In this document: piece by piece, positions 1-64,000 of the stretch | Layout of the letters: each line of letters begins with the position of its first letter | Numbering within the stretch: position 1 is the first letter of the stretch | NCBI GenBank assembly: GCA_001829185.1 | Contig: MIAR01000032.1 | Location: 1 to 64,000 of the forward strand | Direction of reading: 5' to 3' | DNA from: Spirochaetes bacterium GWB1_60_80 | Lineage (GTDB): Bacteria > Spirochaetota > Spirochaetia > Treponematales > UBA12059 | DNA length: 64,000 bases | The notes under the pieces: generated by a model | The model's database searches: none | Told to the model about the DNA's origin: nothing | What the model saw: the letters and a program-made list of their open reading frames with translations, nothing else | Made by a program: the position numbers and the translations under genes

Positions 1-34
1 CATAAATCACCCCATGGTAGAGTCTACTCACAGG

Positions 35-91
35 GCTAGATTTTACTTATGAGTCAACCACTTTTTTTCGGCTAGATTAATTATGAGTCAA
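35..91. repeat. Two-copy imperfect direct repeat
   Basis: Two copies of gctagatt-(2-4 nt)-ttatgagtcaa lie at 35-56 and 71-91. Each contains the near-palindrome TGAGTCA. They sit just upstream of the candidate promoter at 101-128, so they could be an operator pair; that is inference. Nothing coding is visible in 1-244. Confidence 0.5.
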
Positions 92-100
92 TGCGACAGC

Positions 101-128
101 TTGATTTTTGGCAAATCAGTGGTATACT
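101..128 (+). promoter_or_regulatory. Candidate sigma-70-type promoter for the cyclase-like gene
   Basis: TTGATT at 101-106 and TATACT at 123-128 are separated by 16 bp, followed by a leader of about 110 nt to the ATG at 245. The -10 element matches five of six consensus bases. Seen in sequence only. Confidence 0.45.
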
Positions 129-244
129 AAGCCTGACTGCTGGATGAAGCGCGCCGGAATTACGCGGCTGCGGACAGGCCAGCGAACGTGCTCCGAACTG
201 CCGGAACTATTGGCCGGCTGCAATCCACTCCAGGGGAGCACCCT

Positions 245-775
245 ATGTCCTTCAACCTGCCAGTACGCCATGAATTGCGTACCCTGCTGATCGCCTTCAC
301 CGACCTGGAAGGCTACAGCCAGATCACCCACAAGCTGCGCGATCCCATCCAAGCCTTCCAGCTACCGGACAACGTCGCCCGAATCATCGCCGCCGCCATC
401 CAGGCCGCTGGCGGCTACTACGTCAAGACCATGGGCGACGGCGCACTGATGGTGTTCGACGCGACCGACTGCGACGCTGGCCTGGATGCCCTGCTGGCAG
501 CCAAGTCAGCCGTCGAGGCTTACCTGCAGCAACAGGGTTTCAGCAATCGGCTGCGCGTAACCGCCCATGTCGGCACAGCCGTGATTGGCCCGGCCGAGCC
601 CTACGGCCAGCTTGATGTCTACGGCGAAGAAGTCAACCGCGCTGCCCTAGTCGGCGCCGGTTCCTACCGCAGCGAACTAGTGCTGAGTCCGGAAACTTTC
701 CGCAAGCTGTCGCCAGCCATGAGGAAGAAGTTTAAGCGGCATATTCGCGAGACTGTCTATCGCTTCTCTTCATGA
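245..775 (+). CDS. Class III adenylate/guanylate cyclase-like protein, probably inactive
   Basis: A 176-residue, single-domain, soluble protein of the class III nucleotidyl cyclase fold. The ATG at 245 was chosen because AGGGGAG ends seven bases upstream; an earlier in-frame ATG at 188 lacks such a site. Visible motifs are the first metal-binding Asp in FTDLEGYS, the Lys and second Asp in VKTMGDG, and a VYGEEVNRA segment where active enzymes have YGDTVNLAxR. The catalytic Asn is kept, but the transition-state Arg four residues later is Leu and the substrate-contacting Asp is Glu. This suggests a regulatory or dead cyclase fold rather than a working cAMP synthase. It has no sensor domain and no operon partner: recQ follows after a structured gap. 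Confidence 0.7.
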
Positions 776-790
776 CGGGGCAGGCGATCC

Positions 791-895
791 GCGGCGTTGC
801 GAACCGCCACGCTGTCCGCGGCGGGCACGAGCCCGCCTGTGGGATCGTGGCGGGCACGAGCCCGCCTGTGGGATTGTGGCGGTTCGCGGCGTTGT
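791..895. repeat. REP/BIME-like structured intergenic element
   Basis: Two copies (period 29 bp) of the hairpin gcgggc-acga-gcccgc stand at 821-836 and 850-865, followed by ctgtgggat. They are enclosed by perfect 12-bp inverted arms gcgaaccgccac (799-810) and gtggcggttcgc (876-887). The whole could fold as a long stem capped by two short hairpins. It fills the gap between the cyclase-like gene and recQ. The design resembles bacterial REP or BIME elements; no T-tract supports a simple terminator. Confidence 0.7.
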
Positions 896-939
896 CGAAA
901 GCGATTCCAATTTTGTCAGCCAAGTGCTATGCTGGTGGC

Positions 940-2811
940 ATGCAAGACCAAACCAGCCAAGCCACCCCGACGGCCGGACAGCTCCTGGAGCGCGTATTCG
1001 GCTACCGGGAATTCCGGCCGCACCAAGCGGCCATCATCGACAGCGTGCTGGCCGGACAGGACTGCCTGGCGGTCTTGCCGACCGGCGGCGGCAAGTCGCT
1101 CTGCTACCAGTTGCCGGCCCTGATGCTGGCCGGTCCGGTCCTGGTGGTGTCACCTTTGATCGCCCTGATGCAGGACCAGGTGGCCGGCCTGGACGCCGCC
1201 GGCATTCCGGCTGTCTTCCTCAATAGCGCCCTGACGCCGGAACAGCGCTACCGAGCCGAGGCTATGGTCAATAACGGCGAGGCCAGGTTAGTCTACGTTG
1301 CGCCGGAAGCGCTGAGCGGCGACCGGGTAACCCAACTCCTGGAACGTCGACCGCCAGCCCTGGTCGTCGTCGACGAGGCGCACTGCGTCTCGGAATGGGG
1401 GCACGACTTCCGCCCCGACTACCGGCAACTGAGCAACCTACGGCGTCTTTACCCGCGAGCCGGTTGGCTGGCCCTCACCGCCACCGCCACCAGCCAGGTG
1501 CGGGAGGACATCATTCAGTCGCTGGGCCTACGCCAGCCGACTATTCATCTCGGCGGCTTTGACCGTCCCAACCTGCGCATCGCCGTCCGGCCGAAGGACA
1601 AGCTAAAGCAGCAGGTGCTGGCCTATGCCCGGCAGCGCCCTGAGCAATCCGGCATCATTTATTGCGCCTCGCGCAAACGCACCGAAGACCTGGCCGACAG
1701 CTTGCGGGCAGCCGGTATCAAGGCCTTGGCCTATCACGCCGGACTAGAAGCCGGGATTCGCAGCCGCAGCCAGACCGCCTTCATCCGCGACCAAGTCCAG
1801 ATAATTGTGGCCACGGTGGCCTTCGGCATGGGCATCAATAAGCCGGATGTGCGCTTTGTGCTTCACGCCGACATGCCCAAGAGCGTCGAGAATTATTATC
1901 AGGAGATCGGACGGGCCGGGCGTGACGGCGAAAATGCCGACTGCATCCTATTCTACAGCCCGGGTGACTATATGACCAATCTGCGCTTCTTCGAGGAGCT
2001 TCCCGAGGAGCAACGCCGGCTGGCGGTTCGTCGCTTGGATGCTATGCGCGCCTATGCCGAAAGCGCAGAATGTCGGCCAGCGCAGATCTTGGCCTATTTC
2101 GACGAGGCCGACGACGGAAAGGGTTGCGGTCACTGCGACAATTGCCAGCGCGACCCCCAAGAACAGCTCGACTGCGGCACCGCCGCCCTCAAACTTCTTT
2201 CCTGCGTCAAGCGCTGTGGCGAAGCCTTCGGCGCTGGCCACGTCATCGACGTCCTGCTGGGCGCCGACACCGAGAAAGTCCGCCGCTTCGGACACCAAGC
2301 GCTGAGCACTTTCGGAATAGGGACCGAATTGAAGCATGTCGCCTGGGGTATATTGGCTCGCCGCTTGATTTCAACCGGCCACCTGCTGCGGGAGGCCGAG
2401 CATGCCACCTTATCGCTGGGGGCACCAGCCTATGCTTTGTTCCAGACCAAAGCGCCATACCTAGTGCCGGCTGGACTCCTAAGCGGCGGCACTAACACCA
2501 GCAGCGCCGGAAAAAATCGCGATCGAACCAGTTTCTTTAAGAAACCGGAGGCTACCGCCCTGGAACAAGACAGACTAGACCCCGACAGCCCGGCTGGTGA
2601 GCGCTTCGACCGCTTACGCGAATTGCGAAAGCGTCTGGCAGCCGAATTGTCAGTACCGCCCTATGTCATCTTTCATGACCGGACGCTCCGTGAAATGGCA
2701 AGCCGCCGACCAGGCAGTCTGGAAGAACTGTCGTCAGTGCACGGCGTCGGCGCCACCAAACTCGAGAAATTCGGTGCTGCCTTCATGGCTTGCCTGGGCG
2801 AGAAAGAGTAA
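940..2811 (+). CDS. recQ: ATP-dependent DNA helicase RecQ
   Basis: RecQ unwinds DNA 3' to 5' in recombination and replication-fork repair. The 623-residue protein has the family's usual length. Walker A (TGGGKS) is near residues 48-53, the DEAH box with [12 protein letters not shown] follows near 140, and helicase motif VI reads [10 protein letters not shown]. The RQC zinc site is CGHCDNC, and an HRDC domain closes the C-terminus (RELRKRLA...LSSVHGVG). The reading frame extends upstream to 772 through the structured repeat, but homology starts only after the ATG at 940, so I take that start; its ribosome site (GGTGG) is weak. No neighbour shares its function. Confidence 0.95.
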
Positions 2812-2823
2812 ACGGAGAATAGT

Positions 2824-2958
2824 TTATTCGTCGCGGTCGGCCGCCGCTTGTTCGCGCGCCTTCTTAGTTTCTACCATTTTCTTGAAAATGGTCAATTTGA
2901 GCACTGCCAAACCCACCAAGCCCAAGCCGATCAAAACCCACCAATACCATGCCAGCAT
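2824..2958 (-). CDS. Small single-pass membrane protein (44 aa)
   Basis: A short gene. From the ATG at 2958 it encodes a Trp-rich start (MLAWYWWVLIG) that runs straight into one hydrophobic helix (about residues 3-25), then a charged tail (KKMVETKKAREQAAADRDE). A perfect AGGGAGG lies six bases upstream of the ATG (2964-2970), and the ORF ends in TAA just beyond recQ, to which it is convergent. The layout (N-out or N-in helix, basic juxtamembrane, mixed-charge tail) is that of many small inner-membrane proteins. I do not recognise a family and assign no function. The ribosome site makes it likely to be translated. Confidence 0.6.
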   Translation of the reverse strand: MLAWYWWVLIGLGLVGLAVLKLTIFKKMVETKKAREQAAADRDE

Positions 2959-3043
2959 ACAAGCCTCCCTGTGGCAACGCGCCGTGCCTTCATTGTATTA
3001 AACAACTAGTACATTGACAATATAAACTGAAAACACAGGCTTG

Positions 3044-4231
3044 TCAAAGCGAATCGTCAAAAAACGCCGGCCAGGAATCGAGGCGGGCCGAAGATTGCAG
3101 TTGGATTGTCGACAAAAAGGTCTGGATAGTGCCATACAGATTAGCCATCCGATCTGGTGCCAAGTTAAGAATGCCATGGGAGTAGCCATCAAAAAGCTGG
3201 ATTTGGCAATACGGGAAAAGCCTCGTAAACAAGGCTTCAGCACGTTGCCAATCAACGACGGCATCGTTGGTTCCCTGCAAAAGCAGAACTGGCAAATCGA
3301 ACTGTATTTCTGTTTCTAGGTTCAGCGCCAGATTCCAATTGTAAAAAGCTTCGGTCCACATTGGATCAAAAACATGGAAATGATAGGGATCATGAAACAG
3401 CAGGAAATTCTTGAATTCCTCGTAGCAGGCATACCCTTCATCGTACAAATCAGGATTGAGTACAAATTCAGGAATAGTGATAGCTTGATGCTGCAGCAGA
3501 TTGCTCAGCTGGATGCGCAGTTCCTGCTGCTTGAGAAACAACAGGGGAGCCGCGAAAATCGCCGCATCAGGATAGACGGCCTGGTCAGCCGGCGGCGACT
3601 GCTTAATCAGTTGGAGAAGCTCGATGATGGTTGACCCGCCGGTGCTGTAGCCCATAAAGATATTGCCAGCCGCTTGGGCAATAGGGTCGGCCTTGCAGAG
3701 CATATTCCAAACCTGGAACGCAGCCTGGCCGTAATCGGAAAAATCCCCGATATAGAACGGTCGGCCTTCCGACAGGCCATGCCCCGGTAGGTCCATCAAA
3801 TAGACATTCCAGCCATCCAAATTTAGCCGGTCAGTCAACTCGCCATGATGCCCGCCATGACCACGATATCCGTGCACCAGGAAAATATTACCCTTGGCGG
3901 ATACAGATCGCGTATAATGGGCGCTGACAAAAATCCGGCCAACGTCGGTTTGGACGTAGCAGGCACTGGCATAGCCATCCTTAAAACCAAAATACTGGAA
4001 ATAGCTGCGCAGAGAATCGGCTAATTCGGAGCTGGTAGCGTCCACTGAGATCCAACCATTGCCGAGCTGATCACGGATAATAGCCGATTGGTCGACAAAA
4101 CTATCATCGTAGCGATGTTTTGGGGTCGAATTACAGGCCGACAATAGGCTACCGAAGCACATCAGCGCTCCCAAAACCAGCCAGCCCCTGTGGTTCTTGC
4201 CGAAATCGGCTGCTTTTTTTGAATCACTCAT
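3044..4231 (-). CDS. Lipoprotein alpha/beta hydrolase (monoacylglycerol-lipase-like)
   Basis: A 395-residue serine hydrolase. The N-terminus has a hydrophobic signal ending in the lipobox LSAC, so it is probably a lipid-anchored envelope protein. The core contains the oxyanion strand LVHGYRGHGGH, a DLPGHGLS turn typical of lysophospholipase/monoglyceride lipases, the nucleophile elbow GYSTGG, a C-terminal Asp in GTNDAVVDW and His in GYSHG, giving a full catalytic triad. The substrate is probably an acyl ester; the exact one is unknown. ATG at 4231 is directly preceded by TTG at 4234, which sits at a better distance from the GGAG ribosome site, so the start is uncertain by one codon. It follows the next lipoprotein gene by only 9 bp and is likely co-transcribed with it. 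Confidence 0.85.
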   Translation of the reverse strand: MSDSKKAADFGKNHRGWLVLGALMCFGSLLSACNSTPKHRYDDSFVDQSAIIRDQLGNGWISVDATSSELADSLRSYFQYFGFKDGYASACYVQTDVGRIFVSAHYTRSVSAKGNIFLVHGYRGHGGHHGELTDRLNLDGWNVYLMDLPGHGLSEGRPFYIGDFSDYGQAAFQVWNMLCKADPIAQAAGNIFMGYSTGGSTIIELLQLIKQSPPADQAVYPDAAIFAAPLLFLKQQELRIQLSNLLQHQAITIPEFVLNPDLYDEGYACYEEFKNFLLFHDPYHFHVFDPMWTEAFYNWNLALNLETEIQFDLPVLLLQGTNDAVVDWQRAEALFTRLFPYCQIQLFDGYSHGILNLAPDRMANLYGTIQTFLSTIQLQSSARLDSWPAFFDDSL

Positions 4232-4240
4232 CAACGTGTT

Positions 4241-4972
4241 TTACTCCTGCCAACGAATTCGTATATGAACAGCCTGCTCAAGCACCATGGCATCGAGCAC
4301 CGGTAAACTAAAGACAAGGCCGCGCCGGTCAGCTTGAATCGCACCGCCGGTGGCGTCGATGATCCGGCCGGGCGTCTGAATGGTCAGATTGAAGCGGCCG
4401 CCGTCGATGGCTACAATAGCGGCCCGACCCAGCAGTGCTGCCAACATGCTGCGGTAGTCGCTACGGGATATCGGCAGATCAAACAAGGCCGGCGGCGACA
4501 ACGATTCCAGAAGTTGCATATCAACACCCGGAAACATTTTTACCAAATCCTGAGCGTTACTCCGATCAATGGTAACCCGCAATTCACGCCATCCTGGACC
4601 GCTCACCACCCTGAACAGCTCAGCAGCTGCAATATCAGGGTCGTTGTCCAGGAAGAACTCGAAGTCTTCAATGCTAAATACGCCAACATAGGATCGAGGC
4701 GAAGGCGAACGCGATTCCTGGACCGAAAAGCCCCGCGTCAGCATCATAAGCGTCACAGCCTGAACATCAAAGAACGACCCGCCGTCCTCGGCCGCACCGG
4801 CCAGGCTGCGCAGTCGCTGCTCCACCACCTCGGGCAACTCAAACTGGGCTGATAGAACCGCCGAGCCATCACTCTTGAGCAACAGCCCGGTATCGGCCGA
4901 ACACCCGGCCAAACCTGCCACTGAAGCTACCAGTAGAGCGACACCTAGTGCCAATTTTAACGATTTCATCAT
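4241..4972 (-). CDS. Lipoprotein of unknown function
   Basis: A 243-residue protein with a signal peptide and the lipobox LAGC at about residues 21-24. The mature part is alpha/beta in composition with no catalytic motif I recognise. It reads GLLLKSDGSAVLSAQFELP at the start of the mature chain, which resembles the beta-rich secreted LppM/YbbR-like arrangement only loosely. It is transcribed ahead of the lipoprotein hydrolase with a gap of a few bases, which suggests a shared envelope role. AGGAG lies upstream of the tandem ATGs at 4972 and 4969. Function not assigned. Confidence 0.75.
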   Translation of the reverse strand: MMKSLKLALGVALLVASVAGLAGCSADTGLLLKSDGSAVLSAQFELPEVVEQRLRSLAGAAEDGGSFFDVQAVTLMMLTRGFSVQESRSPSPRSYVGVFSIEDFEFFLDNDPDIAAAELFRVVSGPGWRELRVTIDRSNAQDLVKMFPGVDMQLLESLSPPALFDLPISRSDYRSMLAALLGRAAIVAIDGGRFNLTIQTPGRIIDATGGAIQADRRGLVFSLPVLDAMVLEQAVHIRIRWQE

Positions 4973-5037
4973 CCTACTTTATTTCTCCTGCCAGACATTA
5001 GCACAGACTTGGCCAGAATTCCAACATCGCCGGACTT

Positions 5038-7065
5038 TCAGGAGCGTTTCTGTTCAAAGTGGCTAAACTCCATGCTGAAACTGGCGCGGCCCTGACTGGC
5101 GGAGCGGAGGCTGGTTGAAAAACCGAACATTACCGCCAGTGGCGACTCGGCATGCACCACCTCGATAGCCCCGCGCGCCTCGGAACCGTGAATCATGCCG
5201 CCGCGCTGCGACAGTAGACTCATCACTTCGCCGATATAATCATGCGGCGTCATAATATCCACCTTCATGATCGGTTCCAGCTGGTGCGGACCGGCCTTGC
5301 GACAAGCCTCATCGAAACACATCGAGGCGCAAGCTTCAAAGGCGAACGGCGTACCGGTCAGCTCGTTATACTCCAGACCGACCAGCTTAACGCCGATGTC
5401 TACGCAAGGATAGCCGAGCACAATGCCGCCGGCGAAGGCGTTGGAAATAGCCCGCTCGACCGCCTCGTAAATTTCTTCGGGAACGCTATTGTCACGCATC
5501 GCCTTGCTGTACTGGTTACCCGTGCCGCGGGCCAGCGGCTCCACCTTGAGTGTCACGCCGGCCGCCACTTCCTTGCCGGCCAGGCTGCGGGAATAGGCTT
5601 CGGCGTGCTCAACGGCCAGGGATATGGACTCGCGGTAGGACACCTGCGGGTTGCCGACTTGGGCGCCGACCTTGAAATCGCGCAGTACCCGGGTGACCAG
5701 CACATCGAGATGCAGCTCGCCCATGCCGCGGATTATCAGCTGGCCGGTTTCGCTATCCTCGCCAGTCTGAAAGGTGGGGTCTTCCATCGAAAGAATGTTG
5801 AGCGTGTCACGCAACTTGTCGCGATCCGACAGGGTTCGCGGCTCGATAGCCACCGAGATAACCGGCTCGGGAAAATGCATATGCTCCAGCAGCAGGGCTT
5901 TGCCCTCGCTACCCAGGGTATCGCCGGTCTGGGCCAATTTCATGCCGACGAACACGGCGATGTCGCCGGCGCGCAATTCGTCGATCGGCTCGCTCTTATT
6001 TGAATACATGCGCAGTATCTTGGTGACGCGCTCGCGCTTTTTCTTGCCGGTATTATATATCGTGCCGGCTGTTTTGAAAACGCCGGAATACATGCGCACG
6101 TAGCACAGCAGCCCCATCTCCCGGTCGTACTGCACCTTGAACACCAGGCCAAGCGGCGGGCCGTCAACATCGCAGGGGACGTCAACACTGCTTTCCTTCT
6201 TGATGTCGAGAGCCGGAGCCGGCGGCACCTCATCAGGCGCCGGCAGATAATCGACCACCGCATCCAGCACTGGCTGGACGCCGATATTGCGCCGGGAGGC
6301 GCCACATAGCACCGGCACCAGCTTCCGGGCGATAGTCTGATCACGCAAGGCCCGTTGCAGTAAACCAAGCGGAATTTCCTGCCCCCCGAGATACAGTTCG
6401 GTAATCTCGTCCGAGGCCGAAGCGACGGCATCCAACAACTTGTCGCGCCACTGCTGGGCTAGGGTTAGGTTTTCCGGCGCAATCGGCGTGTACTCCAGCT
6501 CGATGCCGCCATCGCCGCCCCAGCGTATCTCGCGCATATTAACTAGGTCGATCACGCCCCCGAAGTTGCCTTCGCTGCCGAGGGGCAATTGGATTGGCAC
6601 CGGCACGGCCGCCAGCTTTGTCCGGATATCCTCGATAGCGCCAAAAAAGTCGGCACCCAGCCGGTCCATCTTGTTGATGTAGGCGATACGTGGCACGTGA
6701 TAGTGGTCGGCCTGGTGCCAGACAGTCTCGCTCTGCGGCTCGACACCGCCGACCGCGCAGAACACTGCTACCGCGCCGTCCAGGACACGCAGCGAGCGCT
6801 CGACCTCGGCGGTAAAATCAACGTGCCCGGGTGTGTCAATCAAATTGATCTGGTGGTCGCGCCAAAAGGTGGTGATGGCCGCACTCTGGATGGTAATACC
6901 GCGCTCTTGCTCCTGTTCCATCCAGTCCATGACGGTATTGCCATCGTCCACTTCGCCTATCTTGTATGTCTTTCCCGAATAAAACAGGATACGTTCACTG
7001 GTTGTCGTTTTGCCGGCATCGATATGCGCCATGATACCGATATTGCGCATAGTAGTAAGGTTCAT
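5038..7065 (-). CDS. fusA: Translation elongation factor G (probable second, EF-G2-type paralogue)
   Basis: A 675-residue ribosomal translocase GTPase. Domain I starts with the P-loop AHIDAGKTT, then switch I (RGITIQSAA), DTPGH and NKMD. Domains II-V follow, with YRES at the start of domain IV. I start it at the ATG at 7065 (MNLTT) because GGAG lies nine to ten bases upstream; the frame is open nine codons further. It stands alone, away from rpsL/rpsG/tuf, so it is more likely an extra EF-G copy than the str-operon gene. Organisms with two EF-Gs, including spirochaetes, often split elongation and recycling between them; which role this has cannot be seen here. Confidence 0.93.
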
Positions 7066-7213
7066 AATCTGCTCCGATGCGCTACTGTACACAAAAAATG
7101 ACGTTGGAACAAGCTGCGGAAGTCTGGCGCGACCGGTCAGGCTTACCTCCCGGTTTCATTTCAGGCCCAGCCATGATATAGTCAGCAGGATCGGTGCTAC
7201 CAAGGAGGCAACC

Positions 7214-7522
7214 ATGAGCGTATATGTGACCATCGAGGATCGCGAAGGCGAGAGCCTGTCCGAGGTGTTCGAACTATCGGAATTGCCCAAGCACCTGCCG
7301 CAGCAGGGCAACTGCCTACCTTTTGTGCGCGAAACGGCCGACACCATGTTCAACTGGCTGCAAGCCCCGCACTTGTTGGCCGAGCTGGACAAGCTTGGGG
7401 CCACCAACCTGCCGATTGCGGCCAGCAAAGAACTGGACCGCCTAGTTAAGCTCTGCCGTAAATATACCGGCCAGAACGAGATCTTGATCCGCTTTTACGG
7501 CGAAACCGGCCGGGTCGAATAA
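7214..7522 (+). CDS. Hypothetical acidic protein (102 aa)
   Basis: A small soluble protein from the ATG at 7214, chosen for the near-perfect AAGGAGG at 7202-7208. It is mainly helical and acidic (MSVYVTIEDREGESLSEV), with a VKLCRKYTGQNEILIRFYGE C-terminal stretch. No family recognised and no membrane segment. It is followed after 18 bp by a small membrane protein and an ABC ATPase, and may belong to the same transcription unit. Confidence 0.7.
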   Translation: MSVYVTIEDREGESLSEVFELSELPKHLPQQGNCLPFVRETADTMFNWLQAPHLLAELDKLGATNLPIAASKELDRLVKLCRKYTGQNEILIRFYGETGRVE

Positions 7523-7540
7523 GCCCGTTCCATCATACCT

Positions 7541-7948
7541 ATGCGGTCTGTACCACGGCCTTTAAAAACCGTTCACCTCAAGTTGCTGCTGCATTTCAGC
7601 GTTGAGATTTTTGCTTTCAATCTGCCGGTCAGCCTGCTGGGTACCGGCGCCCTCCTGTTACCGGCCAGCTTGGCGGCGGGGCTTCAAGGACAAGCCTTCT
7701 TGAGCCCGGAAAACCTAGGCCTGTACAGCGGCGTGTTTTTGGCCATCCTGCCCAGCGCCGGCTTCGCTCTGGCCAGTCTACTGCAACACCGCTTCCGCGC
7801 CCGCCAATACCCCCTATACCTGAATCACGGCTTACGCATCGGCCTATGCTACCTGGTGGCTTGGCTAACGCATTGTCTGGTGGTTACCGGGCTCACCTTA
7901 TTGACCACCATTGCCGCGACCATCGCCGCAGCCGTGACAGGATCATAA
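7541..7948 (+). CDS. Small integral membrane protein, possible ABC partner
   Basis: A 135-residue protein with about three hydrophobic segments: roughly residues 12-48, 62-85 and 100-130, the last Ala/Thr/Leu-rich. Its stop codon is one base from the ATG of the downstream ABC ATPase, so the two are probably translationally coupled and may form one transporter. It is shorter than ordinary ABC-2 permeases. The ribosome site is poor, so the start is uncertain. No family recognised. Confidence 0.65.
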   Translation: MRSVPRPLKTVHLKLLLHFSVEIFAFNLPVSLLGTGALLLPASLAAGLQGQAFLSPENLGLYSGVFLAILPSAGFALASLLQHRFRARQYPLYLNHGLRIGLCYLVAWLTHCLVVTGLTLLTTIAATIAAAVTGS

Positions 7949-7949
7949 A

Positions 7950-8618
7950 ATGCTGCTGACCATTGATTCCTTAACGTTCGCCTACCGGACGGAATTAGTA
8001 CTGCGCGATATCTACTGTTCCGTGGAAGCAGGCGAAGCCGTCGCCATACTTGGTCGCAATGGCACCGGCAAGTCCACCTTGTTCAAGCTCTTGGCCGGTG
8101 TCCTCACAAACTCCACCGGGGTAGTAAAGATTAACGGACTTTTTACCGAACCGCATCGCCGCCTTGACCATATCGCCTGGTTGCCGCAAGAAAGTTTTCT
8201 GCCACCACTGCTGACCACCAGTCAACTGCTGCGCCTGCTGCCCCAGCCAGACGACGGGCTGATCAACCTAAGCACCCGCCCGGAAAGCCGCCCCTTGCTC
8301 GGACAGCGCATCGGCAACCTGTCCGTTGGCGAACGCCGGTTCGTCGAATTGGCTATCATTCTAAATATGAAGAAACCGCTCTTAATCCTCGATGAACCAT
8401 TCACCGGCTTGCAGCCAGTCACTATTCAGTTCATCGCCGGGGTAATCCGCGAGCTGACGGCCCGCGGCCATGGCCTGATGGTTTCCGACCACCAGTACAG
8501 CCCGGTGTTGGAGGTCTGCCACCGCCGCATGGTTTTGGCCGGCGGTGCCACGCACGACGCCTCGCCCGGGAAACCCGGTGAACATCTGCTGGCTGGACTG
8601 TACCTGCCGGCACAATAG
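7950..8618 (+). CDS. ABC transporter ATP-binding protein
   Basis: A 222-residue stand-alone ABC ATPase. Walker A is GRNGTGKST, the signature is a variant LSVGERR (usual LSGGERR), Walker B is LLILDEPFTGL, and the switch His lies in VSDHQ, which resembles the LptB-type ending SDHQ. It should power transport together with the small membrane protein encoded immediately upstream. The substrate is unknown. Its stop codon abuts the stop codon of the convergent kinase gene with no spacer. Confidence 0.85.
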   Translation: MLLTIDSLTFAYRTELVLRDIYCSVEAGEAVAILGRNGTGKSTLFKLLAGVLTNSTGVVKINGLFTEPHRRLDHIAWLPQESFLPPLLTTSQLLRLLPQPDDGLINLSTRPESRPLLGQRIGNLSVGERRFVELAIILNMKKPLLILDEPFTGLQPVTIQFIAGVIRELTARGHGLMVSDHQYSPVLEVCHRRMVLAGGATHDASPGKPGEHLLAGLYLPAQ

Positions 8619-11600
8619 TTAATTGCCCGGGCTAGCCAAGGCATCAATCAAGACCCGAAAAGCTAGCTCCAATTCCCGGAGCAAAACTTCCAGGCGGCCG
8701 GATCGCTCGCGATACGCATCATAGCGGACGACGCTGTCACCCGGCACAACCGCACCGCCAACCACTTCCAACAGCAGCCCTTCCAGTTCCTGGGTGCGTT
8801 GATAGATGACCACGGCGGCCAGGTTACCGGCCACGCCTTTTACCGCATGGACGAGCGTCAGTGCCGACTCAAGTTGATGGTTGGCCAGCCGCGTACGGAT
8901 TTCGGCGGTAAACGAGCCGTTGTGCGCCAAAAAACTGCGTAAGGCCTTGTAGTACATATCCGACCGATTCAGGAAGCGGTCAAGGCCATCCGCCAAATCA
9001 ACGCCTGGTAGCTCACTCGGATATAAGGCCACTGGCTTGTCGCTGGCGTCAATGTGCAGGGGTAGCGTCGCAATGGATCCGTGTTGAGGCATTGCGCTTT
9101 TCCCAGCAAACGGTCGCGCGGCTTGGTCAGATACCAGCCACTCTTCAAGCACTGCACGCAACTCCACTTGCTTCAATGGTTTTGACAGGAAACCATCCAT
9201 CCCGGCTTCTCGGCATTTCTCGGCCTCGGCATTTATAACGCCAGCCGTGAGTGCGATGATCGGAACATGCCGGCCAGTCCCACTCTCCAGTTCGCGTACC
9301 CGCGCCGTTACTTGTAGCCCATTCAGCTCCGGCATCTGGATATCCAACAGGATTAAATCTAGCGCCACAGCGACTGCTTGCTCCAACGCCTCGCGACCAT
9401 TCCTGGCCACCTGAATGGTGGCGTCCGGCAAAAACTGCCTTACCAGACTTGTAATCAGTTCAAGGTTGATTTCGACATCATCCGCCACCAAAACCCGTGG
9501 TTGCAAGCCAGGCCAGGCCGTGAGCCCCATTCCGTCTTGGAATAGCCGCGATGGCATATCCGGTTCCTTGACATGCTGCAAGTATTGGTACAATTCACTG
9601 GCTTTCACCGGCTTGACCAGGTTGAAACGCACGCCCAATTGCCGGCAATGTTCTGCCAAAGCCCGATCATCCGCCGAACTATGCAACAGGATAATCGAAT
9701 ACCGGCTAGCCGACAGCCGCCTAATGGCGCGAATGGTATCCAAGCCATTCATGTTTGGCATGTGGTAATCGACGATGATAGCATCAAAAGTCGCATCGCT
9801 TTCCAGCAAGGCCAAGGCAGCCTGTCCACTATCCACGCCGGCGTATTCGATGCCCCAGTGCTCGAAATTCTTCTGAAGAATCAGGCGGTTATTATCATTA
9901 TCGTCGATTACCAGGATGCGGCGCAGGGTCACCAATGGCTCAGGTAAAGCCTTATCGCCATACCAGCAAGCGGCCTCCAGCTCAAATGAAAAAACCGACC
10001 CTTCTCCAGGCACGCTGTCCAGCCAGATTTCCGATCCCATCTTGGTCGCCAAACGGTTAGATATGGCCAAACCCAGTCCGGTCCCGCCAAAGCGCCGGGT
10101 GGTAGAACTATCGGCCTGCGTAAAAGCATCAAACAAGGCGGCTTGCTTGTCCTGTTCAATTCCAATGCCGGTGTCGCGGACTGAAAAACTAAAGCGTCCG
10201 CTCTGCTCGTTGACAGCCTGAAACCGTACCTTGATTTCCACCTCACCCCGGTCGGTAAACTTGATTGCATTACCAGCCAGATTCACCAGTACCTGCTTAA
10301 GCCGGACAGGATCAACCACCGCGGTTCGCGGTAGGTCGGGTTGAATGTCAAGCAGCAACTCGATCTGTTTCTTGGCGGCATGATATTTAAGGATATCAGT
10401 CACATGCTCCAGCAATTCAATCAGGTCAGTCGGAATTGGGTCAATGTCCATTTTACCGGCCTCGATCTTCGAGAAATCGAGAATGTCATTGATGATATCC
10501 AGCAGTACATGGGCTGAAGTATTGGCGTTCTCCAGGTATTTGGCTTGGGTCCGATCTAGCGGAGTTTGCATCAGCAGTTCGGTAAAACCAATGACCCCAT
10601 TCAGCGGGGTTCGTATCTCGTGGCTCATGTTGGCCAGGAACTCGCTTTTTGCGGCATTGGCGTTTTCGGCGGCTTGTCGAGCTTCTTGCAGTTTCAATTC
10701 AAATTGCTTGCTGGCGGTAATGTCGTGCAGACTCCACAAGCGACCCTGCACTTCATTATGGCTTATCAGCGGACAGCTGAAGACATCGAAGGTCCGCCCA
10801 TCCTTCAGGTTCAGCAGATTGCGATGCACACGGTTGCTTAGCGAAAAATCGGTAACCAGGGCGTTCATCTCTTCCGCGTTCACCACCTTATCCAGAAGCA
10901 AGGTCAATAATTCCGATACCGGCCGATTCGACACGTCCGCGTCCGCCAGGTTCCATATCCGGTTAAAGCTGGAGTTGGCATAACTGGCCCGGTTAAATCC
11001 GTTAACCACTAGGATGCCGTCAGCCGAAGCTTCGATGATGGTAACCAGTTCATTGGCCTTTTTATCAAGCGAGCGGCGGGCTAGCTTTTCGATATTCTCA
11101 GCCATCGCGGCGATTTCGGCATTGGATGAATGATAAGCCAACTGTTTTGGAACCCGTCCTTCCGTGATATCGGCGACGCGCCGGCCAAGGTCTATCAACG
11201 GCTTGGCATAACGCCGGTAATGGGCGCGGCTCTGCAAGAAGCCGAGAACAAATGATAACACCACTACGATAAAGAAGAAGAGGACTGCATCCCTGAACAT
11301 CGGTTCAATGAGTTCGTTGCGGTCGATAGCCGTAATGAAAAACCAGCTGGCGGTGTCGAGTGCCGAGTAATAGGCCCAAATTGGCTGATCATCGAAAAGG
11401 TAACGCAGCTCCCCGTCTCGCCCAATCATTTGCTGCCTGATCTCTGGCAAGTACGTGCCAACCAGGCTGATGTCCGGATGGATGATCACCTTGCCATCAA
11501 CGTCGAGAATGTAGCTCCGCTGGGTGCGGTAGGCATTCTGCTCACCCAACAGGCTCATCAAGCCTTCCAAAGACACGTCGATCACCACTACGCCAACCAG

Positions 11601-12131
11601 CTCATCGCGGTCGTTTAGCAATATCTGGGATTGGGAAATCAACCACTGGCCAGTATTGATATCCTGATAAGGCAAGCCAAGCGAAGGTGCTGGACGCTTG
11701 ACAATTGCCGCAATATACCAAGGGCGAATCCGCAGATCATATTCGGCCGGTGCTTCATAATCCGGAATCAGCAACTGATTATCCTTGTACCCCGAGTAGA
11801 CATAGGCGATTTGGGTATTGGTACTCCGAAAATCCCTATACAGGTTTAGAATGCGCTGCCGGGCCGAATCATCCTTGTCAAGGTAATTTCGGACATCATC
11901 GTTTTGGGCTAAAACCTGCAGCATCTTGATGTTTTCGGAAAATTGAGCATTAGCGAAAATGCTGATCCGGCGGTTGGTTTCCTCGATTTCGGACCTGGCA
12001 TCGCCCATCCGCATACTGGTATAGTTAAACAGGATGATGACGCCAAATACCAAAAACAGCAGTAATGAGCTGATCAGGCCAAAGAGAAAAATTTCACCCT
12101 GGATTGGCAGTCTGGACCGATAGTAGCGCAT
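8619..12131 (-). CDS. Hybrid sensor histidine kinase (dCache-PAS-HisKA-HATPase-REC-REC-HPt)
   Basis: A 1170-residue phosphorelay kinase. Order: a transmembrane helix near residues 13-40; an extracytoplasmic double-Cache sensor with the typical IRPWYIAA motif; a second helix near 285-305; a linker/HAMP-like region; a PAS domain; HisKA with [11 protein letters not shown] (His504); HATPase with DTGIGI and [10 protein letters not shown]; receiver 1 with Asp788 ([10 protein letters not shown]); receiver 2 with Asp930 ([10 protein letters not shown]); and a C-terminal HPt with His1095 (HAVKGVAGN). All phosphotransfer residues are present, so an internal His-Asp-Asp-His relay is possible. I start it at the ATG at 12131 (GGAG upstream) instead of a TTG at 12158. 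There is no adjacent response regulator, so the final target is elsewhere. Confidence 0.93.
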
Positions 12132-12248
12132 GGCAGCTCCTACTTCCCTTATAGACAACTATACTGGGTGCCGACACATTTGTCCAATACCACCATTTTA
12201 CAATCAGTTATTAGCTTTCCAGGAAGTAGTACTATCTGCCGATGCTTG

Positions 12249-13751
12249 TCAGAGTTCCAGGGAGATTATTTCCGGGTAGCCGGCGATACGTTGAATTACC
12301 GCGTCGGCACTCGCCCGACGGATAGCCTGGTTTCCGTCAGCCGCCTCGTCAGCCCCCAAGATGGCGGACAACCACGCTCCCGTGCTACCGTTGACCAGTT
12401 CGGCAAAACGGCGCTGGTTGATAGCGCCACCCCAACCGATCAGCCGGGCGGCTCGGGTAATATGGCGCAACATGGCAAAATCCATGTGCGCGGAATCCTT
12501 AATATAGAAAAAAGTACTGGCGGGGCTAACAGTCTGCCAGCTCACAACCTGAGGTCGATTCTTGCCATCAATCCACTGGTCACTGCCAAAATGCAGTTGC
12601 GGCAAAGTAGCCCCCAAACCAACATCCGCTTCCAGCGGCTCCAACCAAGCATCGAAGCCCACGAAGGCCGCTAACCGGGTATCGGTCATGGCCACCCGGG
12701 CAGCTGCCCCGCCGCCGGTAGAGTGCCCGACGAGCGCGATTCGGTCAGTATCAAGCCGGCCAACCAAGAAATCAGGCAGGCGATCAAGCCGAACGCTAGC
12801 CAAAACCGCCTCGATATCGGCGGCATAAGTAGCCACCAGGCAGCGGGCACGTTCAGCAAACAGGGCTGGATCGTCCTCGGCTGGCGGCAAGGCTGCCGGC
12901 TCGAGTGGCACGACGCTGCCATCGGGGAAACTGACCGACAGACTGCCGAAGGTATGGTCAATCGACAGCACAACCATGCCACGGCTAGCCAGCTCCTCCG
13001 CCAGGTCGGTATGCACCAGTCGAGCGCCGGTCCAGCCATGCGATATGACCACCACTGGCCAAGCCGCCTGGTTAGCGGATAACGGTAACTGCCAATGACT
13101 GTTGGTGCCGGTTCGAGCCAGGTGGCTCATCATAAAAGCCGGCAAGCGGGCATAGGCGGCGAAAGCGGCAATCAAGGGCCGCTCCTGCAACCACGGTTCG
13201 GTTGGCTGGTCAACGCTTGAGGTTATCGGGTCAACCGGATACCACACCTGCACCATCAGACGCCGATTTTGGTCAACGGCATCATTGTACACGCCTTGGC
13301 GGCTGATATCCTGCAGTTCAAAAGCGCTGCTGCCAACCGTGTAAGGACCAGACGGCTGTGGCAAGTCAATTATCGGGAACAGCCAGAAAGCCAGTATTGA
13401 CAGCCCATTGGCCAGCAAGGCCACTGACCCAGCCAGGCGCCGCACCAGGACCAGGCCACTTTTTTCTGTCTCGCTAGGTCGGTTAGTCAGTCGACGCAGT
13501 CGGATTTCCAGGAAACCAAGGGCCAGAGCCAACACCACTACTGCCAAGTTAAGCGGCGCACGCCGCCAGGTGATGCTATCGGAAAACCAGTTCAGGCCGA
13601 TGTACAACACTAGTGATAGGCCGGCAAGTACCTTTACCCAGCGCAACTGACCGGAGCGCCAAGGCAACCGACGCTTGAAAATGAAAAATCCACTCCACAC
13701 CAAAACCAATCCGGTTAAAACGAACTCCGTAACGGCGATAATACTGTTCAT
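12249..13751 (-). CDS. Membrane-anchored alpha/beta hydrolase (PAF-acetylhydrolase/dienelactone-hydrolase-like)
   Basis: A 500-residue protein. The first ~140 residues hold about four hydrophobic helices; the rest is a hydrolase domain. It shows VQVWYPVDP near its start, VISHGWTG (oxyanion loop), VLSIDHTFGS, the nucleophile elbow GHSTGGG, an Asp in FVGFDAWLEP and a late His in KDSAHMDF. This pattern is that of the plasma PAF-acetylhydrolase-like family, which cleaves short acyl esters; the substrate here is unknown. ATG at 13751 has AGGAG six bases upstream. It is monocistronic by spacing. Confidence 0.82.
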   Translation of the reverse strand: MNSIIAVTEFVLTGLVLVWSGFFIFKRRLPWRSGQLRWVKVLAGLSLVLYIGLNWFSDSITWRRAPLNLAVVVLALALGFLEIRLRRLTNRPSETEKSGLVLVRRLAGSVALLANGLSILAFWLFPIIDLPQPSGPYTVGSSAFELQDISRQGVYNDAVDQNRRLMVQVWYPVDPITSSVDQPTEPWLQERPLIAAFAAYARLPAFMMSHLARTGTNSHWQLPLSANQAAWPVVVISHGWTGARLVHTDLAEELASRGMVVLSIDHTFGSLSVSFPDGSVVPLEPAALPPAEDDPALFAERARCLVATYAADIEAVLASVRLDRLPDFLVGRLDTDRIALVGHSTGGGAAARVAMTDTRLAAFVGFDAWLEPLEADVGLGATLPQLHFGSDQWIDGKNRPQVVSWQTVSPASTFFYIKDSAHMDFAMLRHITRAARLIGWGGAINQRRFAELVNGSTGAWLSAILGADEAADGNQAIRRASADAVIQRIAGYPEIISLEL

Positions 13752-13822
13752 CAAATACTCCTGACGGTTATGGGCTATTTCGTATCAGATCGACCCGATA
13801 CTCCCAATACTAACGTAGATGC

Positions 13823-13870
13823 GGCCGGAGCAGATAGATGCCGCGGCCGGAGCAGATAGATGCCGCGGCC
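13823..13870. repeat. 22-bp tandem repeat (about 2.2 copies)
   Basis: The unit ggccggagcagatagatgcc(gc) begins at 13823 and 13845, with a partial third copy at 13867. It lies in the gap (13752-14055) between divergently transcribed genes, right before a candidate promoter. The rest of the gap shows no gene. Confidence 0.65.
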
Positions 13871-13898
13871 TTGCATAAATCCACCGTTCAATTACAAT
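13871..13898 (+). promoter_or_regulatory. Candidate promoter for the HD-GYP-like gene
   Basis: TTGCAT at 13871-13876 and TACAAT at 13893-13898, 16 bp apart. A perfect TATAAT also occurs at 13942-13947 but without a convincing -35 box. The gene starts at 14056. Confidence 0.35.
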
Positions 13899-14055
13899 AG
13901 ATAGGGTAACGACAGCATGGCCAATCGATGGTGTCATCGACTATAATGGTAAGTACCCACAGTCGAAATGTATGGAAGGCTCAGGTTGATGATCTGCAAT
14001 AGACTTACCCTCAAGGTGCTTGGCTCCGCCATTCTGAGCTGCTACAAGCGATAAC

Positions 14056-15105
14056 ATGGCGCATAAAAAGCAACGGCCAGCAGTCCAAATTATAACCGCC
14101 AAGCCAAGCCAGCGACCGATTAGCCCTAAGCAGGCCGCCAATCGCTGGTGTCGACATGTTTTCCGATGCTTCTTTTTAAGCTTTTTTCTGGCTTTCAGCA
14201 GCCTCGCCGGATTTGGCCAGGCCAGCGCTACCCTGATCGTACAGGCAGCGCCATCACAAATGGCCACTGCCGACCTTGTCGCCAGTTCCCTGGACTCAGT
14301 TAAAAACAATGCCGGCAGAAAGGTCACCATCTTCGGCCTGCTCGCCTTACTGACCATATTGGTTCTCGGCATTCTAGTCGCCATTTCCCAACGACGCCAA
14401 GGACGACAGCACCGCCAGTTTCGCAGTACCGTACAGACTATCCGCGACATGCGCGGCCGGCACAACGGCCAAGCCCTTGATCCGACAGCCCTATGGCCAG
14501 AATCCGGAGAACTGCCAGAGAACCTGGCAACGCGTTTCGAGTTACCTAAGACTACGGAAGCCATGCTCCGGCAATGCTTGAGCTATGCCCATCGGATCGA
14601 CGAGGTCAGCGGTCGCGAGAAGGCCGCCACCATGGTTGCCAATCTGGTTTTCCGCTTGTCGCAGCAACTCGGCTACTCCCCCGAAAACTCTCTCCTGCAT
14701 TCCGCTGTCGGCCTGGTCTACGATATCGGTTTCCTGGCCATCGACCCCCGCATTCTTAGGGAGAAACACATCAGTGAGGATGAATTCGAGGCCATCAAGG
14801 CCCACACCTTGGTAGATGTCAAAAGCCTGGATTTCATTGAGGAATCATACCGCAAGCTGTTCTTCGATGGTATTACCAAACACCACGAGAATCTTGACGG
14901 CAGCGGCTATCCCCGTGGCCTGAAGGGCATGAGCATCCCTTTCATCGCCAAGACCTTACGGGTAACCGAAAGCTTCCTGGCATTGATTTCGCGCCGCACC
15001 TACCGCGACACAGTTGACCAGGCTAGCGCCATTCAGACGCTACAGAAATCCGCGCATCAATACGATCGGGTAATCGTGAGTGCCCTTGATACCCTGATAA
15101 CCTAA
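14056..15105 (+). CDS. Degenerate HD-GYP-domain membrane protein
   Basis: A 349-residue protein. A first hydrophobic stretch (about residues 36-58) may be a signal or membrane helix, and a second lies near 95-115 (IFGLLALLTILVLGILVAI). The C-terminal ~180 residues look like an HD-GYP domain, the c-di-GMP phosphodiesterase fold: HHENLDGSGYP is a clear GYP motif. The metal-binding HD dyad, normally HDIGK, reads YDIGF, so the key His is replaced by Tyr. That predicts loss of phosphodiesterase activity and perhaps a c-di-GMP-sensing or scaffold role. The upstream ribosome site is weak, so the start is tentative. Confidence 0.75.
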   Translation: MAHKKQRPAVQIITAKPSQRPISPKQAANRWCRHVFRCFFLSFFLAFSSLAGFGQASATLIVQAAPSQMATADLVASSLDSVKNNAGRKVTIFGLLALLTILVLGILVAISQRRQGRQHRQFRSTVQTIRDMRGRHNGQALDPTALWPESGELPENLATRFELPKTTEAMLRQCLSYAHRIDEVSGREKAATMVANLVFRLSQQLGYSPENSLLHSAVGLVYDIGFLAIDPRILREKHISEDEFEAIKAHTLVDVKSLDFIEESYRKLFFDGITKHHENLDGSGYPRGLKGMSIPFIAKTLRVTESFLALISRRTYRDTVDQASAIQTLQKSAHQYDRVIVSALDTLIT

Positions 15106-15155
15106 GTAAAAAGTCGAACTTTTTATATCGATTACCTTCGCCATTAGTAATTACC

Positions 15156-15184
15156 TTGACGAAGCGGCCAAGGCGCGCTACGAT
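15156..15184 (+). promoter_or_regulatory. Candidate promoter of the rnf operon
   Basis: TTGACG at 15156-15161 and TACGAT at 15179-15184, separated by 17 bp, about 110 nt before rnfC. The leader (15185-15294) shows no riboswitch I can recognise. Confidence 0.5.
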
Positions 15185-15294
15185 GTCGCTGTTCCACAAA
15201 AGTGTCTATATTGTCAAAGTCGTCTCAAATACCGATCGCCCAAACCCAGGTCAGGCAAATGGGTTAACCCACCGCAAAGGAGTGGCCTCAAAAT

Positions 15295-16635
15295 ATGGCA
15301 ATCAAATCTTTCCGGGGTGGAGCCCACCCACCGGAACACAAAGAACTCAGCGAGCATACCGCAATCAAGATTGTGCAAGGCGTCAAACAGGTCGTCATCC
15401 CGATTAACCAGCATTTCGGCGCGCCCATCCAGCCGCTGGTTCAGGTTGGCGACAAGGTCAAGCGCGGCCAGAAAATCGCCGATGGCGATGGCCGCATGAC
15501 CGTCCCACTGCATGCTTCCATTACCGGCACCGTTAAAAAGATCGAGCCGCGCATGCAAGCCAATAACCTTGAAGGCCCGTGCATCATCCTTGAAGCGACC
15601 GAGACCGACGAAACCGATTTTCTACCCATCCTTGACCCCTTCACGTGCACTGTAAAGGAAGCTCTAGCGCGGGTACGTGAGGCCGGTATCATTGGCATCG
15701 GTGGCGCCGGCTTTCCAACACACGTTAAACTGGCTCCACCGCCGGATAAACCCATCGAATTCGTCATCGCAAATGCCGCGGAGTGCGAGCCCTATCTAAC
15801 CATCGACCAACGCGTCATGGAAGAAAGCCCAGGCAGCTTTATCGACGGTATGGCCATCGCCATGCGCATCGTCGGCGCAAAAAAAGGCCTTATCGGGCTG
15901 GAAGCCAACAAAAAGCATCTGGTTCCAATCCTGGAACAAGCCATCGACCAGAAAAACCACGGCTATGATATAAAGATCCAACTCCTGGCCACCAAATACC
16001 CGCAGGGTGGCGAAAAAATGCTGATCACCGCCACCATCGGCCGGGAAGTGCCTTCCGGCGGCTTGCCGATGGACGTCGGCTGCGTCGTCAGCAACGTCGG
16101 CACCTTGCGGGCTATGTCCGACGCTTTCCGCGAAGGCAAGCCGCTCATCGACACCGGCCTAACCCTCACCGGCGGCGCTTGTAAAACGCCGCAGAACCTG
16201 GTCGTGCCGGTGGGCATGCTGGCCCAGGACCTGTTCCCGGAAATCGCCAGCTACGACGAAACCAAACTGCGCCGTATTGTCATGGGCGGCCCGATGATGG
16301 GTCCGGCTGTACCGTCGCTCAATATCCCGCTCCAGAAAAACACCTCTGGCCTGCTCCTGATGGATGCCCACGAGGCGAAAGTATTTACCGAGCAGTCCTG
16401 CATCCGTTGCGGCCGTTGCATGGGCGCCTGCGCTTGCCGCCTGTCACCCGCCCTGCTGGCCAAGGCCCTGCGCGAGGACGATCTGACGGAAGCCGAAGCT
16501 ATCGGCGTACTCGACTGCATCGAGTGCGGCAGCTGCAGCTATGTCTGCCCGGCCCACATCCAGCTCGTGCAGCGCTTCCGCGTCGGCAAGCAGCTGGTAC
16601 GCGCCAAGAAACAGAAGGAGGCCAAGCGTGCCTGA
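15295..16635 (+). CDS. rnfC: Rnf electron-transport complex subunit C
   Basis: The 446-residue peripheral cytoplasmic subunit that docks NAD(H) in the Rnf ferredoxin:NAD+ oxidoreductase. It starts with the family signature FRGGAHPPEHKE, has a Gly-rich nucleotide/FMN-binding segment (GIGGAGFPTHVK) and two [4Fe-4S] motifs near the C-terminus (CIRCGRCMGAC and CIECGSCSYVCP). AAAGGAGTGG lies upstream of the ATG. The length matches the short clostridial-type RnfC rather than the long proteobacterial form with its Ala-rich tail. It opens a tight six-gene operon in the order CDGEAB. Confidence 0.96.
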   Translation: MAIKSFRGGAHPPEHKELSEHTAIKIVQGVKQVVIPINQHFGAPIQPLVQVGDKVKRGQKIADGDGRMTVPLHASITGTVKKIEPRMQANNLEGPCIILEATETDETDFLPILDPFTCTVKEALARVREAGIIGIGGAGFPTHVKLAPPPDKPIEFVIANAAECEPYLTIDQRVMEESPGSFIDGMAIAMRIVGAKKGLIGLEANKKHLVPILEQAIDQKNHGYDIKIQLLATKYPQGGEKMLITATIGREVPSGGLPMDVGCVVSNVGTLRAMSDAFREGKPLIDTGLTLTGGACKTPQNLVVPVGMLAQDLFPEIASYDETKLRRIVMGGPMMGPAVPSLNIPLQKNTSGLLLMDAHEAKVFTEQSCIRCGRCMGACACRLSPALLAKALREDDLTEAEAIGVLDCIECGSCSYVCPAHIQLVQRFRVGKQLVRAKKQKEAKRA

Positions 16636-17641
16636 CAACAAACTTCTCCTGTCCTCGACGCCACACGCCTACAGCGCCGGCTCGACGCGCAAGATCATGC
16701 TGGCTGTCATCATCGCCTTGTTGCCGGCCACTGGGTACGGCGTCTATCTGTTTGGTCTGCCCGCCCTGCTCGTAATTTTGACGTCGGTGGTAGCGGCCGT
16801 AGTAGCTGAGGCAGGCTTCCGCCTGGTAACCAAGCAGGATATCCGTATCGGCGACCTCTCGGCCGTGGTCACTGGCCTGCTGCTGGCCTTGATCTGTCCG
16901 CCGTCCATCCCTCTCTGGATGGTAGCCCTCGGTTCAGCCGCTGCCATCATCTTTGCCAAAGAATTCCTAGGCGGACTCGGCGCCAACCCCTTTAACCCGG
17001 CCTTGATTGGCCGCGGCATCCTGCTGATGAGCTTCCCAGCGGCCATGACCACCTGGCACCTACCGGTCCAGACCATCGGCGACGTAGTCACCGGTGCCAC
17101 TCCACTCAACATCGTCAAGATGGGCGGCAGCCTGGCCGACGTCGCCAATGACTTGGCCGCCAATGGTCTGGCCGCCGGTAACAGCTATAGCGACATGCTG
17201 TGGACCCTGTTCCTCGGCAACCGCGCCGGCTGCATTGGTGAAAGTTCCATCCTGCTCATCCTGGTCGGCCTGGCCTTCCTACTGCTGACCCGCGTGGTTA
17301 ATGTCATCGTACCCCTGGCCATGATGGGCTCCACCTTCCTGTTCTCTTGGTTGTTTGGCCTGGACCCGGTCTTCGGCATCTTGTCCGGCGGCGTGGTCTT
17401 TGGCGCGGTCTTCATGGCCACCGATTATTCGTCCAGCCCGCTGCCGCCATTCGGTAAACTTATTTTCGGCACTGGCGCCGGCTTCCTGACGGCCATCATA
17501 CGAAAGTTCGGCGGCTTCCCCGAGGGCGTCACCTATAGTATCCTGATCATGAACGCCATCGCGCCTTATCTCGACAAATTGCGCGTCAAAAAGTACGGCT
17601 TCATCAAACCGGCCAAGCCAGTCAAGGAGGCCGCCAAATGA
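16628..17641 (+). CDS. rnfD: Rnf complex subunit D
   Basis: An integral membrane subunit of 337 residues with about eight to ten helices that carries a covalent FMN. I start at GTG 16628, behind AAGGAGG, overlapping rnfC by 8 bp; the frame is open further upstream but only inside rnfC. The flavinylation motif is TGATPLN (TGAT in place of SGAT, common in RnfD), with Thr as the attachment site. The family segments LICPPSIPLWM and FNPALIGR are clear. It should form the ion path with RnfG, E and A. Confidence 0.95.
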   Translation: MPDNKLLLSSTPHAYSAGSTRKIMLAVIIALLPATGYGVYLFGLPALLVILTSVVAAVVAEAGFRLVTKQDIRIGDLSAVVTGLLLALICPPSIPLWMVALGSAAAIIFAKEFLGGLGANPFNPALIGRGILLMSFPAAMTTWHLPVQTIGDVVTGATPLNIVKMGGSLADVANDLAANGLAAGNSYSDMLWTLFLGNRAGCIGESSILLILVGLAFLLLTRVVNVIVPLAMMGSTFLFSWLFGLDPVFGILSGGVVFGAVFMATDYSSSPLPPFGKLIFGTGAGFLTAIIRKFGGFPEGVTYSILIMNAIAPYLDKLRVKKYGFIKPAKPVKEAAK

Positions 17642-18267
17642 AGAACAATATCCTCAAGCTCGGCATCGTCCTGGCCCTCTACGCCAGCCTGGCCTGTACC
17701 GCCCTGGCCGTGGTAGAGCAATTTACCGGGCCAATCATCGAAGGGCACCAGTCCCGCCAACTGCAAGAATCACAGCAAGACCTCTTCCCCGAGGCCGATG
17801 CCTTCACCGAAATTCCGCTCGAGTCGTTTTCCACCGACGTCCAAAAGGTTAACTTCACCGGTGCTTGGCAAGCGCGCAGTGGCAACCGCCTGCTTGGCGT
17901 CATCCTCAAGGTAGCCGGATCCAGCTACGGTGGCAAGGAAGCCATCGTCCTGGTCGGCATCGGTTCCAACCTCAAAATCGCCGGTACCCGCATCCTGACC
18001 TTGTCCGACACTCCCGGCCTGGGCGCAAATGCCGTGAAGGCCAACTACTACGTGAACAAACCGGAACAGATCACTTTCCCCGGCCAATTCACCGGCATGG
18101 CCGTGTCGAGTTCCTTCGACCTGACCACCCTGGCCAGCGATAACGAGAACACCGTCATTGCCATCACGGCCAGTACCATTACCAGCCGGGCGATCACTAC
18201 TATGGTCAAGGCCGCCGCCCAAGCCGGCACCACCTGGCTGGGTTCCAACTCCACTGGAGGCAACTAA
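17638..18267 (+). CDS. rnfG: Rnf complex subunit G (variant flavinylation motif)
   Basis: A 209-residue subunit with one N-terminal membrane helix and an extracytoplasmic FMN-binding domain. TPGLGANA is the family GLG segment. The covalent-FMN motif is normally S/T-GAT-x-T/S; here it reads TASTITS, so the acceptor Thr is kept but Gly and Ala are changed to Ala and Ser. The start ATG overlaps the rnfD stop (ATGA), indicating coupling. Whether the ApbE flavin transferase still recognises this site is uncertain. No apbE is seen in the window. Confidence 0.92.
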   Translation: MKNNILKLGIVLALYASLACTALAVVEQFTGPIIEGHQSRQLQESQQDLFPEADAFTEIPLESFSTDVQKVNFTGAWQARSGNRLLGVILKVAGSSYGGKEAIVLVGIGSNLKIAGTRILTLSDTPGLGANAVKANYYVNKPEQITFPGQFTGMAVSSSFDLTTLASDNENTVIAITASTITSRAITTMVKAAAQAGTTWLGSNSTGGN

Positions 18268-18899
18268 TGAAAAACCTGCTGAAAATTTTCAGCCGCGGCT
18301 TGATCATCGAGAATCCATTGCTGATGCTGATGATCGGCCTCTGCTCCGCGGTGGCCGTGACGACCAGCGTCGAGAACGCCATCGGTATGGGCGCCGCCAT
18401 GACCTTCGTCATTGTCCTGGCCGAGCTGGTCATCTCGCTGTTCCGCAAGCTTATCCCGAGCGACGCGCGCATCCCGATCTTCATCATCGTTATCGCGGCT
18501 TTTACCACCATGATCGATTTGGCCATGAAGGCCTACTTCCCGGCTTTGTCCCGCTCATTGGGCGTTTTCATCCCGCTCATCGTGGTCAACTGCATCATCA
18601 TGGGTCGCGTTGAAGCCTATGCCAGCAAGCAGCCACCGATCAATGCCGTCTTTGACGCGCTGGGTATGGGCGTCGGCTACACCTGGGTGCTGGTCGGCAT
18701 CGCCACCTTCCGTGAGCTGCTGGGCAATGGCACACTGCTCGACTTCCAGATCATGCCGGAAAGCTTCCAGCCCATCCTGTTCTTCACCCTCTCGCCCGGC
18801 GGCTTCATGGTATTCGCGCTGTTCATCGCCTTGAACCTCTGGCTCAAGAAGATCACCGGCCGCAAGGCTGGCAACACCATCGTGTCGGAGACCCTATGA
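18267..18899 (+). CDS. rnfE: Rnf complex subunit E
   Basis: A 210-residue, six-helix membrane subunit of the NqrD/RnfE family. Together with RnfA it forms the inverted-repeat pair that binds a [2Fe-2S] cluster in the membrane core. The hallmark VVNCIIMGRVEAYA and the Cys in GLCSAVAVT are present. GGAGG precedes the ATG; it overlaps the rnfG stop by one base. Confidence 0.95.
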   Translation: MKNLLKIFSRGLIIENPLLMLMIGLCSAVAVTTSVENAIGMGAAMTFVIVLAELVISLFRKLIPSDARIPIFIIVIAAFTTMIDLAMKAYFPALSRSLGVFIPLIVVNCIIMGRVEAYASKQPPINAVFDALGMGVGYTWVLVGIATFRELLGNGTLLDFQIMPESFQPILFFTLSPGGFMVFALFIALNLWLKKITGRKAGNTIVSETL

Positions 18900-19477
18900 A
18901 CCTCTTTTCCATCTTTCTGAGCGCCGCGCTAATCGACAATATCGTCCTGATGCAATTCCTAGCGCTTTGCCCCTTCATCGGCATGTCCAGCGATGCCGGC
19001 AAAAGCATCGGCATGGGCATGGCTGTCATGTTCGTCACGGTAATGGCCACCATCGTCACCTACCCGATCTTTCACTTCATCCTGGTACCGATGGAGCTCG
19101 AGTTCCTGCAGATCCTGGTTTTCATCCTGGTCATCGCCGCCTTAGTGCAGCTGGTCGAATTTTTTCTCAAAAAGAACGTTCCCGGCCTGTATGCTTCGAT
19201 GGGTATCTTCCTGCCCCTGATCACCACCAACTGCGCCATCCTAGCGGTTACCTTCAACAATATCTCCAAGGGATTCAACCTGATCGAGTCGGTGGTCTAT
19301 GCCGTCGGCGTGGCCTCGGGCTTCCTATTGGCGCTGCTGTTGCTGGCCGGACTGCGCAGCCGGATGAAAGCGGCACCCATCCCGGCCTTCCTGAAGGGCA
19401 CGCCAGCCTTGTTCGTCACCACCAGCTTGCTGGCCGTAGCCTTCATGGGCTTTTCCGGCCTGAGCTTCATCAAGTAA
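18896..19477 (+). CDS. rnfA: Rnf complex subunit A
   Basis: A 193-residue, six-helix subunit of the NqrE/RnfA family, topologically inverted relative to RnfE. It contains FLALCPFIG and LITTNCAIL, the two Cys segments that ligate the intramembrane Fe-S cluster. ATGA overlap with rnfE. Length is exactly that of the family. Confidence 0.95.
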   Translation: MNLFSIFLSAALIDNIVLMQFLALCPFIGMSSDAGKSIGMGMAVMFVTVMATIVTYPIFHFILVPMELEFLQILVFILVIAALVQLVEFFLKKNVPGLYASMGIFLPLITTNCAILAVTFNNISKGFNLIESVVYAVGVASGFLLALLLLAGLRSRMKAAPIPAFLKGTPALFVTTSLLAVAFMGFSGLSFIK

Positions 19478-19486
19478 GGAGCCTCT

Positions 19487-20362
19487 ATGATAATCCTGAT
19501 TACCTTTGGTTTCTCGGCGCTCCTAGCTTTGCTGCTTGGATTGGCGCTGGGATTCTTCAAGGAAAAGTTTAACGTTGAAAAGGACCCGCTAATGGCGGCC
19601 TGCGAGACAACCTTGCCCGGCATCAACTGCGGGGCCTGCGGTTATCCCGGCTGCGGCGGTTACGCCACCGCTCTTGCTTCCGGCGAAGCGCCAGTAACCA
19701 AATGTGCTCCCGGCGGCAAGGCAACGGCTGAGGCTCTCGCCAATCTGCTGGGTGTTTCGGCCAGCGCGGTCGATATAGTCGCCGTCTTGGCATGCCAGGG
19801 TCACAAGGACGCTGCCCAAGTAAAAGGCGACTATGTGGGCGTCAAGACCTGTCGCGCCGCCAAGCTCTCTGCCGGCGGTACAAAATTGTGCGCCTGGGGT
19901 TGCATGGGCTATGGCGATTGTGTAGCCGTGTGCCAGTTCGATGCCATAAAAATACAGGCCGACGGCCTGCCGCACGTTGATTATGCTAAATGCACGGGCT
20001 GCCGCTTCTGTATTCTGGAATGCCCCAGTCAGCTACTGCAGGCCATCCCGCGCGACCAGGTCGGCTCGATGGTCATTTGCAGCAACCGCTCGGTAGTCAA
20101 AGCCAATGTCATGAAACAGTGTAAGGTCGGCTGCATCAAATGCGGCATCTGCGTCAAATCCTGCCCGGAAGAATGCATTACCATGGTCAATGGTATCCCG
20201 GTTACCGATTTCGAAAAATGCACTTCCTGCGGCATTTGCGTGGAAAAGTGTCCGACCAAATGTTACAAACTGCTCCAAGGCATCACTGGCGCAACCGGAG
20301 AGTTAAGTCCTCGGCCACTGCTTAAGGAAGAGCCGGCCATCAAGATAGGCTGTTGCAATTAA
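19487..20362 (+). CDS. rnfB: Rnf complex subunit B (ferredoxin-binding polyferredoxin)
   Basis: The 291-residue electron-entry subunit. One N-terminal helix (about residues 1-24) is followed by the RnfB-specific cluster domain (CGACGYPGCGGYA...CAPGG) and then a Cys-rich polyferredoxin part with motifs CMGYGDC...C, CTGCRFCILEC, CIKCGICVKSC and CTSCGICVEKC. That is enough Cys for several [4Fe-4S] clusters, more than the minimal proteobacterial RnfB. AAGGAG stands upstream. It closes the operon, followed by a strong terminator. Confidence 0.95.
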   Translation: MIILITFGFSALLALLLGLALGFFKEKFNVEKDPLMAACETTLPGINCGACGYPGCGGYATALASGEAPVTKCAPGGKATAEALANLLGVSASAVDIVAVLACQGHKDAAQVKGDYVGVKTCRAAKLSAGGTKLCAWGCMGYGDCVAVCQFDAIKIQADGLPHVDYAKCTGCRFCILECPSQLLQAIPRDQVGSMVICSNRSVVKANVMKQCKVGCIKCGICVKSCPEECITMVNGIPVTDFEKCTSCGICVEKCPTKCYKLLQGITGATGELSPRPLLKEEPAIKIGCCN

Positions 20363-20363
20363 T

Positions 20364-20393
20364 AAAAAACGGGGCGTAACGCCCCGTTTTTTA
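20364..20393. terminator. Bidirectional intrinsic terminator between rnfB and the sigma factor gene
   Basis: Perfect stem cggggcg-taa-cgccccg (20370-20386) flanked by six A's on the left and six T's on the right, so it can end transcription from rnfB (+) and from the convergent sigma gene (-). Confidence 0.92.
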
Positions 20394-20437
20394 TTGTTCA
20401 TTCCAGGTGTGACCTTCATCCAGTAACCAACTTGGTT

Positions 20438-21310
20438 TCAGGCTACATAGGTCTCCAGTATCTGGGCCCGGCCGGGAACTGACAGGCGTTTGAGCGCATT
20501 CTTCTCTATTTGCCGGATGCGTTCCTTAGTTAGCTTGAACCGATCGCCAATTTCCTTGAGGCTCATGGCACGGCGGCCGTTCAACCCAAAGCGATACTGC
20601 ACAACCTCACGTTCCTTCTCGGTCAAGGTGAGCAAGATGGTGTTGATGTCATCCTTGAGGCTTTGCTCGATCACGTAGTCATCCGGTGTCTTGTATTTAT
20701 CGTTTTCGATAAAGTCACCCAAAACGCTCGAGTCGCGCTCGTTGAAAACCGGAGTTTCTAACGAAACCAGATCACGCGATATGTTGACCAGGTCAGCGAC
20801 GTGGGCGCTGTCCATATCCAGCATCCGGGCAATCTCGCGAATCTCGTTTTCCTCGTTGCTGCCGTTATTGACGATTTTACGAGCCTTCTCAATCTGGACC
20901 AATTCATTGGCGCGGTTCAAGGGCAAGCGGATCATACGACTTTTTTCGCAAATAGCCTTCAGAATAGCCTGCCGGATCCACCACACAGCGTAACTGATAA
21001 AATGATAGCCTTTATCCACATCATAGCGGTCGATAGCGTTGATTAAGCCAATATTGCCCTCACTGATCAAGTCAGCCAGAGGCAAGCCCTGATTCTGATA
21101 GCGCTTGGCAACATTGACCACAAACCGCAGATTGCTTTTGACGAGCATATCCTTGGCAATCTGCTCGCCGGTGGCTGCCTGGCGAGCCCAGCGATCTTCC
21201 TGCTCTCGGGTAAGTAAAGGGATGCGGTTTATTTCCTTGAGATATATCGAGAGGACATTAGAGTCGCCGGAGTAATTAACCTTGGTCTTAAGCGTTTGAT
21301 TAGATTTCAT
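20438..21310 (-). CDS. Primary-type RNA polymerase sigma factor (short, no region 1.1)
   Basis: A 290-residue sigma-70 family protein. Region 1.2 is SNVLSIYLKEINRIPLL, region 2 contains LRFVVNVAKRYQNQGL and YHFISYAVWWIRQAI (2.3-2.4), region 3 follows, and region 4 ends with MSLKEIGDRFKLTKERIRQIE. Region 1.1 and the non-conserved insert are absent. I start at the ATG at 21310 (MKSNQ), six bases after AGGAGG; the frame is open 20 codons more. The protein closely resembles the SigA-type factors of Treponema and Spirochaeta from memory, and could be the housekeeping sigma or a group 2 factor. Confidence 0.9.
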   Translation of the reverse strand: MKSNQTLKTKVNYSGDSNVLSIYLKEINRIPLLTREQEDRWARQAATGEQIAKDMLVKSNLRFVVNVAKRYQNQGLPLADLISEGNIGLINAIDRYDVDKGYHFISYAVWWIRQAILKAICEKSRMIRLPLNRANELVQIEKARKIVNNGSNEENEIREIARMLDMDSAHVADLVNISRDLVSLETPVFNERDSSVLGDFIENDKYKTPDDYVIEQSLKDDINTILLTLTEKEREVVQYRFGLNGRRAMSLKEIGDRFKLTKERIRQIEKNALKRLSVPGRAQILETYVA

Positions 21311-21330
21311 CAATGCCTCCTGCCCTTTAT

Positions 21331-21349
21331 AAAGCAACAAGCATGCCAA
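21331..21349 (-). promoter_or_regulatory. Sigma-54-like promoter before the sigma factor gene
   Basis: On the minus strand the stretch reads TTGGCATGcttgTTGCT. The GG and GC dinucleotides have the required 10-bp spacing, with one mismatch in the -24 box. It would give a leader of only about 12 nt. The rest of 21371-21596 is A/T-rich with no gene. Confidence 0.35.
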
Positions 21350-21596
21350 AATCATGGCAAGAGAAGACAATTGTCAGAAAATTTACTAATTAGTTGTATA
21401 ACAAGAAAATAAAAGCAAGAATAGAGATATCAGATTATTTTTTTGCGTAGGATTAAGCGCGAATACAGCAATTACCACTGGCGTTGTATAAAAATGAAAC
21501 AATTGGTTGCCGGCCAGTGATTTTTCGTTTCGTTTTTACCCAACCTGTCCCGGCATCCGGCCAATTGGGAAAACTGGCAGCATTCAAGAATCATTA

Positions 21597-22235
21597 TCAA
21601 ATACGATCTTCCCAGGGCATCGGCAGTCGCCTGATTTTTACGGAACCTAATTTCGGTAAGCCATTAATAAATGAAATGACCTGTTGTCCAGAACCCGAAA
21701 CCCGGTTACGAAGAACGGGAAACACCACCCTTATATTCTTAAAAAACTCCAGTTTCTGGCCACAGCTCCAACCCGCAGCGTCGGGTTGGCGTTGTAAGCC
21801 CAACCAAGCTTTGGCGATGATACCCAACACTGCTTCCATCTCCGTAGCGTCAAAAAATTTCTGCCCTGGCACGGTAGCCAAGTACCGTCGCACTTGAATG
21901 GTGAAAAACGCCCGGTAATCATCATGCTCTTCGCACAGACATTTTGGCTGCCCATAGCCATTGGTAATAGCCAGAAAGGATCGACGGATGTAGCCTCGCG
22001 GTGTCAGCTGACTGGCGCTATCCAAAGCTTTCACCGCTAAGGGTTGTCTGGCCAGCCGTCTCAAGGCTATCGCCAGCCAATACAAGTATGCGCCTAACTT
22101 AGCCCGCTGCGCAGCGCTGCAACCGGCCACTGCGGCTCGGAAATGGGGCAAGGCACTTACCGGATCATGACCAGCTAGCAAGCGTCGCGCCCGGCGAAAG
22201 GCGATGACCTCAACAGGCGTTTTATTTCGAACCAT
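21597..22235 (-). CDS. Conserved-looking hypothetical protein (TPR-like N-terminus)
   Basis: A 212-residue soluble protein. The first ~95 residues look helical and repeat-like (RRARRLLAGHDPVSALPHFRAA...AYLYWLAIALRRLA), similar in feel to tetratricopeptide repeats. The second half holds CLCEEHDDYRAFF and a basic C-terminus. No catalytic motif is evident and I assign no function. The upstream ribosome site is weak. It is divergent from the GNAT gene, 160 bp away. Confidence 0.6.
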   Translation of the reverse strand: MVRNKTPVEVIAFRRARRLLAGHDPVSALPHFRAAVAGCSAAQRAKLGAYLYWLAIALRRLARQPLAVKALDSASQLTPRGYIRRSFLAITNGYGQPKCLCEEHDDYRAFFTIQVRRYLATVPGQKFFDATEMEAVLGIIAKAWLGLQRQPDAAGWSCGQKLEFFKNIRVVFPVLRNRVSGSGQQVISFINGLPKLGSVKIRRLPMPWEDRI

Positions 22236-22394
22236 AGACGTAAAATACCCAATTTCAGCCTAACAAGCAAACCCATTGCGGCTGGCCGCCAAGGTCAGGC
22301 TATGCTATACTCGATAGTGCCTTGCCTGGACATTGTATACTAGAAAGTAGTGGTAATAAACCGCAACCAACACGCCTTGCCTCCGGAGGAAGCC

Positions 22395-23330
22395 TTGATT
22401 AACCAATACGAATTCCGGCCAATCACCACCGCCGACAAACCGCGTATCCTTGAAATCTGCGCCAAAATTTGGGATGGCGGCGATTATCTGCCGGCGGCTT
22501 TTGACGCCTGGGTGGCTGACAAGAATGGCCAGTTCACAGCCTGCCTTCATGACGGTCAACTGATCGGTTGCGGAAAATTGGGTTTCGTCTCCCCAGGTCA
22601 TGCTTGGCTGGAAGGCTTGCGCAAGGACATCGACCTGCCGCTAAAAGGGGTCGGACGAGCCCTCTGCCTGTATAACTTGCGCCGATTGCAGACTCAGGCC
22701 GGGATAAAATCAATCCGCTTTGCAACATATATTATGGATCACGAGTCTATCAACCTGAACGAAAAAATCGGCTTCTGCCGGATAGCTAGCGCTACCGTCC
22801 GCAGCAAGATCGTGGACGCCATGCATCGTGACTATAATGCCACTTCGGCCTCGCCGTTGACGCCTGCCGAAACCGGAGGCTATATCACCCGACCGACAGC
22901 CGACTTGACTGAGCTTGCGAAAAACTTGCGGGCTGCTGGGTGGCTGCAGCAGTTTCTTTACGCATCATGGAAAGCTTATCCAGCCGAAGAGCCGGGCTTA
23001 CTGGATAAGTTCGCCACCGCTGGGGCTTGTTACGATTGCCTCGACAAACAAGGCCATAACGCCGGCGGGATTATATTCTGGATTGACCATACTAAGCGGC
23101 TGCTGACCATTATCGGCTTGGCAGCCCGCGACAGCCAAGCCGCGGCCACCTTGCTACTGCGGGCGGAGAAGGCCTGCCGGCAAGCCGGCTACGCTGAAAT
23201 CGAAGCCATGCTGCCGGCCAATCCTGCAGTTTTCCGCCAATTTGCCGATTGCCATTACCAAGGCTGGGAGCAGGACGACGATTTTCTGCTTTACGAATTC
23301 CCGCTTGATCGGCTGACCAATCTGGCCTGA
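22395..23330 (+). CDS. GNAT-family N-acetyltransferase (two-domain)
   Basis: A 311-residue protein. The N-terminal GNAT fold starts with YEFRPITTADKPRIL; LKGVGRALCLYNLRRLQ fits the acetyl-CoA pyrophosphate loop, followed by ESINLNEKIGF, the usual strand/helix 5 segment. The C-terminal ~130 residues look like a second, less conserved GNAT-like half (AATLLLRAEKACRQAGYAEIE). I choose TTG at 22395 because GGAGGA lies four bases upstream and homology begins at once; a GTG at 22350 has no such site. The acceptor substrate is unknown. Confidence 0.8.
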   Translation: MINQYEFRPITTADKPRILEICAKIWDGGDYLPAAFDAWVADKNGQFTACLHDGQLIGCGKLGFVSPGHAWLEGLRKDIDLPLKGVGRALCLYNLRRLQTQAGIKSIRFATYIMDHESINLNEKIGFCRIASATVRSKIVDAMHRDYNATSASPLTPAETGGYITRPTADLTELAKNLRAAGWLQQFLYASWKAYPAEEPGLLDKFATAGACYDCLDKQGHNAGGIIFWIDHTKRLLTIIGLAARDSQAAATLLLRAEKACRQAGYAEIEAMLPANPAVFRQFADCHYQGWEQDDDFLLYEFPLDRLTNLA

Positions 23331-23345
23331 CCACTCGCGCGCCCG

Positions 23346-23882
23346 TCAGCCGCTGGGTAGACGCGCTCGATAGTCGCCTAGTCTTCTGCGGCGGCCCCAC
23401 CAGGGGATGGTGCCAGAATAAATGCCAACACACCGTTTGGCCGTGATCAGTTCGTCGACATCGACCCCAAAAGGCAAGACTTGCCAAGGTGTCAAAATCC
23501 CTGCACTCAGCCCGGCGCAGAAAGCGACGTACAGCGGCAAGACAAATATCTGCCCAATCAACAGGCTGCTCAGGCTGATTGTATCGAAACCGCTGCCGCG
23601 AGCGGTGGCCTTCGGGTTGAACGGCAACTTCCAAGTACCCAGAAACACCGGCAGCCAGAGCATGGCGATGGTCAACGCCGCGGGAATCATACCGACAAGG
23701 AAAAAGCCAGGCCGGCAACCGTAGCGGCTGTGGACCTGGTCGGTAATAAAACCCATCAACGGGTCGGACTCCGAGTCCCACACCTTACCCAAGCCGGGTA
23801 TCAGAACAGCCAAGATCGGTGACAGGTCAACCGCCGCCGTATGAATCGCCAACGCCATAAGCCAAGACCGCTTTCTGCCCAA
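23346..23882 (-). pseudogene. Remnant of a GPH/MFS_2-type sugar:cation symporter
   Basis: About 178 residues survive of a family that is normally 450-500 long. Recognisable pieces are VWDSESDPLMGFITD with a following SRYGCRPGFFLVG (family: SRWGRRRPFFLIG), MIPAALTIAMLWLPV, and near the end DVDELITAKRCVGIYSG (family: DYDELKTGKRREGIYSG). The N-terminal helices, the middle part and the C-terminal half are missing, and the conserved Arg cluster is eroded. It lies just downstream of the cyclase gene on the same strand. Confidence 0.75.
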
Positions 23883-23899
23883 GCAGAGTCCACGGCCTG

Positions 23900-25345
23900 C
23901 TACTTGCTAGCTGGCCTGGTCGCTTGTTCGGAATATCCAGCACTCCAGCTTTTTACAGCATAATAAGTTATCGGCTCACTTTTCCCTTTAATAACCTGGT
24001 TCTCAATGGCCTTGGCCACCACCTTAGCCTGTACCTCAGCATAGAAACTGGCCGAAATCAGGATGGCGTTAGGCGGGGCCAGGCCACACAAGCGGCTGGC
24101 CAGATTGACCGTATCGCCGATAACGGCGTATTCTTGGCGGTTCTGGCTGCCGATGTTGCCGGCTACCACTTCGCCATAGTTGATGCCAATGCCGATGGCC
24201 ATCGGGTAATCCCAATTGCGACTCAACCGGTGAGTCTGGCGGACCATGTCGAAGGCGGCCTGCAGTGCCGACTCCGGTTCCTGGAACAAGGCCATAACGG
24301 CATCACCCATGAACTTGTCGATATCGCCATGATGTTGCTCGACAATACGCGCCTGGACATCAAGCACTTGGTTGAGCCGTTCAATGACCAGGCTGGCGTC
24401 TGCCTGGTCAGCGAAACGGGTAAAGCCGCGCACATCCGAAAACAGGACCGCCAGCCGGTTCTTCTGCCCGGCCTGACCGGTAGTCTGTTGCCGGATCATG
24501 GCATCGGTAGACCGCGATACATACTTGCTAAGCTGCAGCCGTTCCTGCACGCTGGTAAACATTTCGTTAATGCGGTTACCCAGCATCCCCAGCTCATCCT
24601 TGCTCCCGATCTGTACCTTGGCATCCAGCTGACCGGCGCCAAAATTGCTAACCATCCGGCCGATGTACAGCAATGGATTGAGTACCAAACGACGGATGGT
24701 CCAAATCAAGGCCAATGAGAACAAGACGACTGCAGCCGTCAGAAACGAAACCAACAACACGCTGGCCTTAGCGATCTGACGATAAATGCCGGCGATGGAT
24801 ACCTTGAAGTGGGCGATGCCGCGGATCGGGCCGGAAACCGCGACCGGACCATGGCAAAACTGGCAACTCTGTTCATTGCGGAGGGGAAAGAAATATTCCA
24901 TCTCCCGTTGCTCCGTCAACTCGCGGATAACGGGTCGGCCGGTGACGATGACCGACTGAAAGGCCGGATTATCCTGCATGCCCACGTCAACCCGCGGCGT
25001 CTGTTCGAAAATGACCCGCTCCTGGAAACTGTTCACGAATTCCAAGGTACGATAATCCTGGAAAGCACGACTGCTATCCGCGCGGTATAAATTGATTGCC
25101 TTGAACTCGCCGATCTGTTGCAGGCTTTGCATGGTGCCAACCGCCAACGGCGCCTCACCGCCCAACATCAAGTTCTTGATGACCATGTTGAGGATGTCGG
25201 TATTAACGCTTAGCGTACTCTTGGCCGCCTCCAGCAAGTCATTCTTCTGGCGCAACACCGTCAGGGGTATGACGGTTCCCATGACCACCAACATCAGCAG
25301 CACTATTACGACTATCACCTTAAATTGGAGGGAAAGGCCTTTCAT
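23900..25345 (-). CDS. Adenylate cyclase with an extracytoplasmic haem-c sensor domain
   Basis: A 481-residue membrane receptor cyclase. A helix at residues 8-28 is followed by an extracytoplasmic sensor of about 160 residues carrying CQFCH (Cys161, Cys164, His165), a c-type haem attachment motif, within a domain similar to Tll0287-like/haem-PAS sensors of Geobacter chemoreceptors. A second helix (about 195-217) and a HAMP domain lead to a class III catalytic domain: FSDVRGFT, DKFMGDAV and IGDTVNLASRL supply both metal Asps, the adenine-selecting Lys, and the catalytic Asn and Arg. It should make cAMP under control of a haem ligand or redox state. Its ATG overlaps the stop of the P460-like gene. 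Confidence 0.9.
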   Translation of the reverse strand: MKGLSLQFKVIVVIVLLMLVVMGTVIPLTVLRQKNDLLEAAKSTLSVNTDILNMVIKNLMLGGEAPLAVGTMQSLQQIGEFKAINLYRADSSRAFQDYRTLEFVNSFQERVIFEQTPRVDVGMQDNPAFQSVIVTGRPVIRELTEQREMEYFFPLRNEQSCQFCHGPVAVSGPIRGIAHFKVSIAGIYRQIAKASVLLVSFLTAAVVLFSLALIWTIRRLVLNPLLYIGRMVSNFGAGQLDAKVQIGSKDELGMLGNRINEMFTSVQERLQLSKYVSRSTDAMIRQQTTGQAGQKNRLAVLFSDVRGFTRFADQADASLVIERLNQVLDVQARIVEQHHGDIDKFMGDAVMALFQEPESALQAAFDMVRQTHRLSRNWDYPMAIGIGINYGEVVAGNIGSQNRQEYAVIGDTVNLASRLCGLAPPNAILISASFYAEVQAKVVAKAIENQVIKGKSEPITYYAVKSWSAGYSEQATRPASK

Positions 25346-25908
25346 TGATCGGCTCCTGCGGCGTCAAGCCTTTGTAAAAGCACAAAATCGGAGGCCGAAG
25401 AGCTATGGCACCTAATGCACATGGCTGGCCGACCTTCCATCTTGACTCCACCTTGATTGTCGTACGCTGCCCAAAACCAGTCACCGGCATCAGGGTTGTA
25501 TCCAGGCACTTTAGCCATCACCGTGTACCCAGAAACAACGCGGTCCGGGTCGTAGTTTTCCTTAATAATGATCGAGCCAGCCGGTGCGATATTGGCGCTA
25601 ATAGGCAGGGCATCGGCCAGTATAGGATTGATATAGATGCGGTGAAAACGACCATGAGGCGATTGCCCCGGCTGAATGCCCTTATAATCCGGCCAGGACG
25701 GGTAGGCCTTAAAATCTTCTTCTACGGTGATGCGCTGCCAAAGGCTAGCCCCGCTGATCTGGTCGCCCGTCAAGCCTGGCAAGGCCGCCACTGCCCTCGG
25801 GGTGCAGCTGACGATACTGCACAGACCGCATAAAACGACTCCCCAAAACCGATTGGCCAGTTTCAGTCTGCGACGTACAATAGCTTTCATGGCTTCACTA
25901 TGAACCAT
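25342..25908 (-). CDS. Cytochrome P460-like haem lipoprotein/secreted protein
   Basis: A 188-residue exported protein. The hydrophobic N-terminus ends in IVSC, a plausible lipobox. The mature part has the cytochrome P460 layout: WPDYKGIQPGQSPHGRFHRIYIN, then IIIKENYD, VMAKVPGYNP, DWFWAAYD, and a C-terminal CIRCH (Cys164, Cys167, His168). P460 proteins oxidise hydroxylamine or bind NO; many relatives of unknown role exist. ATG at 25908 follows GGGGGT; a second ATG at 25890 is possible. Four-base overlap with the cyclase suggests that it presents a ligand, haem or electrons to that sensor. Confidence 0.82.
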   Translation of the reverse strand: MVHSEAMKAIVRRRLKLANRFWGVVLCGLCSIVSCTPRAVAALPGLTGDQISGASLWQRITVEEDFKAYPSWPDYKGIQPGQSPHGRFHRIYINPILADALPISANIAPAGSIIIKENYDPDRVVSGYTVMAKVPGYNPDAGDWFWAAYDNQGGVKMEGRPAMCIRCHSSSASDFVLLQRLDAAGADQ

Positions 25909-25995
25909 GTCGACCCCCTTGTCAAACTTTTCCAGCAAGAAGAAATAATAGCGACGCAACTGGACAAGGACAAGGACCAGCATTATGATGCCGCC

Positions 25996-27237
25996 ATGAT
26001 TCAGTCCATCCTTATCTTCGCCCTCACCTATGTGCTCATTTCAGGCCGCCGGCTCAACCTCATCAAGATCGGCCGGCCGGCCGGCGTCATGCTGGGTGCG
26101 GTATTGATGGTGCTAGCCGGAGTGGTGCGGCCGGAACAGACGTACCGCCTGGTCAACTGGGACACCATCGTACTGTTATTAGGCATGATGATCATTACCG
26201 AACACCTGGCTGAGTCCGGCTTCTTCGATAAGACCGCCCAATGGCTGAACCGCCGTAACCACGCACCCAAGGCGCTGCTAGCCATCTTGGTGTTTGGCGC
26301 CGGCATTCTGTCGGCCTTCCTGGTCAACGATATCGTCTGCATCTTTTTTACGCCCTTGCTGGTGATCCTGCTGCGCGCCCGCAAACTGCCGGCCCTACCC
26401 TTCCTGCTGGCCCTGGCCTCGGCAGCCAACATCGGCGGCGTTATGACCCTGACCGGCAATCCGCAAAACATGATCATCGGCAACCTATCCGGCTTGTCGT
26501 ACCGTGAGTACTTTTTGTTGATGCTGCCGGTAGCGCTACTTTGCCTGGCCGTGAACTATCTACTGCTGCTGCTCATCTACCGGCGCGAGCTGTCGACGGC
26601 TGCCGCGCTACCAGCGCCTCCACCACCAGTCGTCACCCTGGAGCGCCAACCGCGGCTGCGCCGTTCCCTCCTGGTCACCGGCCTAGTCATTGTCGGCTTC
26701 TTCGCCTTCCATAACCTGCCCTGGACGGCCTTCGCCGGCGCGGCACTGCTCATGGTAATGTGCAACCGTGATGAGGCCAATCTTCTGCGGCGGATCGACT
26801 GGAACCTGCTGCTGTTTTTCGCTTGCCTGTTCGTGGTGACTGGCGCGTTGCGGGTATCCGGCGCCACGGCCTTGATTACCGACCACGCCGGCCGTTTCCT
26901 TGGCAACAGCCCGGCAGCACTCTGGCTGTTCGGCCTGGTCAACCTGGTTGCCTCCAACATCTTCGGCAACGTACCCTACGTCTTGATCATAGCCGAGTCC
27001 ATCCAGAAAATGGCCAATCCAAAACTGATGTGGTATTGCCTGGCCTTTTCCAGCACCGTGGCCGGCAACCTGACCTTGCTGGGCTCGGTGGCCAACGTCA
27101 TCGTCGCCGAAAAGGCGCGCGACGTCCATGAAATGGGCTTTTTCGATTTCCTGAAATTCGGCTTGCCGACCACTTTAGTGACCACGGCTATCGGCCTGGG
27201 CATCCTGAGCCTTTACCAAACGATCGGCTGGCTGTAA
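25996..27237 (+). CDS. ArsB/CitM-superfamily anion permease
   Basis: A 413-residue membrane protein with about 11-12 helices. The family hairpin motif is seen in ASAANIGGVMTLTGNPQNMIIG and again near the C-terminus (LLGSVANVIVAEKA), as in ArsB/NhaD/CitMHS (SLC13-like, Ion Transporter superfamily). It is a likely sodium- or proton-coupled anion or dicarboxylate carrier; the substrate cannot be told. Homology starts at MIQSILIF (ATG 25996); the frame is open upstream to 25900 but those residues are polar and overlap the divergent P460 promoter region. Confidence 0.85.
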   Translation: MIQSILIFALTYVLISGRRLNLIKIGRPAGVMLGAVLMVLAGVVRPEQTYRLVNWDTIVLLLGMMIITEHLAESGFFDKTAQWLNRRNHAPKALLAILVFGAGILSAFLVNDIVCIFFTPLLVILLRARKLPALPFLLALASAANIGGVMTLTGNPQNMIIGNLSGLSYREYFLLMLPVALLCLAVNYLLLLLIYRRELSTAAALPAPPPPVVTLERQPRLRRSLLVTGLVIVGFFAFHNLPWTAFAGAALLMVMCNRDEANLLRRIDWNLLLFFACLFVVTGALRVSGATALITDHAGRFLGNSPAALWLFGLVNLVASNIFGNVPYVLIIAESIQKMANPKLMWYCLAFSSTVAGNLTLLGSVANVIVAEKARDVHEMGFFDFLKFGLPTTLVTTAIGLGILSLYQTIGWL

Positions 27238-27735
27238 AAACGCCTAGAAGCGCCACCCCAACTGACCCACACTATGACCGGCCGCACCTGGCGCTTCCGC
27301 ATCGAGGCCGTCTCCCCCAACACCCGGTGGGACGACACCGCCATCCGCCATGACCGGCACAGCGCCCGCCAGTGTCCGGCAAACCCGCAAGACCGCCATC
27401 CCGGCTAACCACCCGCATCCCCATCCCCCCGCCACCACAACCCACCCCTCTCTACGAACCACGGCGCAAAACCGTCAAACCCCGCAACTGGCTTAACCAC
27501 GGAGACCGCACCCGCGCGGGTGGCACGACCAAACATGGCCAAGCGATAAGCTGGCCATGTTTGATAGTGCCAGGCCCCGCGTCTATAATCTCCATGATCA
27601 AGCCCGCGCCGTTGTCAAAGTTTTACCCCGCTTTTCGCACCACCCTTGCCCTTTTCCCGTTTCGACGCAATAATGGCCCCACCGAATGCCAATTCCCGGA
27701 GACACTGCCCGTCTTCCATAAGTAAGGATACCATC
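27238..27735. other. 498-bp non-coding gap rich in inverted repeats
   Basis: No supported gene. Inverted arms gaagcgcca (27247-27255) and tggcgcttc (27289-27297) and a perfect 11-bp hairpin at 27531-27562 (aaacatggcca/tggccatgttt, 10-nt loop) are present; neither is followed by a T-tract. The middle is C-rich. It probably carries the promoter and leader of the DUF4956 operon. Confidence 0.5.
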
Positions 27736-28413
27736 GTGAACTGGTTACAAACCACCATCCTCGTCTCTCCCGACCAACTGCTGCGTTTCGCGCTGGCCCT
27801 TTGTCTGGCGCTCGCCTTGGGCCTGGGCGTGGCGCTGGTCTACCGCTATACCCACCGCGGCCTCAACTACGAGAGTAGTTTTGTATCGACCCTGGCCTTG
27901 CTGGCACCTATCGTCTGCCTAGTTATGTTTTTCATCCAGGGTGACCTGGTGCTATCACTTGGCCTAGTCGGCTCACTGTCCATTATCCGCTTCCGCACGC
28001 CCATCAAAGACACCCGCGACATGGTCTACCTGTTCTGGTCCATTGTAGTCGGGTTGGGTTGCGGTACGATGTTCTGGCTCTACTCCATCCTGGCCAGCCT
28101 GTTCATCGCCGTGGCGCTGGTCATCTTCAATTTGGTCAAATATGGCCGCCAGGTCCACGCCGAGTACATCTTGATCATCGCCGGAGGCTTACCGGCCGAT
28201 TACGCCAGCATCGAGCAACTTATCAACCAGGCCGACGCCTTGGTTCAGCTGCGCAGCCACGAAATGGAAGGCCAAACCTGGGAACGCACTTACGAATTCC
28301 GTTTTAGCCGCCAACAGGAACAGGCCATTCATCACCTGGCTACCGTTTTGCAACAATTGCCGGGCATCCACAAGGTTTCGCTGTTGACGCCTCAGCTGAC
28401 CTTACCGATGTAA
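27736..28413 (+). CDS. DUF4956-family membrane protein
   Basis: A 225-residue protein with three to five helices in the first 150 residues (ALCLALALGLGVALVY, LALLAPIVCLVMFFI, IVVGLGCGTMFWLYSILASLFIAVALVIF) and a soluble alpha/beta C-terminal domain. The family signature SLGLVGSLSIIRFRTPIKDTRD is unmistakable. DUF4956 proteins are nearly always encoded beside VTC-domain polyphosphate polymerases and CotH, as here. GTG at 27736 was chosen (TAAGGA upstream). Its biochemical role is not known; it may couple the VTC enzyme to the membrane. Confidence 0.88.
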   Translation: MNWLQTTILVSPDQLLRFALALCLALALGLGVALVYRYTHRGLNYESSFVSTLALLAPIVCLVMFFIQGDLVLSLGLVGSLSIIRFRTPIKDTRDMVYLFWSIVVGLGCGTMFWLYSILASLFIAVALVIFNLVKYGRQVHAEYILIIAGGLPADYASIEQLINQADALVQLRSHEMEGQTWERTYEFRFSRQQEQAIHHLATVLQQLPGIHKVSLLTPQLTLPM

Positions 28414-28419
28414 ACCAGG

Positions 28420-29145
28420 ATGACTAGGCTGACCACGCGTTTCGAGCGCAAATATCTGCTGGATCAAGCCCAATACCATCAGGTGCGTAACGAATTGCGA
28501 TTGCAGATGACCAGCGATGGCTACACCCGCCAGGGCGGCGGCAACTACCTGGTGCGCAGCCTTTATTACGATACGCGCGACTACTCGGCCTTCCACGAAC
28601 GCAACGACGGCAACTTTGGCCGCATCAAGTTGCGCGTCCGTTCTTACAGTGAACAAGCGGAACCAGATCAACCTATCTCAGTGGAAATCAAGACCAAGAA
28701 AGGCAATGCCATGGAAAAGTTTGCCTGCTTGGTCGGCCTGAACGACTACCACAATTTCCAGACCTGCCGGCGCTGGGCTTGCCCCGACAACGAGGTGACC
28801 AACGAGTTCGAGCGCCTCTATCGGGTGCGCATGATGGTTCCGGTACTGTTGATACAATACCGGCGTGAAGGTTACCGCACCCGCGACGGCTCGCCGCTGC
28901 GCGTAACGCTGGACCAGAACATCAGCAGCGCCCGGGCGTCGCGCCTGTTCCCGGAAAACTTACTGCTCAAGCCGCATCGCCCTAAAAATGTCGTCCTGGA
29001 GATCAAGAGCACGGCCGCCTGCGAGCCGGAGTGGCTGCAACACCTGGTCCGCCGGCACGGCCTCAAAATGACGGCCAACAGCAAGTACGTCCAGGGCATC
29101 GAGATCATCCGGCCCAATATGGTGACACCCGGACCGGTGGCATGA
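28420..29145 (+). CDS. VTC-domain polyphosphate polymerase-like protein
   Basis: A 241-residue soluble protein with the VTC (CYTH/TTM-related tunnel) fold. Conserved charged strand motifs are RFERKYLLD, VRSLYYDT, GRIKLRVRSY, SVEIKTKKG and VVLEIKST, which line the tunnel that binds polyphosphate and metal. The yeast homologue makes polyphosphate from ATP. It lies 6 bp behind DUF4956 and 10 bp before the CotH gene. It has no membrane helix, so the DUF4956 partner probably tethers it. Confidence 0.87.
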   Translation: MTRLTTRFERKYLLDQAQYHQVRNELRLQMTSDGYTRQGGGNYLVRSLYYDTRDYSAFHERNDGNFGRIKLRVRSYSEQAEPDQPISVEIKTKKGNAMEKFACLVGLNDYHNFQTCRRWACPDNEVTNEFERLYRVRMMVPVLLIQYRREGYRTRDGSPLRVTLDQNISSARASRLFPENLLLKPHRPKNVVLEIKSTAACEPEWLQHLVRRHGLKMTANSKYVQGIEIIRPNMVTPGPVA

Positions 29146-29155
29146 GGTATTTGAA

Positions 29156-32100
29156 ATGAAGTACATGAAGCGCTTGCGCTGGCTAGGCATCGGCGCCGGC
29201 CTGCTCCTGGCCAGCCTATTGGCCTGCTATATCGTCCTCAGCGCCAACACCGCCACCATCAGCTTCGCGGACCCCGGCCTACAGGCCGCCGTGCTGGCGG
29301 CCACCGGCGGCGAGACTGGCCAAGTCCTGCGGCACAAGCTGGGACAGATAACCTGGCTGGACGCCAGCTACCACGATATCCGCGACTTGAACGGCATCGA
29401 GCGCCTGGCCAACCTGCGCGGTATCGACCTTTCAGGCAATCCGCTGCAATCACTCGCTGTCTTGGCCAACCTGGGCGGCCTTGAGGAACTGACGCTGCAA
29501 GACTGCGGCCTAACCGACCTGGCCGCGCTCGGCGCCGGCCAACTGGCCAGACTGCGCCGCCTGTTCCGTCTGGACCTGGCCAATAACCCGGACCTGGCCG
29601 GCCTGGCCGCCCTGACCAGTCTGCCGCAGCTGCGGTCGCTCAGCCTACGGGGCTCAAGCATCGACCAGCTCGACGCGGTCGGCCAGCTGGTCCACCTGAC
29701 GACCCTCGATTTGCGCGACTGCGACCTAGCCACGCTTGATCTGGAACCGCTTGGTCATTTAAGCGCCCTCGAGGAACTTGACCTGCGCGATACCGGCCTA
29801 GCTGACCTTACCTTCCTGACCAGGCTATCAAACCTGCGCACCGTCAACCTGCGCGGCAATCGCGCCATCACCGATTTCCAGCCCTTGGCCAGCCTAAGTG
29901 GGCTGCGCCGCCTGGACGCCAGCCACACCTTTATCGGCGCTCAGTTGGCGACCTTGGCCGGACTGCGCCACCTGGAGGATATCGACCTGCGCGCCACCGG
30001 GACCGTTGATCTGACAGTCCTGGCCAGTCTGATGTCACGTGGCGCTTTACAGGACAATCCGGCTGCCGGTCGCCGCGCCAGTTTGGACATCCGCGACAAT
30101 CCCGTCAACCTTGACCCACGCTTGGGACCAATTGGTTACGACGTCCTGGCGCCATACTGGAATGCCATTGGCAATCGCCAGCCGAAGCACCTGCCCCGCG
30201 TACCCAACAAGGAAATCATCATCAGCGAGGCGATGAGCGCCAACGATGGCGGCCTGACCGACGCCGACGGAAAGCATGCCGACTGGATCGAACTCTTTAA
30301 CCCCGGCCCAACGACTGTCCGGTTGGACGGTTTTTTTTTATCTGACGACCCGACCCAGCCCCTGCGCTGGCAGTTCCCGCCCGAAACCGAGCTGGCCGCA
30401 GACAGCCGCTTGATCGTCTTCGCTTCCGGCAAGCAACCCGGCCCAGCCGGCCAGCTCCACGCCGCCTTCCAGCTGGACGCTGCCGGCGAAAGCCTGGTAC
30501 TAACCCACCGTAATCGGCACAGCCTGGTAGACCGACTGGACCTGCCAGCCTTACCTCGCAACGTCAGCTATGGCGTCAAACCCGACGGACAGGCCACTAG
30601 TTTCCTGACCACCAGTTTCCTGGTGCCCACTCCCGGCGCCGACAACGCGACCGCTATCGAGTACGCCAATGTGGCCTTCTCACACCGCTCCGGTTTCTAC
30701 GATGCGGCCTTCGACCTAGAACTGGTCGCCAGTCAACCGGGCTGCGAAATTTACTATACTCTGGACGGTTCTGTACCCGATCCAGCCAACCTAGGCGGCC
30801 GCGATGCCTACCGCCTGCGTGACGCGGACAGCCTGGCCTTCAGCTGGCGACAGGTGCGTAGCTACCACTACAACGGTCCGATACACATTACACCCCGCCA
30901 CTTGGATACGCGCGACATTGCTGGAATTCCCACCGCCGTACCACTCGCTACCGAAGAAAACCTGGGCTGGGAGCCGCCGCAACCGGATATCCCGGCCGGC
31001 ATGGTGGTTCGCGCACTAGCCTGGGCCGGTCAAGCGCGCGGCCTGGTGAATAGTGCCTCGTATTTTATCATCACTGACCACTCGGAGAATTTCACATTGC
31101 CGGTTGTTTCAATTGTTACCGATCCTAGTGCCCTTTTCGATTACGATGTTGGACTCTATGTACCCGGGAAATCTTACTACGATAACCTGGATTGGGAAGA
31201 GATATGGCGCACGCAACCGGCTAATTACCATCTTAGGGACTTGGAAATTCCTGTCTGGCTCGATTTTTTTGAAGCCGACGGCCACCAGGTGCTGGGTTTG
31301 AATGCCGGCCTGCGCATGCATGGCGATTGGTCGCGAGCCCTGGTCATGAAATCATTACGTCTCTACGCACGCGACACCTACGACAGCCAGGATCGTTTCA
31401 ACTATGCGTTTTTCCCCAGTTCCCTGGCGGCAGACAACCTGTCACCGATCAATGACTACAAACGCTTACTGTTGCGTTCCAATCAAAGCGGCCAGCGGAC
31501 CTTTCTAGCCGATAGTTTCAGCAATACTTGGGTTGCCGATCATGTAGCTGTGGATCTGCTACACAATCGACCGGCTGCCCATTTCATCAATGGTGAGTAC
31601 TGGGGGTTACAGCATCTTAACGAGCGCTTCGATGAACACTGGCTGGCCAGTAAGTACGGGCTGCCACCAGAAGAATTCAGCTATTTATACGCCACCTTCG
31701 GCCTCGTCGCCCATCTGCGCCAGGGGCAACCCGAAGCGGAGGAACGCTACGCCGAATTGATGGCTTTCGTCAGAAACCAAGACCTGACTGATGCCGCTTC
31801 TTTCGACTACCTCGAAAAACAAATAGATTTGGACAGTTTAATCGACTACAACATGGTGCGAATTTTTTCCGGTGACATGGACGGCGTCAACAAGCATGTC
31901 ATCGTCTGGCGGCGTAATGGTCCCTTGCGCCCGGAGGCGGGGCCAGGTCTTGACGGCCGCTGGCGCTGGCACACCTGGGACTTCGATAATGCCCTGATTT
32001 TCCCTTTCAACGACACTATGACTTATTTTGCCAATGATCGTACTCTCGACGCTTATTCTGAACGGCCAATTACGTATGAACTGGATGCGGAATACCACTA

Positions 32101-32707
32101 TACCGCACCCTGGGTGCGCGACTCGGATTCTACGATCCTGCTGGCCGGTTTACTTCGCAACGAAGCCTTTCGGATTCGCTTTGTCAATCGTTTTGCCGAC
32201 TTTATGAATAGTTGGTATCGTGAGGATATTTTAACAGAAGGACTGGAAAACGCCATGGCGCAGATCCGGTTTGAACTGGGCAGGCATACCCGCCGCTGGG
32301 GCATACCCGTGTCATTAGATAGCAAATTCAACAGAAATCTGGATTTCGCCCGGCTACGTAGTGGTGTTCAGCGCGAACACCTGCGCGCCTACTTTGGCTA
32401 TCGCGGCCTGGACATTGGATCGATAGCACCCTTGGAGCTTGCTTTGCCGCTCGAAGGCGGCCTGGTGCGCGTGAACAGTTTATTGCTCAATGAAGCAGTC
32501 CTCGGCGTCTCGCCTGGAACCGTCTGGCGTGGATTATACTTCGGTAACCTGCCGGTGGAACTAGAAGCCATCCCAGCCCACGGCTGGTACTTCGCAGGCT
32601 GGGAAGGATTACCATCAGGACAGGATGCCAGCCAGGCCCTGCTTTCGGTTCTGCCCGCTGATTCGCCGAAACTTGAACCGGTCTTCGTGAGATTAGCTGG
32701 CCATTGA
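29156..32707 (+). CDS. Large surface CotH protein with LRR, lamin-tail and chitobiase-C-like domains
   Basis: A 1183-residue exported protein. A signal/anchor helix (about residues 10-30) leads to leucine-rich repeats (roughly 65-300, LRxxxLRxN type). A lamin-tail domain follows at about 350-470 (SEAMSAN...DWIELFNPG), then a chitobiase C-terminal-like beta domain (IYYTLDGSVPD), then a CotH kinase-like domain at about 640-1060 (VSIVTDPSALFD, LRMHGDWSR, NGEYWGLQHLNERFDE, WDFDNAL). It ends in an all-beta module (HGWYFAGWEG). CotH of Bacillus is a protein kinase of spore-coat proteins. The domain mix here suggests a cell-surface or secreted modifying protein working with the DUF4956/VTC pair. Confidence 0.88.
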   Translation: MKYMKRLRWLGIGAGLLLASLLACYIVLSANTATISFADPGLQAAVLAATGGETGQVLRHKLGQITWLDASYHDIRDLNGIERLANLRGIDLSGNPLQSLAVLANLGGLEELTLQDCGLTDLAALGAGQLARLRRLFRLDLANNPDLAGLAALTSLPQLRSLSLRGSSIDQLDAVGQLVHLTTLDLRDCDLATLDLEPLGHLSALEELDLRDTGLADLTFLTRLSNLRTVNLRGNRAITDFQPLASLSGLRRLDASHTFIGAQLATLAGLRHLEDIDLRATGTVDLTVLASLMSRGALQDNPAAGRRASLDIRDNPVNLDPRLGPIGYDVLAPYWNAIGNRQPKHLPRVPNKEIIISEAMSANDGGLTDADGKHADWIELFNPGPTTVRLDGFFLSDDPTQPLRWQFPPETELAADSRLIVFASGKQPGPAGQLHAAFQLDAAGESLVLTHRNRHSLVDRLDLPALPRNVSYGVKPDGQATSFLTTSFLVPTPGADNATAIEYANVAFSHRSGFYDAAFDLELVASQPGCEIYYTLDGSVPDPANLGGRDAYRLRDADSLAFSWRQVRSYHYNGPIHITPRHLDTRDIAGIPTAVPLATEENLGWEPPQPDIPAGMVVRALAWAGQARGLVNSASYFIITDHSENFTLPVVSIVTDPSALFDYDVGLYVPGKSYYDNLDWEEIWRTQPANYHLRDLEIPVWLDFFEADGHQVLGLNAGLRMHGDWSRALVMKSLRLYARDTYDSQDRFNYAFFPSSLAADNLSPINDYKRLLLRSNQSGQRTFLADSFSNTWVADHVAVDLLHNRPAAHFINGEYWGLQHLNERFDEHWLASKYGLPPEEFSYLYATFGLVAHLRQGQPEAEERYAELMAFVRNQDLTDAASFDYLEKQIDLDSLIDYNMVRIFSGDMDGVNKHVIVWRRNGPLRPEAGPGLDGRWRWHTWDFDNALIFPFNDTMTYFANDRTLDAYSERPITYELDAEYHYTAPWVRDSDSTILLAGLLRNEAFRIRFVNRFADFMNSWYREDILTEGLENAMAQIRFELGRHTRRWGIPVSLDSKFNRNLDFARLRSGVQREHLRAYFGYRGLDIGSIAPLELALPLEGGLVRVNSLLLNEAVLGVSPGTVWRGLYFGNLPVELEAIPAHGWYFAGWEGLPSGQDASQALLSVLPADSPKLEPVFVRLAGH

Positions 32708-32779
32708 ACTTGCCAGACTACCAGCCGGCTGGCAACTGCCCGGCTGGACAGCCGTTACGGCTGACGCTATCATGACACT

Positions 32780-34495
32780 ATGCTCAAACGCTTTGCCGCC
32801 TATTACAAACCGCACCGTTTCCTGTTCCTGCTTGACATGTTCGTCGCCGTGTTGGCCTCGGGTCTGTCAATCACGGTACCGCGCATCACCCACCGGCTGT
32901 TGGGTATCCACATTCCGGCGCGCGACGCCAAAGCCATCGGCCTGACCCTTGGCTTGATCCTGTTCGTCTACGTCGCCGGCGCCAGCCTGACCTTTATCCG
33001 CATCAAGTGGGGGCACATCATGGGCGTGCGCATGGAAACCGACATGCGCGCCGATTTCTTCAGCCACTTACAGAAGTTGAGCTTCCGCTATTACGACAAC
33101 ATTAAGACCGGCCACCTGATGTCGCGCATCACCGGCGACCTGGAAAACATCGCCGAGGTCGCTCACCACGCACCGGAGGACTTGCTCATCTCGCTGTGCA
33201 TGGTCATCGGCTCCTACATTTTCATGTTCCTGCTCAATCCGACCCTGGCGGCGCTATCGCTGGTCTTGCTGCCGCTCATCCTGCTGTGGGGCATACTCCA
33301 GGGCAAGGAACTGAAATCGCGCTTCCGCACCGTCCGGGCGCGTATCGCCGACATCAACGCCGTGGTCGAGAACACGGTGCAAGGCATCCGCGAGGTACAA
33401 TCCTATGCCAACGAAAACCTGGAGATTACGCGGTTCCAGACGACCAACCGCAATTTCCGCTCCGCCAAGGAAGCCGCCTACGACCGGATGGCTCGCTTCC
33501 ACTCGGTGATCGGCTGTCTGCGCGAGCTGTACTACTTCGTCATCATCGCCGGCGGCGCCTGGCTCATCTACCGCGGCGCTATGGCGCCGGTGGACCTGGT
33601 CGCTTTCCTGCTCTACGTGTCAATAATCCTGCCACCAATCGACCGCCTGATCGGCTTCGTGGAACAGTACTCACAAGGCGCCGCAGCCTTCGAGCGCTTC
33701 CTGGAAATCATGGACGAGGAGCCGGACATTCAGGACTGTGCCGACGCCGTAACCCCGGCCAGCATTTCCGGACGCATCGAACTCCAAGGCATAAGCTTCC
33801 GCTACGAGGCGGATAAAGACATCGTGCTGGACGGCATCGCCCTGACCATCGAACCAGGCCAGACCGTCGCCCTGGTCGGCGAATCCGGCGCCGGCAAGTC
33901 CAGCCTGGTATCGTTGCTGCCCCGTTTCTATGAGCCGCAAACCGGCGCTGTGCTGATCGATGGCTACCCGGTGCACCGCCTGAGCAGCCATTGGTTGCGC
34001 GAGAACATCGGCCTGGTGCAACAAAGCCCCTTCCTGTTCGATACCAGCCTGCGCGAAAACATCGCCTACGGCAAGCCCGAAGCCACCGAGGAACAGATCC
34101 GGGCCGCCGCCAAGTTAGCCCACATCCTCGACTTCATCGACAGCTTGCCCGAAGGCTTCGATACCCTGGTGGGCGAGCGCGGCGTCAAGCTGTCCGGCGG
34201 CCAGAAACAGCGCGTGGCCATCGCCCGCGTTTTCCTGAAGGATCCGCCCATCCTGATCTTCGACGAAGCCACCTCGGCGCTCGACTCCGAAACCGACGCC
34301 CTCATCCAAGCCTCGATGAAGGCACTGTGCGCCGGCCGCACCTCCATCATCATCGCCCACCGCCTGTCCACAGTCCGCGAGGCCGACCGCCTCTACGCCA
34401 TGAAAAACGGCCGCATCGTCGAGCAGGGCAGCCATGCCGAACTGCTGGCCTTGAACGGCTATTACCGGGAACTGTACGAGCGCAACCTGTTGTAA
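32780..34495 (+). CDS. MsbA-like ABC exporter (fused membrane and ATPase domains)
   Basis: A 571-residue type IV half-transporter that works as a dimer. Six helices occupy residues 1-300. The ATPase shows Walker A GESGAGKSS, Q-loop, LSGGQKQR, Walker B ILIFDEATSALDS and the switch His in IIAHRLST. Relatives export lipids, drugs or peptides; this one's cargo is unknown. It starts 72 bp after the CotH gene; that spacer holds small palindromes (ccagccggctgg, cagccgttacggctg) but no T-tract. Confidence 0.92.
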   Translation: MLKRFAAYYKPHRFLFLLDMFVAVLASGLSITVPRITHRLLGIHIPARDAKAIGLTLGLILFVYVAGASLTFIRIKWGHIMGVRMETDMRADFFSHLQKLSFRYYDNIKTGHLMSRITGDLENIAEVAHHAPEDLLISLCMVIGSYIFMFLLNPTLAALSLVLLPLILLWGILQGKELKSRFRTVRARIADINAVVENTVQGIREVQSYANENLEITRFQTTNRNFRSAKEAAYDRMARFHSVIGCLRELYYFVIIAGGAWLIYRGAMAPVDLVAFLLYVSIILPPIDRLIGFVEQYSQGAAAFERFLEIMDEEPDIQDCADAVTPASISGRIELQGISFRYEADKDIVLDGIALTIEPGQTVALVGESGAGKSSLVSLLPRFYEPQTGAVLIDGYPVHRLSSHWLRENIGLVQQSPFLFDTSLRENIAYGKPEATEEQIRAAAKLAHILDFIDSLPEGFDTLVGERGVKLSGGQKQRVAIARVFLKDPPILIFDEATSALDSETDALIQASMKALCAGRTSIIIAHRLSTVREADRLYAMKNGRIVEQGSHAELLALNGYYRELYERNLL

Positions 34496-34564
34496 ACCAG
34501 CCAAACTTTTTGTCCGAAAAAAACAGCGATTGACGGAATGGCCGCCAGCCCGTAAGCTGACGGT

Positions 34565-36982
34565 ATGAGGCAAATTCAAACCATCAATCGCGCTTGGCAC
34601 TACCGTGCCGATTATGCCGACCACTATACCAGCGCCACGTTCCGTCCCGAAAGCTGGGAAACCGTCTGCCTACCGCACGCCAACCGAGAACTGCCCTATA
34701 ACGGCTTTGACGAAAAATGCTACCAATTTATCTCCAGCTACTGGCGAGAAATCGAGCTGCCGGCCAACCAGCCACGCCATTTCCTGGATTTCGAGGGTGT
34801 GATGTGCGCTGCCGATGTCTGGGTCAACGGCCAAGCCGCCGGCAGCCATCGCGGTGGCTATACCCCCTTCTGTATCGAGCTGAGCCGCTTCGCCGCCCCC
34901 GGCAGTACGGCCCGGGTACTGGTCCGGGTCGACTCGACCGAGCGCCGCGACATTCCCCCCTTCGGTCACGTCGTCGACTACCTGTGCTACGGCGGCATTT
35001 ACCGCGAGGTCAGCTTGCGCAGCCAAGCCACCTGTTTCGTGGACGACGTCTTTGCCCGACCGCGTGATGTATTAGCCGACGCCAAAGGCCTGCGCCTGGA
35101 AATCAGCTTTGCCGGGGTCGACCAGGCCAACCAGGCCGGCGGGGAGCGGCGCGTCCACTGCCAGCTGCTTGATACCTGCAACGGACAGACCATGGCCGAA
35201 AGCAGTCAGGCCGTTCCCGCCGGCAACGCCGAGTTGGCGGTCGAGCTGACCGGCATCAAGGGCCTGCAGCTGTGGGACATCGACCAACCGAAGCTGTATC
35301 GGGTCGTCGTCAGCCTGTTACAAACCGACCAACCGCTTGACCGCTGGGAAGGGCGCGTCGGTTTCCGCCAGGCCGAATTCCGCCCCGACGGTTTCTGGCT
35401 GAACGGCCGCCGCCTGCCCATCGTCGGCTTGAATCGCCACCAGGCCTGGCCCTATGTCGGCTACGCCATGCCCAAACGCGCCCAACGCCGCGACGCCGAG
35501 ATTCTCAAAAACGAATACCACGTCAACCTGGTACGCACCAGCCATTACCCGCAGTCGCGCCATTTCCTGGACGCCTGCGACGAATTGGGGTTGCTGGTGT
35601 TCGAGGAAACGCCCGGTTGGCAGCACATCGGCGACCGCGCCTGGCAAGACCAGGTCTGTACCGATATCGAAGCCATGATCCGGCGCGACCGGAATCGGCC
35701 CTCGATTATTTTGTGGGGCGTGCGCATCAACGAGTCGACCGACAACCATGACTTCTATACCCGCAGCAATCAGATCGCCCGGCGTCTCGACCCAGACCGC
35801 CAAACCGGCGGCGTCCGCTGCATCGAAGGCAGCGAACTGCTGGAAGACGTTTATACCTTCAACGATTTCACCCACTCCGGTGGCCAAGCCGTCTTGCGCA
35901 AGCCGCGTCAGGTGACCAGGCTGAAGCGCGACGTACCTTACCTGGTCAGCGAGCATAACGGCCACATGTACCCGACCAAGCGCTTCGACAACGAGGAACG
36001 TCTCACCGAGCACGCCCTGCGCCATGCCCGAGTCCTGAACACCGCTCTCGGCATGGCGGGCTGCTCCGGCGCCATCGGCTGGTGCACCTTCGACTACAAC
36101 ACCCACAAGGACTTCGGCTCGGGCGACCGCATCTGTTACCACGGTGTAGCCGACCTGTTCCGGCAGCCCAAATACGCCGCCTGGCTCTACGCTAGCCAGG
36201 TCGAGCCAGCCAGGCGGGTGGTGCTGGAGGCCGGCTGCCTGTTCGCCAAAGGCGAACGCTGCGCCGCCCGCCTTCTGCCCATCGAGATCTATACCAACTG
36301 CGACAGCGTCGTGCTGTACCGCGCCGGCAAGCGTATTGGCGAATACTGGCCGGAGCGCGACCGGTTCCGGCACCTGGCTCACCCGCCGGTCATCATCCGC
36401 GACCTGATCGGCGACCAATTGGCCGGCAGCCAGTTCAAGCCACGCGACCAGGCCTTTCTGCGCCGGCTGGTCGGGACCATCTTCACCAGCGGCTTTGAGG
36501 CCGTCGGAAAGCTCGACCAGCTGCGCCTCGGCCTGTTGTTGGCCCGCTACCGGATGAACCGAACCGTGGCCAGCGACTTGATGGCCAAATACGCCATCGG
36601 CTGGGGTAGCCAAGACGAGAGCTTCGAGCTAGCCGGTTGCCTCGCCGGGCAGGAAGTGGTACGGCGCAGCTATGGCGGCGACGCCCGGGCAGTCCGTCTA
36701 TCCGTCAACGCCGACGATGCAGCCCTCCAGGCCGGCGACTGGGATACCACCCGCGTGGTTATCCGGGCGGAAGACCAGTACGGCAACCTGCATCCCTTCA
36801 CCGCCGACGCCGTTGCTTTGTCCGTCGAGGGACCCGGCGCGGTTATCGGCCCGACCCTGCTGCCGCTGACCGGCGGGTACGCCAGCTGCTGGCTGCGCAG
36901 CCACGGGCCGGCTGGCATCGTCAGCCTGAAAATTTCCAGCCAGCGCTTCGGTGAACAAAGTATCTCGCTGACCGTTCGCTAG
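34565..36982 (+). CDS. Glycoside hydrolase family 2 (beta-galactosidase/glucuronidase-like)
   Basis: An 805-residue, apparently cytoplasmic (no signal) glycosidase. The order is sugar-binding jelly roll, Ig-like domain, then the TIM barrel: GLNRHQAWPYVG and LVRTSHYPQS are barrel motifs, acid/base Glu390 lies in GVRINES and nucleophile Glu463 in VSEHNG. The C-terminus contains Ig-like extensions (RAEDQYGNLHP) typical of DUF4982-containing GH2 beta-galactosidases. Substrate linkage is probably beta-galactosidic or beta-mannosidic but not settled. The gene follows the exporter by 69 bp and may share its transcript. Confidence 0.88.
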   Translation: MRQIQTINRAWHYRADYADHYTSATFRPESWETVCLPHANRELPYNGFDEKCYQFISSYWREIELPANQPRHFLDFEGVMCAADVWVNGQAAGSHRGGYTPFCIELSRFAAPGSTARVLVRVDSTERRDIPPFGHVVDYLCYGGIYREVSLRSQATCFVDDVFARPRDVLADAKGLRLEISFAGVDQANQAGGERRVHCQLLDTCNGQTMAESSQAVPAGNAELAVELTGIKGLQLWDIDQPKLYRVVVSLLQTDQPLDRWEGRVGFRQAEFRPDGFWLNGRRLPIVGLNRHQAWPYVGYAMPKRAQRRDAEILKNEYHVNLVRTSHYPQSRHFLDACDELGLLVFEETPGWQHIGDRAWQDQVCTDIEAMIRRDRNRPSIILWGVRINESTDNHDFYTRSNQIARRLDPDRQTGGVRCIEGSELLEDVYTFNDFTHSGGQAVLRKPRQVTRLKRDVPYLVSEHNGHMYPTKRFDNEERLTEHALRHARVLNTALGMAGCSGAIGWCTFDYNTHKDFGSGDRICYHGVADLFRQPKYAAWLYASQVEPARRVVLEAGCLFAKGERCAARLLPIEIYTNCDSVVLYRAGKRIGEYWPERDRFRHLAHPPVIIRDLIGDQLAGSQFKPRDQAFLRRLVGTIFTSGFEAVGKLDQLRLGLLLARYRMNRTVASDLMAKYAIGWGSQDESFELAGCLAGQEVVRRSYGGDARAVRLSVNADDAALQAGDWDTTRVVIRAEDQYGNLHPFTADAVALSVEGPGAVIGPTLLPLTGGYASCWLRSHGPAGIVSLKISSQRFGEQSISLTVR

Positions 36983-37053
36983 CCGATAAATACCGCCGCC
37001 GGGACACAGGCAAGACGCCTTGTCCCGGCGACGGCGGACCTGCGACCATTAGC

Positions 37054-37177
37054 AGGTTGTTGAAAAAGCCGGTTGCTTTCTCAACAACCTTAACAATTCC
37101 TCGCATAGCTTGCGCTATGCTGCGTAATTGTAGCGGCTTTTGAAGTGTTGAAAAGCCGCATCCGCGTTTTTCAACAC
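37054..37177. repeat. Multi-hairpin intergenic element with competing stems
   Basis: Stems: AGGTTGTTGA/TCAACAACCT (37054-37063/37081-37090), GCATAGC/GCTATGC (37103-37109/37114-37120), GCGGCTTTT/AAAAGCCGC (37133-37141/37151-37159), and a mutually exclusive GTGTTGAAAA/TTTTCAACAC (37145-37154/37168-37177). It sits between the convergent GH2 and P5C dehydrogenase genes. The tgttgaaaaag core recurs, which hints at a dispersed repeat family or MITE remnant. Confidence 0.65.
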
Positions 37178-37181
37178 CCTG

Positions 37182-38807
37182 TTAGCTCATGTAGTCGTAC
37201 TCCCAACCGGCCTGCGGCAGGAAATTTTCCTTGATGTTCCTGGCGCTCACCCAACGCAGCAGGTTCAGCTCGGAGCCAGCCTTGTCATTGGTACCGGAAG
37301 CTCTAGCGCCGCCGAAGGGCTGCCGCCCGACTACCGCACCAGTCGGCTTGTCATTGATGTACAGGTTGCCGGCCGCATTCGACAAAGCACTAATCGCCTT
37401 GACGATATCAACCCGCTCCCGGGCAAAGACGGCGCCGGTTAAGGCGTAGGGCGACGTTTCGTCGACCAGGCGATAGGCCGCATCGATATCCTTGTCATCA
37501 TAGACATACACCGTCAGCACCGGTCCGAAGATTTCTTCGACCATCGGTCGAGCCTTCGGTTGGCTAGCCAGGATAATGGTCGGTTCGATAAACCAGCCCA
37601 GGCTGTCATCGCAAGTACCGCCGGCAATGATACTGCACTCCGAATCTAGCCGCGCGGCTTCGATATAGCCAGTAATATTGGCAAAGGCAGCCTTATCGAT
37701 TACGGCATTCACGAAATTGCCGTAGTCACGTGGCGAACCCATTTTCAGGCGGCCGGTTTCGGCCACCAGCCGGTCCAGAATTTCCTTAGCAGCCGATTTC
37801 GGAACGTAGAGCCGCGAAGCAGCCGAACATTTTTGACCCTGATACTCGAAAGCACCCCGGATAACCAGGGGAATGGCCGAATCGAAGTCAGCATCAGGAT
37901 GGATGAAAATGAAGTCCTTGCCACCGGTCTCACCGACGATACGCGGATAAGTCCGGTAGTTTTCCAGCCGTTCGCCGATGCCCCGCCACAAAGAATTGAA
38001 GACAGCCGTCGAACCGGTGAAATGCAGGCCGGCAAAATCGTGCTGACTAAGCAGGGTATCGCTGATTTCACCGGCGCGGCCCGGCAGGAAATTGATGACG
38101 CCGTCCGGCAAGCCAGCCAAACGATATAGCTCGGCCAGATACCAGTTGGACAATACTGAACTGGAAGCTGGCTTCCACATCACAACGTTTCCCATTAAGG
38201 CTGGCGCCGTCGGTAAATTGGCAGCGATGGCCGTGAAGTTGAACGGCGTTACCGCGTAGACAAAGCCTTCCAACGGCCGGTATTCCAGCCGGTTCCACTC
38301 CTTGGAGGTTGAGGCCGACTGCCGGGCGTAAATCGCCGCCGCGAAGGCCGGATTGTTGGTAAAAAAGTCGGCCGTTTCACAAGCCGAGTCGATTTCCGCC
38401 TGGAGACTATTCTTGGATTGCCCCAGCATCGTGGCGGCGTTGAGCCTGTAGCGGTAACCATCACTGATCAAGGCACCGGCCTTGAGGAACACGGCCGCCC
38501 GCTCCTCCCACGGTAACTGCGCCCACTCACGCGCCACCTGTCGGCTGCTTTCCAGCGCCACCTGCAATTCAGCCGGACCGGCCTCGTGATAGACGCCCAA
38601 CAACAGCGACTTATCGTGTGGAGCTCGGATTTCCCTAGTCCGCCCGGTAAAAATGCGCCGGCCACCGGCGATAACCGGGATTTCGACCAGCTGAGCGCTC
38701 ATCCGATCCAGTTCAGCTTCCAGGCGTATGCGCCCGGCTGAACCAGCTGAATATTCCTGGACGGCTGCATTCTGCCGGCCCGGAACGGAAACGATTCCGT
38801 TGTTCAT
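37182..38807 (-). CDS. pruA: L-glutamate gamma-semialdehyde (1-pyrroline-5-carboxylate) dehydrogenase
   Basis: A 541-residue NAD-dependent aldehyde dehydrogenase that oxidises glutamate semialdehyde to glutamate in proline/arginine breakdown. The general-base Glu is in VGETGGKDF, the catalytic nucleophile is Cys327 (YQGQKCSAASR), and the P5CDH-type C-terminus NDKPTGAVVGRQPFGGARASGTNDKAG is complete in pieces. The length equals the monofunctional PruA group. I take ATG 38807, seven bases after GGAAAGGA; ATG 38813 is two codons earlier. The longer open frame has no homology. No putA partner is nearby. Confidence 0.93.
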   Translation of the reverse strand: MNNGIVSVPGRQNAAVQEYSAGSAGRIRLEAELDRMSAQLVEIPVIAGGRRIFTGRTREIRAPHDKSLLLGVYHEAGPAELQVALESSRQVAREWAQLPWEERAAVFLKAGALISDGYRYRLNAATMLGQSKNSLQAEIDSACETADFFTNNPAFAAAIYARQSASTSKEWNRLEYRPLEGFVYAVTPFNFTAIAANLPTAPALMGNVVMWKPASSSVLSNWYLAELYRLAGLPDGVINFLPGRAGEISDTLLSQHDFAGLHFTGSTAVFNSLWRGIGERLENYRTYPRIVGETGGKDFIFIHPDADFDSAIPLVIRGAFEYQGQKCSAASRLYVPKSAAKEILDRLVAETGRLKMGSPRDYGNFVNAVIDKAAFANITGYIEAARLDSECSIIAGGTCDDSLGWFIEPTIILASQPKARPMVEEIFGPVLTVYVYDDKDIDAAYRLVDETSPYALTGAVFARERVDIVKAISALSNAAGNLYINDKPTGAVVGRQPFGGARASGTNDKAGSELNLLRWVSARNIKENFLPQAGWEYDYMS

Positions 38808-38983
38808 GGTCATGTTCCTTTCCAAATACGGGAAGTCGCAGCCTTTCGCCTGCGGCTCATCGGTTTCCGGCCATGGCTGCCCACCAGCTGTAGGTCCAGT
38901 GAAACTCGGAGATGACACTGAGAAGATACGCATCCCTACGGACACGTGACGACAACAAAAGCATGCTTCACTTTCTTCGCCAT

Positions 38984-39055
38984 CTGATATATCAGTTTAA
39001 TATAAATAGCCTTTGATGTCGATTACAAATTACTATGTGGTATGAAAATCATACC
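38984..39055 (-). promoter_or_regulatory. Candidate pruA promoter with two palindromic operator-like sites
   Basis: On the minus strand TTGTAA (39023-39028) and TATATT (38999-39004) are 18 bp apart. A perfect 12-bp palindrome ctgatatatcag (38984-38995) lies just downstream of the -10 box, and ggtatga-aaa-tcatacc (39039-39055) lies just upstream of the -35 box. The placement suits repressor and activator binding; the proteins are unknown. Confidence 0.45.
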
Positions 39056-39064
39056 CAAATAACA

Positions 39065-41000
39065 AACGAGTAGGAGGCGGGCTTACGCCCCCCTTCCTCT
39101 CACACCACCGTACCTACGGTTCCGTATACGGCGGTTCATGAACTGTATTGAAACTTTACCATTGCTTGGTAAAGGGAAAAAAGCCCAAGCTTCTCGAAGA
39201 TTTTCACTGGTATTGCCTGATTCATGTGACTTGCCCCGGCATTCCACCACGCTCCACGACCATTCCACGCCGAGCGCCGGGCTCGATCTTCTTCAAGGCC
39301 AAGTTTAAGCAGGTACTTATAGCGTGTTCGCGGGCGCTTCCATTGCCGCCACAGTATGCACCGAAGTTTTCGACGTATCCATTGGTCGAGCTCTTCAAAT
39401 ATCCCTTTGAATGCGGATAGCTTGAAGTAATTCACCCAGCCCCGTAAGGAGCGGGTTAACACGGCTATGGTTTTACGTATGTTCCAGCCTCGGGCTTTCC
39501 GGCAGAGAGCTTTGACTTTGGTTTTCAGTCGCTCAATGGATTGTTTGGCGGGTTTCAGTTTTGCTTTAGCTCGCCCGGCGATGGTGTATCCCAAGAACTT
39601 ACGGTGTTCGGGTCTATCTACCGCGCTTTTCTCTTCATTCACCTTCAACTTCAATTTCGTGGTGATGAATTGAGTGATCGATCGTTTCACTCGCTCCGCT
39701 GCCTTTTGGCTTCCCACATATATGTTACAGTCGTCGGCATAACGGCAGAATGACAACCCGCGCCGTTCCAGCTCTTTGTCCAGATCGCCCAGCATGATGT
39801 TTGATAAAAGCGGCGACAGCGGCCCGCCCTGCGGCGTGCCTTCCCTTGTTGGTATTACCAGTCCGTCTTCCATGACACCCGCATTCAGGAAACCACGCAC
39901 CAGCTTCAGCACGCGCTTGTCCTTAACCTTCCGGGCGACCCGGGCCATCAACATATCGTGATTTACCCGGTCGAAGAATTTCTCAAGGTCTATGTCCACC
40001 ACCCATGCTTTACCTATTCTGACATACTCACAGGCTTTCAGTACCGCTTGATGTGCGCTCCTACCTTCCCTGAATCCATAACTTGAATCCGAGAATCCGG
40101 CGTCAAAAATCGGGTTGAGTACTTGCAGAACGGCTTGCTGAATCATGCGGTCGAGCACAATGAGGATGCCGAGTTTGCGTTTCCCTTTGCCGTCTGGCTT
40201 GGGAATTTCCACCCGCAGTACAGGTTGTGGTTGATAGGTGCCTGCCAGCAGGTGCCGCTCAATTTCCTTCCAGTTTCCACGGATATATCCGGCCAGCTCT
40301 CTGACATTCATGTCGTCGACGCCGGCGCTACCTCGGTTACTTACCACGCGTTTGTAGGCTTTTACCAGATTCTTCTTCTCCAACACCCGCATGAGCAATT
40401 GCTCATGATCCATCAACGATTCAGTATCTTGATGTATCGAGTCCTTTGTTGCCGGGCTTGTCGATGCTGCACCTGTCCACGCTACTCCCGGATTCCGTCC
40501 GGTTTGGTTTGCGAGTGCTTCGGGGGTTTCACCGTCTCTTTCCAACATCCTGCACGTTCAGCTTGCTGAACGACACCTCGAAACGCAGGGATACATCCAC
40601 AGCTCATGTTCAGTCCTTCAGCCCCGTTGATTGAGCCTACTATGACTTCTGCTGACTTCTGGTAATCCATCTCTCCGCCTCACAGCGGAAATAGCCTTTG
40701 GGCAGATTGCCAGACCTCCCCGGGTAATGCGCCCTACTTTCACGCTTATGCCTGCCACATCTACACACAGAGATTCCGGGTAAGATTTGGATTTTGAAGA
40801 TATTAGCCTTCTCTTCCTCTTTGTGTGCCTCTTATGGGATTTCTGTTCGTCAAGCCAGCGCTTTGCCTTCACCTTCCTTCAGATTCCACCTCGCGGTGGC
40901 GCGGACCTTCGCGAGCACCCTTGGTGTTCAGCTAACGGTTCCCCTTACCGGGCCCGTACGGGACTTTCACCCGCTAGTAGGTGCGCCCTGCCGGGCGCAC
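39065..41000 (-). mobile_element. Group II intron (bacterial class C-like) with maturase
   Basis: On the minus strand the element begins at 41000 with GTGCGCCCGGCAGGGCGCAC, a typical group II 5' end, and ends with a domain V/VI pair near 39065-39140 (AACCGTAGGTACGGTGG, GTGTGAGAGG, CCTCCTACTCG with the bulged A). The 3' boundary is uncertain by several bases. The 5' exon ends directly after the T-tract of the tRNA-Gly terminator, which is the target habit of class C introns. Length is about 1.94 kb, complete in appearance. Confidence 0.85.
39136..40548 (-). CDS. ltrA: Group II intron reverse transcriptase/maturase
   Basis: A 470-residue intron-encoded protein that splices and mobilises its host intron. 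Reverse transcriptase blocks include YQPQPVLRVEIPKPDGKGKR, YGFREGRSAHQA, a PQGGPLSPLLSN segment and the catalytic FCRYADD. The thumb/X maturase part ends in a GIIM-like region (RGWVNYFKLS...RRKLRCILWRQWKRP). No HNH endonuclease domain follows, as expected for class C. An internal ATG at 40413 (MDHEQLL) coincides with the start of conserved homology, and no good ribosome site favours either start. Confidence 0.9.
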   Translation of the reverse strand: MLERDGETPEALANQTGRNPGVAWTGAASTSPATKDSIHQDTESLMDHEQLLMRVLEKKNLVKAYKRVVSNRGSAGVDDMNVRELAGYIRGNWKEIERHLLAGTYQPQPVLRVEIPKPDGKGKRKLGILIVLDRMIQQAVLQVLNPIFDAGFSDSSYGFREGRSAHQAVLKACEYVRIGKAWVVDIDLEKFFDRVNHDMLMARVARKVKDKRVLKLVRGFLNAGVMEDGLVIPTREGTPQGGPLSPLLSNIMLGDLDKELERRGLSFCRYADDCNIYVGSQKAAERVKRSITQFITTKLKLKVNEEKSAVDRPEHRKFLGYTIAGRAKAKLKPAKQSIERLKTKVKALCRKARGWNIRKTIAVLTRSLRGWVNYFKLSAFKGIFEELDQWIRRKLRCILWRQWKRPRTRYKYLLKLGLEEDRARRSAWNGRGAWWNAGASHMNQAIPVKIFEKLGLFSLYQAMVKFQYSS

Positions 41001-41028
41001 AACGAAAAAGCCCGCTGGCGCGGGCTTT
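41001..41028 (-). terminator. Intrinsic terminator of tRNA-Gly, split from downstream DNA by the intron
   Basis: Minus-strand stem AAAGCCCG/CGGGCTTT (41021-41028/41007-41014) followed by TTTTTCGTT, after which the group II intron begins at once. Confidence 0.8.
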
Positions 41029-41039
41029 ACTTTTATGGA

Positions 41040-41110
41040 AGCGACCAGCGGGAGTCGAACCCGTGTCTCTGGCTTGGGAAGCCAGGGTAATACCGTTATA
41101 CGATGGTCGC
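41040..41110 (-). tRNA. tRNA-Gly (anticodon CCC)
   Basis: Cloverleaf on the minus strand: acceptor GCGACCA/TGGTCGC, anticodon stem CTGGC/GCCAG with loop TTCCCAA (anticodon CCC), T-loop TTCGACT and discriminator U, the Gly identity base. CCA is not encoded. It has its own promoter and terminator. Confidence 0.93.
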
Positions 41111-41142
41111 GAAAGGTGGCCGCTTACTTGGCCACAGAGGAA

Positions 41143-41171
41143 ATAATAGTATCAAATGCTGAAAATGTCCA
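41143..41171 (-). promoter_or_regulatory. Promoter of tRNA-Gly
   Basis: On the minus strand TGGACA (41166-41171) and TATTAT (41143-41148) are 17 bp apart, about 33 bp before the tRNA 5' end. Confidence 0.6.
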
Positions 41172-41189
41172 GTTCTCGCTCTACTCGGG

Positions 41190-42491
41190 TCAATCTTCAC
41201 TATGCCCACTAGCCGTTCCCGCCAGCCAGTAATTCAATGCTGCCTGTTCCGCTTCAACGCGCCGATAGACCCGGATCCGGTGGTCGAGGAAATCGGAAAA
41301 CACCATCCGCTGACCGTTCGGAGAGATATCCAGTCCCGTCGGCTGGTTGCCGCCCTCCCAAACCGCCACCGTCTCGAAATTTCGGGTGTCGATCATGTGC
41401 ACTTGACCCATCACGAGTCCCTTGTGCAGGTAGTCAAGCGTCGGGTGATTCGGTCCGCGACAAGAAACAAATAGGTAACGCCGGTCTGGCGACAGCACTA
41501 TGGTGTTGGGCTTGTCATACACCCGGATGGTACGAACCAGGCTATCGGTGGTCATGTTATAAACTTCCACCGTGTTGCGCGCCATATCCGAGACGAACAT
41601 CAGTTGGCGCTCCTCATCCTTGACAATATGACGCTTGGCCCCCAAGGCACCCAGCCGGGCCTCGACTGCCAAGGTGGCCAAATTGATCTTCAGCACTTGG
41701 CAGACCGAACGTCCGGCAAGCTCGTACTGGGCAAGGTACATGTAAGCGCCATCAGACGAGAAGGTTAGGCCCCGCGGCACTGCGCCATAACGGACGCGCT
41801 GTTCCTCCTGATAGGTGCTGGGATTAATAATACTAACATCCTCGCTCAGCCAATGAGTAAAGAAAACCCGGTCCAGAACTGGATTATAGGCTAGTACCTT
41901 GCTTAGATTCCCCGTAGTATTGATAGTACGTTTATAGTCCAAAGTCTGCAGGTCATAGATATGGATGGAGGCGGTAAACATCTGACTAATCCAGATTTCG
42001 TTGCGGTGCGCCAGTATCAGGGCTTCGACGAAACCCTGCTGTCGGGGATAGCGGCCCGGCAGAGGCAATAAGTGGCGCTCGCCGCTTACCACGTTTATCA
42101 CTTCAGCGCCATTGCCGGCCAACAGCGGTACAATAACCCGGACATTGTCGATGAAGGTGACGCTTTTAGGTTGGGTACCGGTGGGAAAGGCGTTCTCAAA
42201 GACAAATGGAGCGTCAGGCTTGTCGAGTATCACGAAGCGCAGGGTACCGGCCAATGCTGCCACCTGGCTATCAGCGTAGCCATCATGGCTGGCACGCAGG
42301 ATAATCTGGGTATCGGTATGGCTGAAGCTGACAAAGGCGCTACTATTATCCCGCTCCACCACCCGGTAAGCAAGTTCGGTTTCGCCGGCAAACAGGCGGG
42401 TGCCTTGAAACGGCTGGAGGTAGACGCGGTATTCATGGGCCTGTATCAGGGCAGCCAGACATGCCAGTATGATCAACAGCATTTTCTTCAT
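41190..42491 (-). CDS. Secreted YVTN-type beta-propeller protein
   Basis: A 433-residue exported protein. A signal peptide (MKKMLLIILACLAALIQA) precedes a small beta domain (residues ~20-85, EYRVYLQPFQGTRLFAG) that resembles PEGA-type modules. About six to seven propeller blades follow with repeating phrases such as PRGLTFSSDGAYMYLAQY, NTIVLSPDRRYLFVSC and PTGLDISPNGQRMVFSD. Such proteins bind partners or ligands and seldom act as enzymes. GGAG precedes the ATG. It is divergent from the Nqr-type operon, 179 bp away, so a shared control region is possible. Confidence 0.85.
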   Translation of the reverse strand: MKKMLLIILACLAALIQAHEYRVYLQPFQGTRLFAGETELAYRVVERDNSSAFVSFSHTDTQIILRASHDGYADSQVAALAGTLRFVILDKPDAPFVFENAFPTGTQPKSVTFIDNVRVIVPLLAGNGAEVINVVSGERHLLPLPGRYPRQQGFVEALILAHRNEIWISQMFTASIHIYDLQTLDYKRTINTTGNLSKVLAYNPVLDRVFFTHWLSEDVSIINPSTYQEEQRVRYGAVPRGLTFSSDGAYMYLAQYELAGRSVCQVLKINLATLAVEARLGALGAKRHIVKDEERQLMFVSDMARNTVEVYNMTTDSLVRTIRVYDKPNTIVLSPDRRYLFVSCRGPNHPTLDYLHKGLVMGQVHMIDTRNFETVAVWEGGNQPTGLDISPNGQRMVFSDFLDHRIRVYRRVEAEQAALNYWLAGTASGHSED

Positions 42492-42670
42492 ATATATACT
42501 CCAAAGGGGTGGTATGGACTGACAGGCCTTGCGATGCGAACGGCGACATTCTCAGGCAGTCAAACCGCTTTGTCAAGCCAGTCGCCGATTCGATGGTTTT
42601 CGCTTGCGGGAATAACATTAAACAATTACTATACAAACTGTCATCCAGCGAGTCCTTCCAAGGAGTCATC

Positions 42671-43639
42671 GTGTTCCAGAAGCAACCCATAATGCGCAAG
42701 GTGTTATACGCGTTACTGCCGATTGTGCTATTCTCAGTCTGGCTATACGGTCCCCGCGTCGCTTTAGTGCTAGCTATCAGCCTAGTAACCGGGATATTGA
42801 CCGAACTGGCATTCGAGAAGAAAAAAGGCGGCAAGGTCAGCGAAGCAGTGCTAGTGTCAGCCTGCCTTTTTGCACTGAGCATGCCTCCGGCTGTACCACT
42901 GTGGATCGTGGTCATTGGCATGGCCTTCGCCATCTTCATGGCCAAGGAAGTCTTTGGCGGTTTTGGACGCAACATATTCAACCCGGCCATTGCCGGCCGC
43001 CTGTTTGTGTACATTTCCTTCGCTAGCCTACTGGCCGCTTCTTTTTATGCTCCCGGCAACTTCGGCGCTGCGGCAGGCAGCCTGTTTGGTAAGGTTGACG
43101 CCTTGACTGCCGCCACCCCGCTGGCCATCATGCGCGATGGTGGCAGCATACCACTGCTTCAACTGTTGATTGGAAACCGTAGCGGCTCGATTGGTGAATC
43201 GAGTACCATTCTTATCGTCCTGGCCGCCATCTACCTGATTGCCACCAAAACCGCCCAGTGGCGCCTGATACTGTCCACCCTTCTGGGAGGCTTTGGCTTG
43301 AGCGCAGCCTTGTTCTACGGCGGTGTCGCCAGCGCCCTCCCACCGGCTGGACTGCTAGCTGGCAGTTTCCTGTTCATCACCGTTTTCATGGCCACCGACC
43401 CGGTTAGCGCGCCCAAAAAACCACTCGCCCAATGGCTGTATGGCCTCCTGATAGGCTTCGTGGTCGCCATCATCCGCACCTTTTCTGCCTCCTTCCCAGA
43501 AGGCACCAGCTTTGCTGTATTATTCAGCAACACCTTCGCCAGCCTGTTCGACAAAATAGTAAACGACTATGCCAAAGCCAAAAAAGAACGGCTGGCGCGC
43601 ACCGAAAATCTCCAAGCTGCCACCAGAGGCCAAAAATGA
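42671..43639 (+). CDS. nqrB: NqrB/RnfD-family subunit of a second ion-translocating complex
   Basis: A 322-residue membrane flavoprotein with about ten helices. The family segments MPPAVPLWIVVIGMAFA and FGRNIFNPAIAGR are present. GTG at 42671 was chosen behind AAGGAG; the frame is open 54 codons upstream with no similarity. The covalent-FMN site reads TAATPLA rather than SGATPLA: the attachment Thr stays but Gly is Ala. It is shorter than classic NqrB (about 410), near RnfD length, so B versus D naming rests on its neighbour nqrF. It opens a BCDEF operon without nqrA. Confidence 0.85.
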   Translation: MFQKQPIMRKVLYALLPIVLFSVWLYGPRVALVLAISLVTGILTELAFEKKKGGKVSEAVLVSACLFALSMPPAVPLWIVVIGMAFAIFMAKEVFGGFGRNIFNPAIAGRLFVYISFASLLAASFYAPGNFGAAAGSLFGKVDALTAATPLAIMRDGGSIPLLQLLIGNRSGSIGESSTILIVLAAIYLIATKTAQWRLILSTLLGGFGLSAALFYGGVASALPPAGLLAGSFLFITVFMATDPVSAPKKPLAQWLYGLLIGFVVAIIRTFSASFPEGTSFAVLFSNTFASLFDKIVNDYAKAKKERLARTENLQAATRGQK

Positions 43640-44289
43640 AGAAGGATAATCCGGTCTACGTAGTGATATTTACCTTTATCATCTGTATCCTTTTTGTCAG
43701 TGGCTTGGCTTTAGCCAACGACCTCACCAAGGACCGTGTGGCGGCCAATCGGCGTTTCGCCGGGCAATCCGCCATTCTCACCGCTCTGGGACTTACCTAT
43801 ACCGACCAAGCGGAGGCGGAGAAGCTGTTTGAAGCTACAGTAAGCTCAATAGTCGACGAAGCCGGTAATGATCTGCAGCCCCCAGCTTGGCGCGGCACCC
43901 AGGAAAACAGAGCAGTAATCATCAGTCAATTCAGCGGCGCCGGTCTGTGGGGCAGCATCACCATTATTGTGGTGGCTGACCCCGACACCGCCACAATCCG
44001 CGGTCTGCGGGTCATCGACCAAAACGAAACGCCCGGCCTGGGCGGCCGCATCACAGAAGAGTGGTTCCAGGAACAGTTCCGCGACCAGCCCACCACCAAT
44101 GGCCGCATCGCTGTCAGCAGCGGCGCCGAAGGCAGCAGCACCGCCCAACCGAGCTCTGTGGACGGCATTACTGGCGCAACCCGAACCAGTGATGCGATGG
44201 CCGACATCACCAACGGCGCTTTAGATCGCATCCGTGCCATTGCCGACGGTAGCGCCCTGACAGCCAGCCAGAACGGAAGCAAGCAATGA
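43636..44289 (+). CDS. nqrC: NqrC/RnfG-family flavoprotein subunit
   Basis: A 217-residue protein with one N-terminal helix (VYVVIFTFIICILFVSGLAL) and an extracytoplasmic FMN-binding domain. NETPGLGGRI is the family GLG motif and DGITGATRTS is a full flavinylation site (TGATxT), unlike the altered site in the rnfG of this window. The ATGA overlaps at both ends show translational coupling with nqrB and nqrD. Confidence 0.9.
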   Translation: MKKDNPVYVVIFTFIICILFVSGLALANDLTKDRVAANRRFAGQSAILTALGLTYTDQAEAEKLFEATVSSIVDEAGNDLQPPAWRGTQENRAVIISQFSGAGLWGSITIIVVADPDTATIRGLRVIDQNETPGLGGRITEEWFQEQFRDQPTTNGRIAVSSGAEGSSTAQPSSVDGITGATRTSDAMADITNGALDRIRAIADGSALTASQNGSKQ

Positions 44290-44903
44290 AAAATTCGCCA
44301 GCCCTTGCCAACCTGAAGGAGAATATCTGGACGAATAACCCGATCTTCGTACAGATTCTCGGAATTTGTTCCACTCTGGCGGTGACCAATAGCATGCGCA
44401 ATACGTTTATCATGACCTTTGGCGTCATGATGACGACGGCGCTGTCCAGTTTCACGCTTTCGGCCATCAAGCAACTGATACCACGCAAGGTACGCATGAT
44501 CGTACAGGTGTTGGTCATCTCGTTCTACGTCATCATTATCGACATCATCTTGCGCGCTTGGTTGCCGGAGGTGTCACGACAATTGGGACCTTACGTCGGC
44601 CTGATTATTACCAACTGTATCATCATGGGACGCGCCGAAGCTTATGCCCAGGCCAACAAACCGTTGGCATCATTCTGGGACGGCCTGACCAGCGGTCTGG
44701 GCTACATGCTGGTGCTCATGACCCTGGCGGTGGTTCGCGAACTGCTTGGTTTTGGAAGCCTGTTCGACTTCCGGATCCTGCCGGCCGGCTTTGTGTCCTG
44801 GACCATCATGATTATGGCACCGAGTGCCTTTTTTCTGGTGGCCATCCTGATGTGGCTGGCCAAGACCATCCAGAGCAAGCCAGCCCGCAAGGAGAAAACA
44901 TGA
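44286..44903 (+). CDS. nqrD: NqrD/RnfE-family membrane subunit
   Basis: A 205-residue, six-helix subunit. The Cys segments GICSTLAVTNS and IITNCIIMGRAEA are intact, so with NqrE it can hold the intramembrane [2Fe-2S] cluster. NPIFVQILGICSTLAVT at the start is more NqrD-like than the RnfE in the first cluster. Confidence 0.93.
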   Translation: MKNSPALANLKENIWTNNPIFVQILGICSTLAVTNSMRNTFIMTFGVMMTTALSSFTLSAIKQLIPRKVRMIVQVLVISFYVIIIDIILRAWLPEVSRQLGPYVGLIITNCIIMGRAEAYAQANKPLASFWDGLTSGLGYMLVLMTLAVVRELLGFGSLFDFRILPAGFVSWTIMIMAPSAFFLVAILMWLAKTIQSKPARKEKT

Positions 44904-45493
44904 GCTCTGCCATCAACCCGGTCATCCTGTTCTTTGCCTCAATCTTTACCAGCAACATCCTGCTGTCCAATTTTCTCGGAACCTGCTCATTCATTTCCAT
45001 TAGCAAAGACTGGAAAAGTTCATTCGGGCTGGGTATGGCCGTCACGTTTGTATTGACCATCACTGCGGCCATCAGCTGGCTTGTACTGACCTACGTCGTC
45101 ATTCCTCTCGACATAGAATACCTGAGCTTCATCATCTTCATTATCGTGGTGGCCGCCGTGGTGCAGATACTGGAAATGATAATCGACCGCGCCAGCCCGG
45201 CCCTATACATGAGCCTGGGTATCTTCCTGCCGCTCATAACAGTGAACTGTGCCATCCTGGGCGCTATCCTCTTCATGCAGATCCGTCAATACAACTTTAT
45301 CCAGACGGTTTTCTTCGCCACAGGCTCCGGCATCGGCTGGTGGCTAGCCATCCTGCTATTGGCAGCGATCCGCGAACGCATCGAGAAAAATCCAGTGCCA
45401 GCCGGTCTCAAAGGCGCTGGCATCACCATGATCACCATCGGGTTCATGGCCATGGCCTTCATCGGCTTTTCCGGCATGATAGCCGTACAATAA
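44900..45493 (+). CDS. nqrE: NqrE/RnfA-family membrane subunit
   Basis: A 197-residue six-helix subunit. NFLGTCSFISISKDWKSS and ITVNCAILGAILFM carry the cluster Cys; the phrase SKDWKSSFG is like that of NqrE. ATG at 44900 follows AGGAGA and overlaps the nqrD stop by four bases. It pairs with NqrD as an inverted repeat in the membrane. Confidence 0.93.
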   Translation: MSSAINPVILFFASIFTSNILLSNFLGTCSFISISKDWKSSFGLGMAVTFVLTITAAISWLVLTYVVIPLDIEYLSFIIFIIVVAAVVQILEMIIDRASPALYMSLGIFLPLITVNCAILGAILFMQIRQYNFIQTVFFATGSGIGWWLAILLLAAIRERIEKNPVPAGLKGAGITMITIGFMAMAFIGFSGMIAVQ

Positions 45494-45506
45494 AGGGGCG
45501 ACGAAC

Positions 45507-46628
45507 ATGATTGATTTCCTGTACGGACCCCTGATCACGGCCGGACTGGCGGCCGGTTTGGCCTTGGTCATTGTGGTTCTGGATGCCATCGTCAACAATT
45601 ATGGCGACGTCAAGATTGATATCAACGAGGGCCAGCGCAGTTACACCGTGCGTGGCGGCGCCAACCTGCTAGGCACGATGGCCGCTGAAGGCGTATTCGT
45701 CCCCTCGGCCTGTGGCGGACGCGGTTCCTGCGGCGCTTGCAAGGTCAGGGTACTCAGCGACGTCGGACCCCATCTTCCCACCGAGCTGCCCTACTTGAGC
45801 GCTGAAGAAGTCACACAGAACGTCCGTCTGGCTTGTCAAATCAAGCTTAAAAAAGACATCGCCATCGAGCTCGCCGAAGAGCTCTTCAGCGTAAAAAAGT
45901 TTCAGTCCACCGTCAGTAGCATCAAAACTATTACTCATGACATTAAGGAAGCGGTCTTCCGCCTGGACAATCCCGGTGAAATCGAATTCATGGCCGGACA
46001 ATATGTCCAGCTAGTCGTACCACCTTACGGCACTTTCAAGGAAAGCGTTCAGCGCGCCTATTCGATGTCCTCCAAGCCCGGGGACCGGCAAGCGGTGGAA
46101 TTGCTCATCCGCCTAGTACCGGGCGGCATAGCCACCACCTGGGTGCACCAGTTCCTCAAGGAAGGCGACCGTGTGGAGCTGGTCGGCCCGTTTGGCGAAT
46201 TCCATGTCCGCGACACGACGGCCGCCATGGTGTGCGTAGCCGGCGGTTCCGGCATGGCGCCATTCAAAAGCATGTTTTACGATATTTTACAAAACAGCAG
46301 CTACCCGGAAAAGGAAATCTGGTACTTCTTTGGCGCCCGCTCGGGCCGCGATATGTTCTACCTAGATGAATTGCGCCAATTAGAAACACTGTTACCACGA
46401 TTTCATTTCGTACCCGCGCTTTCCGAGCCGTCATCGGACGACAAATGGACTGGCGAAACCGGTTTGATCACAGACGTTTTGGAGCGCTTTCTTAAGGAAC
46501 GGATCGGTACCGCCAAAGGACTGGAAGGCTATCTTTGTGGCAGCCCCGGCATGATAAACGCCTGCACCACAGTTATGACCCGCAACGGTATCAACCTGGA
46601 AAAAATCTACTACGACAAGTTTGCTTGA
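45507..46628 (+). CDS. nqrF: NqrF: NADH-oxidising FAD/[2Fe-2S] subunit
   Basis: A 373-residue protein that takes electrons from NADH. An N-terminal helix (ITAGLAAGLALVIVVLDAIV) anchors a plant-type ferredoxin domain with CGGRGSCGACKV plus a distal Cys in VRLACQ. A ferredoxin reductase module follows: FAD-binding RAYSMSS, NADH-binding VAGGSGMAPFKSM and C-terminal YLCGSPGMINAC. It is somewhat shorter than Vibrio NqrF (about 408). Its presence marks this complex as NADH-dependent, unlike the RnfB/RnfC-driven first cluster. Confidence 0.94.
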   Translation: MIDFLYGPLITAGLAAGLALVIVVLDAIVNNYGDVKIDINEGQRSYTVRGGANLLGTMAAEGVFVPSACGGRGSCGACKVRVLSDVGPHLPTELPYLSAEEVTQNVRLACQIKLKKDIAIELAEELFSVKKFQSTVSSIKTITHDIKEAVFRLDNPGEIEFMAGQYVQLVVPPYGTFKESVQRAYSMSSKPGDRQAVELLIRLVPGGIATTWVHQFLKEGDRVELVGPFGEFHVRDTTAAMVCVAGGSGMAPFKSMFYDILQNSSYPEKEIWYFFGARSGRDMFYLDELRQLETLLPRFHFVPALSEPSSDDKWTGETGLITDVLERFLKERIGTAKGLEGYLCGSPGMINACTTVMTRNGINLEKIYYDKFA

Positions 46629-46638
46629 GGAGGCTGGC

Positions 46639-47085
46639 ATGAAATACACCCAGATCGAACGCGCTGTGCAAGAACGAATGCGTCCAGGTCACATTACCGC
46701 ACTGGGCTTGCTGGGCGACGACCAGCGGCCAGTAGCCGATATCATGCAAGCCGATAGCGAAGCCTTCAGCCGCCTCGGGATGGACTTCGACCAGGTGGCC
46801 GACCTCCTAGAACACCTACGCTCAGCCGGGCAAGACGGCCTGGGCGAACCGATTACTGTGGACAATCGTTACCTGGTCAGCACTGGCGACGCCCGCGGCG
46901 TCCTGCCCTGTCCCTGGAACGACGGTGTACATCATAAGAACGCCATTACCGTCCAAGACCAACGCAGCGGCCGAACGATTATCTATAGCGACCTTTCCAT
47001 TCACTTGCTGCGGGTCCACCACTTCTGCCAGGGTAAAGGCAGCCCTTTCCGGTTGGACCCGGATACCCTAGCCGCGATCCTTTAA
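46639..47085 (+). CDS. Hypothetical protein following nqrF (148 aa)
   Basis: A soluble protein starting at the ATG at 46639, six bases after GAGGAGG and 10 bp from the nqrF stop, so probably part of the operon. The C-terminal half is His/Asp-rich (GVHHKNAITVQDQ, SIHLLRVHHFCQGKG) and could bind metal. I do not recognise a family. Possible roles are assembly or regulation of the complex, but nothing in the sequence proves it. Confidence 0.75.
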   Translation: MKYTQIERAVQERMRPGHITALGLLGDDQRPVADIMQADSEAFSRLGMDFDQVADLLEHLRSAGQDGLGEPITVDNRYLVSTGDARGVLPCPWNDGVHHKNAITVQDQRSGRTIIYSDLSIHLLRVHHFCQGKGSPFRLDPDTLAAIL

Positions 47086-47095
47086 CACAACATTG

Positions 47096-47593
47096 TCAGA
47101 AGGGCTGGAAGTTGTTGATGTCGAAATAGTAACGTTCTAGCTGCTCTTGCATCAGCAGTAAGTCATCATAATGCTGTTGTTCCCAATCGCCAAGCTTGGC
47201 CAGAAGCTTCTTCAATTCGGGTGCTTGCGCCCGGCCGGCCCACTCCCGATACAGGTGCATGGCATCCGCTTCCAGATGGAGCGCGGCCGCCACCGCCGCA
47301 GTCAGGTGTCGCGAGGAGGCTACCTGCTTCATAAAGGCATCGCCGACAATCGCCGATTTCCAGCCGCCTTGCAAATCAGCTGCTGCATTCCGCTCATGGT
47401 TCAGGTTGATGGTCTTAGTTCGGTAATAGTCCAGTAGATAATTAAAATGTTGTTTTTCGGCCGCGGCACGTTCTTCAAAAAAATCCTTGACTTCACCTTC
47501 GGCATTTTTGGCTGCGTTCTCGTAGATCGTAACAGAATCGAGTTCCCCTCTCATGCCAGCCTTGATTCCTGCCAAAACCTCGGTATCCAACAT
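47096..47593 (-). CDS. Ferritin-like (rubrerythrin-type) di-iron protein
   Basis: A 165-residue four-helix protein. It has paired metal-ligand motifs: ENAAKNAEGEVKDFFEERAAAEKQHF (Glu...Glu-x-x-His) in the first half and HLEADAMHLY...WEQQHYDDL in the second. No C-terminal rubredoxin domain is present. Such proteins usually handle iron or peroxide stress in anaerobes. ATG at 47593 follows AAGGAG. It is convergent with the nqr operon. Confidence 0.85.
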   Translation of the reverse strand: MLDTEVLAGIKAGMRGELDSVTIYENAAKNAEGEVKDFFEERAAAEKQHFNYLLDYYRTKTINLNHERNAAADLQGGWKSAIVGDAFMKQVASSRHLTAAVAAALHLEADAMHLYREWAGRAQAPELKKLLAKLGDWEQQHYDDLLLMQEQLERYYFDINNFQPF

Positions 47594-47974
47594 ATATACT
47601 CCTTCCCGGTTTGTACGAAGCGACCAGCGCGACGATGACAACCTGTCTCCCCCACAAGTTTTGTCGCAGCCAGTAACATTGTCAAGGCGTATCGGTTTCC
47701 ACAAAGTGGGCTGCCCCTAGCCAATTAATCCCCACTTGCCAAATGCCGATAAATTGGACATACTGCTTTTATCGGGCAACCCGCGTAGCGACGCTGTCCG
47801 ATACCGCCGATTTGAACCAGATTGCGGGCGGTTTGCCATCATGACGATGGCAATAATCCAGCTAAAAGGGAGCCTCCGTGACCAGACCCGTACCAGTCTC
47901 AACTCAGCCTGTCATAAACATCACGTACGCCCACGACACTCCCTTTCAGGCCTGTTCAATGAAAGAAGGAGTCT
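47594..47974. other. Leader between the ferritin-like gene and ahcY
   Basis: About 380 bp with no supported gene. A minus-strand candidate promoter (TTGACA 47680-47685, AAAACT 47657-47662, 17 bp apart) would serve the ferritin-like gene. The ahcY side shows several short inverted repeats but not the conserved core of a SAM or SAH riboswitch that I could match. Confidence 0.4.
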
Positions 47975-49408
47975 ATGGCGTTTGATTACCGCATCAAGGA
48001 CCTGAAACTGGCCGATCTCGGTCGTCGCCAACTCGATCTGGCCGAACCGGAGATGCCTGGCCTGATGGCTGCCCGTGTCAAGCACGGCAAAACCAAGCCA
48101 CTGACCGGAGCACGTATCACCGGCAGCCTACACATGACCGTCCAGACGGCCGTCTTAATCGAGACGCTGGTGGAACTGGGCGCCGCCGTGCGCTGGTCTA
48201 GCTGTAACATCTTCAGCACCCAGGACGAGGCCGCAGCAGCCGTGGTAGCCGGCCCTAAGGGCTCGGCCGCCAAGCCAGCCGGCGTGCCGGTTTACGCCTG
48301 GAAGGGTGAAAACCTGGTGGAGTACTGGGACCTTCTGGATCAAGCCCTACGTTTCCCGAAAGGCAAGGGCCCTAATCTGATTGTCGACGATGGCGGCGAC
48401 GCCACCTTGATGATCCACTTGGGCTATCAGGCCGAAGACGACCCCACCGTGCTCGATACGCCATCCGGCTCCGAAGATGAAGCCGAGCTCAAGAAGCTCC
48501 TCAAACTGATACTCAAGGAAGACCCCAAACGTTGGCACCGCATCCTGCCCGAGCTGTTTGGTGTCTCGGAAGAAACCACCACCGGCGTCCGCCGCCTGGC
48601 TCAGATGGCCGACAACAAGGAACTGCTGATCCCGGCCATCGACGTCAATGATTCGGTTACCAAGAGTAAATTCGATAACCTGTACGGCTGCCGTGAGTCA
48701 CTGATTGACGGTATCAAGCGGGCCACCGATATCATGCTAGCCGGCAAGGTGGCCGTGGTCTGCGGCTATGGCGACGTCGGCAAAGGATGCGCCCAGAGCC
48801 TGCGCGGCCAAGGCGCCCGCGTCCTCGTCACCGAGATCGACCCCATCTGCGCTTTGCAGGCCGCCATGGAAGGCTATGAAGTCACGACAGTCAAGAAGGC
48901 CCTGCCCCAGGCCGATATCTGGGTCACCGCTACCGGCTGCGTGGATGTCATCACCGCCGAGCACATGGCTAAGATGAAAAACCAGGCCATTGTCTGCAAT
49001 ATCGGCCATTTTGACCACGAAATCGACGTGGCCGGTCTCAAGGCCACGGCCAGCATAAAATGCAAGCCAGTCAAGCCGCAAGTCGACGAATGGGTCTACA
49101 AGGACGGCCACTCTATCATCCTGTTGGCTGATGGCCGCCTCGTCAACCTAGGCTGCGCCACTGGTCACCCCTCCTTTGTCATGTCCAACAGCTTCACCAA
49201 CCAGGTATTGGCCCAGATCGAACTCTGGCAGCAGCGCGCCAAGCGCGTACCAGGCGTCCGGGTTCTGCCGCGTGAACTGGACGAGGAAGTCGCCCGGCTG
49301 CACCTCGAGAAAATCGGCGTCGAACTCACCAAACTGTCGCCCAAACAAGCCAGCTATCTCAACATCAAGGCCAAGGGTCCCTTCAAACCGAAACATTATC
49401 GCTATTGA
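47975..49408 (+). CDS. ahcY: S-adenosylhomocysteine hydrolase
   Basis: A 477-residue NAD-dependent enzyme splitting S-adenosylhomocysteine into homocysteine and adenosine. [14 protein letters not shown] starts the substrate domain; [24 protein letters not shown] and the NAD motif [20 protein letters not shown] follow, with [10 protein letters not shown] near the C-terminus and the conserved ending KHYRY. It carries the about 40-residue insertion of the long bacterial/plant form. GAAGGAG precedes the ATG. It pairs with metK to recycle the methyl donor. Confidence 0.97.
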
Positions 49409-49458
49409 GGGAGCCTCGCTTACACCGAGGAAGACCCCGCTTCAAGGAGAAATGCATC

Positions 49459-50628
49459 ATGAGAGACAAGAAATACCTGTTTACCTCCGAATCGGTCGGC
49501 GAAGGCCACCCCGACAAACTCTGCGACCAGTTGTCCGATGCCGTACTTGACGCTTGCCTGGCCGAGGACCCAGACAGCCATGTCGCCTGCGAATGCTTCA
49601 CCACCACCGGCATGGTGCTGGTGGGCGGCGAGATAACCACCAATACCTACGTCGACATCCAGAGCCTGGCTCGCGAAGTAGTCAAGGAAATCGGCTACAC
49701 CAACCCCGACTACGGCATCGATTACGAATCAATGGCCATCCTCAACACCATCCACTCCCAGTCGCCAGACATCAACCAAGGCGTGGCGGGCCATGGCCTC
49801 AAGGAATTTGAAGGCCTGCAAGGCGCCGGCGACCAGGGCATGATGTTCGGCTTTGCCTGTACCGAGACACCAGAACTGATGCCCGCGCCCATCATGTACG
49901 CCCATCAGCTGCTGCACAACGCCACCCGTTTACGCAAAAGCCGCCAGATTCCCTGGCTGCGTCCGGATGCCAAAAGCCAGGTGACCATCGAATACAATGG
50001 CCACAAGCCGGTCCGCATCGACACAGTTGTCGTTTCGCATCAGCACGACCCGGATATCGATTATGAAACCATTAAGGAAACGGTCATCGAGCAGATCATC
50101 AAACCGGTCTTGGCCCCTACTGGCCTTTTGGATGCCAAGACACGCTACTTTATCAACCCAACTGGTCGCTTCGTAGTGGGCGGTCCCAAGGGCGATTCGG
50201 GCCTAACTGGTCGCAAAATCATCGTCGACACTTATGGTGGCATGGGACGACACGGCGGCGGCGCCTTCTCCGGCAAGGATCCATCCAAGGTAGACCGTTC
50301 GGGCGCTTATATGGCCCGTTACGTGGCCAAGAACATCGTTGCCGCCGGTTTTGCCAGTCGCTGCGAGGTCGAGTTGGCCTACGCCATTGGCGTGCCTTAT
50401 CCGGTATCAGTCATGATCGACACTTTCGAAACCGGCAAAATAGCCGAGCATGAAATAATCGCTGCCGTGAACAAGGTCTTCGACCTGACGCCAGCCGGCA
50501 TCGTTCGCACCTTGAATCTCAAGCGGCCAATCTTCCGTAAAACCGCTTCGTACGGCCATTTCGGCCGTGAAGGCTTCAGTTGGGAAAATACCGACAAGGT
50601 GGAAGCACTCAAAAGAGAAATCCGCTAA
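49459..50628 (+). CDS. metK: S-adenosylmethionine synthetase
   Basis: A 389-residue enzyme making AdoMet from methionine and ATP. Signatures [41 protein letters not shown] and [10 protein letters not shown] (P-loop-like) are complete. I start at ATG 49459 behind AAGGAGA; the frame opens 18 codons earlier inside the ahcY end. The gap to ahcY is 50 bp, so they form one unit closed by a strong terminator. Confidence 0.97.
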
Positions 50629-50644
50629 CCGAGACGTCCTCACT

Positions 50645-50682
50645 CAAGCCCGGTCGTTAACAAGCGACCGGGCTTTTCTTTT
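50645..50682 (+). terminator. Intrinsic terminator after metK
   Basis: Stem AAGCCCGGTCG / CGACCGGGCTT with a short loop, followed by TTCTTTT. Confidence 0.92.
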
Positions 50683-50970
50683 AACACCATGAACTTAGTT
50701 GTGTTGCACACAAGTGCACAGCATTCATTGTGGATAACTTGTGCAAAAAACAGTCAATTTTATATCTTATTTAAGCGCTTAGCCAAGAAATTCTAAAAAA
50801 TCTGCTATTTCAGGTCAAACTTGCTGATTTTTCATGGTTTTTACTACTATCTTGTTAGGCTGTTTCAAAAAGCCAAAATCTATAAAATGTTGATAACTTG
50901 TGGATATCTTTCCAAAATACAAAATTTCCAAAACCACAGAGCCCGTTTTTAGTCATCATCGCCTAAACTA
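50683..50970. other. AT-rich region with DnaA-box-like sites
   Basis: No gene. TGTGGATAA at 50729-50737 is a perfect DnaA-box complement (TTATCCACA) and TGTGGATAT at 50899-50907 is a one-mismatch copy; a weaker TGTTGATAA is at 50889-50897. The base composition is clearly more A/T-rich than flanking genes. gttgtgttgcacacaagtgcac at its start has short inverted repeats. Confidence 0.45.
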
Positions 50971-50999
50971 TTGACAGCTTCACGCGCAAATACTATTAT
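50971..50999 (+). promoter_or_regulatory. Strong promoter of tRNA-Val
   Basis: Perfect TTGACA (50971-50976), 17 bp, TATTAT (50994-50999), 19 bp before the tRNA. Confidence 0.75.
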
Positions 51000-51018
51000 C
51001 ACAGCGTGTTTGTTCAAT

Positions 51019-51090
51019 GGGCGATTAACTCAGCGGGAGAGTGCTACCTTCACACGGTAGAAGTCACTGGTTCAATCCCAGTATCGCCCA
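51019..51090 (+). tRNA. tRNA-Val (anticodon CAC)
   Basis: 72 nt cloverleaf: acceptor GGGCGAT/ATCGCCC, anticodon stem CTACC/GGTAG with loop TTCACAC (anticodon CAC), T-loop TTCAATC and discriminator A. CCA is not encoded. Confidence 0.93.
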
Positions 51091-51151
51091 CAAAATATAC
51101 TCGTTCTATTTGACTGTCTGCGCTTGCTGTTCCTCGGTAGAAGTCACTGGT
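51055..51151 (+). repeat. Duplicated tRNA-Val segment
   Basis: cggtagaagtcactggt, the anticodon-stem/variable part of tRNA-Val (51055-51071), recurs exactly at 51135-51151, 80 bp on. A 9-bp hairpin (cgccaatgg/ccattggcg, 51156-51178) follows. The remainder to 51378 holds no gene. Confidence 0.7.
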
Positions 51152-51378
51152 CCAGCGCCAATGGTCGCGCCATTGGCGAATAAGGCAGAATAACAATACG
51201 AACCCGAAAATTGATCGAAAATCTAGTACTAGTAAACTGACAGTTCGTATCAGTCATTTTTTCTGATTTCGTTTGAGCCTGCTACCTCAAAGGAAGTATT
51301 ATAGTTCTGCTCTTGCGCCGATTCACTTTCGTGACTCACCCGCTCTGATGTGGTGGAATATAGCGACCCGGGACACAG

Positions 51379-53262
51379 TTAAACAATCGAAAACCGCAAA
51401 TTACAACTCACACCGCCTTCGTCACTTATCCCAATCGTACCGTTTAGCTGCCGGGAGAGGCTATTCATCATGGTAAAGCCGAGCTGCTCTTTCCGCTGCG
51501 AGCTCTGGGCCAAACCAATGCCGGAATCTCGCACTTGCAGGAAAACCACTGTATCCGATTCCATGCCCAGCGTAATCAGGATTTTTCCTTCGGTCCCTGG
51601 TGGATATGCATGCTTAACGGCGTTGGTAAAGATTTCATAGAACAACAACCCGAAGGGAATCGCCTTAACGATGGAAAGATAAACGGCCGAAGCCCGCGTT
51701 ATCACCTCAATCCGGCTCATTTCCTCCCGGTACATATTCTTGATCTCGTCCCGAAGATTGCAAATATACGGCGTGATATTCATATTATGAAAATCACGTG
51801 CCTGGTAAAATTCCTCATGCAGCAAAGCCAAGGAGTAGATGCGCTCCTGGCTGACCTTAAAATAGAAGCGACTTTCCGGATCGCGAATCCGGTCGGCCTG
51901 CAAATTGAGAATACTGATAATCAGCTGAAGGTTATTCTTAACTCGATGGTTAATTTCTTGCAGTAAGGCTTCCTTTTCTCGCACAGTGTTTTCCAGGTTC
52001 ATCAAAGCCTGCTGCAATTCATTAGTCATGATATCAAACATCCTGGCGAGTTTTCCAATCTCGTCCTTACGCTTCAAGAGTCCGGTCGAAAGAAAATCAG
52101 CCGGCTTCCTCAATCCAGCAGTTACCAGGTTCCCCGCGGCCTCACTCAGCTTAATAATCGGCCAGGCAATATAGCCAGCCAGTATCCAACCCAATACCAG
52201 CGTCATCAGCGAAATAGTCGCCAGCAACAACAAAGACTGGATATTTGAATTTTCGATTGAAGCGCTAAAATCAGCCTCATATAAAAATATCAAGGAATAC
52301 CAAGCCAAGCCTGGTTCACGGAAAAGTCGTTTTGTTACCGTATAGCGACCGGCCCCTGTATTTATCGAAAGGTGGTCAAATCCGGTTTTCAATATATCAG
52401 TGTGGTCGACGACTAAAGGAATAGCCGAATCCTGTGCATTGCGCCGCTCCCCATTGTCCGGGTTTATCAACGACAAGCCAAGAGAAGTAGCCAATAAGTC
52501 GCCATTTTCTTCTATCAATAATATAAAGCCATTATTTCCTGTAAAAATGCTTTCCAGGAATTTACTCAGATCATCCAGGGTAAAGGTAGCCGACAATACA
52601 CCTAATAATTGCCCAGCTTCATCATAGAGCGGCATGGTGTTCGAAATAGCTAAAGCCTGATTTGAGTAATATGGATAAACTGCGGACCAGCCAGGTTGGC
52701 CTGACTGAGCCGACGACTGATACCATGGCCGGGTACGCGGATCATAATCAGGCCGTTGGAGCAGCAATTCCTGTAATGATCCTTGCGCATCGACTTGCCA
52801 GAGTTCTAAAGCACCGCCAGTATGAACGCCAGCCATTCCCTTGGTAATCGAGGCATCCTGTTGTCGCTGGGCTTCTATATAATCCCCATTACAGTTGCCA
52901 AAAGCCAGAATGTTCATTGCCTGATTGGCCATAAGCTGGTCACTGAATAAAGGAAACAATGCATCCAGATTGGCAAGCAAAGCAGGCTGATTGCTCATCA
53001 GTATCTGATTATTCCCATTCTGCTGCCTGGAATTAGACAAATAGCCATCGATAGCCGTTTTGATATGCCCGGATATGCCAACCGACAGATGATTCATCAA
53101 TTCAGCTACGATCTGCCGACTATTACTGTAGGAAATGAGCCATGACACTAAAGAACTTACTATGATAAGGACGAGAAAAGGCACCAGGGTTACAGTCTTG
53201 AGTTGCCCCCGCTTAAAAAGCCACTTAAAAAATGAAAGATAGCCTTTTCTAGTACCATGCAT
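51379..53262 (-). CDS. Sensor histidine kinase, HisKA_2/HWE-like, with dCache sensor
   Basis: A 627-residue kinase. A helix near residues 25-45, an extracytoplasmic Cache-type sensor (RTRPWYQSS is the usual signature), a second helix near 345-370 and a HAMP domain lead to a coiled linker and EINHRVKNNLQLIISIL, the phospho-acceptor box of the HisKA_2 family. An HATPase with EIFTNAVKHAY and RDSGIGL follows. I start at the ATG at 53262 (GGAG upstream) instead of a TTG at 53307. It has no receiver domain and no neighbouring regulator; the output is unknown. Confidence 0.9.
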   Translation of the reverse strand: MHGTRKGYLSFFKWLFKRGQLKTVTLVPFLVLIIVSSLVSWLISYSNSRQIVAELMNHLSVGISGHIKTAIDGYLSNSRQQNGNNQILMSNQPALLANLDALFPLFSDQLMANQAMNILAFGNCNGDYIEAQRQQDASITKGMAGVHTGGALELWQVDAQGSLQELLLQRPDYDPRTRPWYQSSAQSGQPGWSAVYPYYSNQALAISNTMPLYDEAGQLLGVLSATFTLDDLSKFLESIFTGNNGFILLIEENGDLLATSLGLSLINPDNGERRNAQDSAIPLVVDHTDILKTGFDHLSINTGAGRYTVTKRLFREPGLAWYSLIFLYEADFSASIENSNIQSLLLLATISLMTLVLGWILAGYIAWPIIKLSEAAGNLVTAGLRKPADFLSTGLLKRKDEIGKLARMFDIMTNELQQALMNLENTVREKEALLQEINHRVKNNLQLIISILNLQADRIRDPESRFYFKVSQERIYSLALLHEEFYQARDFHNMNITPYICNLRDEIKNMYREEMSRIEVITRASAVYLSIVKAIPFGLLFYEIFTNAVKHAYPPGTEGKILITLGMESDTVVFLQVRDSGIGLAQSSQRKEQLGFTMMNSLSRQLNGTIGISDEGGVSCNLRFSIV

Positions 53263-53372
53263 TGCGGGACTCCGGGGTTTTGTGCAGTCTACGGTCAGTG
53301 ACTCCAAAGGCCGTAATCAACCAGTGAAACCTAGAGTACTAGCCCTTCGGCCGCTCCACGATCTCCATGGAA

Positions 53373-53401
53373 ATGATAAGCCAATACATGGCAGACTGCA
53401 A
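53373..53401 (-). promoter_or_regulatory. Candidate kinase promoter
   Basis: Minus strand TTGCAG (53396-53401), 17 bp, TATCAT (53373-53378), upstream of the kinase start. Confidence 0.4.
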
Positions 53402-53476
53402 GCTGAATGATGCGCGATGACAACCTATTACAATTAGGCCTGGTAGTGTTGAATCCGCTACTTGTTGTCAGCAAGT

Positions 53477-53505
53477 TTGACAGTTGCCAGAATATAAAAT
53501 AGACT
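53477..53505 (+). promoter_or_regulatory. Candidate promoter of the M20 peptidase gene
   Basis: TTGACA (53477-53482), 17 bp, TAGACT (53500-53505), about 100 nt before the ATG at 53609. The 346-bp divergent gap otherwise shows nothing. Confidence 0.5.
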
Positions 53506-53608
53506 ATCGACGCCGGATAGTTCTACTAAGCGGACTGGAAACAAATGTGCTGCCTGGAAATCAGAAAATAGAAATGATTGCGCTTCCTAAAAATAAACGG
53601 AGAAAACT

Positions 53609-55042
53609 ATGCTTTATATTCTTGGCTTTGCTATGTTGGTCACACTTGTTCTGTTCATTCTAATACGGACGCTTCTATTCCGACCGTATCCGACCGGCAA
53701 CTTCCATACGTCCATACCAACAGTAACGAGTGAACGGCTCCAAAACACCTTTCCGCAATTGTTGCGTTGTAGAACCATTAGTCACGACAATACCAGCCTG
53801 ATTGATTTCCAAGAATTCGAAGCCTTTAAACAATTGCTGGCTACCCTTTATCCCAAGGTATTTACTACCTGCCAGCATGAAGAAATTGGTCCAACTGGAT
53901 TACTGTTTCTTTGGCCTGGCAAAGAGCCAGGCCCATCTACTATATTGATGGCCCATTATGATGTCGTCCCGGTAGAAGAAGAATTCTGGACTAAGCCAGC
54001 CTTCGCCGGTTTATTTGAAGATAATACTTTCTGGGGCCGTGGCAGCCTCGACACTAAAGGAACACTGTGCGCCATTTTGGAAGCCGCTGAATGTTTGGCA
54101 GCAAGCGGATTCCAGCCAAAGCATGACCTCTACTTTTCTTTCTCTGGCGACGAGGAGGTCAGTGGTCCATCAACACCAGCCATAGTCCAGATTCTGAAAG
54201 CACGCGGTGTAAAGCCAGAATTGGTCCTGGATGAAGGTGGTGCCATTGTGGAAAATATTTTCCCAGGCATCAAGCAGTCTGTTGCCGTAGTTGGAAGCGG
54301 TGAAAAAGGTTATCTGGATTTGATCATTGATTTGAGTGGACCAGGTGGTCATTCTTCGACGCCACCCCAGCATAGCTTGGTTGGTCGCTTGGCAAAAGCA
54401 ATCGTCAATATAGAAAACAAGCCGTTCCAGACCTGCTTCACCAAACCCGTCATGGCCATGCTCAACAACCTTGGCCGATATGCCGGCCTCGGCCTACGCC
54501 TCGTTTTTGCGAATCTTTGGCTCTTCAAACCGTTACTGGCCAGTATCTTCCATAAAAACGGCTGCGAACTTGATGCCATGATCAGGACCACCATCGCGGT
54601 AACCACCTTGAGCGGAAGCCAAGCCTTTAATGTGATGCCGCCAAAAGCCAGCGCTGGCATCAACCTTCGGCTTCTGGATGTCAACACCGTCAAGGAAGCG
54701 GTAGAACATATCAAGAAGTCTGCGGCCACGCCAGGTCTAACTTGTACAATTGTAGAAAGCCACGAGGCATCTCCTCCGGCCAACCTCAGTAGTCCAGCCT
54801 GGCATTGCGTCCGTCGGATCATCACTGCAACATGGCCGGAAGTAATCATCTCACCATATCTGATGCTGGCGGCTACTGATTCGCGTCATTATTGCGAGAT
54901 ATGCGATTGCGTTTTGCGGTTCTCGGCCATGCGTCTGAGTAAAGCCGAACGCGACATGATTCATGGCCACGACGAACGGATCAAACTGGAAAATCTACTC
55001 GGGACTGTCGGCTTTTTCTTACGTCTGATGATGAGTCGCTAG
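53609..55042 (+). CDS. M20 family zinc metallopeptidase (carboxypeptidase S-like)
   Basis: A 477-residue protein with an N-terminal helix (LGFAMLVTLVLFILIRTLLF) that anchors it or acts as a signal. Zinc-site motifs are AHYDVVPV (His, Asp), RGSLDTKGTL, and SGDEEVSG with the catalytic Glu pair. A dimerisation domain is inserted in the middle (GPGGHSSTPP). Relatives such as yeast CPS1 and PM20D1 cleave peptides or N-acyl amino acids. GGAGAAA precedes the ATG. It is convergent with the transglutaminase gene, 15 bp away. Confidence 0.9.
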   Translation: MLYILGFAMLVTLVLFILIRTLLFRPYPTGNFHTSIPTVTSERLQNTFPQLLRCRTISHDNTSLIDFQEFEAFKQLLATLYPKVFTTCQHEEIGPTGLLFLWPGKEPGPSTILMAHYDVVPVEEEFWTKPAFAGLFEDNTFWGRGSLDTKGTLCAILEAAECLAASGFQPKHDLYFSFSGDEEVSGPSTPAIVQILKARGVKPELVLDEGGAIVENIFPGIKQSVAVVGSGEKGYLDLIIDLSGPGGHSSTPPQHSLVGRLAKAIVNIENKPFQTCFTKPVMAMLNNLGRYAGLGLRLVFANLWLFKPLLASIFHKNGCELDAMIRTTIAVTTLSGSQAFNVMPPKASAGINLRLLDVNTVKEAVEHIKKSAATPGLTCTIVESHEASPPANLSSPAWHCVRRIITATWPEVIISPYLMLAATDSRHYCEICDCVLRFSAMRLSKAERDMIHGHDERIKLENLLGTVGFFLRLMMSR

Positions 55043-55057
55043 CGATGCAGGCAACAC

Positions 55058-57265
55058 TCAGAGCCAACGCAGTCGGCCAACTACATAGCCACTCCAGATA
55101 TATGCTGGCAGCCCATGTCTGGCTTTTAATGAATCACGGAAAAAGATTAAATAACGCTGTAATACTATTTTAGACTCCGGCACAACCGGACAGTTTCCAT
55201 ACAGGACAGCTTCAAAATTTTCCGCCAAAACCTTAAGTGACTCTACCTCCAGCAAAGAATTAGCGCTGGCTCGTAAAGCAAATTCACGTACGGTTTCTCC
55301 ACCACCGATGGCCAAACCCGACAGAGCCATTAAATGCAACAAACGACCAAATCTGGCCAAAAAGGCAATGCTTTCCGGTAGCTGTAGCAAGCTGTGTTCA
55401 TAGCGTCTGATTTGGCGAAATGTAATCATTATCCGCAGTGGAACAAACAAAACTAAAAAACCGCCAATCAAGGTAAATACTACAATCCGTAGGCTAGAAA
55501 CAAGCAAAGCTTTCCCTAATACTGGTCTCATAGCCGGCCTAGACGCCAGCAGCGTCTCTAAATCCGGCATCTCCCTCGCTGAACGACGATCAGAATAATC
55601 CGGTAAAGGATACAGTGGCGTAGGCTCCAGCAATACCCAACCATGCGGCTCAAGGTAAGCCTCTACCCAGGCATGCGCATCGCTTTGTCGTACCAGATAC
55701 AACGTTTCGTCCAGTTCTTCCGGACTGCGCGCCAGATAGCCTTCGACATATCGTGTTGGAATACCAACGACGCGCAACAAGATAGCCAACGTGGTCGCAA
55801 AATAAGTGCAGTAGCCTTTTTGAGTATCGAATAAAAAATAATCGACGAATTCACGACCCGGTGGCGTCATTTCTGTATCGAGTGCGTAGCCAAACGACGA
55901 GCGGAGGTATTCAAGCACCGCTTGGGCGGCTGCCGTTGGACTGGTGGCAAGACGCGTCAGTTCGGTAGCTAATTGGCTTACCCGATCTGGCAAGCCAGAT
56001 GGCACTTGCAGATACCTTTGACGCTCAGATTCTAACAAAGGACCGACAATCCGCTGTACTAGCACCAGGCCGGCGGCTTGGCCAGACGGAATCAAGATTT
56101 GTACTTGATAATGCTCGGCGGACAATAAACTAACCGGAAAACTGATATTGCCTTCTAGGTCACGCTCATAGGTATGCAGCCGTTCGCTGGTGATGCCTAC
56201 CGCTTCAAATGAAGAAAAAATCGACCGTTGACCGGCTTGACTGACCGTAAGTTCAAGGGTTACAACCTTGCCGTCCAGCATACCCTCGTCAATTACCTGA
56301 TTCGTGGCCTTTATCTCTATCGGTCCGTCCTGATTCAGCCAACGATTCCCGGAATAAACCGATCGTGTAGCGCCCCGCAAATACAGCGGGAACGGCGCTT
56401 CCAACTCCATAACCAGACGACCATTCAATTCTACCGGTCCACCCAATTGCTCAGACTGCATTTGGAATCCAGTCTGACTCAAGCTGAAGACGCCTGTCTC
56501 AATAGTACCAAGGCGACCCGCTTGATTTACCCCATTCGATTCACTGCTTACATAGCCGCCAAAAAGAGCTGACAAGCGAGCAAGCCAAGGATTCAATTCC
56601 GGAAAAGTTGGCAACAGTAAGGCGAGCGCCGAAATGACAAAAGCAAAGAGCACCGAATTCTTTTTCCAGCAGCGGCTAACTGCTTCATTCCCCGTTCCTG
56701 ACTTGCCGCCAGCGGCCTGTTTATGCAGACCGATCCAGTACCATAAAACCAGGAATAGCAGTATCAGCATGGGCCAGGCAATCGTAAAGCCACTGTACCA
56801 GTATACCAACAAGATAGACGCATACGGAATTATCAGTACCAGTACCGATAGCCGTTTTAGCAAAACTAGATATGAAAAACAACATATCAGCACCGTCGAA
56901 GCCAGCCAGAGAATAAAAAGATATTCATCATGAAGCTCGTCAATCGCCCGAAAATAGTCAACTAAGTTAGCCAATAAAGTTTGGACAGTATTCAGACCAA
57001 GCGCCAGCCAGGCACCCTTGAAAACTGCCAGAAAGACACCGACCAGAATAGTCAATACAGCCACCACAAGCAGTAATAGCGGATACAAGCTGAATAGACG
57101 CAAGATAAAATACACGACCACAATAATAAGCAGGTTGAATAATGGATTGATACCAGCCGAAAGTCCCCGGCCAACAGTAAACGACACCGGAAAAACCGTG
57201 GCCCAAAAGACAAGTAAGCTGACTGGCTGCGTAGTGAGTCGACCCCTGAAATTAGGTAATTTCAT
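55058..57265 (-). CDS. TgpA-like membrane protein with transglutaminase-type domain
   Basis: A 735-residue protein. Several helices (about six to eight) fill residues 1-210, then an extracytoplasmic transglutaminase-like domain with KGYCTYFATTLAILLR (Cys), SDAHAWVEAYL (His) and GWVLLEPTP, where a Glu stands at the usual acidic position. A further helix near 585-610 and a soluble tail follow. It belongs to the TgpA/DUF3488-transglutaminase family that accompanies DUF58 and MoxR. Its ATG overlaps the DUF58 gene by 14 bp. The role is probably envelope protein processing or cross-linking. Confidence 0.88.
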   Translation of the reverse strand: MKLPNFRGRLTTQPVSLLVFWATVFPVSFTVGRGLSAGINPLFNLLIIVVVYFILRLFSLYPLLLLVVAVLTILVGVFLAVFKGAWLALGLNTVQTLLANLVDYFRAIDELHDEYLFILWLASTVLICCFSYLVLLKRLSVLVLIIPYASILLVYWYSGFTIAWPMLILLFLVLWYWIGLHKQAAGGKSGTGNEAVSRCWKKNSVLFAFVISALALLLPTFPELNPWLARLSALFGGYVSSESNGVNQAGRLGTIETGVFSLSQTGFQMQSEQLGGPVELNGRLVMELEAPFPLYLRGATRSVYSGNRWLNQDGPIEIKATNQVIDEGMLDGKVVTLELTVSQAGQRSIFSSFEAVGITSERLHTYERDLEGNISFPVSLLSAEHYQVQILIPSGQAAGLVLVQRIVGPLLESERQRYLQVPSGLPDRVSQLATELTRLATSPTAAAQAVLEYLRSSFGYALDTEMTPPGREFVDYFLFDTQKGYCTYFATTLAILLRVVGIPTRYVEGYLARSPEELDETLYLVRQSDAHAWVEAYLEPHGWVLLEPTPLYPLPDYSDRRSAREMPDLETLLASRPAMRPVLGKALLVSSLRIVVFTLIGGFLVLFVPLRIMITFRQIRRYEHSLLQLPESIAFLARFGRLLHLMALSGLAIGGGETVREFALRASANSLLEVESLKVLAENFEAVLYGNCPVVPESKIVLQRYLIFFRDSLKARHGLPAYIWSGYVVGRLRWL

Positions 57266-58463
57266 GCAAATCTCCGCACATCGCCAAACGATGAACCGCT
57301 ATATGCTGGCTTCTCAAACTGGCAATCACCGATTCCTTCTGCTTGAGGTTTTTTACAACTTCCGGAATTAGGCAACGAACTTTCCAACCAGCCAGATATA
57401 GGCGCAGCAGTAAAACACCCAATTCCTCGTCTATTTCCGGTGTAATTAAAAATAAACAAGGTGAACGAGTCCGTGCCTCCGACAATTCATTAACCAGCCT
57501 GTTCAAACCCTCGTCGTCGGCTTGCGGCTTAAAACCAGCCAACAAATCCATAAAGTCAAAAAAAACCTCCCCCGCAACGCCGTTCCCGGTCCTCAGGCTA
57601 TTCAATTCTTGAAGCATCAGGCTAGTATGCACTTTGTGATTAAGGAAAAAGTGAACCAGTGAAACGGCAATATCAACTGCCAGATCAGCCATTTTACCAC
57701 TTACATCCATTTTCCAGGCTTTGGCGTTACTGTTGATAGTCAGAAAAATTTCAGCATCACTGGATCGGCCGAACTTGCGTTGCTGCCATTGGCCAGTGCG
57801 CGCGCTGGACTTCCAATGCATGAAGCGCACCGGATCGCCTACCCTATACGGCCTGATTTCATCAACTTCGTATTGATTCTTGGCAAAAAGGTCATGTACC
57901 AACAAGTCGCCCGCCTGACGGTTACCATCGACCAAAAAGTAATCAAGTTGCAATACGCGCGGGTAAACGGTGATATTGATTGGTGACTTGATGACTCTCG
58001 ACACACGGAAAACTCCATAGATATCGATGACTGAAAGCAATGATTCTTCCATTTTGAATTTGCCGCGCCGCAGGTGAGGGATGACGGTCTGCCAGGTTTT
58101 TACCATATGAGCTTCCAGGATGAAACTATGCGCCAAATCTAACTCAGTTGCTTCCTTCAAAATTTTCCCGGCGTTAAACTCAACCCGTGGCCAGGAGAAA
58201 TTGGATGGATTGGTAACTTCGCAATCCAGAACCAACTGGTCGCCAGCGTATAAAACAAGCGGCTGGCTACTCGTACCCGCCTTGATTCTCAGCAAACCGA
58301 ACAGCGAGTGGCCTAAAGGCACCAGAAAATAGAGTACCAATGACCAAGCCATGAATGACAAAACCTTCCCGCCAAACAGCAAGGCTGCCGCCAGAAAAAT
58401 TCCAGCCAGGATCATGAAAATGATCCTGGAACGCTCAAGCGAGACTGATATTCTTGGGTACAT
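57252..58463 (-). CDS. DUF58-family protein
   Basis: A 403-residue protein with two N-terminal helices (IIFMILAGIFLAAALLFGG and SFMAWSLVLYFLVPL), then a beta-rich and von Willebrand A-like region containing the DUF58 hallmark EIRPYRVGDPVRFMHWKSSARTG. It works with a MoxR ATPase, which is thought to remodel or insert metal into such proteins. The start overlaps the moxR 3' end by 29 bp; an internal ATG at codon 17 is an alternative. Confidence 0.88.
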   Translation of the reverse strand: MYPRISVSLERSRIIFMILAGIFLAAALLFGGKVLSFMAWSLVLYFLVPLGHSLFGLLRIKAGTSSQPLVLYAGDQLVLDCEVTNPSNFSWPRVEFNAGKILKEATELDLAHSFILEAHMVKTWQTVIPHLRRGKFKMEESLLSVIDIYGVFRVSRVIKSPINITVYPRVLQLDYFLVDGNRQAGDLLVHDLFAKNQYEVDEIRPYRVGDPVRFMHWKSSARTGQWQQRKFGRSSDAEIFLTINSNAKAWKMDVSGKMADLAVDIAVSLVHFFLNHKVHTSLMLQELNSLRTGNGVAGEVFFDFMDLLAGFKPQADDEGLNRLVNELSEARTRSPCLFLITPEIDEELGVLLLRLYLAGWKVRCLIPEVVKNLKQKESVIASLRSQHIAVHRLAMCGDLHEIT

Positions 58464-59382
58464 GGACCTGCTTCAGCAACTGCGTGATAATTCTGTAAAC
58501 ATCTTTCTTTTCCATTCTGGCCTCAGCCGACAGGATGAGACGATGTCCGAGTATCCATGGTGCCAATTCTTTGATGTCATCTGGGATGACGTAATCTCGT
58601 TGCCGAATATAAGCCAAGGCGCGTCCTGCTTTGACCAGATCCATCGAAGCCCGCGGGCTGGCTCCCAAGACGAAATCCGGATTCGCACGCGTGGCAGTCG
58701 TAATATTTACGGCATATTGCAGGATTTCAGGCGCGACAACTAGCGCAGCAACATTTTGAAAAAGCTCCAATAATTCGTCTTCCGTCACAAGCGCTTGTAG
58801 CTGTGCGGCTGTGCGTTGCCGAGCAGCTGCAATATCAAGTTCCTTCAAGTAACCAGGATAGCCGATTTTCAAGCACATCAAGAACCGATCCAACTGTGCT
58901 TCCGGCAAAGGAAACGTTCCTTGATACTCCACCGGATTCTGGGTGGCTATCACCATGAAAGGAATTGGCAAAAGGTAGGTTTGGTCGTCAAAACTTACTT
59001 CCCGTTCCTCCATGGCTTGCAAGAGGCTGGATTGGGTCTTGGGCGAACTGCGATTGATTTCATCAGCCAAAACAATTTGATTAAAAACTGGGCCTTTGCG
59101 AAAAAAGAAACGGCTCGTAGCCGGATCGAGTATCGTAGTTCCGGTAATATCACCCGGCAGGAGATCCGGTGTAAATTGAATGCGGCCGAATTTCAGGCCT
59201 AAAGAGGCGGCAAAAGCCTTGGCTACGGAAGTTTTCCCGACTCCGGGTACATCCTCAATCAGGACATGCCCACCAGCCAGGAAGCCGGCCAACAAGTATT
59301 CAAGAACCATCGGCTTGTCCAATAAGACTTGTCCGAGCTGCTCGAGGAGTTGATTTATTCTATCGCGGTTCTTCATCTCCAT
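58435..59382 (-). CDS. moxR: MoxR-type AAA+ ATPase
   Basis: A 315-residue chaperone-like ATPase. Walker A GVPGVGKTS, Walker B VLADEINRSSPKTQ, sensor 1 ATQNPVEYQGTFPLPEAQLDRF and arginine region are complete; the C-terminal lid ASPRASMDLVKAGRA follows. ATG at 59382 was chosen because GGAGAAGGG lies upstream; 17 earlier codons have no homology. It leads the operon moxR-DUF58-transglutaminase, a common envelope-associated set. Confidence 0.94.
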   Translation of the reverse strand: MEMKNRDRINQLLEQLGQVLLDKPMVLEYLLAGFLAGGHVLIEDVPGVGKTSVAKAFAASLGLKFGRIQFTPDLLPGDITGTTILDPATSRFFFRKGPVFNQIVLADEINRSSPKTQSSLLQAMEEREVSFDDQTYLLPIPFMVIATQNPVEYQGTFPLPEAQLDRFLMCLKIGYPGYLKELDIAAARQRTAAQLQALVTEDELLELFQNVAALVVAPEILQYAVNITTATRANPDFVLGASPRASMDLVKAGRALAYIRQRDYVIPDDIKELAPWILGHRLILSAEARMEKKDVYRIITQLLKQVHVPKNISLA

Positions 59383-59445
59383 ATTTCGCCCTTCTCCGTT
59401 CTCTAATAACTTGACCACACTAGATTCGATCACTAAATTCCAGTC

Positions 59446-59886
59446 ATGAAGTACCTTCTGTTTATTATGGCGTTGATTTTCAGCAGCCTGCCTTTTTCAT
59501 CGTGCCTGGCCGATAACTCCGTAACTGAATCGGCCTCTGATAGCAACGCTCCAGCCGCTGCCATTATGGCAGGCGAGTTGCCGCCACAACTCACCTACGA
59601 CCAACTAGTTACCCTCCTGGCGCAAAATCGGAAAGCAATCCTGCTGCTCGATGTCCGCACAGCCGAAGAATTCGCTCAGGGAAATATCCCAGGCTCGATT
59701 TTGGCTCCTTACGATCAACTAGCCGCCACTTTCCAGGAAAACGATATGAACCGTCCGATTATTCTGTATTGCCGGAGCGGTAATCGATCGGCAACTGCCA
59801 AACGCACCCTGGAAAGCATGGGCTATACCAATATCGCGGATTTCGGTGCCTTGAGCAATTGGCGTAGTGAGTTGTCCAGACCGTAA
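59446..59886 (+). CDS. Exported rhodanese-like protein
   Basis: A 146-residue protein. A signal peptide ends near FSSC, a weak lipobox or ordinary cleavage site. One rhodanese domain follows with LLDVRTAEEFAQGNIPGSI and the active-site loop YCRSGNRSA, so the catalytic Cys is intact. It may handle sulfur or persulfide groups in the envelope. It stands alone, divergent from moxR and convergent with glpK. Confidence 0.85.
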   Translation: MKYLLFIMALIFSSLPFSSCLADNSVTESASDSNAPAAAIMAGELPPQLTYDQLVTLLAQNRKAILLLDVRTAEEFAQGNIPGSILAPYDQLAATFQENDMNRPIILYCRSGNRSATAKRTLESMGYTNIADFGALSNWRSELSRP

Positions 59887-59912
59887 ACCACAGCACCTCC
59901 GGTACTGCAGTT

Positions 59913-61403
<1,491 letters not shown>

Positions 61404-61488
61404 ACACTACCCCTGTTTTAGTTACCGGGCGATCCTGCTGGTTTCAAGCCTAGCTGCGGCCTTTCACCTGAACCACCTTCTTCTGCAC

Positions 61489-61517
61489 AGTATAAAGTGC
61501 TTCACCTGATTCGTAAA
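61489..61517 (-). promoter_or_regulatory. Candidate glpK promoter
   Basis: Minus strand TTTACG (61512-61517), 17 bp, TATACT (61489-61494), about 85 nt before the start codon. Confidence 0.45.
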
Positions 61518-61572
61518 CAAAAAGCGTCCAGAATAAAAATTTCAACGCACCACTGAAAAAGAAAGTAGCTCT

Positions 61573-61609
61573 AAAAAAACCGACTACCGCCAGAGGCTTT
61601 GGTAGTCGG
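61573..61609 (-). terminator. Intrinsic terminator of tex
   Basis: Stem CCGACTACC/GGTAGTCGG (61601-61609/61580-61588 on the minus strand) followed by a run of seven T's. Confidence 0.9.
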
Positions 61610-61634
61610 CCCTTACATCACCTCACTACGGCAT

Positions 61635-64000
61635 TTACTTCCGATTTTTAAGCAAATCCGCAAAAGGATTATAGCTAGTACCGTCATCATCCTTTTCCGG
61701 ACGCCCACCGCCCCGACCGCCTGAGGCCGGGTCCGATCTGCGACCGACCAGAGCCGATGCTCGGTTTCCATAACCTGATGCCGGTCCGGAATAGGCCGTT
61801 GAAGCAGTAGTTACGCCCGAAGCCGTTTGCCCCGTCTGGGCAGTACCCGGTTTCTTCACTTCTACGACCTTGCGTGCGGCATTATCACCTTGGCCAGACG
61901 CTGTCCGGCCACCTGGACGTCCATTCTCGCTTTTCAACGATAACCCGATGCGCCGACGTACCGGGTCCAGACTGATGATGCGAAATTCCTTGACATCGCC
62001 AACCTTGACCACATCCATTGCTTCGCTGATAAAGTGATCCGACAACTCGGACACGTGAATCAAAGCGCTTTCCTTGATGCCGATATCGACGAAAGCACCA
62101 AAGTCCACCACATTCTTGATTTTGCCCCTGACTTTCATACCTTCGCGTAAATCCTCAAAACTGATGACGCCTTGCTGCAGCAGCGGTTTGGGTAAGTCCT
62201 CACGCGGGTCGCGGTTCGGCTTCTTCAATTCCAGGACAATATCCTCGATGGTCGTATCGCCCACGCTATACTTGTCCTTGAGTAGTTTGCGCTGCTCGTG
62301 GAGTAATTCACCGCCCGTCTGAATCACCGGCAGAATCTCTGACGCCAAGGGGTAATGCTCTGGATGTACCCACGTGCGATCCAACGGATTCGGGCTCTCC
62401 ATGATCTTGAGGAAGCCGGCGCACTGCTCATAGGTCTTTTCACCCAATCCAGAAATCTTGCGCAGCGCATCACGACTGAGTATCGTCCCATGTTCATCCC
62501 GATACTTGACTATCTTCTTGGCCAACGAGTTGTTGATGCCAGAAACATACTTGAGCAAGGAATGGCTGGCGGTATTCAAATTAACGCCAACCCGGTTGAC
62601 CACCGACTCGACAACTTCGTCGACGCTTTCGCCAAGGCGTTTCTGGTTCACATCATGTTGGTAGAGGCCAACCCCAATCGATTTCGGGTCGATCTTGACA
62701 AGCTCAGCCAAGGGATCCTGCAAACGACGGCCAATGGAAATGGCACCACGTATCGTTAAATCCAATTCAGGAAATTCCTCGCGGGCGATATCCGAGGCCG
62801 AATAGACTGAAGCGCCATCTTCATCAACCAGGGTAAACTTGACGTCCAGCTGGTGATCGGCAATCGTAGCGGCCACCAATTTGGCTACATCCTGACAGGC
62901 GGTGCCATTACCGATGGCCACCAGTTCAAGACGATAATCCTTGATGGCCTTGGCGACGGCTTTCTTGCCTTCCTCGGGTTTCATCTCTTGGTTGATGACG
63001 AAGTAACCCAGGAATTTCCCCGTTTCATCGATGGCGGCGCACTTGCTTCCAGTTCGAATGCCCGGATCGATGCCAAGCACCCTGGTTCCCTTGATCGGCG
63101 CCGACATCAAGAGGTTCTTGAGGTTTTCGCCGAAGACAGAAATACCATGATCGTCAGCTGATTCGGTAGCATCGGAACGAATCTCGCGCAAGACGGCCGG
63201 CGCCAATAATCGCTCCACCGAATCGGCCACCGCCTCCCGATGAAAATCGTTATGCAGCGTATAGCGATCCTGCAGCCGGGCTATGGCTCCAGCCTCATCG
63301 ATTTCCAGATTAACGTTCAGCTCGCCCTCACGCTCGCCGCGATTGATGGCCAGCACCCGATGCGGCTTGAGCGTCGCCAAGGGTTCAGCATAATCCCAAT
63401 ACATCTGGTAGGTGCTAGATTCCTGCTTCTTTTCGTCCCCGACGCCGACTACTTTCAAGGTACCGCTCTGAAGGAAGTACTTTTTGACAGCGGCCCGGTT
63501 TTCCGGATCCTGCGATATCCGTTCGGCGATGATATCCATCGCGCCGCTGATGGCTTCCTCCGGACTCGCTACCGTCAGTTCCGGTTGCTCGGCATTCGTC
63601 TTGACATATTCAGGAGCCTTGACACGCACCGCTTCGCCGTTGACCGTCAATACTAGCTCAGCCAATCCTTCCAGGCCACGCTCCATGGCCATCATGCCCC
63701 GCGTCTTTTTCTTGCGCTTGTACGGCGCATAAATATCCTCAATCTCGGTCAAGGTTGAGCACTTGTTGATATTAGCGAACAATTCCTCAGTTAGTTTGCC
63801 TTGTCCGAAAATAGCCTGGATTACCTCAATACGTCTGGTTTCCAGATTTTGCAAGGCGCTGTGTCGATGCACGACATCGCGAACCTGAACTTCATCAAGG
63901 TTACCGGTCCGCTCCTTTCGATAGCGGCTGATAAAAGGCACAGTACAGTCTTCAGCCGTCAATTCCACTACCGCGGCTACCTGGCTTACCCGGATGGACA
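61635..64000 (-). CDS. tex: Tex-family RNA-binding transcription accessory protein, 5' end outside the window
   Basis: At least 788 residues. The frame stays open to the window edge; codons before the GTG at 63968 (VSQVAAVV) match the Tex N-terminus, so the true start is beyond 64000. Present: TVPFISRYRKERTG, YAPYKRKKKTRG, the YqgF-like fold VLGIDPGIRTGSKCA, helix-hairpin-helix (ISGLGEKTYEQCAGFL) and the S1 domain (GMKVRGKIKNVVDFGAFVDIG). The tail is Gly/Arg/Ser-rich and about 95 residues long, longer than in most relatives, and probably adds nucleic-acid binding. A terminator follows. Confidence 0.94.
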   Translation of the reverse strand, partial: SIRVSQVAAVVELTAEDCTVPFISRYRKERTGNLDEVQVRDVVHRHSALQNLETRRIEVIQAIFGQGKLTEELFANINKCSTLTEIEDIYAPYKRKKKTRGMMAMERGLEGLAELVLTVNGEAVRVKAPEYVKTNAEQPELTVASPEEAISGAMDIIAERISQDPENRAAVKKYFLQSGTLKVVGVGDEKKQESSTYQMYWDYAEPLATLKPHRVLAINRGEREGELNVNLEIDEAGAIARLQDRYTLHNDFHREAVADSVERLLAPAVLREIRSDATESADDHGISVFGENLKNLLMSAPIKGTRVLGIDPGIRTGSKCAAIDETGKFLGYFVINQEMKPEEGKKAVAKAIKDYRLELVAIGNGTACQDVAKLVAATIADHQLDVKFTLVDEDGASVYSASDIAREEFPELDLTIRGAISIGRRLQDPLAELVKIDPKSIGVGLYQHDVNQKRLGESVDEVVESVVNRVGVNLNTASHSLLKYVSGINNSLAKKIVKYRDEHGTILSRDALRKISGLGEKTYEQCAGFLKIMESPNPLDRTWVHPEHYPLASEILPVIQTGGELLHEQRKLLKDKYSVGDTTIEDIVLELKKPNRDPREDLPKPLLQQGVISFEDLREGMKVRGKIKNVVDFGAFVDIGIKESALIHVSELSDHFISEAMDVVKVGDVKEFRIISLDPVRRRIGLSLKSENGRPGGRTASGQGDNAARKVVEVKKPGTAQTGQTASGVTTASTAYSGPASGYGNRASALVGRRSDPASGGRGGGRPEKDDDGTSYNPFADLLKNRK

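Follow-up and report, generated by a model that had tools for sequence, protein, structure and literature searches.

The window, a 64,000 nt stretch of the Spirochaetes bacterium GWB1_60_80 genome (assembly GCA_001829185.1, contig MIAR01000032.1, positions 1–64,000), contains two overlapping genes on the reverse strand, one for a predicted lipid-anchored haem protein of the cytochrome P460 family and one for a predicted membrane receptor with a cyclase output (Table 1). The P460-like open reading frame has an alternative start at position 25908, six codons upstream of the start at 25890 that is used in the table. It matches the Pfam Cytochrome_P460 model (PF16694) with an E-value = 1.1e-9 (39.1 bits, cut-off 27) and carries the C-terminal CxxCH of the superfamily; a profile of 12 P460 sequences also matches solved P460 and cytochrome c′-beta structures. 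The receptor shows hydrophobic peaks at about residues 1–33 and 190–223 with the CQFCH motif situated in between, and thus the haem site of the sensor is predicted to lie outside the cytoplasm. A sequence-only reading of this DNA had described overlapping genes for a P460-like lipoprotein with CIRCH at positions 164–168, a numbering that runs from the 25908 start, and for a receptor cyclase with an extracytoplasmic CQFCH at 161–165 and an intact catalytic site. The Pfam match and the lipobox bear out the first description, and hydropathy, motifs and Pfam bear out the second.

Table 1. Features of the P460/receptor cyclase locus (coordinates of the window; residue numbers of the P460 protein from the 25890 start)
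Feature	Position	Strand	Basis
P460-family haem-c lipoprotein gene	25342..25890	-	182 aa; Pfam PF16694; solved P460/c′-beta structures match
Lipobox SIVS/C29 (SIVS before Cys29), predicted lipid anchor	25804..25818	-	sequence; Cys29 invariant in 12/12 aligned P460s
Lys110, haem-crosslink lysine column	25561..25563	-	aligns with McP460 Lys78; Lys in 27/28 receptor-linked P460s
Thr123, catalytic distal carboxylate column (McP460 Asp102)	25522..25524	-	alignment
CIRCH haem-c site of P460, residues 158–162 (164–168 from the longer start)	25405..25419	-	sequence
ATGA shared by the P460 stop and the cyclase start, 4 bp	25342..25345	-	sequence
Receptor adenylate cyclase gene	23900..25345	-	481 aa; TM - haem-Cache sensor - TM - HAMP - class III cyclase
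Extracytoplasmic haem-Cache sensor, residues ~33–190	24776..25249	-	profile best matches 3b47, 3b42
Met60, predicted distal haem ligand	25166..25168	-	alignment to GSU0935 Met60; Met in 32/32 sensors
CQFCH haem-c site, residues 161–165	24851..24865	-	sequence; C, C, H invariant in 32/32
HAMP domain, residues 217–267	24545..24697	-	PF00672, 3.3e-9
Class III adenylate cyclase catalytic domain, residues 293–462	23960..24469	-	PF00211 (Guanylate_cyc), 3.5e-22; CyaB alignment; motifs

The P460 gene and a CitMHS/ArsB-type transporter gene are divergent and separated by a short gap (positions 25897–25996), which displays promoter-like sites in either orientation: TTGACA-17-CATAGT on the minus strand and TGGACA-17-TATGAT on the plus strand. 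CRP-like sites in the window show no excess over chance. Downstream of the cyclase, positions 23110–23882 of the minus strand hold what is left of a gene for a GPH-type MFS sugar transporter, probably broken; the MFS_2 match covers positions 29–92 only, and the rest seems to run on in another frame. Further away are Rnf-complex-like genes (17638–20362; the FMN-binding subunit is confirmed by Pfam, the others were assigned by eye) and a run of DUF4956-like, VTC-like and CotH-like genes (27646–32707, by eye).

The catalytic domain of the receptor contains all the expected motifs, FSDVRGF302, DIDKFMGD341, GDTVNLASR410 and VIKGK451, and thereby the metal, base-selecting and transition-state motifs of class III. 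The closest solved structure is CyaB (3r5g, E-value = 1.2e-24), which, as other class III receptor adenylate cyclases, has the catalytic domain and motifs in common with the window protein. The receptor is thus probably a class III adenylate cyclase that makes cAMP. It differs from these cyclases at the input side, where it carries a predicted covalent haem-c domain and has a P460 partner. The genome displays many cNMP-binding domains (23 matches). A search of genome contigs returned relatives of the catalytic domain alone. Among plasmid sequences there are zero matches for the sensor plus HAMP region, and likewise for a P460 partner; a full-length relative used as query gave partial cyclase matches, which among the ten listed cover at most 69% of the query.

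A profile of 12 homologous sensor domains, searched against 177,635 PDB sequences, has as its top two matches the Geobacter sensors GSU0582 (3b47, E-value = 6e-4) and GSU0935 (3b42, E-value = 3e-3). The same profile matches the Pfam Tll0287-like and Mcp40H-20_sensor models, both below their cut-offs. The column of GSU0935 Met60 was fixed in the alignment by counting back from haem His144, and the window sensor aligns a methionine there. CxxCH and the distal Met60 are therefore common to the window sensor and the two Geobacter proteins, but the Geobacter output is a chemoreceptor and the output here a cyclase. In GSU0582 and GSU0935, Met60 is a ligand of the haem in its reduced form, and NO and CO displace it; the two were proposed as redox sensors, with potentials of −156 and −251 mV (PMC8396549). 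The larger family (DUF3365/Tll0287, PF11845) was named sCache_heme in a preprint by Deshpande et al. 2026 (PMC12889525). In this family a periplasmic Cache domain that carries CxxCH is flanked by two membrane helices, and HAMP and a signalling output come after it; the window receptor is predicted to be arranged in this way too. A signalling member that was tested bound NO, released it slowly and formed no stable O2 complex, and the listed fusions already include Guanylate_cyc (PMC12889525). However, the window domain scores 16.0 bits against PF11845, below the cut-off of 24.1, and the main text of the preprint does not mention a P460 partner (PMC12889525). Judged from these sequence features, the window sensor probably belongs to the already known haem-c Cache (sCache_heme) type.

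Two alignment columns, set by published residue numbers, describe the P460 pocket: McP460 Lys78 marks the cross-link lysine, and McP460 Asp102/TtCP-beta Gly82 the distal carboxylate. The window protein shares with the cytochromes P460 (NeP460, McP460, NsP460) the fold family, the CxxCH near the C-terminus and, from the alignment, the lysine that defines P460 sensu stricto. It differs from them in being a lipoprotein encoded with a receptor and in having Thr where the hydroxylamine-oxidising members have a carboxylate (Glu96 in NeP460, Asp102 in McP460). The cytochromes c′-beta (McCP-beta, TtCP-beta 7ead) are of the same fold family but carry Phe or Met at the lysine column; gas binding has been proposed as a feature of c′-beta. 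Lys110 rules against the window protein being a cytochrome c′-beta, and Thr123, in place of the carboxylate needed for the activity, rules against a hydroxylamine oxidase. The 28 receptor-linked P460s as a set show Glu in none and Asp in four at the carboxylate column, the other 24 having no carboxylate. By alignment the linked proteins thus have a "halfway house" pocket, in which the cross-link lysine is kept and the Glu of the hydroxylamine oxidases is absent. The functions of such proteins of the P460 superfamily are described as unresolved (PMC11928373). The pocket nearest to that of the window protein is that of NsP460 (Lys plus Ala), which is cross-linked, is without the carboxylate and, while it binds NO, has no NH2OH oxidation activity (PMC11928373).

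These residues bear on whether the P460 protein could serve as an enzyme producing or converting the ligand read by the haem-Cache receptor, e.g. hydroxylamine to NO. The family is shared with NH2OH-oxidising P460s, the cross-link lysine is retained, and the four linked proteins with Asp resemble McP460 in this respect (PMC11928373). However, the Thr of the window protein, the missing carboxylate in most of the set and the loss of activity that accompanies carboxylate loss in NsP460 (PMC11928373) make an enzymatic role improbable.

Members of the P460 family in the same phylum that have no such receptor as neighbour mostly display other pockets: nine belong to the c′-beta type (Phe/Ala or Phe/Gly), three to the oxidase type (Lys/Glu), one has Ile/Ala and four pair Lys with Thr or Phe, the last including G011, which starts at a contig edge so that its neighbour is not visible. 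Two variants are found. In G084 (L130 3731–4282), alone among the linked P460s, the cross-link column holds Glu and not Lys; its carboxylate column holds Asp. The P460 at a contig edge in G416:C141 (L175 ~1–510) has CFTCR in place of CxxCH, which is either an error at the assembly edge or a form lacking the haem His.

The pair was surveyed within Spirochaetota, a phylum assigned to these genomes by kinship and by the make-up of near relatives, in 393 genomes of the phylum, 394 genomes of the order and the first relatives found. There are 32 haem-Cache cyclases in this sample, and 29 of them have an adjacent P460 gene on the same strand. No neighbouring P460 is found in G165 and G228, while the locus of G440 ends at a contig edge and is scored neither with nor without P460; in G009 the locus is split over contigs, the cyclase contig ending within the P460 gene. 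Both haem-Cache sensors with a PAS/CheA-type kinase output also adjoin a P460 gene (G003:C441 and G466:C124, the latter without interruption), and none of the three haem-Cache chemoreceptors does (one, in G121, is cut downstream). Most of the junctions between P460 and receptor genes overlap or lie within ~25 bp. Since members of these same loci went into the local P460 and sensor profiles, the independent count is that of the Pfam model by itself, which places a P460 gene next to 20 of 23 cyclases in the phylum sample. The invariant CxxCH of the 32 sensors, together with a neighbouring P460 found independently by Pfam in relatives, argues that the pair is not due to chance. The sequence-only reading would have failed on loss of CxxCH in the cyclase relatives, on lack of conserved neighbourhood or on a genome devoid of cytochrome c maturation genes; the motif and the neighbourhood are both conserved, as above, and a CcsA-ResB haem-c assembly pair is present in the window genome, elsewhere than the locus.

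G466 carries one kinase pair plus one cyclase pair. Its G466:C124 locus (L177 5148–7921) joins a haem-Cache sensor to HAMP, PAS-like, Hpt-like and CheA-type kinase regions, and a clade A P460 comes next.

In the P460 tree the linked proteins form two supported clades (100/98 and 97/96), the second of which also holds G011. The sensors of these two P460 clades fall on opposite sides of a split with 100/100 support in the sensor tree; there, clade A also takes in the chemoreceptor sensors, and clade B the two cyclases without P460. Support for the branching order inside each clade is weak. The window pair is of clade A, where the P460 gene comes before the cyclase gene but after the kinase gene; in clade B it comes after the cyclase gene. 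Adjacency with cyclases and kinases alike, and the same two clades of pairs in both trees, mean that P460 goes with the sensor domain and not with the cyclase as such. Its absence beside the chemoreceptors and in G165 and G228 indicates that not every such sensor requires it.

The adjacency has thus survived changes of both gene order and output domain, which argues for a joint function at the input side over passive linkage. The two genes could share a locus merely because both products need haem-c assembly: both proteins carry CxxCH, and assembly genes are near in several genomes. This is highly improbable, however, for the linkage persists through swapped order, output change and strong divergence in several families of the phylum while the other flanking genes vary.

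The pair is likely to be one functional input-output module. The protein families, the residues, the conserved adjacency, the same two clades in both trees and the co-location with assembly genes are seen in the sequences; haem loading, physical contact of the two proteins, the NO or redox signal and the direction of the change in cAMP we infer. That the module is a periplasmic NO/redox input with two haems which sets cAMP is the reading we lean towards. The Cache domain of the receptor would hold a haem c through His165, with Met60 as a further ligand in the reduced state. Met60 would be displaced when NO binds or the iron is oxidised, and the membrane helices and HAMP would relay this to the cyclase and so alter cAMP. 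The lipoprotein of the P460 fold, which is predicted to share the sensor's side of the membrane, would act on the input, as a haem co-receptor or as an NO/redox-handling partner and not as a hydroxylamine oxidase; lipid-anchored as it is, it may bind or deliver the ligand, or set the state of the sensor. A bolder version, which we put forward tentatively, is that the P460-fold proteins are dedicated haem co-receptors that dock on haem-Cache receptors, two covalent haems gating cAMP or kinase output in spirochaetes. The lysine-cross-linked P460 haem would then bind NO, or cross-linking driven by an oxidant could leave a lasting record.

The P460 protein might instead be an effector that terminates the signal, an NO-binding or NO-consuming scavenger beside an NO sensor and without receptor contact. 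NsP460, which lacks the carboxylate as most linked P460s do, binds NO without oxidising NH2OH, c′-beta relatives with hydrophobic pockets are proposed gas binders (PMC11928373), and a scavenger sharing the transcription unit of a sensor is a usual arrangement. Against this, P460 is tied to this receptor subfamily and splits into the same two clades, a pattern not needed for a free scavenger, and the c′-beta-type members of the phylum are not beside such receptors. A scavenger is thus an unlikely explanation.

As to the signal read by the proposed two-haem input module, NO or NO-linked redox has about an even chance of being the natural one. The sequence-only reading had proposed an extracytoplasmic sensor of NO, oxygen or redox state that sets cAMP; NO and redox fit the chemistry of the family (PMC12889525, PMC8396549), but oxygen is the least likely signal since tested family members form no stable oxy complex (PMC12889525). 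P460 could also be a redox relay, holding the sensor haem in the reduced or the oxidised state, in which case the module would read redox potential and not a gas. The redox role proposed for the two Geobacter sensors with the potentials given above (PMC8396549), the low haem potentials of P460s (PMC11928373) and the multihaem cytochrome gene that immediately precedes the pair in G147 are in line with a relay. However, the genes beside the pair include no conserved electron donor or acceptor, and electron carriage is not a known role of the P460 fold; we consider a relay improbable.

CcsA, with or without ResB, adjoins the pair in four genomes (G001, G295, G064 and G187). It was not found in G019 and G056, two order genomes with the pair, both of which are fragmented assemblies. 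Cytochrome bd genes are found upstream of the pair in G077 (confirmed by Pfam), with homologues in G147 and G242. The window genome contains Hcp; searches of it showed neither NrfA nor a cytochrome bd gene, and no NO source was found there. A nitrite-ammonifying context is unsupported given the lack of NrfA, as is an oxygen-respiration context given the lack of cytochrome bd, the one oxidase searched for. With Hcp present and NrfA and cytochrome bd absent, an external origin is probable for NO, provided that NO is the signal. In several genera, transporter genes of the sulphate permease family (SulP-like) follow P460 (G003, G009, G011, G014 and G017), the assignment being by Pfam in G014 (L132 4508–6289) and by eye in the other four.

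P460-type proteins have so far been known as nitrification enzymes. Almost every relative of the receptor is encoded beside a P460-fold haem protein, which suggests that P460-type proteins also act as sensor parts. In the literature covered, which did not extend to subscription papers, no paper joins cytochrome P460 with an adenylate cyclase or P460 with Tll0287. The receptor type is already known and the P460 partnership appears to be new; for the cyclase half there is a precedent, Guanylate_cyc being among the published fusions (PMC12889525). The linked proteins make up a large P460 set in which the cross-link lysine is kept, the usual catalytic carboxylate is mostly missing and a genetic tie exists to an identified receptor, and this tie makes a signalling role for "halfway house" P460s directly testable. 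The newly described haem-Cache NO sensors in turn gain a partner protein. As predicted from its domains and residues, a spirochaete membrane receptor probably reads NO or redox state via a covalent haem and makes cAMP, and the pair suggests a way in which spirochaetes could translate NO or redox state outside the cell into cAMP.

In G019:C10 (L006 1498–3420) a P460 and a cyclase are neighbours in another, unlike setting: a P460-family gene with a Lys/Phe pocket directly follows a soluble cyclase that displays DUF2769 and 2Fe-2S ferredoxin domains.

Follow-up and report, generated by a model that had tools for sequence, protein, structure and literature searches.

The window, i.e., the whole 64,000-nucleotide stretch of Spirochaetes bacterium GWB1_60_80 DNA that was analyzed, contains three consecutive genes in the order DUF4956-VTC-CotH. 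All are encoded on the + strand with intergenic gaps of 6 and 10 nt, and each family is represented by one copy in the host genome. A preliminary description of this DNA had placed three genes with these domains at positions 27736 to 32707, which is borne out by the gene positions and by Pfam matches above the curated cut-offs. The genes and an upstream site are as follows:

27561..27589, +, promoter-like site TTGATA-17-TATAAT, 5' of the three genes (consensus scan)
27736..28413, +, DUF4956 gene (PF16316, E 5e-15)
28420..29145, +, VTC-domain gene (PF09359, E 2e-36)
29156..32707, +, gene for an 1183-aa leucine-rich repeat (LRR) / lamin-tail / chitobiase-C / CotH protein, predicted to be exported (translation, Pfam, N-terminal hydrophobic segment)

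The mechanical open reading frame of the DUF4956 gene starts at TTG 27646, whereas the preliminary description had it start at GTG 27736; the latter is the likelier start because an SD-like sequence, taaggat, immediately precedes it. The promoter-like site matches 11 of the 12 -10/-35 consensus bases, but it is weak evidence, since the scan returned 5 sites compared with 3.1 ± 1.6 expected from shuffles.

The multidomain CotH protein

The third protein combines the following features:

29156..29242, +, signal peptide or signal anchor (translation, hydropathy 2.4)
29264..30034, +, leucine-rich repeats, about residues 37-293 (LRR_4, LRR_8, LRR_EndoS)
30206..30538, +, lamin tail domain, residues 351-461 (PF00932, LTD, E 1.3e-10)
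30689..30892, +, chitobiase/hexosaminidase C-terminal / Fn3-associated domain, residues 512-579 (PF13290, PF13287)
31310..32359, +, CotH kinase-fold domain, residues 719-1068 (PF08757, E 2.6e-26)
31880..31882, +, D909, counterpart of the catalytic D228 of B. subtilis CotH (family profile alignment to 5jd9)
31979..31981, +, D942, counterpart of B. subtilis CotH D251 (family profile alignment to 5jd9)

A hydrophobic N terminus was observed in 59 of 62 CotH proteins from the window and 80 further loci, and residues 21 to 24 of the window protein (LLAC) possibly form a lipobox. The LRR part matches internalin-A LRR structures (E 6e-28; LRR_4, E 2.9e-22). We do not regard the protein as an effector: the NCBIfam LRR effector and internalin names lie far below their cut-offs and reflect LRR similarity only. 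The matches to CHB_HEX_C_1 (E 1.2e-5) and Fn3_assoc (E 1.3e-5) both exceed the curated Pfam cut-offs.

The CotH domain scores 93.3 bits against a cut-off of 23.8, and its structure model (pLDDT 77.8) has B. cereus CotH (5jda) as best Foldseek match (E 3.5e-12, TM 0.74 by target). The preliminary description had named the catalytic aspartates as a check on this domain; they are present, as D909 and D942 align with D228 and D251 of B. subtilis CotH. This assignment is based on 5jd9, in which the two Asp residues are 23 residues apart, as in B. subtilis CotH. Both columns are invariant in 45 aligned CotH domains and rank among the most conserved positions of CotH. By cut-off, aspartates and predicted fold, the protein thus belongs to the CotH kinase family, its kinase activity being putative. 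Two positions commonly conserved in CotH, D780 and R/K785, are altered in all three LRR-CotH proteins (the window has Q and A); their kinase activity may therefore be weak or altered. The window protein hence shares the fold and both key aspartates with the Bacillus spore-coat kinase CotH (5jd9/5jda; PMC7821199) but differs from it in these two positions and in being part of an exported multidomain protein. As newly reported here, few CotH loci have the LRR-CotH fusion (3 of 60), and the fused proteins form part of a small clade with members in three phyla.

VTC and DUF4956

The VTC protein (126 bits; cut-off 23) is predicted to be a cytosolic triphosphate tunnel enzyme related to yeast Vtc4. 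A PDB search with the single window sequence gave nothing useful and a nine-sequence family profile was needed, which retrieved Vtc4 structures at E 4e-19 and no CYTH hydrolase at E up to 1. R72, R74, E89, K91, K100, R149, R161, D165, E194, K196 and K222 are invariant (86 to 87 sequences), and in the family profile R72, R74 and E194 align with Vtc4 R264, R266 and E426, which have been mutated together (PMC9911596). By Pfam cut-off and these active-site residues, the protein falls within the VTC polyphosphate polymerase family (PF09359), its polymerase activity being putative. The exit motif is mixed: R7 (84/84) and K196 (87/87) are basic as in Vtc4, whereas the invariant E9 (85/85) is acidic as in tripolyphosphatases. 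In our reading of the profile alignment, E9 appears to correspond to Glu-4 of AtTTM3, which lies in the acidic patch and is described as missing from Vtc4p (PMC4641920).

Hydrophobic segments are absent from 78 of 80 VTC proteins (window and 80 loci), and Pfam detected solely the VTC domain in the window protein. Of the "membrane DUF4956/VTC polyphosphate enzyme" proposed in the preliminary description, the membrane part therefore holds for DUF4956, while VTC is predicted to be soluble. In yeast, the VTC complex comprises the Vtc4 polymerase and a membrane channel formed by Vtc1/Vtc3/Vtc4 helices (PMC9911596). The window pair resembles it in the homologous tunnel enzyme, the same active-site residues and a membrane protein partner; unlike in yeast, the membrane part is a separate protein, DUF4956. 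The host genome also carries PPK1, which gives it a polyphosphate route besides VTC.

A structure model of DUF4956 (pLDDT 90.8), newly presented here, suggests five membrane helices and an ACT-like domain:

residues 12-39, 47-67, 71-87, 93-110 and 114-133, five predicted transmembrane helices (structure model)
residues about 140-218, C-terminal ACT/ferredoxin-like domain (structure model)
27985..28023, +, conserved basic loop, residues 84-96, IRFRTPIKDTRDM, on the predicted cytosolic face

The cytosolic side of the loop was predicted from the positive-inside count. Its R85 and R87 are present in all 101 DUF4956 proteins, and K91 is found in 85 of 88 VTC-linked ones, a subtype marked by K91, V78 and W101. 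All 83 DUF4956 proteins from the window and the 80 loci have 3 to 5 hydrophobic segments.

Profile comparison, also new here, indicates that DUF4956 is a distant relative of MgtC. The MgtC profile PF02308 does not match the window protein, for which solely DUF4956 was found at E up to 0.01. Nevertheless, hhalign aligned full-length DUF4956 with MgtC profiles at 96.5% (E 7.5e-10, 191 columns), compared with 0.6% for the reversed control; usable proteins came from 6 of the 12 MgtC loci tried. When 109 membrane proteins were ranked against DUF4956, the six MgtC proteins occupied ranks 1 to 5 and 7. The membrane half alone reached 84.9% and is weak in this respect, because block-shuffled columns gave 15.7 to 77.3% in eight tries; the relation hence rests on the alignment over the full length and on the ranking of the membrane proteins. 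Structure comparisons against the PDB placed the MgtC C-domain 2lqj at Foldseek rank 2 and gave Z 11.0, rmsd 3.0 and 88 aligned for the MgtC C-domain 7qa5, both among many other ACT-like matches. The profile comparisons indicate common ancestry with MgtC at the profile-profile level. DUF4956 thus appears to share the five-helix and ACT-like layout of the MgtC/SapB family, from which it differs in being missed by PF02308 and in its own RFR[ST] motif.

Recurrence and linkage of the three families

The set has been published before. Gram-positive Pel clusters contain an accessory set cotH-PPP-DUF4956(-DUF4832), in which CotH was proposed to act by protein phosphorylation (PMC7112168). They share with the window the same three, contiguous families; the host genome (96% complete), however, contains no PelF family (PF11997), the window trio is not contiguous with pel genes, its order is DUF4956-VTC-CotH, and its CotH domain shares one protein with LRR, lamin-tail and chitobiase-C parts. 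C. perfringens NELoc-2 likewise brings together a CotH gene and two VTC genes, downstream of each of which lies the gene for a 222- to 226-aa membrane protein (CP4_0461, CP4_0464) annotated as "tubulin-like", tubulin/FtsZ (PMC2879425). By size and place, we read these two as probable DUF4956 proteins. Unlike in the window, no CotH fusion is listed in the part of that article considered here.

The recurrence claimed in the preliminary description was confirmed, since VTC lies within two genes of DUF4956 in 78 of 80 scanned DUF4956 loci. The 76 neighboring pairs are on the same strand with a median gap of 17 nt. Five VTC-linked DUF4956 proteins served as query, an alignment of 16 being too diverse for a genome scan, and the scan is consequently biased towards the VTC-linked subtype. 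In these loci VTC and DUF4956 are nearly inseparable, and the objection raised in the preliminary description, commonly unlinked genes, does not apply to this pair. Among 14 named control genomes both match in the same three, and the Corynebacterium glutamicum control genome has matches to all three families. The linkage expected for CotH is looser: it is near 60 of the 80 loci, and no recognized CotH is near the other 20, some of which are on cut contigs. Near CotH-less loci, Cthe_2159-type surface proteins were identified in 13 of 21 cases by BLAST cluster (9 of them Pfam-checked), and one such locus (L034) encodes an LRR-LTD protein that lacks CotH.

A set of 149 Chloroflexota genomes contains 23 DUF4956 genes, of which 15 lack a VTC gene within 6 kb and 15 have CotH nearby; 8 of 49 CotH genes adjoin VTC. 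Neither outer partner is thus obligatory. Among ten proteins scanned for a hidden divergent VTC, nine of them from VTC-less loci, no tunnel enzyme was found; they were CheR, CheD, MCP, TPR, LRR, WG-repeat or purine-synthesis proteins or matched no family. None of the ORFs examined joins members of two of the three families. Chance neighborhood would fit the 41 of 49 CotH genes that lie apart from VTC, but it is contradicted by odds ratios of 72 to 186 for co-occurrence over the 149 genomes (Fisher p 5e-7 to 1e-16, relatedness not corrected) and by VTC in 78 of 80 loci, and is extremely improbable.

Neighborhoods across loci include genes for cellulose-synthase-like GT2 proteins, a PgaC-like synthase, GGDEF-EAL proteins and histidine kinases. 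A protein cluster with a histidine kinase hub occurs near 21 of 80 loci, one of which (L040) has a histidine kinase and a response regulator. No polysaccharide synthase and no kinase were found among the scanned genes beside the window trio. The neighborhoods across loci and the published Pel clusters point to a matrix or surface polysaccharide.

A possible surface phosphate module and its alternatives

The domains, active-site residues, predicted topology and linkage can be read from the sequences. Our preferred reading, held at slightly less than even confidence, is a three-compartment module in which VTC is a polymerase in the cytosol, DUF4956 an MgtC-like hub in the membrane and CotH an exported protein of kinase fold, the three acting on the cell surface or matrix. 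We infer that VTC, at the inner membrane face, uses ATP to build polyphosphate or a similar phosphate chain and is in physical contact with DUF4956, which its basic loop and ACT-like domain would naturally suit for docking with VTC. DUF4956 would either gate or regulate VTC or pass its product outward. Exported CotH would stay attached to the surface and may there modify surface proteins or matrix polysaccharide through its kinase-fold domain, and the LRR, lamin-tail and chitobiase-C parts may carry or recognize its targets. Any phosphate transfer from VTC to CotH would be a further step. The preliminary proposal that VTC/DUF4956 feeds CotH with phosphate or polyphosphate is disfavored by the DUF4956-CotH loci that lack VTC, which are frequent in Chloroflexota, by the VTC-type loci without recognized CotH and by the few CotH genes that adjoin VTC.

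A bolder version, which we consider quite unlikely, would give DUF4956, in bacteria and archaea, the part that the membrane channel plays in the yeast VTC complex, built here on an MgtC-type fold. The chain would pass via the basic loop, with its invariant RFR and subtype-specific K91, and polyphosphate threaded outside would serve as donor or anionic cement for an exported CotH or Cthe_2159 matrix protein. In that case it would be clear how a kinase-fold protein functions in a place in which ATP is not expected; the source of ATP for spore-coat CotH has been called an unanswered question (PMC7821199).

It is conceivable, if doubtful, that DUF4956 is instead an MgtC-like regulator that senses or tunes the phosphate or ATP state via a partner (histidine kinase, ATP synthase or VTC) and forms no conduit; VTC would then be an enzyme under regulation, and CotH would be a surface protein regulated along with it. 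The MgtC relation (Salmonella MgtC promotes phosphate uptake; PMC6658541), an ACT-like fold typical of regulatory domains, the histidine kinase hub and the VTC-less Chloroflexota genes agree with this, but the close pairing and the existence of a VTC-linked subtype point to a specific connection with VTC, and the window trio has no kinase among the scanned genes beside it. That VTC is a tripolyphosphatase or other tunnel hydrolase and makes no polymer appears unlikely: E9 is what such an enzyme might carry, but basic R7 and K196 and the match of the family profile to Vtc structures and to no CYTH hydrolase in the PDB at E up to 1 argue against it. The third protein may be a surface adhesin or scaffold whose CotH domain serves as a binding fold and is inactive as a kinase. 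The Cthe_2159-type and LRR-LTD proteins of CotH-less loci and the altered D780 and R/K785 make this a possibility of modest probability, against which stand the retained D909 and D942.

If VTC-DUF4956 makes and exports polyphosphate, prokaryotes would possess, in addition to PPK, a VTC-type pathway for its synthesis and export, present in Bacillota, Chloroflexota, Spirochaetota and some archaea, and the donor for exported CotH kinases would become testable. The distant relation to MgtC provides a first structural and physiological lead for a DUF family.

Composition and recurrence of the trio

The three genes, one copy of each family in the genome, are separated by 6 and 10 nt. All domains named in the preliminary description were found by Pfam:

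27736-28413, + strand: DUF4956 gene, Pfam domain over the curated cut-off
28420-29145, + strand: VTC gene, Pfam domain over the curated cut-off
29156-32707, + strand: gene of the 1183-residue protein with leucine-rich repeats (LRR), lamin tail domain (LTD), chitobiase-C domain and CotH, all Pfam domains over curated cut-offs

Downstream on the same strand follow genes for an ABC transporter (32780) and a GH2 enzyme (34565). They were not counted in the set because a promoter-like site (32745-32773) lies between the trio and the ABC transporter gene, and because the genes flanking the trio's closest relative (locus L013, genome G130) differ from those in the window in length, the property compared. 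Elsewhere in the window, a HAMP-adenylate/guanylate cyclase gene adjoins that of a cytochrome P460 protein (23900-25983, - strand), and a gene run at 15295-20362 resembles an Rnf-type electron transport complex, with RnfC, RnfD/E-like and ferredoxin families in the three genes scanned.

We surveyed 149 Chloroflexota genomes and 14 named control genomes for matches over the cut-off. VTC, DUF4956 and CotH were present in 9, 21 and 22 Chloroflexota genomes, respectively. VTC shared 8 genomes with DUF4956 (Fisher p = 3e-7) and 8 with CotH (5e-7), and DUF4956 and CotH shared 18 (1e-16), p values that ignore the relatedness of the genomes. Within 6 kb, VTC genes had a DUF4956 gene in 8/9 cases and a CotH gene in 7/9, DUF4956 genes had VTC in 8/23 and CotH in 15/23, and CotH genes had DUF4956 in 21/49 and VTC in 8/49. 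Among the controls, VTC and DUF4956 matched in the same three genomes and CotH in three, two of them shared.

A GTDB contig scan, queried with an alignment of five DUF4956 members, all from VTC loci, yielded 571 confirmed loci, 80 of which were kept for analysis. VTC was at most two genes from DUF4956 in 78 of these, and CotH at most three genes away in 59 (60 counting L093, by Pfam). The proposed recurrence of the set was thus borne out; the VTC-DUF4956 linkage is tight, whereas that of CotH is looser.

Recurring neighbour clusters, whose identities rest on their hubs and a few further members, had as hubs a GGDEF-EAL response regulator (31 loci), a histidine kinase (21) and a cellulose-synthase-like GT2 (12). 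Members of a BLAST cluster with a Cthe_2159 hub occurred in 13/21 loci without HMM-detected CotH, and all nine members checked by Pfam matched PF14262. Such a protein adjoins or lies near VTC-DUF4956 pairs at nine loci where no CotH was found (L045, L046, L063, L065, L068, L070, L073, L091, L107); it is possibly an alternative outer partner.

Phylogenetic spread of the module

The DUF4956 protein of the window groups with those of L013 (same class), L032 (Spirochaetales), L033, L034 and L035 (Bacillota) and L036 (Chloroflexi), with a support of 100/99. Six of the seven loci also group by their VTC proteins (99/98), with long-branch L018 inside; the incomplete L035 VTC was excluded from that tree. 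The trees cover part of the loci, with 54 and 52 rows. As the clade spans three phyla, transfer of the module between lineages is suggested, and bin contamination may alternatively account for this spread. LRR proteins occur at five of the seven loci (window, L013, L035, L032, L034), that of L032 being incomplete at a contig end. L034 has an LRR-LTD protein without CotH, L033 an LTD-CotH protein without LRR, and L036 neither CotH nor LRR among the genes scanned. In this last Chloroflexi bin, a DUF4230 protein (10738-11409) follows the VTC-DUF4956 pair.

Features of the three proteins

The modelled CotH domain best matched 5jda/5jd9. Both catalytic aspartates expected of the kinase-like CotH are present: D909 and D942, invariant across 45 aligned domains, align with two aspartates of Bacillus cereus CotH, spaced there by 23 as are B. 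subtilis D228/D251, for which PMC7821199 reports D228Q and D251A to be inactive. Position 780 is D in 64/84 domains and position 785 R or K in 73/85; the three LRR-CotH proteins, those of the window, L013 and L035, differ at both positions. A hydrophobic N-terminus was found in 59/62 CotH proteins, and export is therefore predicted for the family. Of 60 CotH proteins at DUF4956 loci, 3 contain LRR, 14 LTD and 15 chitobiase-C. The LRR part of the window's protein is akin to internalin-A repeats.

A nine-member VTC profile matched yeast Vtc4 structures (E 4e-19). Invariant residues are R72, R74, E89, K91, K100, R149, R161, D165, E194, K196 and K222 (86-87 sequences) and R7, E9 and K11 (84-85 sequences); in the alignment, R72/R74/E194 correspond to Vtc4 R264/R266/E426. 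R7 and K196 look polymerase-like, as in Vtc4, whereas E9 looks hydrolase-like: PMC4641920 describes a tripolyphosphatase in which four Glu replace the basic exit residues of Vtc4p. Judged by these mixed residue signals, VTC is likely an active enzyme of polymerase or hydrolase type. The genome also encodes PPK1.

The DUF4956 model (70 sequences, pLDDT 90.8) has helices at 12-39, 47-67, 71-87, 93-110 and 114-133, followed by a beta-alpha-beta-beta-alpha-beta domain. This domain broadly matched ACT-like folds, including the MgtC C-terminal domains 2lqj (Foldseek rank 2, E 1.1e-4; VIA Z 10.0, rmsd 2.5, 84 aligned) and 7qa5 (Z 11.0, rmsd 3.0, 88 aligned). Since the ACT fold is common, the whole protein was compared with MgtC. 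Hhalign against six same-class MgtC proteins gave 96.5% (E 7.5e-10, 191 columns in register), versus 0.6% for the reversed alignment, and MgtC proteins ranked 1, 2, 3, 4, 5 and 7 among 109 single membrane proteins (6 MgtC and 103 controls from the loci studied). The Pfam MgtC model did not match the window's protein. DUF4956 is classed here as a distant MgtC relative and not a family member.

The DUF4956 loop IRFRTPIKDTRD is predicted on the cytosolic side. R85 and R87 occur in 101/101 proteins, whereas K91 occurs in 85/88 VTC-linked proteins versus 2/13 without VTC nearby. As F78 and F101 are found in only 11 of those 13, the remaining two, taken as L038 and L104 (the sole two from the VTC-type scan), look by sequence like the VTC-linked subtype. 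Loci L020-L031, from the window's phylum, hold a second DUF4956 subfamily without VTC (F78, F101, T/R/V at 91), with CotH near most and chemotaxis genes (CheR, CheD, MCP) at some.

Precedents and proposed mechanism

The set itself is known and therefore not new: in the portions available, PMC7112168 places cotH, poly-phosphate polymerase, DUF4956 and DUF4832 contiguously beside Gram-positive pel clusters and suggests that CotH may regulate via phosphorylation, and a table of PMC2879425 lists VTC and CotH genes in one C. perfringens locus. Unlike those clusters, the window's genome encodes no PelF. The same table contains 'tubulin/FtsZ'-annotated membrane proteins of 222-226 aa beside VTC genes (CP4_0461, CP4_0464), which look like DUF4956 by size and place. 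New in detail are the LRR-CotH fusion, of which these portions of the two papers gave no description, and the DUF4956-MgtC relation, of which a limited search of DUF4956 literature gave no report, MgtC being absent from the one paper checked for it.

Taken together, the observation of the set is confirmed and the interpretation built on it is partly supported. The predicted layout has the enzyme inside, DUF4956 in the membrane and the kinase-fold protein outside: VTC would make polyphosphate, DUF4956 would dock VTC and then regulate or export, and CotH would modify surface or matrix. The polyphosphate-to-CotH step is the weakest part, because DUF4956-CotH without VTC and VTC-DUF4956 with other surface proteins both occur. 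DUF4956 is the hub common to the DUF4956-CotH and VTC-DUF4956 pairs.
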